Assembly: GCA_016871495.1 (NCBI GenBank)
Contig: VHDF01000034.1
Coordinates: forward strand, 1-47,308
DNA length: 47,308 nt
Origin: Verrucomicrobiota bacterium
GTDB taxonomy: Bacteria > Verrucomicrobiota > Verrucomicrobiia > Limisphaerales > VHDF01
Direction: 5' to 3'
Position 1 is the stretch's first letter, and every line of letters begins with the position of its first letter. Position numbers and translations under genes: made by a program. This document shows, piece after piece, positions 1 to 47,308 of the stretch. The notes beneath the pieces are model-generated. The model searched no databases, was not told where the DNA came from, and was given only the letters and a program-made list of their open reading frames with translations.

Positions 1-7
1 GGCACGT

Positions 8-26
8 GGCAAAGACATGGGTAACA
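8..26. repeat. Left terminal inverted repeat of IS481-like element
   Basis: GGCAAAGACATGGGTAACA, an exact reverse complement of 1413-1431. The inner 14 bases recur as a direct repeat at 37-50. Confidence 0.85.
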
Positions 27-83
27 AAGTGAGCATAGACATGGGTAACAGTTTTCGTTTCATTTCCCGCCGTTTTTGGGGGC

Positions 84-1253
84 GTGACATGGAACATCTT
101 TACTCAGGTGGCGCGACGGATGCGGTTTGTGAAGTTGGCCTTGAAGGCCCAACAGAGCATGTCGCGGTTGTGCCGGTCTTTCGGTATCAGTCGCAAGTGC
201 GGCTACAAATGGAAGCAGCGCTTCGAGTAGGAGGGGGCGCGGGGACTGATGGATCGAACGCGCCGTCCGCATCGCTCGCCCAAGCAAACAAGCCCGGAGT
301 GGTTGAAACGTCTTCGGCAGTTGCGACGACGTCATCGGAGCTGGGGTAGTCGCAAACTGCGGGCTCGATTGGCCAGGCAGTACCAAGGGCAAGGCGTTCC
401 GGCGGCGCGGACGATTGGAGGATGGCTCAAGAAGCTGAAGCTCAGTCGCCGTGTTCGTCGGCGTTCCTGGAGCGGGCCCCCCATCCGGCGTGGGAAGTTG
501 ACGGTGGCCAAGCGGAACAACCCAGTATGGACCGTGGACTTCAAAGGGTGGTTTCGGACGCAAGATGGAAAGCGGGTGGAACCGCTGACGGTCCGCGATC
601 TGCACAGCCGCTATGTGCTGAGCATCCGGTTGTTGCCCGACCAAAGGTGGGAGCCCGTGAGACGAATCTTCCAGCGTCTTTTTGGACGCTACGGCTATCC
701 AGCGGTGATCCGCGTGGACAACGGGGGGCCGTTTGGATCGAACGGTCCCGCAGGGCTTTCGCGATTGAGCGTTTGGTGGACGGCAATGGGGATTTCGCTG
801 GAGTTCATTGCGCCAGGCCACCCCGAACAGAATGGGGCCCACGAGCAAATGCACCGAGTGATGAAGGCGGAAACGACCCGCCCGCCATCGCACACTCGGC
901 GCGCGCAGCAGCGCCGGATCGATCGCTGGTTGCGTGTCTACAATCAGATTCGCCCACACGAAGCACTGGCGCAAAGACCACCGGCCGATTTTTACCGTCC
1001 CGGCGTGCGACAACGAAGAACCGCCGTCGTGACCTATCCCCAGCAGTGGCTTGTTCGTCAGGTCAGGAGCAATGGGCAGATCAAGTGGCGCGGTCGAAAG
1101 CGCTTGATTGGGGAAGCCTTCGTTGGCTATCGCGTCGGGCTCAAGGCGGGCCGGAAGGACTGGGCAGTTTACTTTGGCAGTTTGCTGATTGGAGAATTGC
1201 GAGAGAGCGATGTGGGCGGCATGCGTCCAGCTCGGTATGCACGCCACCGGTGA
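84..1253 (+). pseudogene. IS481-family transposase interrupted by an amber codon
   Basis: Cut-and-paste transposase of the DDE (rve integrase core) type. One continuous frame runs from a likely GTG start at 84 (ATG alternative at 120) to 1253, broken by a single TAG at 228-230. The part before the stop encodes a helix-turn-helix (SMSRLCRSFGISRKCGYKW). The part after it begins EGARGLMDRTRRP and holds the catalytic core: first Asp in WTVDFKG, second in RVDNGGPFG, and the Glu in the GAHEQMHRV segment. The frame is 390 codons including the stop, the usual size for IS481 transposases, and the HTH-to-core spacing is normal, so only the stop disrupts it. CAG to TAG would be the simplest cause. The downstream part could start at the ATG at 249 (334 residues) but would lack the DNA-binding domain. 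Programmed readthrough is possible but unsupported. Confidence 0.85.
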
Positions 1254-1309
1254 CGTCCACGCGTCCGGAACAAACTGAGATGGGAAACTCCCGATCGGCG
1301 CGGACGCCA

Positions 1310-1381
1310 CGCCCTTCGGGCGGTTCCGCTGCGCGGTGAGTGCTGTCGCACTCACCGCTACGCTCCACCGCCCGAAGGGCG
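1310..1381. repeat. Large imperfect palindrome inside the IS 3' region
   Basis: Left arm 1310-1342 and right arm 1349-1381 pair around the six-base loop CTGTCG. The innermost nine pairs (CGGTGAGTG with CACTCACCG) and the outer CGCCCTTCGGGCGG block are the strongest, with mismatches between them. It lies between the transposase stop and the right terminal repeat. No T-run follows, so it does not look like an intrinsic terminator. Confidence 0.7.
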
Positions 1382-1412
1382 CTCTCCCGCAGGAAGGATG
1401 AAGCGAAGAAAG

Positions 1413-1431
1413 TGTTACCCATGTCTTTGCC
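1413..1431. repeat. Right terminal inverted repeat of IS481-like element
   Basis: TGTTACCCATGTCTTTGCC, the exact reverse complement of 8-26. It marks the downstream limit of the insertion sequence, about 160 bp after the transposase stop codon. Confidence 0.85.
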
Positions 1432-1447
1432 CGCAGCCCCTCTCGGT

Positions 1448-1478
1448 CCTCTCCCCGCTCATGCTTCGCAGGGAGAGG
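1448..1478. repeat. Short hairpin between IS and cimA 3' end
   Basis: CCTCTCCC (1448-1455) pairs with GGGAGAGG (1471-1478) around a 15-base loop. It lies about 40 bp downstream of the cimA stop codon. It lacks a T-run on the cimA strand, so a terminator role is uncertain; it resembles a common dispersed palindrome. Confidence 0.45.
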
Positions 1479-1520
1479 AAGAATTCCTTGGGGACAGAGA
1501 TCTCGGGGATCAGGACTTTC

Positions 1521-3095
1521 TCAGGTCCCTCTCTTCCCGTTCAGAAGGGCGTATTCCATCGAGTCCACCAAGGCTTGGAGCGAGGCCGAGATGATGTTCT
1601 CGCTGACGCCGACGGTGCCCCATTCGCGGCGTCCGTCGCTGCTGGTGATCAGGACTCGCGTTTTGGCAGCGGTTCCGGCGACACCATCGAGAATGCGCAC
1701 TTTGTAGTCGATGAGATGAATGGCCTTGAGCTTGGGGAAGGACCGGGCCAGAGCGGATCGCAATGCGCCATCCAAGGCATTGACGGGTCCGTCGCCATCC
1801 GCAACGGTGTGATGTATGGTTTCCCGGACCCGTACTTTGACTGTGGCTTCGCAGATTGAGTCTTTGACGGAGCCGCGGGTGGAGACATGGTAGGCATCGA
1901 CACTGAAGAGGAGTTCGGGATTTTTTTCCAGCACGCCGCGGATCAGGAGCGCGAGCGAGGCCTCGGCGGCTTCGTATTCAAAGCCCTGGCTCTCGAGCGC
2001 CTTGATGCGGCTGGTGATTTCACGGAGTTCGGGTTGATCCGCCTTGAGCGGGAAGCCGAGTTCCTGGGCTTTGACCAGGATGTTCGTGCGACCGGACATG
2101 TCACTGACCAGGACGCGGCGCGTGTTTCCCACCGATTCGGGTTCGATATGTTCGTAGCTGCGCGCCACGCGCTCGATGGCGTGGACATGAATGCCGCCTT
2201 TGTGGGCGAATGCAGTTTGGCCGACCCAGGGCCGGCGCGGGTCGTGCCGCAAGTTTGCGATCTCATCCACGAATTCGGAAAGTTCGCGCAGTTTCGGCAG
2301 GGATTTGGCCGGCACCCCCAGTTTCTTCAGTTTGTAATGAACGATGGGAATGACGCTGGTGAGGCTGCAATTGCCGGTTCGCTCGCCAAATCCGTTGATG
2401 GTGCCTTGGACCTGCGTGGCCCCAGCTTCGATACCGGCAATGGCATTGGCCACTCCGAGTCCGATGTCGTCGTGAGTATGGATACCCACACGCGTGTTGA
2501 GTTTGGACCGGGCGATCCGCGTGATGCGCTCGATCTCGGAGGGAAGGCAGCCTCCGTTCGAGTCGCACAAGCAGACGCAGTCGGCGCCGGCTTCCTCGGC
2601 CGCCTGCCACGTGGCCAGGGCGTAATCCGGAGAGTCTTTGAATCCGTCGAAGGAATGTTCCGCGTCATAGACCACGGTGCGTCCCTGGTCCTTGAGATAC
2701 CGGATCGTGTCGCCGATCATGGCGAGGTTTTCGTCCGGCTTGACGCGCAGCACTTCGAGGACGTGCAGGAGCCAGGTCTTGCCGACGATGGTGATGACCG
2801 GGGCACGGGCGTCGAGGAGCATCCGGACTTGTTCGTCCTGCTCGACGCGCACGCCCTTGCGCCGGGTAAAGCCAAAGGCGGCGATGCGCGCTTGTTTCCA
2901 CTTGCGCCGGCTGGCCTGAGCGAAGAATTCCAGGTCTTTGGGATTGGATCCCGGCCAGCCGCCTTCAATGGTATGAATTCCGAAACCATCGAGTCTTTCG
3001 GCAATGCGAAGCTTGTCCGCCAGGGAAAAATTGATGCCTTCGCCCTGGCTGCCGTCGCGGAGGGTGGTGTCGTAGATTTCGAGATCCGGTTTCAT
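1521..3095 (-). CDS. cimA: (R)-citramalate synthase
   Basis: Condenses pyruvate with acetyl-CoA to (R)-citramalate, the first step of the threonine-independent isoleucine route. It belongs to the HMGL-like (isopropylmalate/homocitrate synthase) superfamily. The 524-residue protein starts with the family signature YDTTLRDGSQGEG near residue 8. It carries the metal-binding HTHDD and NGFGERTGNCSL motifs of the TIM barrel, the linker segment AFAHKGGIHVHA, and a C-terminal LeuA-type regulatory domain from about residue 370. The early GGWPGSNPKD segment and overall length match citramalate synthases better than 2-isopropylmalate synthase. The ATG at 3095 was chosen because it directly precedes the conserved N-terminus and has AGGG eight bases upstream; the open frame extends further upstream without homology. 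It stands alone, with the IS element behind its 3' end. Feedback regulation by isoleucine is known for the family but cannot be read here. Confidence 0.9.
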   Translation of the reverse strand: MKPDLEIYDTTLRDGSQGEGINFSLADKLRIAERLDGFGIHTIEGGWPGSNPKDLEFFAQASRRKWKQARIAAFGFTRRKGVRVEQDEQVRMLLDARAPVITIVGKTWLLHVLEVLRVKPDENLAMIGDTIRYLKDQGRTVVYDAEHSFDGFKDSPDYALATWQAAEEAGADCVCLCDSNGGCLPSEIERITRIARSKLNTRVGIHTHDDIGLGVANAIAGIEAGATQVQGTINGFGERTGNCSLTSVIPIVHYKLKKLGVPAKSLPKLRELSEFVDEIANLRHDPRRPWVGQTAFAHKGGIHVHAIERVARSYEHIEPESVGNTRRVLVSDMSGRTNILVKAQELGFPLKADQPELREITSRIKALESQGFEYEAAEASLALLIRGVLEKNPELLFSVDAYHVSTRGSVKDSICEATVKVRVRETIHHTVADGDGPVNALDGALRSALARSFPKLKAIHLIDYKVRILDGVAGTAAKTRVLITSSDGRREWGTVGVSENIISASLQALVDSMEYALLNGKRGT

Positions 3096-3305
3096 AAAAG
3101 CCCTAAAACGCGGGGCGCTTCGGGCAGGCGTTTCTAAGTCAAAGGAGGGTTGGACGCAACGGGCAATCGAGTTGGGTTCCCGGCTTGTCTTTCGGCAGCT
3201 TCGTGCAAAGCTCCCCCCCGTTCCGCGCCGAATGCAGTGGCCGCCCGCCGGTTTCGAGTGAGTGCTCAGCCGGGTGGATGGCACGAATGGGGCGCGTTCG
3301 TCATC

Positions 3306-4361
3306 ATGTCATCCCTGGCAGAGAGGAATTTGGGCGCGCGGGGCGGTCGGTTGCTTCCGGCCCTCGTGCTGGCTTGTTGGGCGGTTGGGTTGATCCTTCC
3401 CGGATTGGCGCGGGCGGCCACCGGAGCTCACCGCGTTGCCGCGTACCAGCATTGGGAAGGCGCGCATTACTTGATCGCGGAAGACTTGAACTTGATTGCC
3501 GTGGTCATTCCTCAGATTGGGGGGAGGGTTCTTTTCTACGGTTTCTCCGGAGACAATATTCTTTTCGAGGATCCCACCGTGAGCGGGAAGACTCTTGCCA
3601 CGCTGGAACGCGGGTCCTTCGGGGGATATCAACTGGATATTGGACCTGAACTGCGGGGCATCTCTGCGCATCCCCAGTTGTGGGCGGGGGTTTATCACGC
3701 GAGTTCCCCGAGTCCTTATCAAGTGCGGGTTTCGAGTCCGCCCGAAAGCGAGTTGGGGTTGCGGCTCGAGAAAGAATTCACGATGGATCCTGATTCCGGA
3801 CGACTGGGCGTGACTCAAACGGTCAAAAACACGGGCTCCACTCCGGTTTCGTATTGTTTGTGGGATCGCACCCTTTGCGTCAACGGCGGCTATGCCATCA
3901 TCCCTTTGAACCGCAAGAGCCGTTTTCCGGCCAAATGGTCGATCCGCACGGGCAAGCCGGGAAGCTGGCAATACGACGGAGTGACACCGGCCAGTTCGCG
4001 CGCGAAGGTATTGGACGGCATGCTGATTGTGGAGGCTCGAGGCGAGGCGACTAAGATTGGGGCGGATAGCGACGCGGGATGGATCGCTTACGTCAAAGGC
4101 AATTTGCTGTTTGTGAAGTCGTTTCCGTACGAACCGGGCGGGCGTTACACCGACGGCGGCAACTCGGTGGAGTTTTACTGGGACGAACGGGTGGCGGAAC
4201 TCGAGCCGCTGAGTCCGGAAAAGCAGCTTGCGCCCGGGGAATCCTATGTCTTTCCCGAACAGTGGTCGTTGGTGCGATTGAACGAGCCGGTCACCAGCCA
4301 TCGGGAGGCGCGCAAGGCCGCCAAGCGTGTCGAACCCTTTCGATTTTCAACCTCGCGGTAG
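3306..4361 (+). CDS. Secreted DUF4380-like protein
   Basis: A 351-residue exported protein. An N-terminal hydrophobic stretch (about residues 16-35, ending GLARAATGAH) looks like a Sec signal peptide. The mature part reads as a beta-rich domain with VVIPQIGGRVLFYGF near residue 60 and later GWIAYVKGNLLFVKSF and GGRYTDGGNSVEFYWDE. This pattern resembles DUF4380, whose members are thought to have a galactose-mutarotase-like fold and may bind carbohydrate; the function is not established. The ATG at 3306 gives a compact signal peptide; the open frame reaches back to 3150 but the extra residues are not signal-like. It leads a co-directional run, ending 12 bp before pyrE, so it may be co-transcribed with pyrE, ubiD and the helicase gene, though no functional link is evident. 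Confidence 0.75.
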   Translation: MSSLAERNLGARGGRLLPALVLACWAVGLILPGLARAATGAHRVAAYQHWEGAHYLIAEDLNLIAVVIPQIGGRVLFYGFSGDNILFEDPTVSGKTLATLERGSFGGYQLDIGPELRGISAHPQLWAGVYHASSPSPYQVRVSSPPESELGLRLEKEFTMDPDSGRLGVTQTVKNTGSTPVSYCLWDRTLCVNGGYAIIPLNRKSRFPAKWSIRTGKPGSWQYDGVTPASSRAKVLDGMLIVEARGEATKIGADSDAGWIAYVKGNLLFVKSFPYEPGGRYTDGGNSVEFYWDERVAELEPLSPEKQLAPGESYVFPEQWSLVRLNEPVTSHREARKAAKRVEPFRFSTSR

Positions 4362-4373
4362 ACGGTGTTGTCC

Positions 4374-4940
4374 ATGACTCCTGAAGAAGCCTTGACTTTG
4401 TTTCGAGAAAGCGGCGCTTTGCTCGACGGGCACTTTGTCCTGCGGAGCGGCCTGCACAGCCGGCAGTTCTTCCAATGTGCGCTCGCGCTCCAGAGGATGC
4501 CGGTGGTGGAACAATTCGGACGCGCGCTGGCGCAGTCCGCGTCTTCGGCCGGGGCGGTGACGGTGATCGCCCCGGCGATGGGAGGGCTTGTGATTGGACA
4601 AGAGGTGGCGCGTCAGTTGGGATTGAGGTTTATTTTTGTGGAGAAGGAGGAGGGGAAACTCGTGTTGCGCCGCAGTTTCAAGATCGCGCAGGGCGAACGT
4701 TGCCTCGTGGTGGAGGACGTGGTGACCCAAGGGGGGCGGGTGCGGGAGACGATGGACATTGTGCGGAATGCTGGCGGGTTGGTGGCAGGAGTGGCGATGT
4801 TGGTGGATCGTTCGAATGGCCGGGTGGATCTTGGGGTTCCTACTTTTTCTCTCATCCGGCTGGCGGTGGAAACATTTGATCCTGCCGCGCTCCCCCCTGA
4901 TTTGGCGGCAATTCCGGCGGTGAAGCCCGGCAGCAAGTAG
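4374..4940 (+). CDS. pyrE: Orotate phosphoribosyltransferase
   Basis: Converts orotate plus PRPP to orotidine 5'-phosphate in de novo pyrimidine synthesis (cytosolic). The 188-residue protein shows HFVLRSGLHSRQFFQ near the start, matching the family's substrate segment. It also has the phosphoribosyltransferase signature CLVVEDVVTQGGRV, which holds the acidic PRPP-binding pair, and EKEEGKLVLRR, equivalent to the catalytic flexible-loop region. The ATG at 4374 was preferred; an upstream GTG at 4365 in the same frame would add three residues. It sits 12 bp after the DUF4380-like gene and 10 bp before the UbiD-family gene, consistent with one operon. Length matches the bacterial family (about 180-215). 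Confidence 0.92.
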   Translation: MTPEEALTLFRESGALLDGHFVLRSGLHSRQFFQCALALQRMPVVEQFGRALAQSASSAGAVTVIAPAMGGLVIGQEVARQLGLRFIFVEKEEGKLVLRRSFKIAQGERCLVVEDVVTQGGRVRETMDIVRNAGGLVAGVAMLVDRSNGRVDLGVPTFSLIRLAVETFDPAALPPDLAAIPAVKPGSK

Positions 4941-4950
4941 CGTTCAATTC

Positions 4951-6504
4951 ATGGCCTATCGATCCTACGGGGAGTTTGTCGAGGCGCTCGACCGGGCGGG
5001 GGAACTCATCCGGATTTCCGAGCCTGCCGCCACGGAGTTGGAGATCACGGAGATCGCCGATCGAGAGATGAAGAAGCCGGGCGGCGGGCGTGCTTTGTTG
5101 TTCGAGAAGCCGACGGTTCAGGGAAAGGTGTCCGGTTTTCCACTTGCGATCAACACCATGGGATCCTGGAAGAGGATGGCCCTGGCGCTGGGGGCCGATT
5201 CGGTGGAGAGCGTGGCGGCGGAGTTAGGGGCGCTCGTCAAGGCCAAGCCGCCCACGGGTTGGCGCGATGTGGCCAGGCTGCTGGGGTTGGCGTTCGATCT
5301 TCGACATGCGCGTCCGAAACGGGTTGAGTCCGGTCCTTGCCAGGAAGTGGTGCATCGTTTCGAAACTCCGGCGCGCGCCGAGCGCTGGCCGCCCGCGCCT
5401 GGCGTGGATCGAGCAGGCGCGGCCGATGAGAAGTGTCCCAGCTTGCTTGATCTTCCGATTCTGAAGTGCTGGCCGCTGGACGGGGGCCGGTTTGTGACGC
5501 TGCCATGCGTGGTGACCCAGGATCCGGACACGGGGGAGCGGAACGTGGGGATGTATCGCATGCAGGTGTATGATTCCTGTTCCGCGGGCATGCACTGGCA
5601 GTTACAGAAGGTGGGCGCCCGCCATGGGCGCCGCTATTATGATTCTGGAACGAAGATGCCGGTGGCGGTTTTTCTCGGTGGCGATCCGGTTTATCCGTTC
5701 GCGGCGACAGCTCCGTTGCCGGACGGTCTGGACGAGTTTTTGCTGGCGGGTTATTTGAGGCGGCAATCGATCGAGCTGGTCCGATGCCTGACGTGCGACC
5801 TGGAAGTGCCTGCCAACGCCGACGTGGTCTTGGAGGGCTTCGTCGATCCCGCCGAGCCCTTGCGGGAGGAGGGACCGTTCGGCGACCACACGGGTTATTA
5901 CACGCTGCCGTCGCCTTACCCGGTGTTCCATCTGACTGCGATCACGCATCGGCGGGACGCGGTGTATCCGGCCACCATTGTGGGAATCCCTCCCATGGAG
6001 GATTTTTACATCGGAGGCGCGAGCGTGAAGCTTTTCCTGCCGATCTTCCGCATGAATTTCCCGGAGATCGTGGATATCGCGCTGCCGGCGGAGGGGGTTT
6101 TTCACAACCTGGTTTTTGTTTCCATCCGGAAGACTTATCCCATGCAGTCCTACAAGATCATGCACGGCTTGTGGGGCATGGGGCAGATGATGTTCACGAA
6201 GTATTTGGTGGTGGTGGATGACGACGTCGATGTTCACGACACGCGGGAGGTGTTGTTTCGCCTGTGCGCGAACACCGACCCGCAGCGCGACACCTTGATG
6301 ACGCGGGGGCCGGCGGACGTGCTTGATCATGCGACGCCCGTCGAGGGGGCGGGATCGAAGCTCGGCTTCGACGCCACACGCAAGCTTGCCGGTGAAGGAC
6401 AGTCGCGCGTGTGGCCGCCCTTGATTCGGATGGACGATCGCGTGAAACGAGCGGTGGAATCCAAATGGTTGCAGTGGGCGGGACTGGCCCGTCGAACAAC
6501 ATGA
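4951..6504 (+). CDS. UbiD-family decarboxylase
   Basis: A 517-residue protein of the UbiD superfamily, which uses prenylated FMN to (de)carboxylate aromatic or unsaturated acids. Members act in ubiquinone and menaquinone synthesis and in aromatic degradation. Diagnostic segments include NVGMYRMQVYD near residue 197 and the active-site EEGPFGDHTGYY near residue 306. These are followed by FRMNFPEIVDIALP and GLWGMGQMMFTKYLVVVDDDVD. Because Verrucomicrobia generally use menaquinone, a role in that pathway (UbiD/MqnL-like) is the first guess, but the substrate cannot be read from sequence. No UbiX-like flavin prenyltransferase gene is visible in the window. It starts 10 bp after pyrE, and its TGA overlaps the ATG of the helicase gene by 4 bp (ATGA at 6501-6504), suggesting translational coupling. 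Confidence 0.88.
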   Translation: MAYRSYGEFVEALDRAGELIRISEPAATELEITEIADREMKKPGGGRALLFEKPTVQGKVSGFPLAINTMGSWKRMALALGADSVESVAAELGALVKAKPPTGWRDVARLLGLAFDLRHARPKRVESGPCQEVVHRFETPARAERWPPAPGVDRAGAADEKCPSLLDLPILKCWPLDGGRFVTLPCVVTQDPDTGERNVGMYRMQVYDSCSAGMHWQLQKVGARHGRRYYDSGTKMPVAVFLGGDPVYPFAATAPLPDGLDEFLLAGYLRRQSIELVRCLTCDLEVPANADVVLEGFVDPAEPLREEGPFGDHTGYYTLPSPYPVFHLTAITHRRDAVYPATIVGIPPMEDFYIGGASVKLFLPIFRMNFPEIVDIALPAEGVFHNLVFVSIRKTYPMQSYKIMHGLWGMGQMMFTKYLVVVDDDVDVHDTREVLFRLCANTDPQRDTLMTRGPADVLDHATPVEGAGSKLGFDATRKLAGEGQSRVWPPLIRMDDRVKRAVESKWLQWAGLARRTT

Positions 6505-9500
6505 GCAAAACAATGGTGACAATGTGGTCCGGAGGCATAGAGAAGGCGCGGGGCCTCTTCGACGAGCATGTGTTGCGCAAGGCGCGCTACCTCGTGGATC
6601 ACGCCAAAGTTTCCAAGGTCGAGTTGATCGAGGATGGTAAGGGGGTGGCGGCGGACGTTCTCGGGGGAGCTCCCTACCGGAGTTCGCTTGTGCCGCTGCC
6701 GGATGGGGGGTGGAAAGCCGCCTGTAATTGCGCCCGCAAGGTGAATTGCAAGCACGCCGGAGCGGTATTCCTGACCGTCCTGGACGCGAAAGCCGCTGCC
6801 GCCAAGGCCACCTCGGCCGTTCCCGGGCGAAAGGAGACTCCGGCTGCGAAAGCAACCATTCCGCGCCGGCTCGCCCCGGATTCTCAGATCAAGTTTGGCA
6901 CGTACGTCGCGGAGATTCTCGGCCGGCCTTTGACGGTGCAGGAGTCTTCCTTTTGCCAGCATGTGGACACCGTTTTCAGATTCCACAAATCCACGAATCA
7001 CATTGATTCTTGGAGCCTTTCGCGATTGGGCATCAGGCTGGAGGCGGATCTCTACGGCTATTGCGAATTTGGTCCGCGGCCGGCGACCCACGTGGTGGAG
7101 TTTTGGCATTTCCTGGCCTACACGGCGCGCAACTACCGGCAGCCGGTTCCGGAGTTTTTGAAAGGGATCCCGATTCCGCCCGAGATTGAAGCGGAGACTT
7201 CGAGTTGGTACCGAAAGAAGCAGCTTCGAGTGTGGTTTCGGCGTTTGGATGCCGCGACTTCGGAACTGGTGGAGGACAGTGAAGATGGAAGTGCGCAGAC
7301 CGTTCAAACGCACGAATTCCGATTGATCCTGGCTCGCGATGCCGCCTGCCTCGAACACCGCGTGGCCGGGCAGGAGAAGTTCGTCCGGTGCAAACTCGAT
7401 TTCCTGCGCGGTCTCGATGAAGCGCTGTTGGATGGGGCACTGGCGGTGGAGGAATGGAGCCGTCCACTCGTGGACGCCTACCTGGCGAGTTACAAGTTGG
7501 AGCCGCGGGTGAAGCTGACGTATCAGGATGCCGAGACTCATGGATTCCTGTGCCGTTTATTCCGGATCAAGCCTCCGCCGGAGTTCATTGTGGGAGATTC
7601 GGGTGAGCCGGTTCAATTCATCGAGGAGCCGTTGCGCTGGGAAGTGACTGCTCCCGCCGAGGGGGGCGGGGATTATCAACTTCGATTGCTCGACCCGGAG
7701 GGAGCGCCTCCGCCGCCCGCGCTGGCGGTGGTGGGCAAGACGCGTTGTTTTTATGTTTCGTCCGATGCGGTGCGCCCTTCGCCCCCGGTCCCCGCCGGAC
7801 TGCTCGCGGCGGATGGACCCAATGCCATTCCCTCGGAAATCATTGAGACACCGAGCGGGGTGCGTTTTTTGACGACGTTGCGTTGCGTCATGCCGGAGCG
7901 TTTGGAATCCCGCGTTCAGCGGGTTGTGCCCAAGGTTTCCATCGGTTGCCGGCTGGTCACCCCCAACGTCTATTCGTCCGCGGAGTATTGCGAATTCGAC
8001 GTCGCGGCCTCCGCGGCCAGCCCTTTGATTGAATTTCATGGACATTGGGATGGGCGGCAGTGGCAATTGAAAGAGAGCCAGAAGGCGAGTCATTCCCATC
8101 TGCTCATGAGCGTGGTCGATCAAAGCCTGATGGATCGAGTGCCCAAGCTGATGGAAATGCTTGGCGTCAAGTTCCCGTCCTACTACGGGGAGAAGCCGAA
8201 GTGCCGGGTGACGAAGAATTTTCCGGGTCTGTTCGCGGCCTGGGTGAAGTCGATGCCGCCGGAAATCCTTCTCAAACTCGACAAGCCGCTGAAGACCATC
8301 GTGGAGGGCGATGTTTCGGCCACCGTGAAGCTGCAGGTGGAGGAGGACGGCGTCGATTGGTTCAATCTGCGTGTGACGGTGGATACGAAAGCCACGGATT
8401 TGACTTCCGAGGAAATCAAGGCGCTGTTGGATGCCAGGGGATCGTTTGTGCGTTTGAAAGGGAAGGGGTGGCGGCGGCTTGCTTATGACCTGACCCCCGA
8501 GGAGGACGAGAAGCTCGCCAAGCTGGGATTGAGTCCGCACGAGCTCTCTTCCGAGCCTCAGCGTCTGCATGCGTTGCAACTGGCCAATGAGGCGGCGAAA
8601 AAGTTTCTGCCCGCCGCGCAAATTGAAAAGATCGAGCGTCGGGCCTCTGAGATACGAACCCGGATCACCCCCCATCAACCGGCTGCTGTGAAGGCTGAAT
8701 TGAGGCCTTACCAGACCGATGGATACCATTTTCTGGCCTATCTTGCCTCGAACCGCTTTGGCGGAATCTTGGCTGATGACATGGGCCTGGGGAAAACACT
8801 CCAGGCGCTGACCTGGCTGGCCTGGTTGCGCAAGGAGTTGCACGAGTCCGGACCCGTCCTGGTGGTCTGCCCCAAGTCCGTGACTGACAACTGGCGTTCG
8901 GAGGCTGCCAAGTTTACCCCGGAATTGAGAGTCCGGTTGTGGACCGCCGCAGATGTGGGTCAGTTGGCCGAGCAGGCAGGCTCCGCCGACCTTCATATCC
9001 TCAACTATGTGCAGTTGCGCATGACGGCGGAACTTGTCGCCGGCATCGCCTGGTCGGTGGTCATCCTGGATGAGGGGCAGAACATCAAGAATCCGGATTC
9101 GAAGACCGCGCAAGCGTCGCGGGCGTTAAAGGCGGTGCATCGGCTCGTCCTTTCTGGAACCCCCATCGAAAATCGGCTGCTGGATTTGTGGAGCTTGATG
9201 GCGTTTGCCATGCCCGGGGCGCTGGGGAACCGGTCTCAATTCATGCGGACGTATGACGCCAAGGGAGATCCACTGGCGCGGCAACGCCTCACCGCGCGGG
9301 TGCGCCCCTTCCTGCTTCGCCGCACGAAGGGCCAAGTGGCGCGGGACTTGCCGGACCGCATCGAAGAGGATCTCTTCTGCGAATTGGAGGGCGAGCAAAA
9401 GCGGCTGTATCAAGCCGAACTGAAACTGGCGCAACAGCGATTGTTGGGGGTGAAATCCGACGAGCAACTCGCCAAAGAACGATTTCATTTTCTCACTTCG

Positions 9501-10067
9501 CTTCTGCGGCTGCGTCAAATCTGCTGTCATGTCGGTCTCATCAAGGAAGGCGCGGTGGATGAGAGCGCCAAACTCAACGCGCTGCTCGACATGCTGGAAC
9601 CGCTCATGGAGGAAGGGCACAAGGTGCTCGTGTTTTCCCAGTTCGTCGGAATGCTGAATCTCCTGGAGACGGCTTTTGAGGAAAAGGCCTACCGCACTTT
9701 CAAACTGACGGGGAGCACGGAGGATCGCGGCGATCTGGTCCGGGATTTCCAGGCCGCGGAGGGTTCGGCCATTTTTCTGATTTCGCTCAAAGCGGGCGGC
9801 TTTGGATTGAATCTGACCGCGGCGAGTTACGTGGTATTGTTCGATCCCTGGTGGAATCCCGCCGTGGAGAACCAGGCCATCGACCGCACGCACCGGATCG
9901 GCCAGAGTTCCAAGGTTATTGCTTACCGGCTGCTCATCAAGAACAGCATCGAAGAAAAAATCCGGCAATTGCAGAAGCAGAAGTCGAGTCTCGCCTCCGA
10001 TCTGCTGGGTGAGGAAAAGTTCGCCCAAAGTTTGACCATGGAAGATCTGCAATTTCTCCTGGCCTGA
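6501..10067 (+). CDS. SWIM zinc-finger SNF2-family helicase
   Basis: A 1188-residue SWI2/SNF2 ATPase likely to translocate on duplex DNA. An N-terminal SWIM zinc finger (CNC...CKH pattern in ACNCARKVNCKHAG, about residues 74-88) is followed by a long middle region without recognised motifs. The two RecA-like lobes are at the C-terminus. Motif I is DDMGLGKT near residue 759, the Walker B is LDEGQN near 856 (DEGQ rather than DEAH, usual for bacterial SNF2) and motif III is LSGTPIENR near 885. The C-lobe holds SLKAGGFGLNLTAA and the arginine finger in AIDRTHRIGQ. The ATG at 6501 overlaps the ubiD-family stop. Such proteins occur widely in bacteria, often annotated as DEAD/DEAH helicase or RapA-like, but their roles in repair or transcription are mostly undefined. 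The next gene converges on it 27 bp away. Confidence 0.92.
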   Translation: MSKTMVTMWSGGIEKARGLFDEHVLRKARYLVDHAKVSKVELIEDGKGVAADVLGGAPYRSSLVPLPDGGWKAACNCARKVNCKHAGAVFLTVLDAKAAAAKATSAVPGRKETPAAKATIPRRLAPDSQIKFGTYVAEILGRPLTVQESSFCQHVDTVFRFHKSTNHIDSWSLSRLGIRLEADLYGYCEFGPRPATHVVEFWHFLAYTARNYRQPVPEFLKGIPIPPEIEAETSSWYRKKQLRVWFRRLDAATSELVEDSEDGSAQTVQTHEFRLILARDAACLEHRVAGQEKFVRCKLDFLRGLDEALLDGALAVEEWSRPLVDAYLASYKLEPRVKLTYQDAETHGFLCRLFRIKPPPEFIVGDSGEPVQFIEEPLRWEVTAPAEGGGDYQLRLLDPEGAPPPPALAVVGKTRCFYVSSDAVRPSPPVPAGLLAADGPNAIPSEIIETPSGVRFLTTLRCVMPERLESRVQRVVPKVSIGCRLVTPNVYSSAEYCEFDVAASAASPLIEFHGHWDGRQWQLKESQKASHSHLLMSVVDQSLMDRVPKLMEMLGVKFPSYYGEKPKCRVTKNFPGLFAAWVKSMPPEILLKLDKPLKTIVEGDVSATVKLQVEEDGVDWFNLRVTVDTKATDLTSEEIKALLDARGSFVRLKGKGWRRLAYDLTPEEDEKLAKLGLSPHELSSEPQRLHALQLANEAAKKFLPAAQIEKIERRASEIRTRITPHQPAAVKAELRPYQTDGYHFLAYLASNRFGGILADDMGLGKTLQALTWLAWLRKELHESGPVLVVCPKSVTDNWRSEAAKFTPELRVRLWTAADVGQLAEQAGSADLHILNYVQLRMTAELVAGIAWSVVILDEGQNIKNPDSKTAQASRALKAVHRLVLSGTPIENRLLDLWSLMAFAMPGALGNRSQFMRTYDAKGDPLARQRLTARVRPFLLRRTKGQVARDLPDRIEEDLFCELEGEQKRLYQAELKLAQQRLLGVKSDEQLAKERFHFLTSLLRLRQICCHVGLIKEGAVDESAKLNALLDMLEPLMEEGHKVLVFSQFVGMLNLLETAFEEKAYRTFKLTGSTEDRGDLVRDFQAAEGSAIFLISLKAGGFGLNLTAASYVVLFDPWWNPAVENQAIDRTHRIGQSSKVIAYRLLIKNSIEEKIRQLQKQKSSLASDLLGEEKFAQSLTMEDLQFLLA

Positions 10068-10094
10068 AGCCGCAGGCCGGAGTGGCGGGCGGCC

Positions 10095-11288
10095 TTAACC
10101 GCAGTTTTCGACGGAATCGCGAATCGCCTTCCTAAACTGGGGGATGCCTTCGTCGAAGGCCGCGGCGATCGGAAGCACGGGCGTTTTGGGAATACGGCGC
10201 TTGAACTTGCGCAGGTTCGATTCCGCAACCTCTTCATCCATCTTGTTGGCGACCACCAAGCGCGGGCGCTGCAGCAAGGCGGGATCATAAAGTTCGAGCT
10301 CCGCCAGCAATTCCCGATAATCCTGCCAAGGTTCGCGTCCATCGGTTCCGGCCATGTCGAGCAGAATGACCAGGACTTTGCACCGTTGGATGTGGCGAAG
10401 GAACGCGTGGCCGAGTCCGACGTTCTTGTGCGCTCCGGCAATCAAACCGGGCACATCGCACACCGTGAGCCGGCAGTAATCCTCGTATTCGACGATGCCG
10501 ATCTGGGGGTGGAGCGTGGTGAACGGATACGGCGCGATCTTGGGGCGGGCGCGCGAGATCGCGGTCAGGAGGGTGGATTTGCCGGCGTTGGGAAAGCCCA
10601 CGAGTCCAACCTCGGCCATGATGCGCAGTTCGAGCTGAAAGTCGCCTTCGTCGCCCGGCTCTCCGGGTTGGGCGAAGCGGGGAGTTTGCCGGCGAGCGGT
10701 CGCGAAATTGCGGTTGCCCAACCCTCCCCGGCCACCCCGGCAGAGCACAAACTGCTGGCCATGTTCTGTCAAATCCGCCACCCATTGCTTTTCCCCGGAT
10801 CCTCCGTCTGGAATGATGGGATCTGGCTCCTGTTCGAGATCGATTTCCTGGGCGCGCTCGCGCCCTGAGTAACGCATGACAGGCCGCCTGCCGGTCGCGC
10901 TCAGCAGAGTGGGGCGGGTGGGTTCGGCCTCAGTTTCAGGTTCAGGTCCCGGTTTGCTGGGAATCTCCTCGTCTTGGGGGGAGGCGACCCGAGGCAGTTT
11001 CCAGACGACGGTTCCGCATGGAACTTTGACGAGGAGGACCTTTCCCGCGTGGCCGTCCATGCCTTTGCCCATGCCTGCTTCACCATTTTGGGCGATGAGG
11101 CGGGGCTTGTAGTATTGTTCGATGAGGTTGTTGAGGTCGTGATCCGCTTGCAAGATGACGTCGCCGCCGCGTCCGCCATTGCCGCCGCTGGGGCCGCCTT
11201 TGGGCACGAAGGCTTCTCGGTGGAAGGCGACGCAGCCCTTGCCGCCGTGGCCGGCCCGCGCGTAGATCTTGATCTCGTCGATGAACAC
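10095..11288 (-). CDS. obgE: Obg GTPase with inserted acidic segment
   Basis: Essential ribosome-associated GTPase that assists 50S assembly. The 397-residue protein has the glycine-rich Obg fold (GGKGCVAFHREAFVPKGGP, residues 16-34) and a G domain with G1 GFPNAGKST at 231-239, G3 DVPG and G4 NKMD. Between CGTVVWK (residue 97) and ADLTEHGQQ (residue 171) lie about 70 extra residues rich in Pro, Glu and Asp, where typical Obg has a loop of about ten. The family core is otherwise intact, and the C-terminus stops soon after the G domain. The start is taken as GTG at 11288 because it gives MFIDEIKIYARAG, matching the conserved N-terminus; the frame extends to 11363 through the terminator hairpin without homology, and I see no clear ribosome-binding site. 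It follows rplU-rpmA, the classic gene order, but with a terminator between. Confidence 0.92.
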   Translation of the reverse strand: MFIDEIKIYARAGHGGKGCVAFHREAFVPKGGPSGGNGGRGGDVILQADHDLNNLIEQYYKPRLIAQNGEAGMGKGMDGHAGKVLLVKVPCGTVVWKLPRVASPQDEEIPSKPGPEPETEAEPTRPTLLSATGRRPVMRYSGRERAQEIDLEQEPDPIIPDGGSGEKQWVADLTEHGQQFVLCRGGRGGLGNRNFATARRQTPRFAQPGEPGDEGDFQLELRIMAEVGLVGFPNAGKSTLLTAISRARPKIAPYPFTTLHPQIGIVEYEDYCRLTVCDVPGLIAGAHKNVGLGHAFLRHIQRCKVLVILLDMAGTDGREPWQDYRELLAELELYDPALLQRPRLVVANKMDEEVAESNLRKFKRRIPKTPVLPIAAAFDEGIPQFRKAIRDSVENCG

Positions 11289-11310
11289 GAAGGAAACGGG
11301 TTGGGTGAAG

Positions 11311-11340
11311 AAAAAAGGCGAGGTTGAGGAACCTCGCCTT
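11311..11340 (-). terminator. Intrinsic terminator after rpmA
   Basis: On the minus strand an 11-bp perfect stem (AAGGCGAGGTT with AACCTCGCCTT, loop CCTC) runs into six T residues. It begins 26 bp after the rpmA stop and ends 22 bp before the obgE start, so it should reduce or uncouple obgE expression from the ribosomal protein genes. Confidence 0.85.
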
Positions 11341-11366
11341 GCGCCCCGGGTGCCCGTGGGCAAATC

Positions 11367-11624
11367 TTAGTTGTTGGCGGTGGAGGGAATCACACTGACG
11401 CGTTTGCTGTTCTTTTCGAATTTCACGTGGCCGTCGGTCTTCGCGAACAGAGTCCAGTCCCGACCGGTGCCGACATTCTGGCCGGCGGTGAATTTCGTCC
11501 CGCGCTGGCGCACGAGAATGCTGCCTGCGGTGACGAATTGACCGCCGTATTCCTTGACGCCAAGCCTTTTGCTGACGCTGTCGCGTCCGTTCTTAACGCT
11601 GCCGCCGCCTTTCTTGTGTGCCAT
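11367..11624 (-). CDS. rpmA: 50S ribosomal protein L27
   Basis: An 85-residue ribosomal protein whose N-terminal tail reaches the peptidyl-transferase centre. It begins [16 protein letters not shown], the L27 signature, and contains [19 protein letters not shown] and the central [17 protein letters not shown]. There is no Firmicutes-type cleavable N-terminal extension. It lies 34 bp downstream of rplU on the same strand and is followed by an intrinsic terminator. Length and composition are normal. Confidence 0.97.
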
Positions 11625-11658
11625 AAGTTGAAGTGAGGGAAAAGGGTGGTGCGACGGT

Positions 11659-11970
11659 TTAGCCCGTGATTTCTTTGATGAGGACGACGGAAAGTTCCTG
11701 CCGGTGTCCGATCGTCTTGTGGTAACCCTTGCGGCGCTTCATCTTGAATGTGAGCTTCTTGTCGCCGCGTTTGTGTTCCACCACATCCGCGACGATGGAG
11801 GCTTGCGCCACGGTGGGGGATCCCACGGAGATGTTGCCGTCTTTATTGACCAGCAAGACGCGGTCAAAGGTGAAGGGTTGTCCCGCCTCGGCTTCGATCC
11901 GCTCGATTTCGAGGAGGTCGCCTGCCGAGACACGATATTGTTTACCGCCGGTTTCGAATACTGCGTACAT
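11659..11970 (-). CDS. rplU: 50S ribosomal protein L21
   Basis: A 103-residue 23S rRNA-binding protein of the large subunit. It begins [23 protein letters not shown] and ends with the [13 protein letters not shown] segment typical of L21. The ATG at 11970 is favoured by this conserved start and by AGGGTGA six bases upstream; the open frame extends upstream without homology. It is the first gene of the rplU-rpmA unit and has a plausible sigma-70-type promoter upstream (11996-12024). Confidence 0.97.
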
Positions 11971-11995
11971 AGTCACCCTGATTTTGGGAACGCAG

Positions 11996-12024
11996 ATGCA
12001 AGCAAACGAGCCCGGGCGTGTCAA
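11996..12024 (-). promoter_or_regulatory. Putative sigma-70 promoter of rplU-rpmA
   Basis: On the minus strand a perfect -35 box TTGACA (12024-12019) is followed after 17 bases by TTGCAT (12001-11996) as a weak -10 box (three of six consensus positions). It ends 25 bp before the rplU ATG, allowing a short leader. Position and spacing fit; the weak -10 keeps confidence moderate. Confidence 0.5.
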
Positions 12025-12080
12025 CCTCTTGTTTTTCTCTTTCCGCCCTCGTCGCCTCCCGGTAAAACGCCTCTGGCGTT

Positions 12081-12157
12081 GCATCGGTAGCTCAATTGGA
12101 TAGAGCTTCTGACTTCGGATCAGAGGGTTGCAGGTTCGAGTCCTGCCCGATGCACCA
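12081..12157 (+). tRNA. tRNA-Arg (anticodon TCG)
   Basis: A complete cloverleaf can be folded by eye. The acceptor stem is GCATCGG paired with CCGATGC, and the D stem is GCTC/GAGC. The anticodon stem TCTGA/TCAGA carries the loop CTTCGGA, giving anticodon TCG, which reads the CGA arginine codon. The T stem is GCAGG/CCTGC with loop TTCGAGT. The CCA end is encoded (12155-12157). It is divergent from rplU and precedes rlmN. Confidence 0.96.
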
Positions 12158-12186
12158 GTTTTGAATCAACGACTTACGCTGATTCT

Positions 12187-12214
12187 GCGAAGGCGGTCGA
12201 AAGGCCGCCTTCGC
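12187..12214 (+). other. Hairpin downstream of tRNA-Arg
   Basis: GCGAAGGCGG (12187-12196) pairs with CCGCCTTCGC (12205-12214) around an 8-base loop, 29 bp after the tRNA. No T-run follows, so it is either a weak terminator, a processing element or a dispersed palindrome in the leader of rlmN. Confidence 0.4.
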
Positions 12215-12335
12215 CATCGCCTCCGCTCCGCGGCCGGGCGGGTTTGGTGGTGAAGACGGTCGAGGAGGAAAATAGACGCAGACGCAGGAGAACTTGATTG
12301 AAGACGCGACGGGCGATGCATCAGCTTAAGGGGCG

Positions 12336-13484
12336 ATGGCGAATTCGCGGCCGGACATTCGAACGATTTTTCCGCAACAACTGACAGCGACCCTGTCGGA
12401 ATGGGGGCATCCAACCTACCGGGCGGATCAAATCACCCAGTGGGTCCATCGCGCTCGCGCGGCGAGTTGGGATGAGATGACGAACGTTCCTGGGGAACTG
12501 CGCGAGCGATTGGCCGAAACGTTCTCCCTGCATCCCCTTGAGTTGGTGGCGGTCCAGGGTTCCGGGGATACCACCCGCAAATTTCTTTGGCGTTTGCGGG
12601 ACGGGTCGCTCATCGAGAGCGTGTTGATTCCGGCGAATCCGGCCCTTTACGGCGAGTCGAGCGACCGGCATACCCTTTGCGTCTCGACCCAAGTCGGCTG
12701 CGCGTACGGATGCCGGTTTTGCGCCAGCGGCCTGGAGGGGTGGAAACGGAATCTGGAGCCTGAGGAGATTGTGGGTCAGGTTTATGCTGTTGAGCGCTGG
12801 CATCAAGACCAGCGGCGAAAGGAGGGTGGGCTCATCGAGAAGGCGAAGGAACGGCTGGTGAGCAATCTCGTGATCATGGGCATGGGCGAGCCGCTGGCCA
12901 ACTACGAGCGACTGATGCAGGCTTTGCGGATTCTCAATGCCTCGTGGGGAGGTGGATTGGGGGCGCGGAAGATCACGGTTTCCACGAGCGGTCTGGCGCC
13001 GCAAATCCGGCAGTTGGCGAACGAGCCTGAGCAATTCCAACTGGCCATTTCGCTGCACGGGGCGACGGATCCGGTCCGGAACCGCATCATGCCTGTCAAC
13101 CGGAAATACCCGCTGGGGGTGCTGATGGAGGCTTGCGCTTATTTTCGCGAAGCGAAGTCTCGCCTGATTACTTTTGAATACATCTTGCTGGCCGGCATCA
13201 ACGACACTCCGGGCGATGCCAAGGCGCTCGGCGAACTGGCCTTCAAGCTGAAGGCCAAGGTCAATCTCATTCCTTACAACCGAGTCGAAGGACTGCCGTG
13301 GGAACGGCCCGAGGAGCCTGAACAAGAGGCTTTCCTGAGTCGGCTCAGAGAAGGTGGCGTTACGGCCACGCTCCGGCGGGAGAAGGGGCACGATATCGAC
13401 GCCGCGTGCGGGCAGTTGCGATTGCGCGTCGAGAAGGCTCAGGCCGAGAGCGGAGAGGAAAAGAACGAGGCTCAGAACTCCTGA
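12336..13484 (+). CDS. rlmN: Dual-specificity 23S/tRNA adenine-C2 methyltransferase
   Basis: Radical-SAM enzyme that methylates C2 of A2503 in 23S rRNA and A37 of some tRNAs. The 382-residue protein has the iron-sulfur motif CX3CX2C in GCAYGCRFCASG. Both mechanistic cysteines are in the expected places: one in TLCVSTQVGC, the other near the C-terminus in GHDIDAACGQLR. MGMGEPLANYE and ISLHGATDPVRNRIMP are further RlmN signatures. About 20 residues (around WHQDQRRKEGGLIEKAKERL) lengthen the region after the cluster compared with E. coli RlmN, and the acidic C-terminal tail is extra. The start at 12336 gives a normal N-terminal domain. Confidence 0.93.
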   Translation: MANSRPDIRTIFPQQLTATLSEWGHPTYRADQITQWVHRARAASWDEMTNVPGELRERLAETFSLHPLELVAVQGSGDTTRKFLWRLRDGSLIESVLIPANPALYGESSDRHTLCVSTQVGCAYGCRFCASGLEGWKRNLEPEEIVGQVYAVERWHQDQRRKEGGLIEKAKERLVSNLVIMGMGEPLANYERLMQALRILNASWGGGLGARKITVSTSGLAPQIRQLANEPEQFQLAISLHGATDPVRNRIMPVNRKYPLGVLMEACAYFREAKSRLITFEYILLAGINDTPGDAKALGELAFKLKAKVNLIPYNRVEGLPWERPEEPEQEAFLSRLREGGVTATLRREKGHDIDAACGQLRLRVEKAQAESGEEKNEAQNS

Positions 13485-13694
13485 CCTGGCGTGGAATCAG
13501 GTTGAGCCCGCTTGGCGGTAGATGAGGCGGAGGTGGGAAGAATGGTTTCCGTTTGCGAACCATGACTTGGAGCGTATCGGGAGCATTCTTTTCGGAGGTG
13601 CCAGTTTCGCCCGCCCTCCTCACAAGGATGCGCAAGCCTTGGCCGTCGCGGGCTTCTGATCCGAAGGTCAGGTCGTGTCCGCACGGCTGGCGCT
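13485..13694. other. Gap of 210 bp without recognised gene
   Basis: Lies between convergent rlmN and the orphan transposase-domain gene. Short frames exist on both strands but none has a recognisable motif or start signal. No strong hairpin was seen. Confidence 0.4.
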
Positions 13695-14294
13695 CTACCA
13701 ATCGCCATTCATGCAGTCGGCGAAGATCGCGCGTTGGATGCGTTCCTCGGCCATTGCGCGGTAGTCGAGATCGGCTGCCGAGTTCAGAGGGTCCGATCTG
13801 TGAACTTCTCCGCGCGCCGGGAGCGAAGTTCTCCAACAGGCGGAATCCCTCCAATCCACGGTCTCGATGCCGCGCGTGTGGGTGAGCTGAGGGAAGAAAT
13901 CCTCCATGGTTCTCTTGGCTCGGATGGAATCTTCCAACACTTGGGCGAGGGTTTCGCGAAGGGCAGGGCGGGCTGCTCGGCGAAATCGAGACAAATCTCC
14001 TGCGCTTGTTGGTTTGCCGTCGCACCAGGCCCGCCACATGGGAGCCTTGGTGCACAGTTCCTCGATTTCTTCTGACGGATAGATGCCCCGCGCGTAGGCC
14101 ATCGTGAGGATGGAGAGAAGTGAACGGAACCTTATTCGGGTTGAACAGAACTCAGGGGCGCCCACGACGGAACTCCGGGCGTGAAAGAGTCCCGCCCTCG
14201 TTACGAGAGCCCACGCATCGGCCTGAAGGAGGTGAAGCATGGCATCCGAATGGGTTCCGCGAGCGTAGTCCAAAGGGGTGTTGATGTTTTTCAC
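13695..14294 (-). CDS. Orphan protein resembling DDE-transposase N-terminal domain (DUF772-like)
   Basis: A 199-residue protein. The segment AYARGIYPSEEIEELCTKAP, followed by GKPTSAGDLSRFRR, resembles the N-terminal helical DNA-binding domain (DUF772) of IS5/IS1182-type transposases, where YxxGI..S...IE..C and D...ISRFRR are conserved. The DDE catalytic domain that should follow is absent. Instead the protein ends after ADLDYRAMAEERIQRAIFADCM. The start is GTG at 14294, preceded by AAAGG at a good distance; the frame continues upstream without similarity. It is either a transposase fragment that still has an intact frame or a repurposed DNA-binding protein. No terminal repeats were found around it. 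It is unrelated to the IS481 transposase at the start of the window. Confidence 0.6.
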   Translation of the reverse strand: MKNINTPLDYARGTHSDAMLHLLQADAWALVTRAGLFHARSSVVGAPEFCSTRIRFRSLLSILTMAYARGIYPSEEIEELCTKAPMWRAWCDGKPTSAGDLSRFRRAARPALRETLAQVLEDSIRAKRTMEDFFPQLTHTRGIETVDWRDSACWRTSLPARGEVHRSDPLNSAADLDYRAMAEERIQRAIFADCMNGDW

Positions 14295-14899
14295 GATAGG
14301 CCTTTCTTTGCCGGGAACTGGGTTCCCGATGATTCGACTCGTCTTAGTTTTCCCAGGTTCGGGTGACGATCCGGTGACGAAGTCGAGACTTCTGGGAAAA
14401 AGAGTTGATTGGGTGTATCTCTTGTGATGGGAGCAGCTTGGGTGAGCGAACCGGGTTCTTCGGGATTCTGAACGAAGTGGTCGCAACCCTGGAACTCGGC
14501 CCGACCGACTGTGGGGCGCGGCGTTTAGCCCGGATCATTCATCCTGAGCTTGAATCCGCGACCGTGTGCCGCGTGAGGGCACGCGGCCTACCATCGCGCC
14601 TGCCTCTGTGTTTGGAGGCCCGGTGTCATCGCCGGGCGTCCCGTGCATGAAATAGGCAGGCAAGGCCGTTTCGGGAGGTGTCTTCGAAAGGGCGTTGATG
14701 GTTCGAGAGGCTAGTGGAGTGCAGATGCAATGGGATTTCCCCTGGAAGTTCGTGCAGTTGGAGCGAGTCGACGCGGTTCGGATTGCGGGCACCGAACCCG
14801 CATTTTTCACACTCGAAGGGGTCGAAGGCCCATGATTACTTCCGTTCAACCTCAGTGCGCGCCTCGACACGATCCGGGCCATTGGGGTACGGTCGCGGC
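14295..14899. other. 605-bp intergenic region with dispersed repeat
   Basis: Separates two divergently transcribed genes, so it should hold both promoters, but no convincing boxes were found. It contains a 120-bp dispersed repeat (14538-14657). After it, a 45-codon plus-strand frame (about 14698-14835, MVREASG to GVEGP) and an opposing minus-strand frame with a zinc-knuckle-like CEKCG are visible. Neither is supported enough to call, and the second may be a gene remnant. Confidence 0.45.
14538..14657 (-). repeat. 120-bp dispersed repeat, copy A
   Basis: Read on the minus strand it aligns without gaps to 46252-46371 on the plus strand, with about 12 differences over 120 positions. It contains two internal palindromes (GGGACGCCCGG...CCGGGCC and GGCCGCGTGCC...GCGGC). 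It lies in a non-coding gap between divergent genes. Confidence 0.85.
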
Positions 14900-16354
14900 G
14901 TGTTGAACGACGTTGGTGCCGTGATCCATCCCAAGTTGCTTCAGGATTTCCTTTCGGTTGTGGGTCCGTCGGGGGTGGTGGCTTTGCCCCGGGAGTTGCT
15001 GGTCTACGAGTGCGATGCCTTCACGCTGGAGAGGAATCTTCCGGGGGCGGTGATTTTGCCCGGAACCGTGGAGGAGACGGCCCGAGTGGTTCGGCTCTGT
15101 CGCGACGCGGGCGTTCCCATCGTTCCGCGCGGGGCCGGCACCAGTTTGAGTGGCAGCGTGCTCGCGGGTTCCAACGCGGTGATGATCGGCGTGAGCCGCT
15201 TGAATCGGATTCTTGACCTGGATCCGCGCAATCGCCGGGCCTTGGTTGAGGCGGGCTGCGTCAATGCCTGGGTGACGCAGGCAGCCCAGCCCTTCGGCCT
15301 CTATTACGCCCCCGACCCTTCCAGCCAATCGGCCTGCACCATCGGCGGCAATGTGGGCACGAATTCGGGCGGACCCCACACCCTGAAGCAGGGCGTCACC
15401 ACCAACCATGTTCTGGGGTTGGAGATGGTGCTTCCCGACGGCGATGTGGTCTGGCTGGGAACGCGTCCGGGCGAAGGCGAGCGCGACGATGGCATGGATT
15501 TACGCGGGGCCGCCATCGGTGCCGAGGGCATGTTCGGGGTGGTCACCAGGGTCTTGCTGAAGTTGGTCCGCTCGCCCCAGGCCTACCGGACGATGCTCGG
15601 AGTTTTCGAGTCCGTCAGCGATGCCAGCCAGACCGTGAGCGACATCATCGCGGACGGTTTGGTGCCCGGCGCCCTGGAGATGATGGATCAAATGATCACT
15701 CAGGCGGTGGAATCCGCCTATCATTTCGGGTTTCCCCTGGATGCTGGAGCACTGTTGATCATTGAACTTGATGGCATCGAAGCCGGGCTCGACCGGCAGG
15801 TGGAGAGAGTCACCACTCTCTGCCGGAAGAATCGCGCGCGTGAAGTTCGCCACGCCAAGACCTCCGAGGAGCGCGCCGCCTTGTGGAAGTGCCGCAAGCG
15901 TGCTTTTGGTGCGATTGGAAGGTTGAGTCCGAACTTTTTGACGCAGGACGGGGTCGTGCCCCGGTCGAAACTGCCCGAAATGATGAACTTTATTCGGGAG
16001 GTGTCGGAGCGGTCCGGCCTGCGCATTCCGAACGTCTTCCACGCGGGAGACGGCAATCTGCATCCGTTGATCCTTTATGATGAACGGGATCCCGACCAGG
16101 TGCGGAGAGCGGTTCAGGCCGGCAACGAGATTCTTGAGCGCTGCGTGGAACTGGGCGGCAGCGTGACTGGCGAGCATGGGATCGGCGTGGAGAAAATGGA
16201 ATTCATGTCGCGGCAGTTCAGTCCGGACGACCTCGATGCCATGCGCACTTTGCGCCGTGTGTTCGATCCGGGTCTGCGGAGCAATCCGGGGAAAATGTTT
16301 CCCTCCGGCGCCCGTTGCGGCGATGTTGCCGTGAAGAAGCAAGCCGCCGCATGA
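14900..16354 (+). CDS. glcD: Glycolate oxidase FAD-binding subunit GlcD
   Basis: FAD-binding (PCMH/VAO-type) subunit that oxidises glycolate (or D-lactate) to the 2-oxoacid. The 484-residue protein shows the FAD-binding PRGAGTSLSGS (about residue 76), GGNVGTNSGGPHTLKQG, and GAEGMFGVVTRVLLKL. The C-terminal cap/substrate segment includes NVFHAGDGNLHPLIL (about 378) and TGEHGIGVEKMEFM. GTG at 14900 is chosen for length; GTG at 14921 is an alternative. Its stop overlaps a relic of the original glcE start (ATGA at 16351-16354), with a palindromic element now inserted between the genes. Together with glcE and glcF it would form a membrane-associated complex feeding electrons to quinone. A D-lactate dehydrogenase role cannot be excluded. 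Confidence 0.9.
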   Translation: MLNDVGAVIHPKLLQDFLSVVGPSGVVALPRELLVYECDAFTLERNLPGAVILPGTVEETARVVRLCRDAGVPIVPRGAGTSLSGSVLAGSNAVMIGVSRLNRILDLDPRNRRALVEAGCVNAWVTQAAQPFGLYYAPDPSSQSACTIGGNVGTNSGGPHTLKQGVTTNHVLGLEMVLPDGDVVWLGTRPGEGERDDGMDLRGAAIGAEGMFGVVTRVLLKLVRSPQAYRTMLGVFESVSDASQTVSDIIADGLVPGALEMMDQMITQAVESAYHFGFPLDAGALLIIELDGIEAGLDRQVERVTTLCRKNRAREVRHAKTSEERAALWKCRKRAFGAIGRLSPNFLTQDGVVPRSKLPEMMNFIREVSERSGLRIPNVFHAGDGNLHPLILYDERDPDQVRRAVQAGNEILERCVELGGSVTGEHGIGVEKMEFMSRQFSPDDLDAMRTLRRVFDPGLRSNPGKMFPSGARCGDVAVKKQAAA

Positions 16355-16360
16355 GTGCCC

Positions 16361-16482
16361 CAGCCGTTCTCATTTTGACTGATCAAGGTAGGGCGCGCAC
16401 TCCGCTGCGCGCCGAAACCGGGTGTTTCCAAAGGCGGCGCGCACGGAGTGACGCGCCCTACCCACCACAATGAGAACGGCTG
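16361..16482. mobile_element. MITE-like palindromic element at glcD/glcE junction
   Basis: A 122-bp element with 14-bp perfect terminal inverted repeats (CAGCCGTTCTCATT at 16361-16374 and its complement at 16469-16482) and an inner inverted repeat (GGTAGGGCGCG at 16387-16397 with CGCGCCCTACC at 16452-16462). It is flanked by near-identical direct repeats TGAGTGCCC (16352-16360) and TGAGTGCTCC (16483-16492), consistent with target duplication. It encodes no protein. The ATG used for glcE at 16470 lies inside its right terminal repeat. Confidence 0.7.
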
Positions 16483-17462
16483 TGAGTGCTCCCAGCCTTG
16501 AATCGTTGCGGCGGCAATGCGTGGAAAGCTGCACCCGCAAGGTGCCGCCGGAGAAACTCGACGTCAGCGGCCTGCAATCGGTGCGCGAGTACCATCCCGA
16601 GGACATGACGGTCACCGTCGAGTCGGGGCTCGCGTGGTCGGCCTTGGGCGACGTGCTTGGAGCACATGGACAGTGGATTCCGGTGGATCCGGTTCATCCG
16701 GAGCGTGTCACTGTGGAGGACGTGGTTTCCAGAAACCTGTCGGGCCCACGTCGCTGTGGGTATGGCACGATTCGCGAGCATTTGATCGGGATGGAGGCGT
16801 TGCTGGCGGATGGCCGATTGATTCATGCGGGAGGGCGTGTGGTGAAGAACGTGGCGGGATTTGATTTGCACCGGCTTTGGGTGGGGAGCGGACGGTCTTT
16901 GGGAATTCTCATTGCGGCGACCTTTCGTCTGCGGCCCCGGCCGGAGAAAACGGTTTATTTGACCCACGAGTTCGCAAATGTTTCCAAGATGATTGAAGCG
17001 GTCGAGCGGTGGAGATCAATGCCCCTGGAACCCGTGGTCTTGGACGCCTACGGCGGGAGTCTGATGGGCCTGCAGGAACCACGCTGCCAGGTTGTGGTGG
17101 CTTTCGAGGGCGACGGACCCGCCGTGGATTGGCAATCCGCGCAGTTGCCTGAATTGAAGATGATTTCACCCGAAGGTCTCGATTACGAATCGGTCTTTCG
17201 TCATCAAGGCGTGCCGGGTGGCGGAGAGGGTTCTTGCCAACGCGGATCGGTCCCTCCAGCGGATTTGCTCCGGTTGCTGGAGCGGGCGGGCCGCTCCGCT
17301 TGGCTGGCGCGGGTCGCGGACGGGGTGGTTTATGCGAGGAGTCCGGAGCCGGCCTTCTTGGAACTTGGCCGGCCCGCGCCCGATCCCGTTGCGGAGCGAC
17401 TGCGGAACGAAGTGCGCGAGGCGTTCGATCCCTTGGGACTGTGGAAGCATCAAGACGCATGA
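16470..17462 (+). CDS. glcE: Glycolate oxidase subunit GlcE (FAD-binding)
   Basis: Second FAD-binding subunit of glycolate oxidase, 330 residues. It shows LDVSGLQSVREYHPEDMTVTVESGL, HGQWIPVDP, the FAD-contacting YGTIREHLIGMEALLADG, and GGRVVKNVAGFDLHRLWVGS, all hallmarks of GlcE. The annotated ATG at 16470 lies within the right inverted repeat of a palindromic element; GTG at 16482 is an alternative, giving MSAPSLES. The duplicated MSAP coding sequence at the end of glcD suggests that glcE originally began there with an ATGA overlap. No ribosome-binding site is clear for either start. It overlaps glcF by 4 bp (ATGA). Confidence 0.87.
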   Translation: MRTAVSAPSLESLRRQCVESCTRKVPPEKLDVSGLQSVREYHPEDMTVTVESGLAWSALGDVLGAHGQWIPVDPVHPERVTVEDVVSRNLSGPRRCGYGTIREHLIGMEALLADGRLIHAGGRVVKNVAGFDLHRLWVGSGRSLGILIAATFRLRPRPEKTVYLTHEFANVSKMIEAVERWRSMPLEPVVLDAYGGSLMGLQEPRCQVVVAFEGDGPAVDWQSAQLPELKMISPEGLDYESVFRHQGVPGGGEGSCQRGSVPPADLLRLLERAGRSAWLARVADGVVYARSPEPAFLELGRPAPDPVAERLRNEVREAFDPLGLWKHQDA

Positions 17463-18715
17463 GTGCCATTCCTGCGAGATTTCTGGACGAACGGAAGTCC
17501 ATGGCTTGCGTTCATTGCGGATTGTGCCTGGGCTCTTGTCCGACCTATCTGGAGACTGGCAACGAAAACGATTCGCCCCGCGGGCGGATTCATTTGATGC
17601 GGGCGGTGCAGGATGGACGGATGGAACTGGCGGACGAGCCGATTCGCCATCTCGACACGTGTCTGGGTTGCCGCGCGTGTGAGACGGCCTGCCCCAGTGG
17701 CGTGGCTTACGGCGAATTGCTGGAACATACCCGGCATTTTATCGAGGGCCGCCACACCCGGAGCTGGCCTGAAAGGTGGCTCCGCGATGTGTTGATCGAG
17801 CGGGTGTTCCCGTATCCAGAGCGCATGGACCTGGCCCTGCGCCCGGCCCAATGGTTGCGCGCGGCGGGCATGGAAAAATGGCTGCCGGAACGGGCGCGAA
17901 CGATGGTCGAATTGCTGCCGAAACAGAGTTCATGGCGGACCCTGCCTGCTTTCTCCCCGGCGGAAGGAGAAGTGAAGGGAACGCTGGGAATGCTTTCGGG
18001 CTGTGTCATGCAGGTCCTCTTTGGCGACACCCATCAACACACCATTCGGTTGCTCAATCGATCGGGTTGGAATGTGGTGGTGCCGCCGGCTCAGTCCTGT
18101 TGCGGAGCGCTCCATTCGCACGCCGGCAAGCTGGAGCTGGCAAGGGACAGTGCGCGGCGAAACATCGAGGTCTTCGAGCAAGCCAGGGTGGACGCGGTCG
18201 TCGTGAACGCCGCGGGCTGCGGGTCCGCGATGAAAGGATATGCTTCTTTATTCGAGGAGCGGGATGAGTGGTGCGAACGCGCCCGGCGGTTCGCCTCCAA
18301 GGTTCGGGATCTTTCGGAGGTTTTGGACTTCACACGTTTCGTGGCGGGGCCGTGGCGGAGGGGTAAAGTGACTTTTCACGATGCATGTCACCTGGCCCAT
18401 GCCCAGGGCATTACCCGGCAGCCGAGGCAGTGGGTTCGCAAAGTGGCGGGAGAACATTACGTCGAGCTTCCGGAGGCGGAAGTGTGTTGTGGCAGCGCGG
18501 GAAGTTACAATTTGACCGAGCTTGAAATGGCCGCCCGATTGCAGCGGCGGAAAGTGGAGAAGATTGGCGCGACAGGCGCTCTCACCGTGGTGACTTCGAA
18601 TCCCGGCTGCCAGATGCAAATTGAAGCGGGATTGAGAAACATGGGTTACCCTCAGGTTCGGGTCATGCATCTCGCGGATTTTCTGGCGGAAGCAGTCCTG
18701 GCGGCTGATTTGTGA
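17459..18715 (+). CDS. glcF: Glycolate oxidase iron-sulfur subunit GlcF
   Basis: Electron-transfer subunit of glycolate oxidase, 418 residues. Two 4Fe-4S ferredoxin motifs lie at the N-terminus (CVHCGLCLGSCP near residue 16 and CLGCRACETACP near residue 67). Two cysteine-rich CCG domains follow (CCGALHSHAGK near 214 and CCGSAGSYNL near 343). The ATG at 17459 overlaps the glcE stop, and its own TGA overlaps the GTG of the giant secreted protein by 4 bp, so translation of the whole series may be coupled. Length is normal for GlcF. Confidence 0.93.
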   Translation: MSAIPARFLDERKSMACVHCGLCLGSCPTYLETGNENDSPRGRIHLMRAVQDGRMELADEPIRHLDTCLGCRACETACPSGVAYGELLEHTRHFIEGRHTRSWPERWLRDVLIERVFPYPERMDLALRPAQWLRAAGMEKWLPERARTMVELLPKQSSWRTLPAFSPAEGEVKGTLGMLSGCVMQVLFGDTHQHTIRLLNRSGWNVVVPPAQSCCGALHSHAGKLELARDSARRNIEVFEQARVDAVVVNAAGCGSAMKGYASLFEERDEWCERARRFASKVRDLSEVLDFTRFVAGPWRRGKVTFHDACHLAHAQGITRQPRQWVRKVAGEHYVELPEAEVCCGSAGSYNLTELEMAARLQRRKVEKIGATGALTVVTSNPGCQMQIEAGLRNMGYPQVRVMHLADFLAEAVLAADL

Positions 18716-21700
18716 AACGAATCCGAACGGCGTTTGCGTTCAGGGTTGTCCTCACCCCGAGGGCCGGGTTGAGTTGGATCATGCTTTGTTGGATGGGGTT
18801 GATGGCCGCGCGGGGCGACGTGGTCATCAGCGAGATCATGTATCATCCGGCGAGCCATGATGATCGGGAAGAATTCATCGAGTTGCACAATCGGGGTGAA
18901 GCGGAGGTCTCGCTGAAAGGCTGGCGATTGGGAGCGGGTGTTGAATTTGTCTTTTCGGAAACTCGTATTTCAGCAGGGGGCAGGCTGGTGGTGGCCGCCG
19001 ATCCCGTGGTATTTCGGGAGCATTATCCCGCTTCACCCTCTCCGGTTGGACCGTGGAAAGGACGCCTTTCCAACACGCGCGAGACGATTGAGTTACGCAG
19101 TCGGGACGGGGATGTGCATTGCCGGGTGACCTACGCGGATGAAGGGGACTGGGCCACACGAGTGCTGGGAGCGGTGGATCATGGCTATCGAGGATGGGAA
19201 TGGCGGACGGATGCGGACGGGGGCGGGGGAACGATCGAGTTGATCAACTCGGGGGCGGATGTGGGCGTGGTCAGCAACTGGGCCGTCAGCAAGGTGAAGG
19301 GCGGCACGCCGGGCTCCGTGAACTCGGTGCAGGAGAGCAGGACGGCCCCTTTGATTTCGGAGGTGGAGCATTTGCCCATCGTGCCCCGTTCGCAGGACCG
19401 GGTTGTGATCAGGGCTCGCTGTAACGAAGGGCCCGCTGGGGTGTCCCTGACGTTGCATTTTCGAATGGATGGCGAGGCTGCCTTTGGATCGGTGGCGATG
19501 GCCGACGACGGGTTGCAGCGCGATTTGAGGGCGGGCGATGGGGTATGGGGCGCCGAGTTGGAGCCCTTTCCGCATGGGACGGTGGTCGAGTTTTTCGTGG
19601 AGGCAAGGGATGAGGGCGGCCGGTCGCGAACATGGCCGGCTCCAGCACTCGTCGATGGAGCGTGGTCGCAATCGGCCAACGCCCTGTTCCAGGTGGAAGA
19701 CCGTTCGCCTCATCGTGAACTTCCTGAATACCGGATCATCCTGACGGCATCGGACTCCGCCTGGTTGCGTCGGATCAACGCTCCTTTTTCGGGGTCCAGT
19801 CCTTTTCCCGATCCGAATCCGTCCGCCAGTCACGCTCAATTTAATGCGACTTGGATCAGCATTGACGGCGATGGAATCGCTTGCCGATACGGCGTGTCGG
19901 TGCGGAACCGGGGGAACGGTAGCCAGGCCCGGCAGCCTCAGAGTTTTCGCATCAATTTCCGGTCGGACGAATGGTGGAATGGAGTTGAAGCGCTGAACTT
20001 GAACGGGCAGAACCCGCATTTGCAGGTTTTGGCGGCGGATCTTTATCACCATGCCGGCATGGTCGCGCAGCACGTGCTTCCGGTATCGCTCCGGTGGAAC
20101 GGAGCCGCGGTGGCGATTTCCGCGGCCCCCTCCCACGGTTTCCATGCGGCGAGCGAGGTGATCGACGAGAATTTTGCGGGTCGGCATTTTCCGGGAGACG
20201 GCGCCGGGAATGTCTATCGCGGCATTCGGGTCGATCGGGAGGGCGGAGCGAACCTGCGTTATCAGGGGGAGGACCCTGATCCCTACCGCACCAATTATTT
20301 CAAGCAAACCCGGGTCAGCGAAGATCAATGGGGCGACTTGATCGAGTTGACCCGGGTCTTGCACGGGAGTTCCGACGCGGAATACGCCGAGGCCGTGCGG
20401 CGGGTGCTGAACGTGGATGCTTTGATCGATTATTTCGCTGTGGAAACGCTGCTGGACAACAAAGAAACCAATCTGGCCAACGCCAACAACGGGGCGGGAG
20501 CCGGGGACGATTATTTTTTGTACCGCGGAGTGGTGGACCGGCGATTCAGGGTCATTCCTTACGATCTGGATACCATCCTGGGTGGCGGGGACACTCCGGG
20601 TGTCATCGGAGACGATTTGTTCCGGATGGCAGCCAATCCGGTGATGGCCCGCTTCATGCGGCATCCGGAGTTTTGCGCCCGGTACTATCAGGCACTGGAC
20701 CGGCTCATGAACACCACCTTTTCACCGTCTCACCTGACGAACGCGGTGGAACGAATGATCGGCGGGTTGGTGCCGGGATCCGTGGTGGAGTCCATTTTGG
20801 CATTCAACGCGGCGCGGACAACCTTCGTGCGATCCCGCCTGCCTCGGGAAATCGAGATCCAACACAAGCTGCCCATGAAGCAGGGATACGTTCATACGAG
20901 CGAGACCACGGTGGCTCTGGCGGGAACGGCGCCCGCGGGGTTCACCGTGCAAGTGCGAGTCAACGGCGAATCCGCATTGTGGAATCCGCTCGGGGCGCGT
21001 TGGGAGATCGCCCGGGTGCCCATGGCTCCCGGATTGAACTCCGTCCTCGTGCTTGCTCTGGACAAAGAGGCAAGGGAAGTCTCTCGCCGTGTTTTGGAAG
21101 TGTGGGCCGAGTATGGATCGGGCTCGGAGGTGTCGGGACTCCTCGGGGGGCGGACGGTTTGGAAGGCGTCACAAGGCCCATTCCGGGTTGCCGGGAACGT
21201 GCGTGTTCCCGCGGGGGCGGAACTGGTGATCGAACCTGGGGTTTCGGTTTACCTCGATCCGGGAGTCCGTATCGACGTGGAGGGGCGGTTGGGGATCGAA
21301 GGCAGGCCGGAGGCACGAGTGCGATTGTCGCGACCGCCCGGATCTTTGGGTTTTTGGGGCGGCATTTTCTTCTCCGATGCGGCCCAATCCAATCGAATCG
21401 TCCATGCGGATCTGGAATTTGGCGGTGCCTTGGGCCAATTCATCCGGGCGGATCGATCTGAATTGGAGATGGTGGACGTACGCTTTGCTCATGCGAACGC
21501 CAAGTATCTTGAGCTCCAGCATTCTTCCTTTCGCGTGGCCGATTGCCACTTTCCCGGATTGAGCCTGGCCGAGTTGATTCATGGAGAGGGGATCAAGGAA
21601 GGGGGTCGCGCGGTGATTGAAGGAAACCACTTCGGCGGAACCAGTGGATTGAATGACATCATCGACTTTTCGGGCGGGAAGCGCCCCGGCCCCATCCTGG

Positions 21701-24700
21701 AGGTGCTCAACAACGTCTTTACCGGGGCCAGTGACGACATTCTTGACTTGGACGGCGCCGACGCTTGGGTGGAGGGCAATGTGTTCGCCCACGCTCATCA
21801 ATCGGTTTCCGTGGTGGATACTTCCAGCGCCGTGTCGGGCGGGTGGCATCTGGGGAACGCGTCGGAAATCCTCATCCTCCGCAATTACTTTCTCGATTGC
21901 GACCACATGGCGATGGCGAAGGAGGGTAATTTTTACACCCTGTTGCACAACACGGCCTTGAGGATGACCAAGTCGGGTATGCAGTTCGACGAACCGGGGA
22001 GGCGGGCGACCGAGGGAGTCTTTCCCGGTCGCGGCGCTTGGGTGGAAGGCAACATCGTCTGGCAAACGCCCGTGAATTTCGAGGATGTCTATGTCGATCA
22101 TCCTCAATTCGGAACCACCGTTCTCACGGTGCGAAACAACCTCTTGTCGGGAACGAATCTTCCCGTGGCAGCGGTGAACACGCTTCGAGAAGATCCGCTT
22201 TTTATCGAAGCCAACCTGGATTCGGTGACGACGAACACCTTGCGTTCGGCATTGCGGTTGAGAGCGGATTCGCCTGCTCTGGGCATGGCAGCCGGCGGGC
22301 TGAATTTGGGCGCGGATGTTCCGCGCGGGCCGATACTGACCGGCGGTCCGTCGGGCACCACTTGGCGATCGAGAGCGGCGTTCCGGGTGGTGGGGCCGGG
22401 TTTTATCCATTACCGCTATCGATTGGATCAAGGTGCTTGGAGCGAGCCCCAATCCATGCAAGCCCTGCTGGTCTTGGAGGGTCTTTCCCCGGGGCCGCAT
22501 CAGATCCGGATCCTGGCCCGTGATTGGGCCGGACGCTGGATGCGGGAGGAAGAGGCGGTTGTGTCCGAAGCGTGGCGGGTGGACCCCGGAGCGGGACGCT
22601 TGCGGATTCACGAGGTTGGGGCGGCGGGCAGTCCGAAGTCGCCCGAGTTCGTGGAGCTTTTCAATGACGGCCCTTTGCCGGTGCTTCTTGATGAATACAG
22701 TCTTTCCGACGACGAGATGAGTCCTGGAAAGATGCGTTTTCCCGCGGGATTGATGCTGAAGCCCGAGGAAATCGTCTCGTTCAATAAGCGCAGCCTGTCG
22801 GGCGCGGGAGCCGGTGCTTGGACCCTGTCGCTCGATCGCCGGGGGGACAGCCTACGGTTGTTCCGCTGGACGAATGGCGTGGCGGTCGAATGGGATGCGG
22901 TCGAATTCGGTGCGCAATTGGAGGAGTATTCCGCGGGTCGAGATGAACGAGGGACTTGGGGCTTGCACGATCGCACACCCGGGAAGCCCAATCAGGTTGC
23001 GCGGGTCGGATCGGTCCGGGAACTTCGGTTGAATGAATGGAAGGCGGGAACAGCATTGGAAGCCGGCTTCGTCGAGTTGTTCAATCCCTCGCGGTTGCCG
23101 GTGGATCTCGGAGGTTGCTGGTTTTCGGATGCCCCGGCCGGGAGGCCCGACCGGACGCGCATCCGGGATTTGACCTTTCTGGAGGCGCGGGGGCGCCTGA
23201 CTTTTAGCTCGGATCCCGCGATGGGTGGTTCGCGTCAAGACCTCGGCTTCGATCTCTCTCATTCCGGAGGCCAGATTGCGCTCTTCGATCCACGGCTCGA
23301 GAAGGTGGATGGAATCACCTTTGGCGCGCAGCGTGCTGGCATTTCCGAGGGACGAAGCCCGGATGGGGCGGAATCCATGGCGTATTTCAATCAACCTACG
23401 CCTGGAAGTGGCAATCCTATGATAAGAATCAATCGATCCGTTGTGGGTCTGTTCACCGGGCTGGTCGCCCTCACGAACCTTTGGAGTTATGAAACTCGGG
23501 GGCTCGAAGCCGAGGCCGGTTGGCGGAACCCTGAATTCAACGACAGCACTTGGCCCGTCCAAGCGGGTGTATTGTATGCCAACCCTTCCTCGATCCTGCC
23601 CGCGGGAGCAAGCCTCATTCCCGCGACAGGAACCACGGCCTATTTCCGGTCCCGGTTTTCGGCGCCTTCCCCTGTGGTGGAATTCCCATTGCAGGCGGAA
23701 GTCTTGGTCGATGATGGATTGGTCGCTTATCTGAATGGGGTCGAGATTCTGCGGCACGGCATGCCTTCCGGTCCGATTTCCTCATCCACTCCGGCGGCTC
23801 GCCGCGTGGCCACAGCGTCGTTGGAGGGTCCTTTTGAATTGCCGAAACGGATTCTGCGGGCAGGCGAAAACACGCTGGCGGTGGAAGTTCACCAAGCCGC
23901 CACAGGCTCATCCGACTTGGTTTTCGGTCTGGCTTTAAAAGCCCGGCAAGTCGCCAATCCTCCTACGGCTGCAGCCACCCAAGTCATTCTCAATGAAGTT
24001 TACCCCGCCCCTGGCGTTTCGGTCGGATGGATCGAGCTCCACAATCCCTCCACGGGAACCCTGGATCTATCCGGACTCTCGCTCAGCGACGACACGGCGC
24101 GCCCGAGGCGATATGTCATTCCCGCCGGACAGCGCATCTTGCCCGGGGGGTACTGGACCGTTCAATGCGATGGCAGTGCACTCCCGAGCGAAGTCAATAC
24201 CGGCTTCGGCCTCAAGGCGAGTGGTGGGGTGGTGCTGGTCTTCGATCGACCGGAAGAGGGAAGCGCCTTGCTTGATTCCGTTCGCTATGGTTTGCAAACG
24301 ACCGGGTTCTCCCTTTCCAGGCTGCCCAACGCGGCGGGCGAATGGAAACTGGGCCTGCTCACATCCGGTGCTGCCAATGTCGCCACTCCGTTGGGAGACC
24401 CCAAGAGACTGAAGATCAACGAATGGATGGCGAGTCCGACGTCTGGAGATGACTGGCTGGAGCTTTACAATCCAAATTCCCTTCCGGTTGACCTGGGCGG
24501 CATGGCCTTGAGCGACGACTCCGCCCGTCCCCGGCTCTCCGTTCTTCCCGCACTTTCGTTCATCGGAACCGGCACGAACGCATTCGTGCGGTTCGAGGCC
24601 GATGACGCGGTCCAACGCGGGGGGGATCACTTGGCCTTCAGACTTTCGGCGTCCGGCGAAACGTTGGTGCTGTCTGACGCTTCGGGAGCCGTGGTGGATC

Positions 24701-26253
24701 AGCTGAGTTTTGGATCGCAGAGGTCGGGCATCTCCCAAGGAAGGCTGCCTGATGGCTCCGCGACCATCATTTCTTTTCCGGGTTCGGGCACGCCGGGCAC
24801 GAGCAATTTTCAACTGCCGCCCCTGGTGATCAACGAGGTTTTGGCCCACACCGACCCACCCCTGGAGGACGCGGTGGAAATCTACAACCCCACATCCTTG
24901 CCTCAAGACATCGGGGGTTGGTTCCTGAGCGATTCAGATCAGGATCTCAAGAAGTTCAAGATTTCAGCCGGGACGGTGGTGCCCGCTCAAGGCTACGTGG
25001 TTTTTTATGGGTTTCAATTGGACGGTGGAGCGGGGTCATCCTCGGCCTTTACGTTGAATTCCGCGCATGGCGACGAAATCTATCTCAGCGCCGCGGATGC
25101 AGCCGGAAATCTCACTGGGTTTCGCGTGTCGGGGTCGTTCGGAGCCTCGGCCAACGGGGTTTCCTTCGCGCGTTATCCCACGAGCGCAGGATTCGAATTC
25201 GTCCCTTCCAGCAGACTCAGTTTCGGATCCGACGACCCGGCCACCTTGCAGCAATTCCGCCAGGGCCGGGGGGCGGCGAACGCGCCCCCTCTCTTGGGGC
25301 CTATCGGGATTAGTGAAATCCACTATCACCCGCCTGCCCGGGCCGGCGTGGATAATGTCACCGACGAGTTCGTGGAGCTCTGGAATCGTTCCTCCGCTCC
25401 GGCTTCCTTGTTCGATCCCTTGAACCCGGACAACCGCTGGAAAGTGAACGGAGGGGTGGGGTTCACGTTCCCCGCCAATGTCACGCTGGCTCCAGACGAA
25501 ACCGTGTTGCTGGTCAATTTCGACCCGGCGACCAGCGCGAGCGTTGAGTCCGCCTTCCGGAGCCAGCATCAGATTCCGGCCACCGTCCGACTGTTTGGTC
25601 CGCTGGTTGGGAAGTTGGGAAACTCCGGCGACGAAATCGGACTTTACAAGCCGGATCCGCCTCAGTTGCCGCCTCATCCGGATGCGGGCTTTGTGCCTTA
25701 CGTCCTCGTGGAGCGCCTTGTCTACTTGCCCGGTGCGCCCTGGCCTCTTGGCGCCAATGGAACCGGACAATCCATTCATCGCGTTTCGTTTTCGGAACTG
25801 GCGAATGAGCCTTTGAATTGGAGAGCCGCCACGCCCTCGCCCGGGAAGGCCGGGACCGGCGGTGGAGCCGGCACAGATTCCGACGGGGATGGACTTCCGA
25901 ACGCGTGGGAATCGGCGTTTGGACTGGACCCGCTCGATCCGTCCGATGCTCTTTCGGACCGGGATGGCGACGGGTTGACGGCCCTCCAAGAGTTTCGCGT
26001 AGGGACGGATCCACGCAATGGTTCCAGTGTGTTCCGGCTGGAGTCGATCGTGATTGAGCAAGGCCAGTTGGTCTTGCGCGTGCGGACCGGCGCGGTGCGC
26101 GCGGTGGTCTTGGAAAGCGCCGGGAATGTCGCCGGACCATGGAACCTCGTGGGGACGTTCTCGCGAGATGGAACCGATGAGGTTGGGTCTCTTTCAGCCG
26201 GTGCTGTTGCGGGACGGGAAAAGTACTTTCGAATTCTGGCTCGCCCTGAGTGA
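18712..26253 (+). CDS. Giant secreted lamin-tail/CotH/beta-helix protein
   Basis: A 2513-residue exported protein starting at GTG 18712, with a signal-like hydrophobic stretch at residues 18-34. In order: lamin-tail domain (LTD) 1 (VVISEIMYHPASHDDREEFIELHN, about 37-140); an immunoglobulin-like segment (210-310); a CotH-like domain (340-720, with VRNRGNGS and RVIPYDLDTILGG); and a right-handed beta-helix-like region (823-1206, repeated short strands with GN and DG turns). Six more LTDs then begin near 1296, 1437, 1757, 1898, 2037 and 2198, each with a (I/L)NE...ELxNP...LS pattern. The C-terminus has calcium-binding thrombospondin-3-like repeats (DSDGDGLPNAWE, DRDGDGLTALQEF, about 2387-2425) and a short beta domain. 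It is probably extracellular or surface attached; no sortase, PEP-CTERM or T9SS tail was recognised. Its function is unknown, with adhesion or polysaccharide binding plausible. Its start overlaps the glcF stop. Confidence 0.88.
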   Translation: MKRIRTAFAFRVVLTPRAGLSWIMLCWMGLMAARGDVVISEIMYHPASHDDREEFIELHNRGEAEVSLKGWRLGAGVEFVFSETRISAGGRLVVAADPVVFREHYPASPSPVGPWKGRLSNTRETIELRSRDGDVHCRVTYADEGDWATRVLGAVDHGYRGWEWRTDADGGGGTIELINSGADVGVVSNWAVSKVKGGTPGSVNSVQESRTAPLISEVEHLPIVPRSQDRVVIRARCNEGPAGVSLTLHFRMDGEAAFGSVAMADDGLQRDLRAGDGVWGAELEPFPHGTVVEFFVEARDEGGRSRTWPAPALVDGAWSQSANALFQVEDRSPHRELPEYRIILTASDSAWLRRINAPFSGSSPFPDPNPSASHAQFNATWISIDGDGIACRYGVSVRNRGNGSQARQPQSFRINFRSDEWWNGVEALNLNGQNPHLQVLAADLYHHAGMVAQHVLPVSLRWNGAAVAISAAPSHGFHAASEVIDENFAGRHFPGDGAGNVYRGIRVDREGGANLRYQGEDPDPYRTNYFKQTRVSEDQWGDLIELTRVLHGSSDAEYAEAVRRVLNVDALIDYFAVETLLDNKETNLANANNGAGAGDDYFLYRGVVDRRFRVIPYDLDTILGGGDTPGVIGDDLFRMAANPVMARFMRHPEFCARYYQALDRLMNTTFSPSHLTNAVERMIGGLVPGSVVESILAFNAARTTFVRSRLPREIEIQHKLPMKQGYVHTSETTVALAGTAPAGFTVQVRVNGESALWNPLGARWEIARVPMAPGLNSVLVLALDKEAREVSRRVLEVWAEYGSGSEVSGLLGGRTVWKASQGPFRVAGNVRVPAGAELVIEPGVSVYLDPGVRIDVEGRLGIEGRPEARVRLSRPPGSLGFWGGIFFSDAAQSNRIVHADLEFGGALGQFIRADRSELEMVDVRFAHANAKYLELQHSSFRVADCHFPGLSLAELIHGEGIKEGGRAVIEGNHFGGTSGLNDIIDFSGGKRPGPILEVLNNVFTGASDDILDLDGADAWVEGNVFAHAHQSVSVVDTSSAVSGGWHLGNASEILILRNYFLDCDHMAMAKEGNFYTLLHNTALRMTKSGMQFDEPGRRATEGVFPGRGAWVEGNIVWQTPVNFEDVYVDHPQFGTTVLTVRNNLLSGTNLPVAAVNTLREDPLFIEANLDSVTTNTLRSALRLRADSPALGMAAGGLNLGADVPRGPILTGGPSGTTWRSRAAFRVVGPGFIHYRYRLDQGAWSEPQSMQALLVLEGLSPGPHQIRILARDWAGRWMREEEAVVSEAWRVDPGAGRLRIHEVGAAGSPKSPEFVELFNDGPLPVLLDEYSLSDDEMSPGKMRFPAGLMLKPEEIVSFNKRSLSGAGAGAWTLSLDRRGDSLRLFRWTNGVAVEWDAVEFGAQLEEYSAGRDERGTWGLHDRTPGKPNQVARVGSVRELRLNEWKAGTALEAGFVELFNPSRLPVDLGGCWFSDAPAGRPDRTRIRDLTFLEARGRLTFSSDPAMGGSRQDLGFDLSHSGGQIALFDPRLEKVDGITFGAQRAGISEGRSPDGAESMAYFNQPTPGSGNPMIRINRSVVGLFTGLVALTNLWSYETRGLEAEAGWRNPEFNDSTWPVQAGVLYANPSSILPAGASLIPATGTTAYFRSRFSAPSPVVEFPLQAEVLVDDGLVAYLNGVEILRHGMPSGPISSSTPAARRVATASLEGPFELPKRILRAGENTLAVEVHQAATGSSDLVFGLALKARQVANPPTAAATQVILNEVYPAPGVSVGWIELHNPSTGTLDLSGLSLSDDTARPRRYVIPAGQRILPGGYWTVQCDGSALPSEVNTGFGLKASGGVVLVFDRPEEGSALLDSVRYGLQTTGFSLSRLPNAAGEWKLGLLTSGAANVATPLGDPKRLKINEWMASPTSGDDWLELYNPNSLPVDLGGMALSDDSARPRLSVLPALSFIGTGTNAFVRFEADDAVQRGGDHLAFRLSASGETLVLSDASGAVVDQLSFGSQRSGISQGRLPDGSATIISFPGSGTPGTSNFQLPPLVINEVLAHTDPPLEDAVEIYNPTSLPQDIGGWFLSDSDQDLKKFKISAGTVVPAQGYVVFYGFQLDGGAGSSSAFTLNSAHGDEIYLSAADAAGNLTGFRVSGSFGASANGVSFARYPTSAGFEFVPSSRLSFGSDDPATLQQFRQGRGAANAPPLLGPIGISEIHYHPPARAGVDNVTDEFVELWNRSSAPASLFDPLNPDNRWKVNGGVGFTFPANVTLAPDETVLLVNFDPATSASVESAFRSQHQIPATVRLFGPLVGKLGNSGDEIGLYKPDPPQLPPHPDAGFVPYVLVERLVYLPGAPWPLGANGTGQSIHRVSFSELANEPLNWRAATPSPGKAGTGGGAGTDSDGDGLPNAWESAFGLDPLDPSDALSDRDGDGLTALQEFRVGTDPRNGSSVFRLESIVIEQGQLVLRVRTGAVRAVVLESAGNVAGPWNLVGTFSRDGTDEVGSLSAGAVAGREKYFRILARPE

Positions 26254-26327
26254 GAGGCGAGGGACGGTGGAGATCAACTGCCTTTTCCAGCAAGAAAACT
26301 CCGCCGGGCCGGGTGCGGAACGGTGAG

Positions 26328-26357
26328 TAACTTCAGCATCAAGTTAGTCGGGAGGTT
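26328..26357. repeat. Palindromic repeat overlapping moaC 3' end, copy 1
   Basis: TAACTTCAGCATCAAGTTA forms a 6-bp perfect stem with a 7-base loop and continues into GTCGGGAGGTTGAA. The whole matches 29380-29410 with few differences. On the minus strand the repeat supplies the last moaC codons and stop. It lies between the convergent giant-protein gene and moaC and could act as a weak bidirectional terminator, though no T-run is present. Confidence 0.65.
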
Positions 26358-26814
26358 GAAAAGGCTCCTTGGTTTTGGAGAGTAATCGGATGGACCCGAT
26401 TTCCATCGCTTTATCCACCGCTTTGCACATGTCGTAGATCGACAGAGCGGTCGCGGCGACGGCGGTGAGGGCTTCCATTTCGACGCCGGTGGGGCCCACG
26501 ACGCGGGTGGAGGCGCGAATCACGATGCGATCCCGGGTGCTCGGAAACTCGAATCCAACTTCACAGCCGGTCAGGGCCAGGGGATGGCAAAGCGGAATCC
26601 ATTCGCCGGTGCGCTTGGCGGCCATGATTCCGGCGAGTCGCGCGGTGGCGAGGACGTTTCCCTTAGCAATCGAGTTGGATTCAATGAGTTCGAGCGTGGC
26701 AGGCGAAAGTCGAATCTGGCCTTCGGCCACGGCTTCGCGCGACATCGGGGGTTTGCGCGTAACGTCCACCATGCGGGCTTCGCCGGTGGCATCGAGGTGG
26801 GTGAACGTCTTCAT
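26344..26814 (-). CDS. moaC: Cyclic pyranopterin monophosphate synthase
   Basis: Catalyses the second step of molybdenum-cofactor synthesis, forming cyclic pyranopterin monophosphate from the MoaA product. The 156-residue protein carries GEARMVDVTRK at the start, IPLCHPL in the middle, and the near-invariant GVEMEALTAVAATALSIYDM followed by CKAVDKAMEI. ATG 26814 overlaps the panB stop (ATGA). Its last residues (FQPPD) are encoded within a dispersed palindromic repeat. No moaA, moaD or moaE is visible nearby. Confidence 0.95.
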   Translation of the reverse strand: MKTFTHLDATGEARMVDVTRKPPMSREAVAEGQIRLSPATLELIESNSIAKGNVLATARLAGIMAAKRTGEWIPLCHPLALTGCEVGFEFPSTRDRIVIRASTRVVGPTGVEMEALTAVAATALSIYDMCKAVDKAMEIGSIRLLSKTKEPFQPPD

Positions 26815-27614
26815 GGTGTTGAGGGCGGCTGGGCTGCGGGCGGCGAGGGAGAGGACTCCACTTCCCTTCGCCACTGGGTGAAGGCACGGCGCATTTCGGC
26901 CGCGCAGGAGGCCATGGGAGTGACGAACCGGGGCGTGAACCAGGGAAACAGACCCGCCAGATCGTGCATGACCAGAATCTGGCCATCGCAGGCGGTACGG
27001 CAGCCAATGCCGAGCGTGGGGATGCTGCAACGGGCGGTGATTTCTTCGGCCACGGGCGGGGTGACCAATTCGAGCACCATGGAAAAAGCGCCCGCTTTCT
27101 CCAAGGCTCGCGCGTCTTCGAGCAACGCCTGATGTTCAATTTCCGAGCGGCCTTTGATCTTGTAACCCCCTTCCTCGAGGACGCTTTGCGGAAGCATGCC
27201 CAAGTGGCCCATGTAGGGGATGCCTCCTGCAACGATGGCGCGAACGGAATCCACGATGGCTCTTCCTCCCTCGGCTTTGACGGCGGCGGCACCGGCCGCC
27301 ACGAGGCGCCGCGCGTGAGCGAGCGCGGCGTGGGGAGAATCATAAGTTCCGATTGGAAGATCGGCGACAATCAGTCCGGAGGGGCGCGCGCGGGATACGG
27401 CCCGAACGTGATGCTCCATGTCCTCCAACGTCACATGAGTGGTATCGGGATAACCGAGGACCATCATGCCGAGGGAATCGCCGACCAGAATGACCGGAAT
27501 GCCTGATTCATCCAGCAATCTGGCGGTGGGGTAGTCGTAGGCGGTGAGGGCGGCGATCCTGCGATGGCCTTTCCAACGGCGGATTTCATCGGCGGTGATT
27601 TTCGGCGAACTCAT
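26811..27614 (-). CDS. panB: Ketopantoate hydroxymethyltransferase
   Basis: Transfers a hydroxymethyl group from methylene-tetrahydrofolate to 2-oxoisovalerate, giving ketopantoate for pantothenate and CoA. The 267-residue TIM-barrel protein shows LTAYDYPTARLLDESG, the Mg-binding LVGDSLGMMVLGY (Asp in GDS), MGHLGMLPQSV and the catalytic-Glu region LELV. The C-terminal tail (SSPSPPAAQPPSTP) is low complexity. ATG 27614 overlaps the preceding oxidoreductase stop by 4 bp and its own stop overlaps moaC, so the three genes look translationally coupled. Confidence 0.95.
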   Translation of the reverse strand: MSSPKITADEIRRWKGHRRIAALTAYDYPTARLLDESGIPVILVGDSLGMMVLGYPDTTHVTLEDMEHHVRAVSRARPSGLIVADLPIGTYDSPHAALAHARRLVAAGAAAVKAEGGRAIVDSVRAIVAGGIPYMGHLGMLPQSVLEEGGYKIKGRSEIEHQALLEDARALEKAGAFSMVLELVTPPVAEEITARCSIPTLGIGCRTACDGQILVMHDLAGLFPWFTPRFVTPMASCAAEMRRAFTQWRREVESSPSPPAAQPPSTP

Positions 27615-28999
27615 GAAAGTTCTTCTGCGGGGTAAGTCCAGATTTCAGCCAGGGTTGGATGGTAGTGGGGAATCGCCGCCAGTTGGGCCGCGGTCAGGTG
27701 CTGGGACATCGCCACGACGATCTCATGGATCAGTTCGCCTCCCATCGGCCCCACGCAGCAAGCTCCGACAATCTCGCCATTGGTGGCGTCGGTCAGCAGT
27801 TTCACGAATCCGTCGAGGGCGTCCATGATCATCGATTTGCCATGGTCCGAAAAAGGGTAACGGGCGGTGCGAACCGCCATGCCGATCGATTGAGCCTTCG
27901 TTTCGGTCATGCCCGTCATGGCCAACGGAGGGTCTGTAAAAACCACGTGGCTGACCAGGCGGTAATCGATCGAGCGCGGACGATCCGGATGCGAGGCATT
28001 CCAGGCGGCGATTTCCCCCTGCTGGATGGCGACATTGACGATTTCGAACGGGCCGGTGCAATCACCCGCCGCGAAGATATGCGGTTGGGTGGTCCGCATC
28101 TCGGCATTCGTCCTGATCCGGCCCGAGTCGGTGGCCACCTCCGCCCTCTCCAATTCCAGACTTTGGGTGGCGGGCATCCGTCCGAGGGCGAACAGGATCT
28201 GCTCGGCTTCCACCCGAACGAGCTTTTCCTCGTGCAAGAATTCCACGAACCGCGCTCCGTCCTGCGTGCGGCCGGCCGATTGCAAGCGGGTGCGGGTATA
28301 AACGCGCATTCCCTCCCTTTGAAAAACTTGAAGCAAAACGTCGGCCGCGTCGGGATCGAAATCCTTGAGCAGTTGCGCACTGCGCTGCACCAGCGTCACC
28401 TCGACACCCATGCGGGCGAAAAATTGGGCGAATTCCACAGCGACCGCTCCTCCCCCCAGCACGAGGATCGATTTCGGAAGTTTGCGCAGGGCCAGGGCGT
28501 CGTCGCTCGTCCAGTACCCCGCCTCCCGAAGCCCGGGCAGGTCCGGCACGGCCTGGGTGCTGCCCGTGGCGATGATGAAGGAGGAGGCGCGAATGACCCT
28601 CCCGGAGTCCAACTCAATTTCCGACGGGTTGCGAAAGCGTGCCGCGTGGCGAAGAAAATCGAAGCGTCCATCGGTGAGTTGATCACGGCGATAACGGGCA
28701 AAGTCTTCGATCAAGAAATCTTTTCGAGCCATGACCGCCCGGAAATTGGGCGGGCCGGCTTTGCCTCGCACGCCCCACAAGGGCGATTTGCGCACGAGGT
28801 GCTGCACTTCGGCGGCCTGAAGCAACGCTTTGGTGGGCATGCAACCGCGCAGGATGCACAATCCGCCGACCTCCGCCGCTCCTTCCACCACGGCCACCTT
28901 CCGGCCCTGGGCATAAGCGGTGCGGGCGGCGGCGTAACCCGCGCTGCCTCCACCCAGCACGACGACGTCATAGAAGTCGGTGCGATCCACACTCGGCAT
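27611..28999 (-). CDS. FAD/NAD(P) disulfide oxidoreductase
   Basis: A 462-residue class-I pyridine nucleotide-disulfide oxidoreductase. The FAD-binding VVLGGGSAGYAAA is near residue 13. The redox-active cysteines sit at 48 and 53 in GGLCILRGCMPTK, where most relatives have GGTCLNVGCIPSK. A second Rossmann motif, LVLGGGAVAVEFAQFFARMG, binds NAD(P). A FAD-binding AAGDCTG and a C-terminal HPTLAEIW dimerisation/proton-relay segment follow. Candidates are dihydrolipoamide dehydrogenase-like, mercuric reductase-like or soluble transhydrogenase-like proteins; the substrate is unknown. Mercuric reductases carry an extra C-terminal cysteine pair, absent here. ATG 28999 was chosen close to the conserved FAD motif. 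It is the first gene of the unit with panB and moaC (ATGA overlap). Confidence 0.82.
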   Translation of the reverse strand: MPSVDRTDFYDVVVLGGGSAGYAAARTAYAQGRKVAVVEGAAEVGGLCILRGCMPTKALLQAAEVQHLVRKSPLWGVRGKAGPPNFRAVMARKDFLIEDFARYRRDQLTDGRFDFLRHAARFRNPSEIELDSGRVIRASSFIIATGSTQAVPDLPGLREAGYWTSDDALALRKLPKSILVLGGGAVAVEFAQFFARMGVEVTLVQRSAQLLKDFDPDAADVLLQVFQREGMRVYTRTRLQSAGRTQDGARFVEFLHEEKLVRVEAEQILFALGRMPATQSLELERAEVATDSGRIRTNAEMRTTQPHIFAAGDCTGPFEIVNVAIQQGEIAAWNASHPDRPRSIDYRLVSHVVFTDPPLAMTGMTETKAQSIGMAVRTARYPFSDHGKSMIMDALDGFVKLLTDATNGEIVGACCVGPMGGELIHEIVVAMSQHLTAAQLAAIPHYHPTLAEIWTYPAEELS

Positions 29000-29409
29000 T
29001 ATCGCCGCCCGCAGGCCGGAGGCCAACAGAATATGCACTCACCAAGGCCTCCGGGTTGCAGGCATGAGTTGTTGGCAGAGTCGTGCGGTCTGCGAGCCGG
29101 TGACGCAGCCGCGGAGCGCGACGGTGCTGAAAGGCAGTCGCAGCAGACCGAGCAGAATCACTTCGTTGTTGGGGGACGATTGCCCAGGGCAACCACGGCG
29201 TGCATGCGGATCTCCCGAGGTGTCCATGCACCTCGGTTCCGGGAGGGCGGCGTTCCACCGCCGTCCCACGTTTTCAGAGGGTGATCAAGATGGGCTGCGG
29301 TGGAACGCAGCCCTCCCGGCGTGGTTCCTCGTCCCAATGCGAGTCCAAGATGGGAGGTGACGATTCTTCAACCTCATGACTAACTTCACCATCAAGAAAG
29401 TCGGGAGGT
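29000..29409. other. 410-bp repeat-filled intergenic region
   Basis: No gene was recognised. It holds an inverted pair of palindromes (29239-29319) and a dispersed repeat copy abutting the ggt stop codon (29380-29410). A promoter for the oxidoreductase-panB-moaC unit should lie in the lower part, but no clear boxes were seen. Confidence 0.5.
29239..29319. repeat. Inverted repeat with internally palindromic arms
   Basis: CCGGGAGGGCGGCGTTCCACC at the left (29239 onward) is matched in inverse by GGTGGAACGCAGCCCTCCCGG ending at 29319. Each arm is itself palindromic (GGCGGCGTTCCACCGCC and GCTGCGGTGGAACGCAGC), so cruciform or hairpin formation is likely. Confidence 0.7.
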
Positions 29410-29410
29410 T
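29380..29410. repeat. Palindromic repeat copy 2, abutting ggt 3' end
   Basis: CTAACTTCACCATCAAGAAAGTCGGGAGGTTCAA matches the repeat at 26328-26357. Together with AACCTCATGAC just upstream (29370-29380) its GTCGGGAGGTT end forms 11-base arms with two mismatches. It begins where the gamma-glutamyltransferase frame stops. Confidence 0.65.
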
Positions 29411-31092
29411 CAATACCCCGCCGCCGCGCTATCCGGGGCACGGCGATCGGCGGCGCACTCGAGGACGTTGTTGGTGGAGACGGCGATGACCTGCGCGGCG
29501 CCTTGCGATCCCACGAATTCAAGACGGTGTCCGCGGGATTTCAGTAGAGCCAGTGTGTCGGGGCTGAAACCGTCCCGCTCCAGATAAAACTTGTCGGGCA
29601 GCCATTGATGATGAAAACGGGCGGCATCCACTGCCTCCTGCGCATTGAGTCCAAAGTCAATGATGTGAATCAAGGTTCCCAAAACGGTGCTGATGATGGT
29701 GCGCCCGCCCGGACTTCCCGTCGCGAGCACGGTTTTCCTATTCTGCACGACAAGGGTGGGACTCATGCTCGAGAGCATGCGCTTGCCCGGGGCGGCCAGA
29801 TTGGGCCGGGTGCCGATGGATCCTTGGCTTCGGGTTAAGCCCGGACCGGGATTGAAATCTCCCATCTCGTTGTTGAGCAAAAAGCCGGCTCCGGGAACCA
29901 CGATCATCGACCCGTAGCTTTGCTCAATCGTGTAGGTGAGTGCGACCGCGTTGCGATCGCGATCCAGCACCGACACATGGGTGGTGTCGAGGCTTTCACC
30001 GGTCCATTCCTTGCGAGCCGGATCGGAGATGGCGGCGACCTCGTCACGGATCGTGGAGCGCAACGTTGCGGCGTACGCCTTGGAAAGCAGCCGATCGAGA
30101 GGCATGCCAGGATTGGATTCAGGGTCCCCCAGGTGCTGGGCGCGCTCGGCAAAGGCGCGTCGCAAGGCCTCCGCGGTCCAGTGAAGGGTTTGGGCGGATC
30201 CGCGCCCCGCGCCCTTGAGGTTGTAACCTTCAAGAATGTTGAGAGCCAGGGCGAGGGTGACGCCGGCGGAACTGGGCGGTGGCATCGAGTAGATCTCGAA
30301 GTCTCGATACTCGATGCGGATGGGATCTCGTCGAATGGCCCTGTAGTGGGCCAGGTCTTGATGTGTGATCAGCCCTCCGTGACGGCGCATTTCACTCACA
30401 ATGAGATCGGCGGTCTTGCCCTGGTAAAATCCAGGCGGGCCCTGGCGGGCAATGCGGTCCAACGTGCGGGCGAGATCTGGCTGCTTGAGTGTTTCGCCCG
30501 GTTGAAAGGGCTGTCCTCGCCGGGAGAATTGGGCGACGGAGGCGGGATAGGGAGCCATGTTGGTGAGCACGCTGCGCAGAGAGCCGGCGAGCCAGGGGGA
30601 AACGGTGAAGCCTTCCCGGGCGAGGCGTGCCGCGGGGATGAGCAGATGTTTCCAGGGCAATCGGCCGTGATCTTCCCAAGCAAGATGGAGCCCGGACACC
30701 GTGCCGGGAACTCCTGCGGAGGCGTGGCCCCTGTGATGGATCTTTTCGTCGTAGCGTCCGTTGACGAGGAACATGCCCTCGTGGCTGGAGGCGGGGGCCA
30801 TTTCGCGGAAGTCGTAGGCCACAGGAGATCCTGAGGCAGGGCGGTAAAGAAGGAATCCACCGCCTCCAATATTGCCGGCCGCAGGATGAGTTACCGCCAG
30901 GGCAAAAGCAGTGGCGACCGCCGCGTCGATGGCGTTGCCACCTGACTTGAGGATTTCGGCTCCGACCTGCGAGGCGATGCGATCCTGTGAGACCACCGCG
31001 CCATGTAAGAATGGTTGAGGCTTCGAGGACGCCTGGAGGTGGATGGCAACGACGAAACACCCCAGTCCAAGCAAGGTTCGAGTGGATGTCAT
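29410..31092 (-). CDS. ggt: Gamma-glutamyltransferase
   Basis: An Ntn-hydrolase that cleaves or transfers the gamma-glutamyl group of glutathione and related peptides, normally exported. The 560-residue precursor has an N-terminal signal-like stretch (LLGLGCFVVAIHLQASS) and family motifs GAEILKSGGNAIDAAVATAFAL and HPAAGNIGGGGFLL. The autoprocessing site is LDTTHVSVLD, making Thr370 the new N-terminal nucleophile of the small subunit. The small subunit retains MGDFNPGPGL and the GSPGGRTI oxyanion/glycine motif. ATG 31092 gives a suitable signal peptide. It lies 28 bp downstream of the amidohydrolase gene, probably in the same transcript. Confidence 0.93.
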   Translation of the reverse strand: MTSTRTLLGLGCFVVAIHLQASSKPQPFLHGAVVSQDRIASQVGAEILKSGGNAIDAAVATAFALAVTHPAAGNIGGGGFLLYRPASGSPVAYDFREMAPASSHEGMFLVNGRYDEKIHHRGHASAGVPGTVSGLHLAWEDHGRLPWKHLLIPAARLAREGFTVSPWLAGSLRSVLTNMAPYPASVAQFSRRGQPFQPGETLKQPDLARTLDRIARQGPPGFYQGKTADLIVSEMRRHGGLITHQDLAHYRAIRRDPIRIEYRDFEIYSMPPPSSAGVTLALALNILEGYNLKGAGRGSAQTLHWTAEALRRAFAERAQHLGDPESNPGMPLDRLLSKAYAATLRSTIRDEVAAISDPARKEWTGESLDTTHVSVLDRDRNAVALTYTIEQSYGSMIVVPGAGFLLNNEMGDFNPGPGLTRSQGSIGTRPNLAAPGKRMLSSMSPTLVVQNRKTVLATGSPGGRTIISTVLGTLIHIIDFGLNAQEAVDAARFHHQWLPDKFYLERDGFSPDTLALLKSRGHRLEFVGSQGAAQVIAVSTNNVLECAADRRAPDSAAAGY

Positions 31093-31120
31093 GGTGAACG
31101 GCAATGCCCAATGGATCGAA

Positions 31121-32098
31121 TCAACCTCGAGATTTCCAGAGGTAGGCGACAGAAGCGTTGCCGGCAAAAACCTTGGCGAGCGCCGCTGTTCCCTTGCCTT
31201 GAAACCAGGTGTGGATGACGGACTGAACCGTGCTGCAAGGGGCAAAGCGTTCACTCACGGGCCAGTTGCTTCCGTAAATCAGCCGATCCGATCCGAAGGA
31301 GTTCCACACATGGCTGAGGACGCGATCATAGAACTGGGCGTCGGACGGCGCCTGGCCGTTGGAACGTCCTGTGCCTTCCACGAGGCCCGAGGCTTTGCAA
31401 AACACATTCTCGTGCTCGGAAGCGCGGGAGATCCCATCCACCCACCCGGCGGGCGGTGGCTCGCTCGTGATGGGAACATTCGACACATGATCGACGATGA
31501 TGCGTAGCCGGGGATGCCGGGACGCGAGTTGAGCTACAAACGGGAGGTCTCCAGGGCCGATGAGAAGGTCGAGTGAAAGATTGCGCGAGGCGAGCTGCCT
31601 GAAGTGGGCGGCGGAGGAGGGGTCCGATAGCGATTTCTTGAGGCGGTCCGTGCCGATGCGAATGCCGCGAAACAGAGGATTACGGGAGAATCGCTTGAGA
31701 TGGGCTGGGAAGGTGGGGTCTCCGACCGGAAGGTTCCCCACGAGTCCGACGATGAAGGGATCCTCGGCGGCGAGGTCGAGGATCCATTGATTGTCCTCGA
31801 TCCACGGACTGGCTTCGACCACCACGGTGCCGGCGACAGGCTGGGGCAGGGGGAGGGCCTTGTAATGTCGGGGGAGTACGGTGCGATAAAGGAACGGATC
31901 GAGTTTGGACGGCCAGGGAACACCCTCTGAACGGCTCGGATCGTAGAAGTGGGTATGCGTATCGATGATGACCAAAGGATCCGAGGGGTGGATGACTCGC
32001 GAGGCGGGTGTAGGCTTGGTCCGGCATCCGGCCGCGAGAGCGGTCAAGGCGGCGGTCTGCAGGAATTTCCGGCGAGATTGTGGGGAGGTGTGGATCAT
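31121..32098 (-). CDS. Exported amidohydrolase-2 family protein
   Basis: A 325-residue TIM-barrel hydrolase or lactonase-like protein (Amidohydro_2). The N-terminus has a twin-arginine motif SRRKFLQTAAL and a lipobox LAAGC with Cys25, so Tat-dependent lipoprotein export is likely. The metal site begins with IDTHTHFYD (His48 and His50). Further features are IIVDHVSNVP, and YGSNWPV near the C-terminus, typical of 2-pyrone-4,6-dicarboxylate lactonase, L-fucono-lactonase and related enzymes. The substrate is unknown; a sugar lactone is a reasonable guess. ATG 32098 is defined by the signal sequence; the frame continues upstream without similarity. Confidence 0.87.
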   Translation of the reverse strand: MIHTSPQSRRKFLQTAALTALAAGCRTKPTPASRVIHPSDPLVIIDTHTHFYDPSRSEGVPWPSKLDPFLYRTVLPRHYKALPLPQPVAGTVVVEASPWIEDNQWILDLAAEDPFIVGLVGNLPVGDPTFPAHLKRFSRNPLFRGIRIGTDRLKKSLSDPSSAAHFRQLASRNLSLDLLIGPGDLPFVAQLASRHPRLRIIVDHVSNVPITSEPPPAGWVDGISRASEHENVFCKASGLVEGTGRSNGQAPSDAQFYDRVLSHVWNSFGSDRLIYGSNWPVSERFAPCSTVQSVIHTWFQGKGTAALAKVFAGNASVAYLWKSRG

Positions 32099-32801
32099 GA
32101 ATCGTAGGAGGCAGCGTAGTGGACGAGTGGGGAAATGGAAAGGACAAGGCGGCGATTCCGCGGCTCCGCCGTGTATCCCGATGTTGTTGGTAGGGCGGGC
32201 CTGTCCCAGCCCGCCGCCCACGGGATGCAAAACATCATGCTCCGGCGGCGCGCCGGGACGGACGCGCCCTCCCTGCATCACCGGCAACATCGGGATGCAC
32301 GGGCGGCTCCGTGGGGGTGCATCCGCGGGTTGTCGATGATCCGCGCTGGCGACACCGCCGCGCTCCGGTGCAAAATGAGAACGCCTGGCGCGTTCGAGGA
32401 GGTTGGTTTGGTGTGAGGGAGGAACGATCTTGTTTCTGGCCTGCCCTGTGGTTGGAGAAGTTAGGCGCGGGCGGAATTTGCGCGACGGGGAAGCGTCGTG
32501 AACGGCGCGGTTCGGAGGGTTGGGCGAGGTTCTATCCCTCGTCCCGACCCCGATCGGACTTGAGGACACACCGATGACTCCGCTCGGATCAGCTCGTTGC
32601 CTCGGTTGCATGGCCCAACGAGGGCAAGGGTCTGGTTCGAATGCCAAGACAGTCCCTGGCAAAGCCAAGTTCTGCGGAGCTTCCGCAGCGCGACGGGTGC
32701 ATCGTTCGACACGCCGTGAACGAGGGTTTCCGAGGCGCATGCTCAGGCATCCAGTCCCAAGTGGGAACCCTTCACGGCAACGCCTTAAGGAAAGGAATTC
32801 T
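32099..32801. other. 703-bp intergenic region with palindromes
   Basis: Lies between the divergent amidohydrolase and GYD genes. It contains a large inverted repeat (32175-32296) and, at 32374-32383, AATGAGAACG, the core of the terminal repeat of the element at glcD/glcE. No frame here has a recognisable motif. Confidence 0.5.
32175..32296. repeat. Long inverted repeat
   Basis: ATCCCGATGTTG (32175-32186) is the exact complement of CAACATCGGGAT (32285-32296). Inside are GGTAGGGCGGGCC and further GC-rich palindromes (GGGCGGGCCTGTCCCAGCCCG). GGTAGGGCG resembles the inner arm of the element at 16361-16482, suggesting a related family. Confidence 0.65.
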
Positions 32802-33086
32802 ATGTCTCGATACATCGCTCTGCTCAAGTTCACCGCGCAAGGGGCCAAGAACATGAAGAAATCGACTTCCCGCGCTCATGCCTTCGACAAGCTTGCCGCC
32901 CGGTCTGGCGTGAAAGTCGAGGGACAATACTGGACGATGGGACGCTACGACGGCGTTCTGATCCTGAAGGCCGATCACGAGCAGAAGATTCTGCGACTCC
33001 TGGCCGGGCTTGCCGAGTTGGGCTACGTGCGGACGGAAACGATGCGCGCCTTCATCGACAAGGAGTTTGAAAGCCTGGTCGTTTGA
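32802..33086 (+). CDS. GYD-domain protein
   Basis: A 94-residue protein beginning MSRYIALLKFTAQGAKNMKK and containing GQYWTMGRYDGVLILKA, the pattern of the GYD family (small dimeric alpha-beta barrel-like proteins related to the DUF3303/dimeric ferredoxin-like fold). The function of the family is not known. A strong purine-rich ribosome-binding site (AAGGAAAGGA) lies just upstream of the ATG at 32802, which decides the start against the longer open frame beginning at 32520. It stands alone, facing a convergent lipoprotein gene 58 bp away. Confidence 0.85.
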   Translation: MSRYIALLKFTAQGAKNMKKSTSRAHAFDKLAARSGVKVEGQYWTMGRYDGVLILKADHEQKILRLLAGLAELGYVRTETMRAFIDKEFESLVV

Positions 33087-33144
33087 CCGAAGCCTTCAGT
33101 CGATTTCATGGCGGGGAGGCAGACCGCCAGGGGACACCGAAGGT

Positions 33145-34005
33145 TCAGAAGCGGAGGCCTGGCTTCCCAAAGTCTTTGCGGTAACGCTCGAGCAACATTT
33201 CCGGATCGTTGGGCAGCAAGTAAAGCCGTCCCTTGAGACGGCGACGTTCTCCAGGGCCGAGGCCGCCGACGTGGGGATCGCTGTGGATGCACACGACCAC
33301 ACCTTGGAACAGGTGTTGAGTCCGGTTCCATGCCGTGGCCAGAACCCAATTGCCGTCGGCGGAGACGCAGCCCATGAGTCCGTTCCCTGGCACCACCGCG
33401 CTGATGGGTCGAGGATTGACATCGTTGGTGTGGATCAAAGGCGGAACATAAACCTGACCGCCGCGGTAGAGCGCTGCGACCGTTTGCGGGAGCCGATCGA
33501 GCCAGGCGCGTCCGCGTTGATCATAGATGAAGCAACGCGCGGTGTAATTGGACTGGGCCAGCCCGGTGAATCGATCGACGCGAATGCACGGTTCACACCA
33601 TTCGAGATCCACCGCCTGGCTCCCGCGATTGCGCAAGACGATGTCGAACTTCACCTCTCCCACTCCGGCCTCGATCGATTCCTCCACCCAAACGTCAGGT
33701 TCGACTCGGGTTCGCAAGCGGATCTTCTGGCCATCCTTGCTCCGGCTCAGCAGCTCCGTTCGATGGGGAATGGTGGTGTCCTGCCAGCGGCGGTGGGTGG
33801 AGCCTTTGCGGCAAAAGGCTTCCCACCAGAGGATTCGCACGGGGCCACCCGGGAGCCTGGGCGCCGAGACTTGGAGATAGTTCTTGTCCCAGTCGAGCGT
33901 GATGGAGCCGATGGCGCCGCGAGTTGAAGCGGCCGAAGCATTCCCAAGTCCGCAACCTGCCACCCCCAGGGCGAGAAGCCAAAGTTTCACGATTGTCGCG
34001 CGCAT
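33145..34005 (-). CDS. Predicted lipoprotein of unknown function
   Basis: A 286-residue exported protein I do not recognise. The N-terminus has a hydrophobic signal with a lipobox-like GVAGC (Cys18), although cleavage after GLGNASA by signal peptidase I is also possible. The mature part is beta-rich, with SITLDWDKNYLQVSAPRLPGG, RILWWEAFCRKGSTHRRW and, later, ATAWNRTQHLFQGVVVCIHSDPH. It ends with LKGRLYLLPNDPEMLLERYRKDFG. The look is of a carbohydrate- or envelope-associated secreted domain, but no catalytic motif stands out. It starts 2 bp after the aroC stop, so it is almost certainly co-transcribed with aroC, an association with no evident biochemical logic. Confidence 0.75.
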   Translation of the reverse strand: MRATIVKLWLLALGVAGCGLGNASAASTRGAIGSITLDWDKNYLQVSAPRLPGGPVRILWWEAFCRKGSTHRRWQDTTIPHRTELLSRSKDGQKIRLRTRVEPDVWVEESIEAGVGEVKFDIVLRNRGSQAVDLEWCEPCIRVDRFTGLAQSNYTARCFIYDQRGRAWLDRLPQTVAALYRGGQVYVPPLIHTNDVNPRPISAVVPGNGLMGCVSADGNWVLATAWNRTQHLFQGVVVCIHSDPHVGGLGPGERRRLKGRLYLLPNDPEMLLERYRKDFGKPGLRF

Positions 34006-34007
34006 GG

Positions 34008-35129
34008 TTATTCTTTGATTTTTCCGGGCCGGACAGGCTTGGCCGGCGCGGGTCCGCATTGGGCTTCATGCCGCAAGGCGTGATCCACCAAGACCAAGGC
34101 CGCCATCGCTTCCACCATGGGCACGGCACGAGGGAGCACGCAGGGATCATGCCGGCCTTTGCCTTTCAGGCTCGCGTTGCGGCCCTGGACATCGACCGTC
34201 CACTGTTCGTGCATGACGGTGGCCACGGGTTTGAAGGCGACGCGGAAATAGATCGTGGCCCCGTTGCTGATCCCGCCCTGGATGCCGCCGGAACGGTTGG
34301 AGAGGGTGATCACTTTGCCGCCACGGTTGCGGAACAAGTCGTTGTGCTTCAGGCCGGTTAACGCCAGTCCGTTGAAGCCGGAACCCACATCAAATCCTTT
34401 CGAAGCCGGCAAACTCAACATCGCCTTCGCCAGGTCCGCTTCCAGCCTGTCGAAGACGGGTTCGCCCCATCCGGGAGGCACGCCTCGGATGGCGCAGCCG
34501 ACGATCCCCCCCACCGTGTCGCCTGCGGATCGCACTCGCTCGATCAGGCGGATCATGCGGGGAGCCACGCGAGAGTCGGGACAGCGGACGATATTGGATT
34601 CCACGTCCATCGCCTGCACGGTTTCCGGATCGATGCGGGCCGAAATGGACTGGACTTGGGAGACGTAACCCACGATTTGGACGCCGTATCGTTCACGCAG
34701 GATTTTCCGGGCGACGGCCCCGCCGGCCACGCGTCCGATGGTTTCGCGCGCGCTGGTGCGACCGCCTCCCTGCCAGTTACGGATCCCGTATTTGGCTTGG
34801 TAAGTGTAGTCCGCGTGGGAAGGCCGGAATTTCACGGCCATTTCATCGTAGGCGGAGGATCGGGCGTCCTTGTTTTTCACCAGCATGGAAATGGGCGTGC
34901 CCAGGGTTTTTCCTTCGAACACCCCTGAGAGGATCTCGACTTGGTCGGCCTCGTTCCGCGGCGTGACGATGCGGGATTGGCCGGGACGCCGGCGATCCAG
35001 GTCCGGTTGGATGTCGGCTTCGCTCAACGACAGCCGGGGAGGGCATCCATCCACGACCACACCGACGCCGCCGCCGTGGGATTCACCCCAGGTGGTGATG
35101 CGGAAGAGATGTCCAAAGGTGTTGCCCAT
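34008..35129 (-). CDS. aroC: Chorismate synthase
   Basis: Converts 5-enolpyruvylshikimate 3-phosphate to chorismate, the last step of the shikimate pathway, using reduced FMN. The 373-residue protein begins with the signature [19 protein letters not shown]. It contains [30 protein letters not shown], and [20 protein letters not shown], then [16 protein letters not shown]. The ATG at 35129 matches the conserved N-terminus. The C-terminus has a proline/lysine-rich tail. A predicted lipoprotein gene follows 2 bp downstream. Confidence 0.97.
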
Positions 35130-35339
35130 GGGCGGATCATGGTGGAAAACACGGGGCGAGGTCAAACGAGTGCGAGGCCTACTTTTCGGGAGGGAGGGAA
35201 TCGGAGCGGGTTTGGACGGCGGGGCGCGGGTTGCGCATCGAGGGTTCACGTGTAGATTCCGAAGTTGCCACCCTCCCGCGCATCCTCTATACACCCCCCT
35301 CAGCACTGCATGTTTTCAAGGACTGCCAAGGCGCGGGGG

Positions 35340-37559
35340 ATGGCTCTGACCCTGAAGTGGGACTTCCCTGAGTCGCTCGATTTCACAAAAGGGGTTGGTT
35401 TGAGGGCCGTGGGCCTGGCGGGGCTATTCCTGGCCTTCTTGCTTTCCGTGGTTCCGGCGAGAGCCGCCCTGCAGTTCGATGTTTTTGCGGGCTTCGATGA
35501 GACCATTCGTGAAGGGAATTGGTTCCCGGTTACTTTTGAAGTCTTCAATGATGGACCGTCGTTCAATGGGGTCATCGAACTTTCGACCGCGCAAGCCGGC
35601 TCGGGACAAATGCGCCGGGTGGCGGTGGAATTGCCGACCCATACCCGCAAGCGTATCGTGCTCCCGGTTTTTGCACAGACACGGTTTGCGACGTGGGACG
35701 CCAAGCTGCTGGACGAAAAGGGCAATCTGCGCGCCGACAAGCAGAACATCCGCTTTTCGAGCACGGTTGCGGCTTCGGCTTTTCTGCTTGCCTCCATTCC
35801 CAAGTCGCAGGCGGGGCGCCCGGAATTTCCCCGCACTTCCGCCAACGCGAATGATCGCGCGCCGAAGGTGGTCCGCCTCACGAGCGAGTTGTTGCCGGAC
35901 AACCCCATTGCGATGGAAGGCATGCAGGCCCTCTACCTGTCGAGTGAGCGGGCGGTGGAGCTGAAGGGACCGCAAATCACGGCGCTCATCACGTGGGTTT
36001 ACCAAGGAGGACATCTCCTGGTCGGGGTCGAGCAAGCGGCGGATCTGGCGGGCGCGCCCTGGCTGCGCCGGTTATCTCCGATCGAGCTCACGGGCTCCGC
36101 CCAATTGAAGCTCAACGGCGCTTTCAATCAATGGATCCGCTCCTCATCCTCTGATCCTGAACCGCGGATCCGCCGTTCGGGTGGTCGCCGCAATGCGCTG
36201 GGGCCTGAGGGTGATTCCGCCTTTTCGGGCCCTGCTCCCAGTGCTGACGATGGGGCGTTCGACCTAGCGGAGATGGTTTTTGCAACCGGGAAGCTCGCGG
36301 CCGGCGCGGAAAGCCTGCTGGCGGTGGGAAGTGTTCCCGCGGTGGCGAGCATGACCCGCGGACGCGGATCGGTGACCCTTTTGACGTTCAGTCCGGACCG
36401 CGAGCCCTTTCGGTCCTGGTCCAATCGCGCCTGGTTTTGGAGCCGGCTCGCCGGGTTGCCGAATGCTTTGTTTGCCCCCAACGCCGAGCATGTTTTCGCG
36501 AGCCTGGGTTCGGACGGCATCTTCGGCGCCATGCTCGACAGCCGTCAGGTGCGCAAGCTGCCTGTGGAGTGGCTGCTTTTGCTGCTCGTGGTGTATCTGG
36601 TGGTGATCGGACCGTTGGATCAGTATTGGTTGAAAAAGATCAACAAGCAGATGTGGACGTGGGTGACCTTTCCCGCCTACGTCGCGTTCTTTTCCGTTCT
36701 GATTTATTTCATTGCCGCCAAGCTGCGTGCGGGCGACATGGAGTTCAACGAGCTTCACGTGGTGGATGCGGTGCCGCACGGTGAGAAGTCGGACCTGCGC
36801 GGGCGTTCCTTTGCGTCGCTTTATTCCCCGGTGAACGCGCAGTATCCGGTCTCGGCGACCAACCACGGATTCGCCTCGGTGCGGGGAGAGTTTCATGGCG
36901 GGTGGGGTGGTGGCGCGGATAGTTCGCGTTTGACCCTGGATCAGAAGGGCAACGGCAGCATGGCGGAGCTCTTCGTGCCGGTTTGGACCAGCCAACTCTT
37001 TGTGCATGAGTGGCTGCTTCAGGGCGAATCCGCGGTCACGATCCATTTTGCCGGGACAGTGAATTCGAAGGTCGCGACCCTCCGCAATCACCTGAACCGG
37101 GATCTTGCGCATGTGCATGTTGCCTATCGCGGCCGCCTCTATACGGTGGGCGCGGTGCCGGCCGGTCAGTCGGTGACTACGACGCTGGGTGCCCAGTCAG
37201 GTCAGTCGCTGGTGGATTTCGTGTCGCAGAATGGCGGCGTTTTTCCAGGCGTGGTGCAAGGGCGGCGGCAGGCGTTCGGACGCGAGTCGGCCCGTCTCGA
37301 CAGCAATCCCCAGCCTGTGATTGCCGCTTCTTTTGGCCGGTCGCTCGAGTCTGGCGCTGGAGGCCAGCAATTCGGAGGAACCGGGGGATTTGTTTTCCCG
37401 GAAGGATTTGAACTTACGGATGACGTTGCCCGGGGGGACGCCGTGGTCTTCGCCTGGGTGCCCGATTACTCTCCGGTGGAGAAGATCCACCGCTTTGAAC
37501 CGAAGCGTTCCCAACGAAACACGATGTTCCGCATGATCATTTCCACGGGCGAGCCCTGA
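35340..37559 (+). CDS. Membrane-anchored accessory protein of ABC-2 cluster
   Basis: A 739-residue protein with an N-terminal signal or membrane segment (about residues 22-43), a roughly 370-residue exported domain, two adjacent membrane helices (WLLLLLVVYLVVIGPL, about 411-426, and VAFFSVLIYFIAAKL, about 447-461) and a 270-residue exported C-terminal domain. The stretch ALITWVYQGGHLLVGVE, followed by VASMTRGRGSVTLLTFSPD, resembles the glutamine-amidotransferase-like fold seen in GldG-like and DUF4350/DUF4159 proteins found beside ABC-2 transporters. No catalytic cysteine is obvious. The start at 35340 is tentative; ATG 35310 is also in frame. It ends 7 bp before the ATPase gene, so it is likely part of the transporter. 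Confidence 0.7.
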   Translation: MALTLKWDFPESLDFTKGVGLRAVGLAGLFLAFLLSVVPARAALQFDVFAGFDETIREGNWFPVTFEVFNDGPSFNGVIELSTAQAGSGQMRRVAVELPTHTRKRIVLPVFAQTRFATWDAKLLDEKGNLRADKQNIRFSSTVAASAFLLASIPKSQAGRPEFPRTSANANDRAPKVVRLTSELLPDNPIAMEGMQALYLSSERAVELKGPQITALITWVYQGGHLLVGVEQAADLAGAPWLRRLSPIELTGSAQLKLNGAFNQWIRSSSSDPEPRIRRSGGRRNALGPEGDSAFSGPAPSADDGAFDLAEMVFATGKLAAGAESLLAVGSVPAVASMTRGRGSVTLLTFSPDREPFRSWSNRAWFWSRLAGLPNALFAPNAEHVFASLGSDGIFGAMLDSRQVRKLPVEWLLLLLVVYLVVIGPLDQYWLKKINKQMWTWVTFPAYVAFFSVLIYFIAAKLRAGDMEFNELHVVDAVPHGEKSDLRGRSFASLYSPVNAQYPVSATNHGFASVRGEFHGGWGGGADSSRLTLDQKGNGSMAELFVPVWTSQLFVHEWLLQGESAVTIHFAGTVNSKVATLRNHLNRDLAHVHVAYRGRLYTVGAVPAGQSVTTTLGAQSGQSLVDFVSQNGGVFPGVVQGRRQAFGRESARLDSNPQPVIAASFGRSLESGAGGQQFGGTGGFVFPEGFELTDDVARGDAVVFAWVPDYSPVEKIHRFEPKRSQRNTMFRMIISTGEP

Positions 37560-37566
37560 ACCGACT

Positions 37567-38529
37567 ATGCCGAATTTGAAAGACATTCCCCTGGACAAAC
37601 CCGCCGTGCAAACGTTCGGCTTGAGCCGGACGTATGGGGCGATGACCGCGTTGAGCGCCCTGGATCTCACGGTGAATCGAGGCGATTTGTTTGGATTCAT
37701 CGGGTCCAACGGCGCGGGCAAGACCACCACGCTTCGCATCCTCGCCACTTTTCTGGCTCCCTCCAGCGGACGCGCCGAGGTGTTCGGCCACGACGTGGTG
37801 CGGGACGCGGACTCGGTGCGGCACGTGATCGGATACATGCCCGACTTTTTTGGCGTCTACAAGGACATGGAGGTCACAGAATACCTGGATTTCTTCGGAG
37901 CCTGTTACCGGATTCCTTCCGCCCAGCGCGAAAAGACCGTCAAGGATGTCCTCGAATTGGTGGGGCTCAGCGAGAAGCAAGGCGCGCTCATCGGGGCTCT
38001 CAGCCGCGGCATGCAGCAGCGGCTTGGGCTGGCCCGGGTGCTGATTCATGATCCCCATCTGTTGTTGCTCGATGAGCCGGCCAGCGGCCTTGATCCGCGG
38101 GCGCGCATCGAGATGATGGCCATCTTGCAAGAACTTCAACGGCTGGGGAAAACCATCATCATCAGCTCGCATATTCTCAGCGAACTGCAGACGCTCTGCA
38201 ATCGCGTGGCCATCATCGAGAAGGGCAAGCTCATCTACGCGGGGCCGGTGCAGCGGGTCCGCGATCAAATGGCGCCCGGCAGGATGGTCTGGGTGAAGGT
38301 ATCGAGCGAGGCGGAGCAGGCCCTGGCCTTGCTGAAAGGTTGCCCGGACGTGACGGCGACGGAGACCGTGGACGGCCGGATCAAGGTGACTTTGAAGGAT
38401 CACGACACCGATCCGAGTTGTGTCGCGGAATCCCTGGTCAGGGGAGGGGCGCGTTTGATCGAGCTGCGAGAGGACGAGCTGGGTCTTGAGGAAGTGTTCC
38501 TTCGCGTCACCCGGGGCGAAACGCAATAG
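37567..38529 (+). CDS. ABC-2 type transporter ATPase subunit
   Basis: A 320-residue ATP-binding protein of the drug/lipid/polysaccharide-export (CcmA/NatA-like) class. Walker A GSNGAGKTT is near residue 46, the Q-loop region GYMPDFFGVY follows, then signature LSRGMQQRLGLA near 145, Walker B LLLLDEPASGLDP near 166, and the switch His in IISSHILSEL. The Q-loop position shows MPD rather than the common Q, as often seen in this class. A C-terminal 90-residue extension follows. It is the only ATPase in the cluster and should energise the three downstream permeases. Confidence 0.92.
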   Translation: MPNLKDIPLDKPAVQTFGLSRTYGAMTALSALDLTVNRGDLFGFIGSNGAGKTTTLRILATFLAPSSGRAEVFGHDVVRDADSVRHVIGYMPDFFGVYKDMEVTEYLDFFGACYRIPSAQREKTVKDVLELVGLSEKQGALIGALSRGMQQRLGLARVLIHDPHLLLLDEPASGLDPRARIEMMAILQELQRLGKTIIISSHILSELQTLCNRVAIIEKGKLIYAGPVQRVRDQMAPGRMVWVKVSSEAEQALALLKGCPDVTATETVDGRIKVTLKDHDTDPSCVAESLVRGGARLIELREDELGLEEVFLRVTRGETQ

Positions 38530-38797
38530 CCATCGGTCGAACCCCGGTTGCGTCCGGGAGTGAGTCGAGGAATGCGCATGCTGGGGACTTGGCGACTGGG
38601 CTACCCGCCCTTGAGTTGAAAATGTTGAAGACCTCGACTTGGGCCGATTCAGGGATCACATCGGAGTTGCTCGAGGCATTCTTGTGCCTGGGTATTCAGT
38701 CTGGGCTGGCTGTGGTCGCCTTTGGGTTGGCGAAGCGATGGCTTGAGGCTGCGGCGCTGCAAGTCGCGTTTGGAGTCGCGGCCTGATTGTCCCCGTC
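38530..38797. other. 268-bp gap within the ABC cluster
   Basis: The only sizeable gap in an otherwise tight cluster. It holds a possible 54-codon frame described separately, and no clear promoter or terminator. Confidence 0.4.
38622..38786 (+). CDS. Possible 54-residue single-helix membrane peptide
   Basis: An open frame between ATPase and first permease genes. It encodes a peptide with one hydrophobic segment (LLEAFLCLGIQSGLAVVAFGLA) followed by a basic KRW, the look of a single membrane helix. It ends 11 bp before the first permease. There is no strong ribosome-binding site, and it could be a chance frame or the remnant of a membrane protein's C-terminus. Confidence 0.3.
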   Translation: MLKTSTWADSGITSELLEAFLCLGIQSGLAVVAFGLAKRWLEAAALQVAFGVAA

Positions 38798-40468
38798 ATG
38801 CGCGCCCTGCCTGTCGTCGATCGCGAGCTGAGAATTGCCGCCCGGAGACGCGGGACGTATTGGTCCCGTTCGGGTGCCGCTCTCATTTCCACAGGCATTC
38901 TGGCCTTCATCGCGCTGAGTGGCCTTGTGAACGGGGTGCCCCTCGAGCTTCAAGGCCGGGAGATTTTTCGGGCCGTCAGCGGATTCGCGTTTCTTTACGC
39001 GCTCTTGTCGGGACTGCGTTGCACGGCCGACTCGTTGAGCGAGGAAAAGCGGGAAGGAACCCTGGGGTTGCTCTTCCTGACCGATCTGAGGGGTTACGAC
39101 ATCGTGCTTGGGAAATTCGTGGCGGGATCCATCGATGCGGCGCTGGGTCTGGCCAGCATGATCCCGGTAATGGCGGTCGCCTGGTTACTTGGGGGCGTTT
39201 CCAAAACCGAGTTCGGTCTCATGACCATCACCTTGATCAACACGTTGTTTTGGTCGCTGGCGGCCGGACTTTTTGTGTCCGCGATCAACCGGCAGGAGCG
39301 CAAAGCGATGGCCGGGACGGTCCTCATTCTGCTCCTGCAATCCCTGGGTCCGTTTACCCTCGGCTACTATTACCTCGCGCTCAGCGAGCAGATGGGCCGG
39401 ACTTACTCCATCGACTGGATGTTCCTCACGCCCAGTCCTTATCAGAGTTACCGGCTGACTCGGGACACGATGACGGGTTGGACGGGGCAGATGTATTGGG
39501 CCACGACTGGATTTGTGCATGGGACGGCCTGGCTCTTTTTGACGGTGGCGGCTTTTTATGCTCCTTCCTCGGGCCGATTGCGCCCCGCTTCGGCGTCCAT
39601 GGAGCGCCTGCAAGCGTTGTGGAAAGACTGGTCGCAGGGGTCCGGCGCCTTGCGCAGGCTGCATCGCTCGCGATTGCTGGAGATGAATCCCTACGCCTGG
39701 CTGGTTTGCCGCGACCGGCTTAAACTCACCCTGGTGTGGATGATGCTGGGAGGGCTCGGTGTCGTGTGGTTTTGGGCCTATCTGCGTTTTCCGGAGATGA
39801 TGCTCGATGATGACGCGGTGCTGCTGGTCATGTTCATTGCGCATGGCTTGGTGAAGTGGTGGGTCTGTTCCGAGGTGTGCAGCCGGTCGGTGGAGGACCA
39901 GCGCAGCGGTGCGCTTGAACTTTTGCTCTGCACCCCGGTCTCCAGCCGGTCGATGGTGTCGGGCATGGGATGGGCGGTGATCCGCCAGTTTGGTGTTCCC
40001 CTGGCCGTGATCGTGGTTTGCGATGTGGTCCTTCTTTATTTCATGCAACTGCGCGGCGGCGGCGCCTACACGTTTCTTTACTTCGGCTGGAGTCCCGCTC
40101 CCTTTTGCCGGGCGGCGTTGTTTCTCCTCCCGCTTGACCTTTGGGCGATCACCTGGGTGGCCATGCGCAAGGGGTTCCTTTCGAAATCCGTCAATCGGGC
40201 CATGGGCATCACGGTGTTTCGAATTCTGTTCTTGCCGTATGTCATCAGCCTGGTGGTGTATTACGCAGTTTTTGCGGGCTTGCATGGATCGCTTTTCGGC
40301 CGGCGCAGCTGGGTCATTTTGTGGAGCCAGACCGGCCCGTATGATGTTTGGGTGATTACCTGCGCGCTGGTCGCGTTGATTTCGGGATGGCGGGCACGGA
40401 GGGGATTGGCTTCCGTGATTCACCAAGCATCTCTGGCCCGCTACGATCGTCTCAAGGAACAGGCATGA
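38798..40468 (+). CDS. ABC-2 permease paralogue 1
   Basis: A 556-residue multi-spanning membrane protein. It begins MRALPVVDRELRIAARRRGTYW, shared in form with the next two genes. The N-terminal half carries EEKREGTLGLLFLTDLRGYD (about residues 82-101) and the C-terminal half DQRSGALELLLCTPVSSRS (about 367-385). These are two copies of the cytoplasmic motif that ABC-2 permeases usually have once, so the protein looks like a fused tandem pair of six-helix units joined by a charged linker (around residues 260-290). The substrate is unknown. Its stop overlaps the next permease start (ATGA at 40465-40468). Confidence 0.85.
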   Translation: MRALPVVDRELRIAARRRGTYWSRSGAALISTGILAFIALSGLVNGVPLELQGREIFRAVSGFAFLYALLSGLRCTADSLSEEKREGTLGLLFLTDLRGYDIVLGKFVAGSIDAALGLASMIPVMAVAWLLGGVSKTEFGLMTITLINTLFWSLAAGLFVSAINRQERKAMAGTVLILLLQSLGPFTLGYYYLALSEQMGRTYSIDWMFLTPSPYQSYRLTRDTMTGWTGQMYWATTGFVHGTAWLFLTVAAFYAPSSGRLRPASASMERLQALWKDWSQGSGALRRLHRSRLLEMNPYAWLVCRDRLKLTLVWMMLGGLGVVWFWAYLRFPEMMLDDDAVLLVMFIAHGLVKWWVCSEVCSRSVEDQRSGALELLLCTPVSSRSMVSGMGWAVIRQFGVPLAVIVVCDVVLLYFMQLRGGGAYTFLYFGWSPAPFCRAALFLLPLDLWAITWVAMRKGFLSKSVNRAMGITVFRILFLPYVISLVVYYAVFAGLHGSLFGRRSWVILWSQTGPYDVWVITCALVALISGWRARRGLASVIHQASLARYDRLKEQA

Positions 40469-42168
40469 CCGTTCTCCCCATCGTCGAGCGCGAACTGAGG
40501 TTGATTTCCCGGCGGCGATCCACCTTTCAATTGCGGATAGGAGCGGCGGTGGTGGCCGCGCTGGGCTGCGCGTGGATTTTTGCGGGCATGGCTGACGGCA
40601 TGACGCCGGCTCGATTGGGACATTCCATGTTCGTTTTCCTCACCACGGTGTCCTTTCTGTATTGCCTCTTCGCCGGGGTCCATTCCACGGCCGACTGCCT
40701 GAGCCAGGAGAAGCGGGAGGGAACGCTTGGGCTGCTTTTTCTGACGGATCTTCGAGGGCATGACGTGGTGTTGGGCAAGTTGGCGTCCACATCGCTCACC
40801 CTCGCCTATGGTTTGCTGGCGTGTTTCCCGATCCTCTCCTTGCCCTTGTTGCTGGGCGGCATGAGCGCCGGCCAGTTTTGGAGAGTGGCACTGGCGTTGC
40901 TTTGCACCTTGTCCATGTCGCTTGCCGCAGGGATCTTCGCCTCGACGTACTCGTGGCAGGGCCGGCGGGCGGCCATGCTCGCGATGGGTTGGCTGCTCGT
41001 TTTGAGCACGGTGCCTCTCATGGCGATGGCGGCAACGTCGCCAGGGGCCAACCCGGTGTTTGAACCTCTCGGGTTCCTGCTGGCCTTGAGTCCGAGCTTC
41101 GCGACCATGGCGGCGTTCGACACATTCTATGCGAATTGGAGCACGTCTTACTGGATCGCTGTCGCGTCGCAATTGGGTTTGAGCGGAGCGGCCTTGCTTG
41201 CCGCCAGCCTCGCGGTTCCCCATCGGTGGCAGGACCGCCCGGAAACGGTTCGTTCCCAAAGCTGGCGTGAGCGTTGGAAAGCGTGGAAACTGGGCAACCA
41301 TCGGCAGCGGGCCGAGTTTCGCAGCAAACTCTTGGATCGAAACCCTTTCTTCTGGCTTTCCTCCCGCGAACGGCTGGGTCCGGCTTGGGTTTGGGGATAT
41401 TTGGGGCTGGTGGCCTGCGGGTGGGTCTGGGGAGCGTTGGCTGTGGGTGAAGATTGGTTTGATCCCGCGACCTATGTGACCACGGGTTTGTTGCTCTGTT
41501 TGTCGCTCAAGGTCTGGATTGGATCCGAGGCAGCGCGACGATTTGCGGACGATCGGGCGGCCGGGGCGCTCGAACTCTTGTTTTCAACTCCGATGACAGC
41601 TCGAGAAGTCATCCAGGGTCATTTCATGGCGATGAGGCGTCAATTCTTGGCGCCGGTCATTCTGACGACGTTGTTATGCGTCCTTTTCTGGACTGTTTCG
41701 GCGGCCACCGAAGCGGGCTCCGCAGGCTGGGGCTGGGAGGGTTTGATGATTGCCGGCTACCTGGCTTTGTTCCTGTTCGACACGCACACTCTGACTTGGA
41801 CCGGATTCTGGCAGGGGCTCGTGTCCAGGAGGACAAACTGGGCGGGTTTCTACACACTGTTCTTCGTGATGGTGGTGCCCACACTTCTTTTCATCCTCTT
41901 GAGTTTGGTGCTGGCTCTCATGAAATTCGTGTGGATGGTTTTGTTCAGCGGTCCGGCCTTGAGTTTCGGCGGATGGTTCATGCCGGTCGGATACTTTGCG
42001 ATTTGTTTTGCCACCAACGCCTGCTTGATCTCTGTCAGCCGCACCCGGTTACTGCGGAGGTTGCGGGAGATTGCGGCCCATGATTTCGGTTATGCGGTGC
42101 CGCCCATGGATCCGCCTGGGGAACGTCCAGCGGGGACTTCAGCAGCGGTGCCTCCCCGTCTCGTTTGA
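40465..42168 (+). CDS. ABC-2 permease paralogue 2
   Basis: A 567-residue membrane protein beginning MTVLPIVERELRLISRRRSTF. It contains QEKREGTLGLLFLTDLRGHD in the first half and DRAAGALELLFSTPMTARE in the second, the same duplicated pattern as its neighbours, with many hydrophobic helices and a basic linker (SQSWRERWKAWKLGNHRQR). ATG 40465 overlaps the upstream stop and aligns with the neighbours' N-termini; the open frame begins earlier without similarity. Its TGA overlaps a TTG that could start the third permease. Confidence 0.85.
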   Translation: MTVLPIVERELRLISRRRSTFQLRIGAAVVAALGCAWIFAGMADGMTPARLGHSMFVFLTTVSFLYCLFAGVHSTADCLSQEKREGTLGLLFLTDLRGHDVVLGKLASTSLTLAYGLLACFPILSLPLLLGGMSAGQFWRVALALLCTLSMSLAAGIFASTYSWQGRRAAMLAMGWLLVLSTVPLMAMAATSPGANPVFEPLGFLLALSPSFATMAAFDTFYANWSTSYWIAVASQLGLSGAALLAASLAVPHRWQDRPETVRSQSWRERWKAWKLGNHRQRAEFRSKLLDRNPFFWLSSRERLGPAWVWGYLGLVACGWVWGALAVGEDWFDPATYVTTGLLLCLSLKVWIGSEAARRFADDRAAGALELLFSTPMTAREVIQGHFMAMRRQFLAPVILTTLLCVLFWTVSAATEAGSAGWGWEGLMIAGYLALFLFDTHTLTWTGFWQGLVSRRTNWAGFYTLFFVMVVPTLLFILLSLVLALMKFVWMVLFSGPALSFGGWFMPVGYFAICFATNACLISVSRTRLLRRLREIAAHDFGYAVPPMDPPGERPAGTSAAVPPRLV

Positions 42169-42176
42169 GCCCCGCT

Positions 42177-43859
42177 ATGCAATCCTTGCCCATCGTCCAG
42201 CGTGAGTTGCTGGTTCTGGCCCGGAGGCGAGCAACTTACTGGAATCGGTTTTCGATGGGTCTCACGGTTTCGGGACTTTTGATCTGGATGATGACGGTCT
42301 TCATAAAGACCCAGCCCCCGGCGATGGTTGGCCGGCAGCTCTTCATGGTCATGGTCATGGTGCTTTTCGGATCGGCGCTCTTCTCGGGAGTTAAGAATGC
42401 CTCGGACAGTTTGTGCGCGGAAAAGCGGGAGGGAACACTTGGATTCCTCTTTCTCACGGACTTGAGCGGCTGGGATGTCGTCCTGGGCAAGTTGGCGGCT
42501 ACCGGCATGAACGCAGTTTACATGTTGCTGGCGAGTTGTCCCATTCTGGCGCTGATCAGTCTAATGGGGGGGATTGGCTTGGTCGAGATTGCCGGTTCCG
42601 CCGTGCTTTTGGCCAACACGCTGTTCCTCTCTCATTGCGTGGGGCTGCTCGTTTCCACCCTCCTGCGAAGCGAGAGAGCCTGCGCGTCCCTGACGGCGGG
42701 AATCATGCTGGCCCTTTGTGCTTATCCGGCTCTGATTGCAGCCGTCGTTTACCTTTTGACCGAAAAGTCCATGGATGCGCCGCCTTGGCCTTACTTGGCT
42801 CCCTGGTATCCTTTCACCAAAGTGGGAGGAGGCTTTATGACCGGGCTCAAAGCATGGGATCTGCTCACGAGCGTGCTCTGGACACAAGCCTTCGCCTGGA
42901 CCTGCCTCAGCCTTGCGGCTTGGCGTGCTCCTCGTTGCTGGCAGGAGTTCGGCACCCAGAAGGCTTCGAAAGAGGCCAAAGCGCGAACGGTTTCCGCATC
43001 CGGCTTTTTGCTTCGCGCCAAGCGCCTGGTTCCCAATCCCGTCTTTTGGCTGGCGATGCGCAAGTCGCACGGGCACTGGATTCTCTGGCTGATGCTGGCG
43101 ACGGCGGCTGGTATTTGGAGCTACGGAATTTACCGGTACGGACAGGACTGGCGCAATCCCCCTGCGTATGCCTTTACCGCGCTTGTGCTGCACTTGATTT
43201 TCAAACTTTGGGTCGCGAGCGAATCAGGAACCATGATTTACCGTGACCGGCAAAGCGGCGCTCTCGAACTGATCACCGGGACTTCTTTACCCCTCACGGC
43301 GATTATCCATGGCCAGCAGCGCGCGATTTGGAAACAGATGCGAGGCCCCCTGGCAGTTCTGCTCCTCTTCGATGCCTGGGTTGTCGTGGATGGAGTCCAT
43401 CTCCTTCGTAGGACATCCGAGGAAGTCACATTCTGGATTGCGTCTGCGGCGATCTTCCTCGGCACCTTCTTGCTGGATCTTGCCACACTGACCTGGGTGA
43501 GTCTCTGGACGAGCCTCAATGCCACGAAGGTGAATCAAGGGCCATCGAAGGCGTTTTTTGGGGTGGTGGGTTTGCCCGCCGGCACTTACATCGGCTTGTT
43601 CGTTCTCCTTGCGATGAACAATTTCTTTGGCTTCGGAACGGGAAGTGCCGATCGCGTTTGGATCCTTATTCTCTTTTTGCTGTGGCCTCTATCCTTCACG
43701 GTCTGGGATGTCATCCTCATTCGACGCTCCCGCCGATTGATCCTGCAACACTTGAGGGAGAAAGCCTCGGAGCGAGCGCCTGTTTCTTCGGACGTTCTCG
43801 AGCGGTTTTGGAAATGGTGCACGGCCCGGTCGGGGCCGGAGAAGCATGGTTGGTCGTGA
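42177..43859 (+). CDS. ABC-2 permease paralogue 3
   Basis: A 560-residue membrane protein beginning MQSLPIVQRELLVLARRRATYW. The first half contains AEKREGTLGFLFLTDLSGWD and the second DRQSGALELITGTSLPLTA; the latter has lost the usual TP of the motif, so the second half is the most diverged of the three. ATG 42177 aligns exactly with the other two N-termini; TTG 42165 overlapping the upstream stop is an alternative. It is the last gene of the cluster, converging on argB with a 14-bp gap and no visible terminator. Confidence 0.83.
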   Translation: MQSLPIVQRELLVLARRRATYWNRFSMGLTVSGLLIWMMTVFIKTQPPAMVGRQLFMVMVMVLFGSALFSGVKNASDSLCAEKREGTLGFLFLTDLSGWDVVLGKLAATGMNAVYMLLASCPILALISLMGGIGLVEIAGSAVLLANTLFLSHCVGLLVSTLLRSERACASLTAGIMLALCAYPALIAAVVYLLTEKSMDAPPWPYLAPWYPFTKVGGGFMTGLKAWDLLTSVLWTQAFAWTCLSLAAWRAPRCWQEFGTQKASKEAKARTVSASGFLLRAKRLVPNPVFWLAMRKSHGHWILWLMLATAAGIWSYGIYRYGQDWRNPPAYAFTALVLHLIFKLWVASESGTMIYRDRQSGALELITGTSLPLTAIIHGQQRAIWKQMRGPLAVLLLFDAWVVVDGVHLLRRTSEEVTFWIASAAIFLGTFLLDLATLTWVSLWTSLNATKVNQGPSKAFFGVVGLPAGTYIGLFVLLAMNNFFGFGTGSADRVWILILFLLWPLSFTVWDVILIRRSRRLILQHLREKASERAPVSSDVLERFWKWCTARSGPEKHGWS

Positions 43860-43873
43860 GCCGACGGGGCGCT

Positions 43874-44749
43874 TCAGAGCACGATTTCGGTGCCGACCCC
43901 GGCGTCGGTGAATATCTCGATCAGCATGGCGTGCTGCAGTCGCCCGTCCACGAACGAGACTTTGTTCACACCATGGCGCACGGCTTTCACCGCGCTGTTG
44001 ACCTTGGGGATCATGCCTTTGTCGATGACTCCGGCGGCTCTCAATCCCTCCACTTCGCGGGTTTCAAGATGGGAGATGACCGTGCTGGCATCCTTTGGAT
44101 CCTGCATCAGTCCTGGCACGTCACTCAAATACACCAGGCGCCTTGCATTCAGCGCAATGGCCACTTCGGCGGCGGCGACATCCGCGTTGCAGTTGTAGAT
44201 AAGTCCATCCTCGCCTCTCGCCGTCGGGCTGATCACCGGCGTGATGCCCCGCGCAATGCAGTCCAAAAGCGGGCGAGTGTTGACGGAGGTCACTTCGCCC
44301 ACGTAACCGAGATCGACGGGCTGGCCGTCGGTGCCCATCGATTGCAGTTTGCGGCAAGTGAAGATGTCGGGACCCGCAAAGCCTTGCGCTTCGCCTCCGA
44401 GATCGTTGATGGCTTGCACGACTTCAGGGTTGATTTCCCGTGAAAGCACACGGTCCACCACCTCGACGGTCGCCTCGTCCGTGACGCGCTGGCCTTGAAT
44501 GAAGCGGGCTTGGAGTCCGGCGGATTCCATGGCGCGGGTGATGGCCTTCCCGCCGCCATGCACGACCACGGGGTTGATCTCCACAGCCTCGAGGAAGACG
44601 ATGTCCCTGGCGACGCCAAAACGCACCGAAGGATCCGGCGAATCCATGAAACTTCCGCCGTACTTCACCACGAAGGTTGCGTGGCTGAATTTCTGAATAT
44701 AGGGCAATGCCTCAAGCAGCGTTGCGGCCTTCTGAATCAGCGTTTCCAT
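43874..44749 (-). CDS. argB: Acetylglutamate kinase
   Basis: Phosphorylates N-acetylglutamate in arginine synthesis. The 291-residue protein shows VVKYGGSFMDS (ATP/phosphate loop) near residue 27, VVVHGGGKAITRAM, and SPTARGEDGLIYNCNADVAA. LVYLSDVPGLM and IDKGMIPKVNSAVKAVRHG complete the family pattern. ATG 44749 was set by the conserved N-terminus. The N-terminal helix (METLIQKAATLLEALPYIQKF) resembles that of arginine-inhibited hexameric enzymes, so feedback by arginine is plausible. It follows argJ by 17 bp. Confidence 0.96.
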   Translation of the reverse strand: METLIQKAATLLEALPYIQKFSHATFVVKYGGSFMDSPDPSVRFGVARDIVFLEAVEINPVVVHGGGKAITRAMESAGLQARFIQGQRVTDEATVEVVDRVLSREINPEVVQAINDLGGEAQGFAGPDIFTCRKLQSMGTDGQPVDLGYVGEVTSVNTRPLLDCIARGITPVISPTARGEDGLIYNCNADVAAAEVAIALNARRLVYLSDVPGLMQDPKDASTVISHLETREVEGLRAAGVIDKGMIPKVNSAVKAVRHGVNKVSFVDGRLQHAMLIEIFTDAGVGTEIVL

Positions 44750-44766
44750 GGTCGGGAGGAGTTGCT

Positions 44767-46113
44767 TTAACCACCCAGGGAAGCGGGATCGCCCACGTCT
44801 CCCTTGTTGAAATCCACATACTCTTCGGTCAAATCCGCCGCGTAGAGCACGGCGCTGCCCGCCCCCAGATTGAGGCGCACATGGAGGTCGAATTCTTTGG
44901 GGCTCACGGCGGCGCATTGCGCCTTGAAGGAGGTTTTCGTCGGCTGGCCCCGCCGCAACGTCCACAGGATCTTTTTGCTCCCCGGGGTGCTGTAGCCGAT
45001 GTCCACTTTTTCCTCGACCACCCGGGCCGGGGAGTATCCGAGAGCGTCGATGATGCGGCCCCAGTTGGGATCTCCACCATGCCAACTGGTCTTGACCAGT
45101 GCGCTGTTGCCGATGGACCGCGCGGCGGCATCGGCCTCGCGATGGGAGTCTGCACCGTGGATGCGGACGGTGACCACGCGATGGACGCCTTCCCCGTCGC
45201 GCACGATCATGAGGGCGAGTTCGAGGCAGACACGCTGGAGCGCCGCCGAGAATACCCGGTAGGCGGATGAGCGGGATTTCAAATCAGCCTGGGTGACGGA
45301 GCGAGCTCCCGCCGCTCCATTGGCCAGGACGAGCACGGTGTCATTCGTGCTCATGTCGCCGTCCACGGTAATCCGGTTGAAGCTCAACGCCACGGCTTCG
45401 TTCAGGGCGGCTTGCAGCACGCTGGCTTCGACTGTGGCATCCGTGGTCAGGAACGCCAGCATGGTGGCGTGAAGGCCTTGTGGTTGGGAGGCGGGGTGCT
45501 TGCCGTCCGGCGACATGCCGGGTTGAATCATGCCGGCTCCCTTGCAAATGCCGCCGAGGCGAACGATTTTTCCGCCCAGGCTGAATTCGACGGCGGCTTG
45601 CTTGGGTCGGGAATCGCTCGTCATGATGGCTTCCGCCGTTTGATCGGCGTGCGGGATATCATGGCCGAGGGATTGGCTGGCGGCGGCGATGCCACGCTCG
45701 ACGTTCTGCATGGGGAGTGGCACACCGATGCGCCCGGTTGATGCCACCAACACTTTCGCGGCGTCCAAGCCCAGCAGGCCGGCGGCGAGGCCCGCCATGC
45801 GGTCGGCATCTTTCAAGCCACGGCGGCCGGTGCAGGCGTTGGCGTTGCCCGAATTGACGACGATGGCTTGCGCATGGCCGGCCTTGACCTTGGGGATGCA
45901 GACTTTCACAGGCGCGGCGCAGACTTGATTGGTGGTGAAAAGTCCGGCGGCGGTGGCGGGCTTTTGTGAAACGATGAGGCCGAGGTCGAGTTTGCGGCCC
46001 TTGTTCGAGCCTTTGCCGGTACCCAGCCGTTTGATATCGCAGAAGACTCCCGACGACTGAAAACCTTGGGGCGCGACGATGGAGCCGGGAATGGATTTGA
46101 GCTTGAATGACAT
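44767..46113 (-). CDS. argJ: Bifunctional ornithine acetyltransferase / acetylglutamate synthase
   Basis: Transfers acetyl from acetylornithine to glutamate, recycling the acetyl group in arginine synthesis. It is an Ntn-type enzyme that cuts itself into two subunits before a catalytic threonine. The 448-residue protein has VNSGNANACTG near residue 87 and the cleavage motif ATML with Thr217. Ahead of the cleavage site, where most relatives read GMI.PNMATML, there are about 15 extra residues (SPDGKHPASQPQGLH). A second short insertion (KGSNKGR, about 34-40) occurs near the N-terminus. FNRITVDGDMSTNDTVL is conserved. ATG 46113 fits the usual start. It is upstream of argB in a two-gene unit. Confidence 0.94.
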   Translation of the reverse strand: MSFKLKSIPGSIVAPQGFQSSGVFCDIKRLGTGKGSNKGRKLDLGLIVSQKPATAAGLFTTNQVCAAPVKVCIPKVKAGHAQAIVVNSGNANACTGRRGLKDADRMAGLAAGLLGLDAAKVLVASTGRIGVPLPMQNVERGIAAASQSLGHDIPHADQTAEAIMTSDSRPKQAAVEFSLGGKIVRLGGICKGAGMIQPGMSPDGKHPASQPQGLHATMLAFLTTDATVEASVLQAALNEAVALSFNRITVDGDMSTNDTVLVLANGAAGARSVTQADLKSRSSAYRVFSAALQRVCLELALMIVRDGEGVHRVVTVRIHGADSHREADAAARSIGNSALVKTSWHGGDPNWGRIIDALGYSPARVVEEKVDIGYSTPGSKKILWTLRRGQPTKTSFKAQCAAVSPKEFDLHVRLNLGAGSAVLYAADLTEEYVDFNKGDVGDPASLGG

Positions 46114-46454
46114 GTCGAATAGGGGCCGCGATCCCGCGAGATTCTTGAGGCGTCGTCGCAGGCCTGACGGCGCAGAAACGACAGCAACTTCTTGTGGCGC
46201 TGTCAATGGAGGCGTCGGATTGCTGATCTCCGGACAAGGAAGTTTTAGCCCGCCTATTTCATGCACGGGACGCCCGGTGAGGACACCGGGCCTGCAATCA
46301 CAGAGGTCGTCGCGATGGTAGGCCGCGTGCCCTCCTGCGGCGCACTGTCGCGGATTCAAGCTCAGTATGAAGTCTCCGGATCTTCACCGCCCGGCCGCAG
46401 GGTGATCAAACTGAACCCTTTGCCTTGTGCCCGGACGGGATTTAGCATCGGTCT
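46114..46454. other. 341-bp intergenic region with dispersed repeat
   Basis: Lies between divergent argJ and the HAD gene. It contains the second copy of the 120-bp dispersed repeat (46252-46371). Promoters for both genes should be here, but no convincing boxes were seen. Confidence 0.5.
46252..46371 (+). repeat. 120-bp dispersed repeat, copy B
   Basis: Matches 14538-14657 in inverse orientation, the same length with no gaps and about 12 differences. It begins GCCTATTTCATGCACGGGAC and contains two internal GC-rich palindromes. It is intergenic like the other copy. Confidence 0.85.
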
Positions 46455-47093
46455 GTGATTCGCAACATCATCTTTGATTGGTCAGGCACGTTGGTGGATG
46501 ACTTGCCGGCTGTTTGGCACACCAGCAACGCGTTGCTGGAACTTGCCGGGCGTCCGCGCATGAGTTTGGAACAGTTTCGCGACGAGTTTGAACTTCCGTT
46601 CACGAAGTTTTACGACCGGCACACGTCGCACATTTCCCTGCCTCAGCTCGAGGCCTGGTTTCACGCCGAATTCCCCAAGCACCAGCATTCGGTGGTGGAA
46701 CTGCCCCACGCTCGATCATTGCTCGAGGCGTGCCGGAGCCGTGGCATTCGCACCTTGCTTCTCAGCAGCATTCATCCCGTCCAATATGCCGAACAATCGC
46801 GGCGACTCGGGATCGGTGCGCTGCTGGATCATGCCTACGTGGGAGTGCGGGACAAGATGGCCAGGATCCATGAACTTATTCGTGATCACGCTCTGGATCC
46901 GGGCGGTACGGTGTTCGTGGGCGATATGCAGCATGACATTGAAACCGCCCGGCATGGTGGCATGCGTTCAATCGCGGTCTTGACGGGGTACAACAAGCGT
47001 CCCCAACTCGAAGCTGCCTCGCCGGATCTCCTGGTCGAGGATCTCCGCGCGCTCCACGAGCGGCTCGAAGCCGCGGATTTTCGGTCGCTTTAG
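46455..47093 (+). CDS. HAD-superfamily hydrolase with DWSGT motif
   Basis: A 212-residue phosphatase-like protein of the HAD superfamily, phosphoglycolate-phosphatase-like in layout. Motif I is FDWSGTLVDD with nucleophile Asp8, but the usual second Asp (DxD) is replaced by Ser10, as in the DWAGT motif of phosphonoacetaldehyde hydrolase. Motif II is LLLSS, the motif III Lys is probably in GVRDKMARI, and motif IV is FVGDMQHDIETA. The alpha-helical cap (about residues 15-80) is present. GTG 46455 is the start directly before the conserved strand. The substrate is unknown; classic phosphomonoesterase activity is uncertain given the missing acid/base. Confidence 0.85.
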   Translation: MIRNIIFDWSGTLVDDLPAVWHTSNALLELAGRPRMSLEQFRDEFELPFTKFYDRHTSHISLPQLEAWFHAEFPKHQHSVVELPHARSLLEACRSRGIRTLLLSSIHPVQYAEQSRRLGIGALLDHAYVGVRDKMARIHELIRDHALDPGGTVFVGDMQHDIETARHGGMRSIAVLTGYNKRPQLEAASPDLLVEDLRALHERLEAADFRSL

Positions 47094-47122
47094 TGTGCTC
47101 TTCATGAATTGGGTGGGCATCT

Positions 47123-47308
47123 GTTGCGCCGCTTGGGCGGTTCTGGCTCGGCGCGACGAGGGAGCCTACCCGCCAGCGGTTTGTGACCGAGGAGCAACAA
47201 CGCCAGAACTGCCCAAGCGGCGCAACCCTTCGGGCGGCGAGTCTTTCGGCCGTGGGCTTCGTTGCTCCTCAGTCACGTATCTCTGCGGATAGGCTCCTTC
47301 GTCGCGCC
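47123..47308. repeat. Nested inverted repeats at window end
   Basis: Two interleaved pairs occur. GTTGCGCCGCTTGGGCGGTT begins a 25-base arm (47123-47147) matched in inverse at 47202-47226 with one mismatch. A second arm (47150-47198, starting GGCGCGACGAGGGAGCCTAC) is matched imperfectly in inverse at 47261-47308. The arms alternate, so the two stems are mutually exclusive or form a pseudoknot-like arrangement. It is intergenic and continues to the window edge. Confidence 0.75.

Follow-up and report, generated by a model that had tools for sequence, protein, structure and literature searches.

A single-copy exported accessory protein and ABC ATPase in an order of Verrucomicrobiota, proposed to serve a dispersed family of ABC-2 type permeases

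The window, i.e., the whole stretch of DNA analysed (47,308 nucleotides, contig VHDF01000034.1 of the Verrucomicrobiota assembly GCA_016871495.1), carries five genes on the plus strand, encoding an exported membrane-anchored accessory protein (ACC, bp 35340–37559), an ABC ATPase of 320 aa (bp 37567–38529) and three ABC-2 permeases (bp 38798–40468, 40468–42168 and 42165–43859). The ACC open reading frame starts with ATG and has 739 codons followed by a stop, and the ATG of the ATPase at 37567 leaves 7 bp between the two genes. The ATPase, assigned from its ORF and profile matches, had an intact Walker A (GSNGAGKT), signature (LSRGMQQ) and Walker B (LLLLDEP). About 270 bp separate it from permease 1, the start of permease 2 overlaps the stop of permease 1, and the permease gene junctions (bp 40465–42168) overlap by one to four bases, which suggests translational coupling. 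A chorismate synthase gene upstream of ACC and an acetylglutamate-kinase-like ORF downstream of permease 3, the latter recognized by sequence inspection, both lie on the opposite strand, and the five genes thus constitute one directional cluster. ACC itself was considered a real gene, since 31 relatives could be aligned with 44 invariant columns and matches (E ≤ 1e-3) were found in 194 of the 293 genomes sampled from the order.

An AlphaFold model of ACC, built on the 31-sequence alignment (mean pLDDT 84.7, pTM 0.83), predicted a leader with a hydrophobic helix (residues 1–43, bp 35340–35468; helix at residues 21–37, with a hydrophobicity peak), followed by an exported part spanning residues 44 to about 400. 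The latter would comprise an N-terminal beta-sandwich of Ig/transglutaminase-like type (residues 44–147, bp 35469–35780; about 44–143 in the model; Z about 11 over 97–100 residues) and a GATase-1-like/GIFT-like domain (residues 148–374, bp 35781–36461), in which WVYQGGHLLVGVE and RGRGSVTLLTFSPD begin at residues 219 and 340, respectively. A predicted transmembrane hairpin of two adjacent helices, 409–434 and 437–463 (bp 36564–36728), leads to an exported tail of about 270 residues (residues 465–739, bp 36732–37556). The first-pass annotation had described a 739-residue protein with a signal, an exported domain, two adjacent helices and a second exported domain directly ahead of the ATPase gene, and both the ORF and the model agreed with it.

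Fold search with the predicted model (VIA-align) placed residues 148–373 on structures of the GATase-1/GIFT type, as had been supposed from the sequence: 2gk3 (Z 15.7, 185 residues, rmsd 3.2), 3soz (Z 15.5), the Planctomyces GATase1-like protein 3rht (Z 13.9) and the N-terminal domain of IFT52 (5fmr, Z 12.0) were matched, with ThuA-like proteins also among the matches, and a resemblance to the GH42 middle domain was noticed as well. The predicted structure of these residues is therefore described here as GATase-1-like/GIFT. ACC contains no cysteine, nor is any conserved across the 31 relatives, so that the nucleophilic cysteine of active class I glutamine amidotransferases is missing; this argues against amidotransferase chemistry, and ACC is probably non-enzymatic. 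Processing of an exported substrate by the tail, at least of the amidotransferase type, as had been suggested earlier, is for the same reason unlikely; the tail may still capture a substrate.

The tail modelled alone (pLDDT 85) is predicted to form a double beta-sandwich resembling the mu-homology domain. The best 50 matches listed for this predicted model were all mu-homology domains of clathrin and COPI adaptors (Z 9.2–11.1), the top one having a Z of 11.1 over 181 residues; in total, 73 chains were matched at Z ≥ 8 and one further chain at Z 5–8. A profile search against PDB gave no sequence support for mu-homology in the tail, and the likeness is thus one of fold only; for the whole protein, single-sequence and profile searches against PDB likewise returned nothing significant. 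The tail had been pointed out as a feature unlike GldG; its presence was confirmed, but it is not peculiar to this ACC, as all aligned relatives carry it and residues also remain beyond the transmembrane pair in relatives from other classes. The most conserved part of ACC was the hairpin, holding 17 of the 44 invariant residues versus 3.3 expected (p 8.5e-10), compared with 9 in the 227 residues of the GATase-like part. This concentration of invariant residues points to a docking function for the hairpin.

As a single protein, ACC matched no Pfam family, no NCBIfam family at E ≤ 1 (GldG-type model included) and not PF09822 at E ≤ 1, and only one of the 31 relatives gave a PF09822 hit (E 0.089). 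An ABC ATPase and ABC-2 permeases share its cluster, which is the genomic context of GldG/ABC_transp_aux proteins. Two PF09822 (GldG-type) proteins above the cut-off were found elsewhere in the source genome, each adjoining ABC-2 permeases, and their coexistence with ACC indicates that ACC belongs to a separate system. Membership of ACC in GldG was rejected upon failure of the PF09822 and NCBIfam profiles. The DUF4350-type link made by the first-pass annotation fared better: weak similarity to DUF4350 (PF14258) was detected in 29 of the 31 relatives (best E 2e-5), with no match in ACC itself and a score below the Pfam cut-off (17.2 bits versus 30.4 in one distant relative), and weak similarity to DUF7408, for which our literature search returned nothing, was detected in 15 of the 31. 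Judging from these profile similarities, ACC can be regarded as a distant DUF4350/DUF7408 relative.

Strong ACC matches were present in 165 of the 293 genomes, the line between strong and weak being drawn by hand from E-values. In an alignment search of 387 genomes from across the phylum, all ACC matches outside the source genome were weak, and no relatives were found on plasmids or viral contigs. Where coordinates of both genes were listed, ACC was immediately followed by the ATPase in 132 of 137 genomes, both lying on the same contig and strand (median aligned gap, 76 bp), which bears out the earlier view that ACC is joined to the ABC cluster; in the remaining 5 the two were on separate contigs, with several of the matches at a contig edge. 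At E ≤ 1e-75 the ATPase was single-copy in nearly all genomes of the order. In the fetched regions of the order its identity was 68–84%, versus 33–47% for ACC, and chorismate synthase of the same genomes showed 71–79%; by this measure the ATPase and chorismate synthase appear to be conserved to about the same degree. ACC and the ATPase make up one single-copy module across this order of Verrucomicrobiota.

The permeases, assigned to one family by profiles and comparison of their halves, are each about 550 residues long and contain two ABC-2 halves per chain (hhalign of the halves, 82% probability, E 1e-5), with motifs of the coupling-helix type (EKREGTLGLLFLTDL / DRxSGALELLLxTPL) in both halves. 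The number beside the ATPase varied from none to several by genome, and a triple-permease locus was rejected as a unit; the constant partner of ACC homologues is the ATPase rather than the triple-permease locus with which a check of the first-pass annotation was concerned. The homologues nevertheless did not lie mainly away from ABC genes, and a GATase-like fold was predicted, both in keeping with that annotation. Nine of 20 fetched regions of the order had no detectable family permease beside the ATPase (tblastn, with ORF and transmembrane inspection of eight), and the genomes of these regions hold family permeases elsewhere, those fetched being without a nearby ATPase. Permease matches numbered 2–31 per genome in 18 of the 18 genomes tested, the high numbers being upper values because fragments were scored separately. 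Nineteen fetched regions in which permeases were clearly matched contained no ATPase; their flanks were mostly at least 5 kb and shorter at contig ends. Among the 293 genomes, ACC and a permease occurred together in 157 and neither in 116, counts that are uncorrected for phylogeny and inflated by shared ancestry. Eight genomes had a strong ACC match and no permease at E ≤ 1e-30, permease presence being a lower bound with likely false negatives, as no more than about four candidates per genome were scored.

The genes adjoining the dispersed permeases were heterogeneous. It was noticed that two dispersed permeases of the source genome (L093:5127-8144 on G000:C28 and L094:6495-9656 on G000:C54) are extended at the C-terminus by about 450 residues that match no Pfam family, and that permeases of other genomes repeatedly show open frames of about 1000 aa. 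In two genomes (L096:4567-8364 on G000:C33 and L097:5757-9981 on G044:C203) a family permease adjoins a long exported protein, which in L097 is a tail-specific protease (S41) and in L096 is similar to it in start and length. One single-contig genome (L109 and L111, G071:C1) had 31 permease-family matches, many of them partial and clustered, which suggests local expansion and decay.

Of 10 distant ACC relatives from other classes, 8 stood in a row with an ATPase and a permease of 10–13 transmembrane helices; the exceptions were one without a nearby ATPase (L124) and one cut by a contig end (L125). In one region from outside the order (L118:5848-11781), genes for a MoxR-type ATPase, DUF58, BatA/vWA, an ACC-like protein, an ABC ATPase and two permeases follow in a row. 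It is likely that the ACC-ATPase-permease row represents an ancestral operon, and the simplest history would be that, from such an operon, the permeases multiplied and dispersed within the order while the motor stayed single. As a control, other ABC-2-type ATPases of the source genome were inspected: those at C42, C21, C52 and C112 lie directly beside multi-transmembrane proteins, and that at C27 adjoins, by coordinates, an ABC-2 permease and a PF09822 protein.

We propose that ACC is a non-catalytic periplasmic subunit of an ABC-2 machine and that the ACC-ATPase module most likely energises the dispersed permeases too, a reading to which we give a probability of roughly 0.6. It builds directly on gene order, copy numbers, predicted folds, the absence of cysteine and the scattered permeases without an adjoining ATPase, and it further supposes hairpin docking, sharing of the motor, a direction of transport and a cargo. 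The hairpin, given its conservation, would dock onto the permeases, and the beta-sandwich, the cysteine-free GATase/GIFT-like domain and the mu-homology-like tail would together form an extensive surface on the outward side of the membrane to which a cargo, perhaps a polypeptide, a glycan or a lipid-linked sugar, could bind. Each permease has, within a single chain, the coupling motifs of the two half-transporters and might associate with ACC and an ATPase dimer, such that the single-copy module would power the neighbouring permeases and the whole dispersed double-length family. Since the pair is single-copy while several permeases are scattered without an adjoining ATPase, the genomic pattern is that of a multitask ABC ATPase, and one motor may serve many channels. 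That one ATPase and one exported adaptor, GIFT-like and mu-homology-like, power the expanded single-chain permeases with the adaptor as their common cargo receptor is put forward more tentatively.

The main rival to a shared motor is an ordinary operon, in which ACC, the ATPase and its three neighbouring permeases would be a self-contained exporter and the dispersed permeases are paralogues working on other ATPases, or relics. Normal ABC logic and the position of permeases directly after the ATPase, in the window as well as in other classes, speak for such an operon, and another ATPase of the source genome, which has 17 ATPase matches at E ≤ 1e-20, could act in trans; however, it does not readily accommodate the nine regions lacking a permease beside the ATPase in genomes that hold permeases elsewhere without one nearby, and we consider it unlikely. 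The frequent lack of an adjacent permease would instead be expected if ACC and the ATPase were a permease-free mechanotransmission pair of the FtsEX/MacB-like kind, the hairpin, which is the conserved core of ACC, taking up the ATP-driven stroke so as to move the exported domains. Permeases nevertheless co-occur with ACC in 157 of the 165 genomes and, in other classes, stand behind the ATPase, which makes such a pair improbable.

An active enzyme of amidotransferase or glycosidase type, processing an exported substrate, could be imagined from the GATase-1 fold and the GH42 resemblance, but the lack of cysteine, upon which the enzyme reading was rejected, and the few invariant residues in the exported domains leave it very little probability.

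With regard to known systems, the proposed shared motor has a counterpart in MsmX, an established case of one ATPase for several transporters, which serves type I importers (PMC7658222); that system comprises sugar importers with binding proteins, whereas the permeases here are of ABC-2 type and come with an accessory protein of their own, sharing being suggested by gene pattern. A limited literature search found no shared ATPase for an ABC-2 type family and no literature on ABC-2 systems of this order. GldA-GldF-GldG (PF09822, TIGR03518, TIGR03522) is similar in placing an exported, membrane-anchored accessory protein of GATase/GIFT type next to the ATPase and permease of an ABC-2 system; the best score of the ACC-partner ATPase was to GldA, below the cut-off, and two of the window permeases matched GldF weakly. 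However, the permeases here are double-length, ACC is matched by neither PF09822 nor any NCBIfam model, and its transmembrane pair lies mid-protein, followed by a long exported tail. In archaea, DUF4350 proteins have been connected with GldG and with operons that also encode vWA proteins and COG0714 AAA+ ATPases (PMC5898192). This predicted secretion complex (DUF4350/arCOG01314), like DUF7408, shares weak profile similarity with ACC relatives, and its vWA and COG0714 context resembles that of the other-class relative behind MoxR, DUF58 and BatA/vWA genes; it differs in having one C-terminal transmembrane helix instead of a mid-protein hairpin, and ACC is partnered by an ABC ATPase. GIFT domains, named for GldG and IFT52 and also found in the oligosaccharyltransferase subunit Wbp1, are proposed sugar binders (PMC10191852, PMC7226087); the GATase-like fold is shared with ACC, which has no sequence match to them and a bacterial, exported context, and a published study found no promising prokaryotic homologues of accessory oligosaccharyltransferase subunits.

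If the proposed sharing is true, deletion of a single gene would knock out many permeases at once in a large environmental group, and their cargo could then be approached experimentally. The mu-homology fold is known from eukaryotic cargo adaptors; should the ACC tail truly be mu-homology-like, it would provide a bacterial case of this fold.
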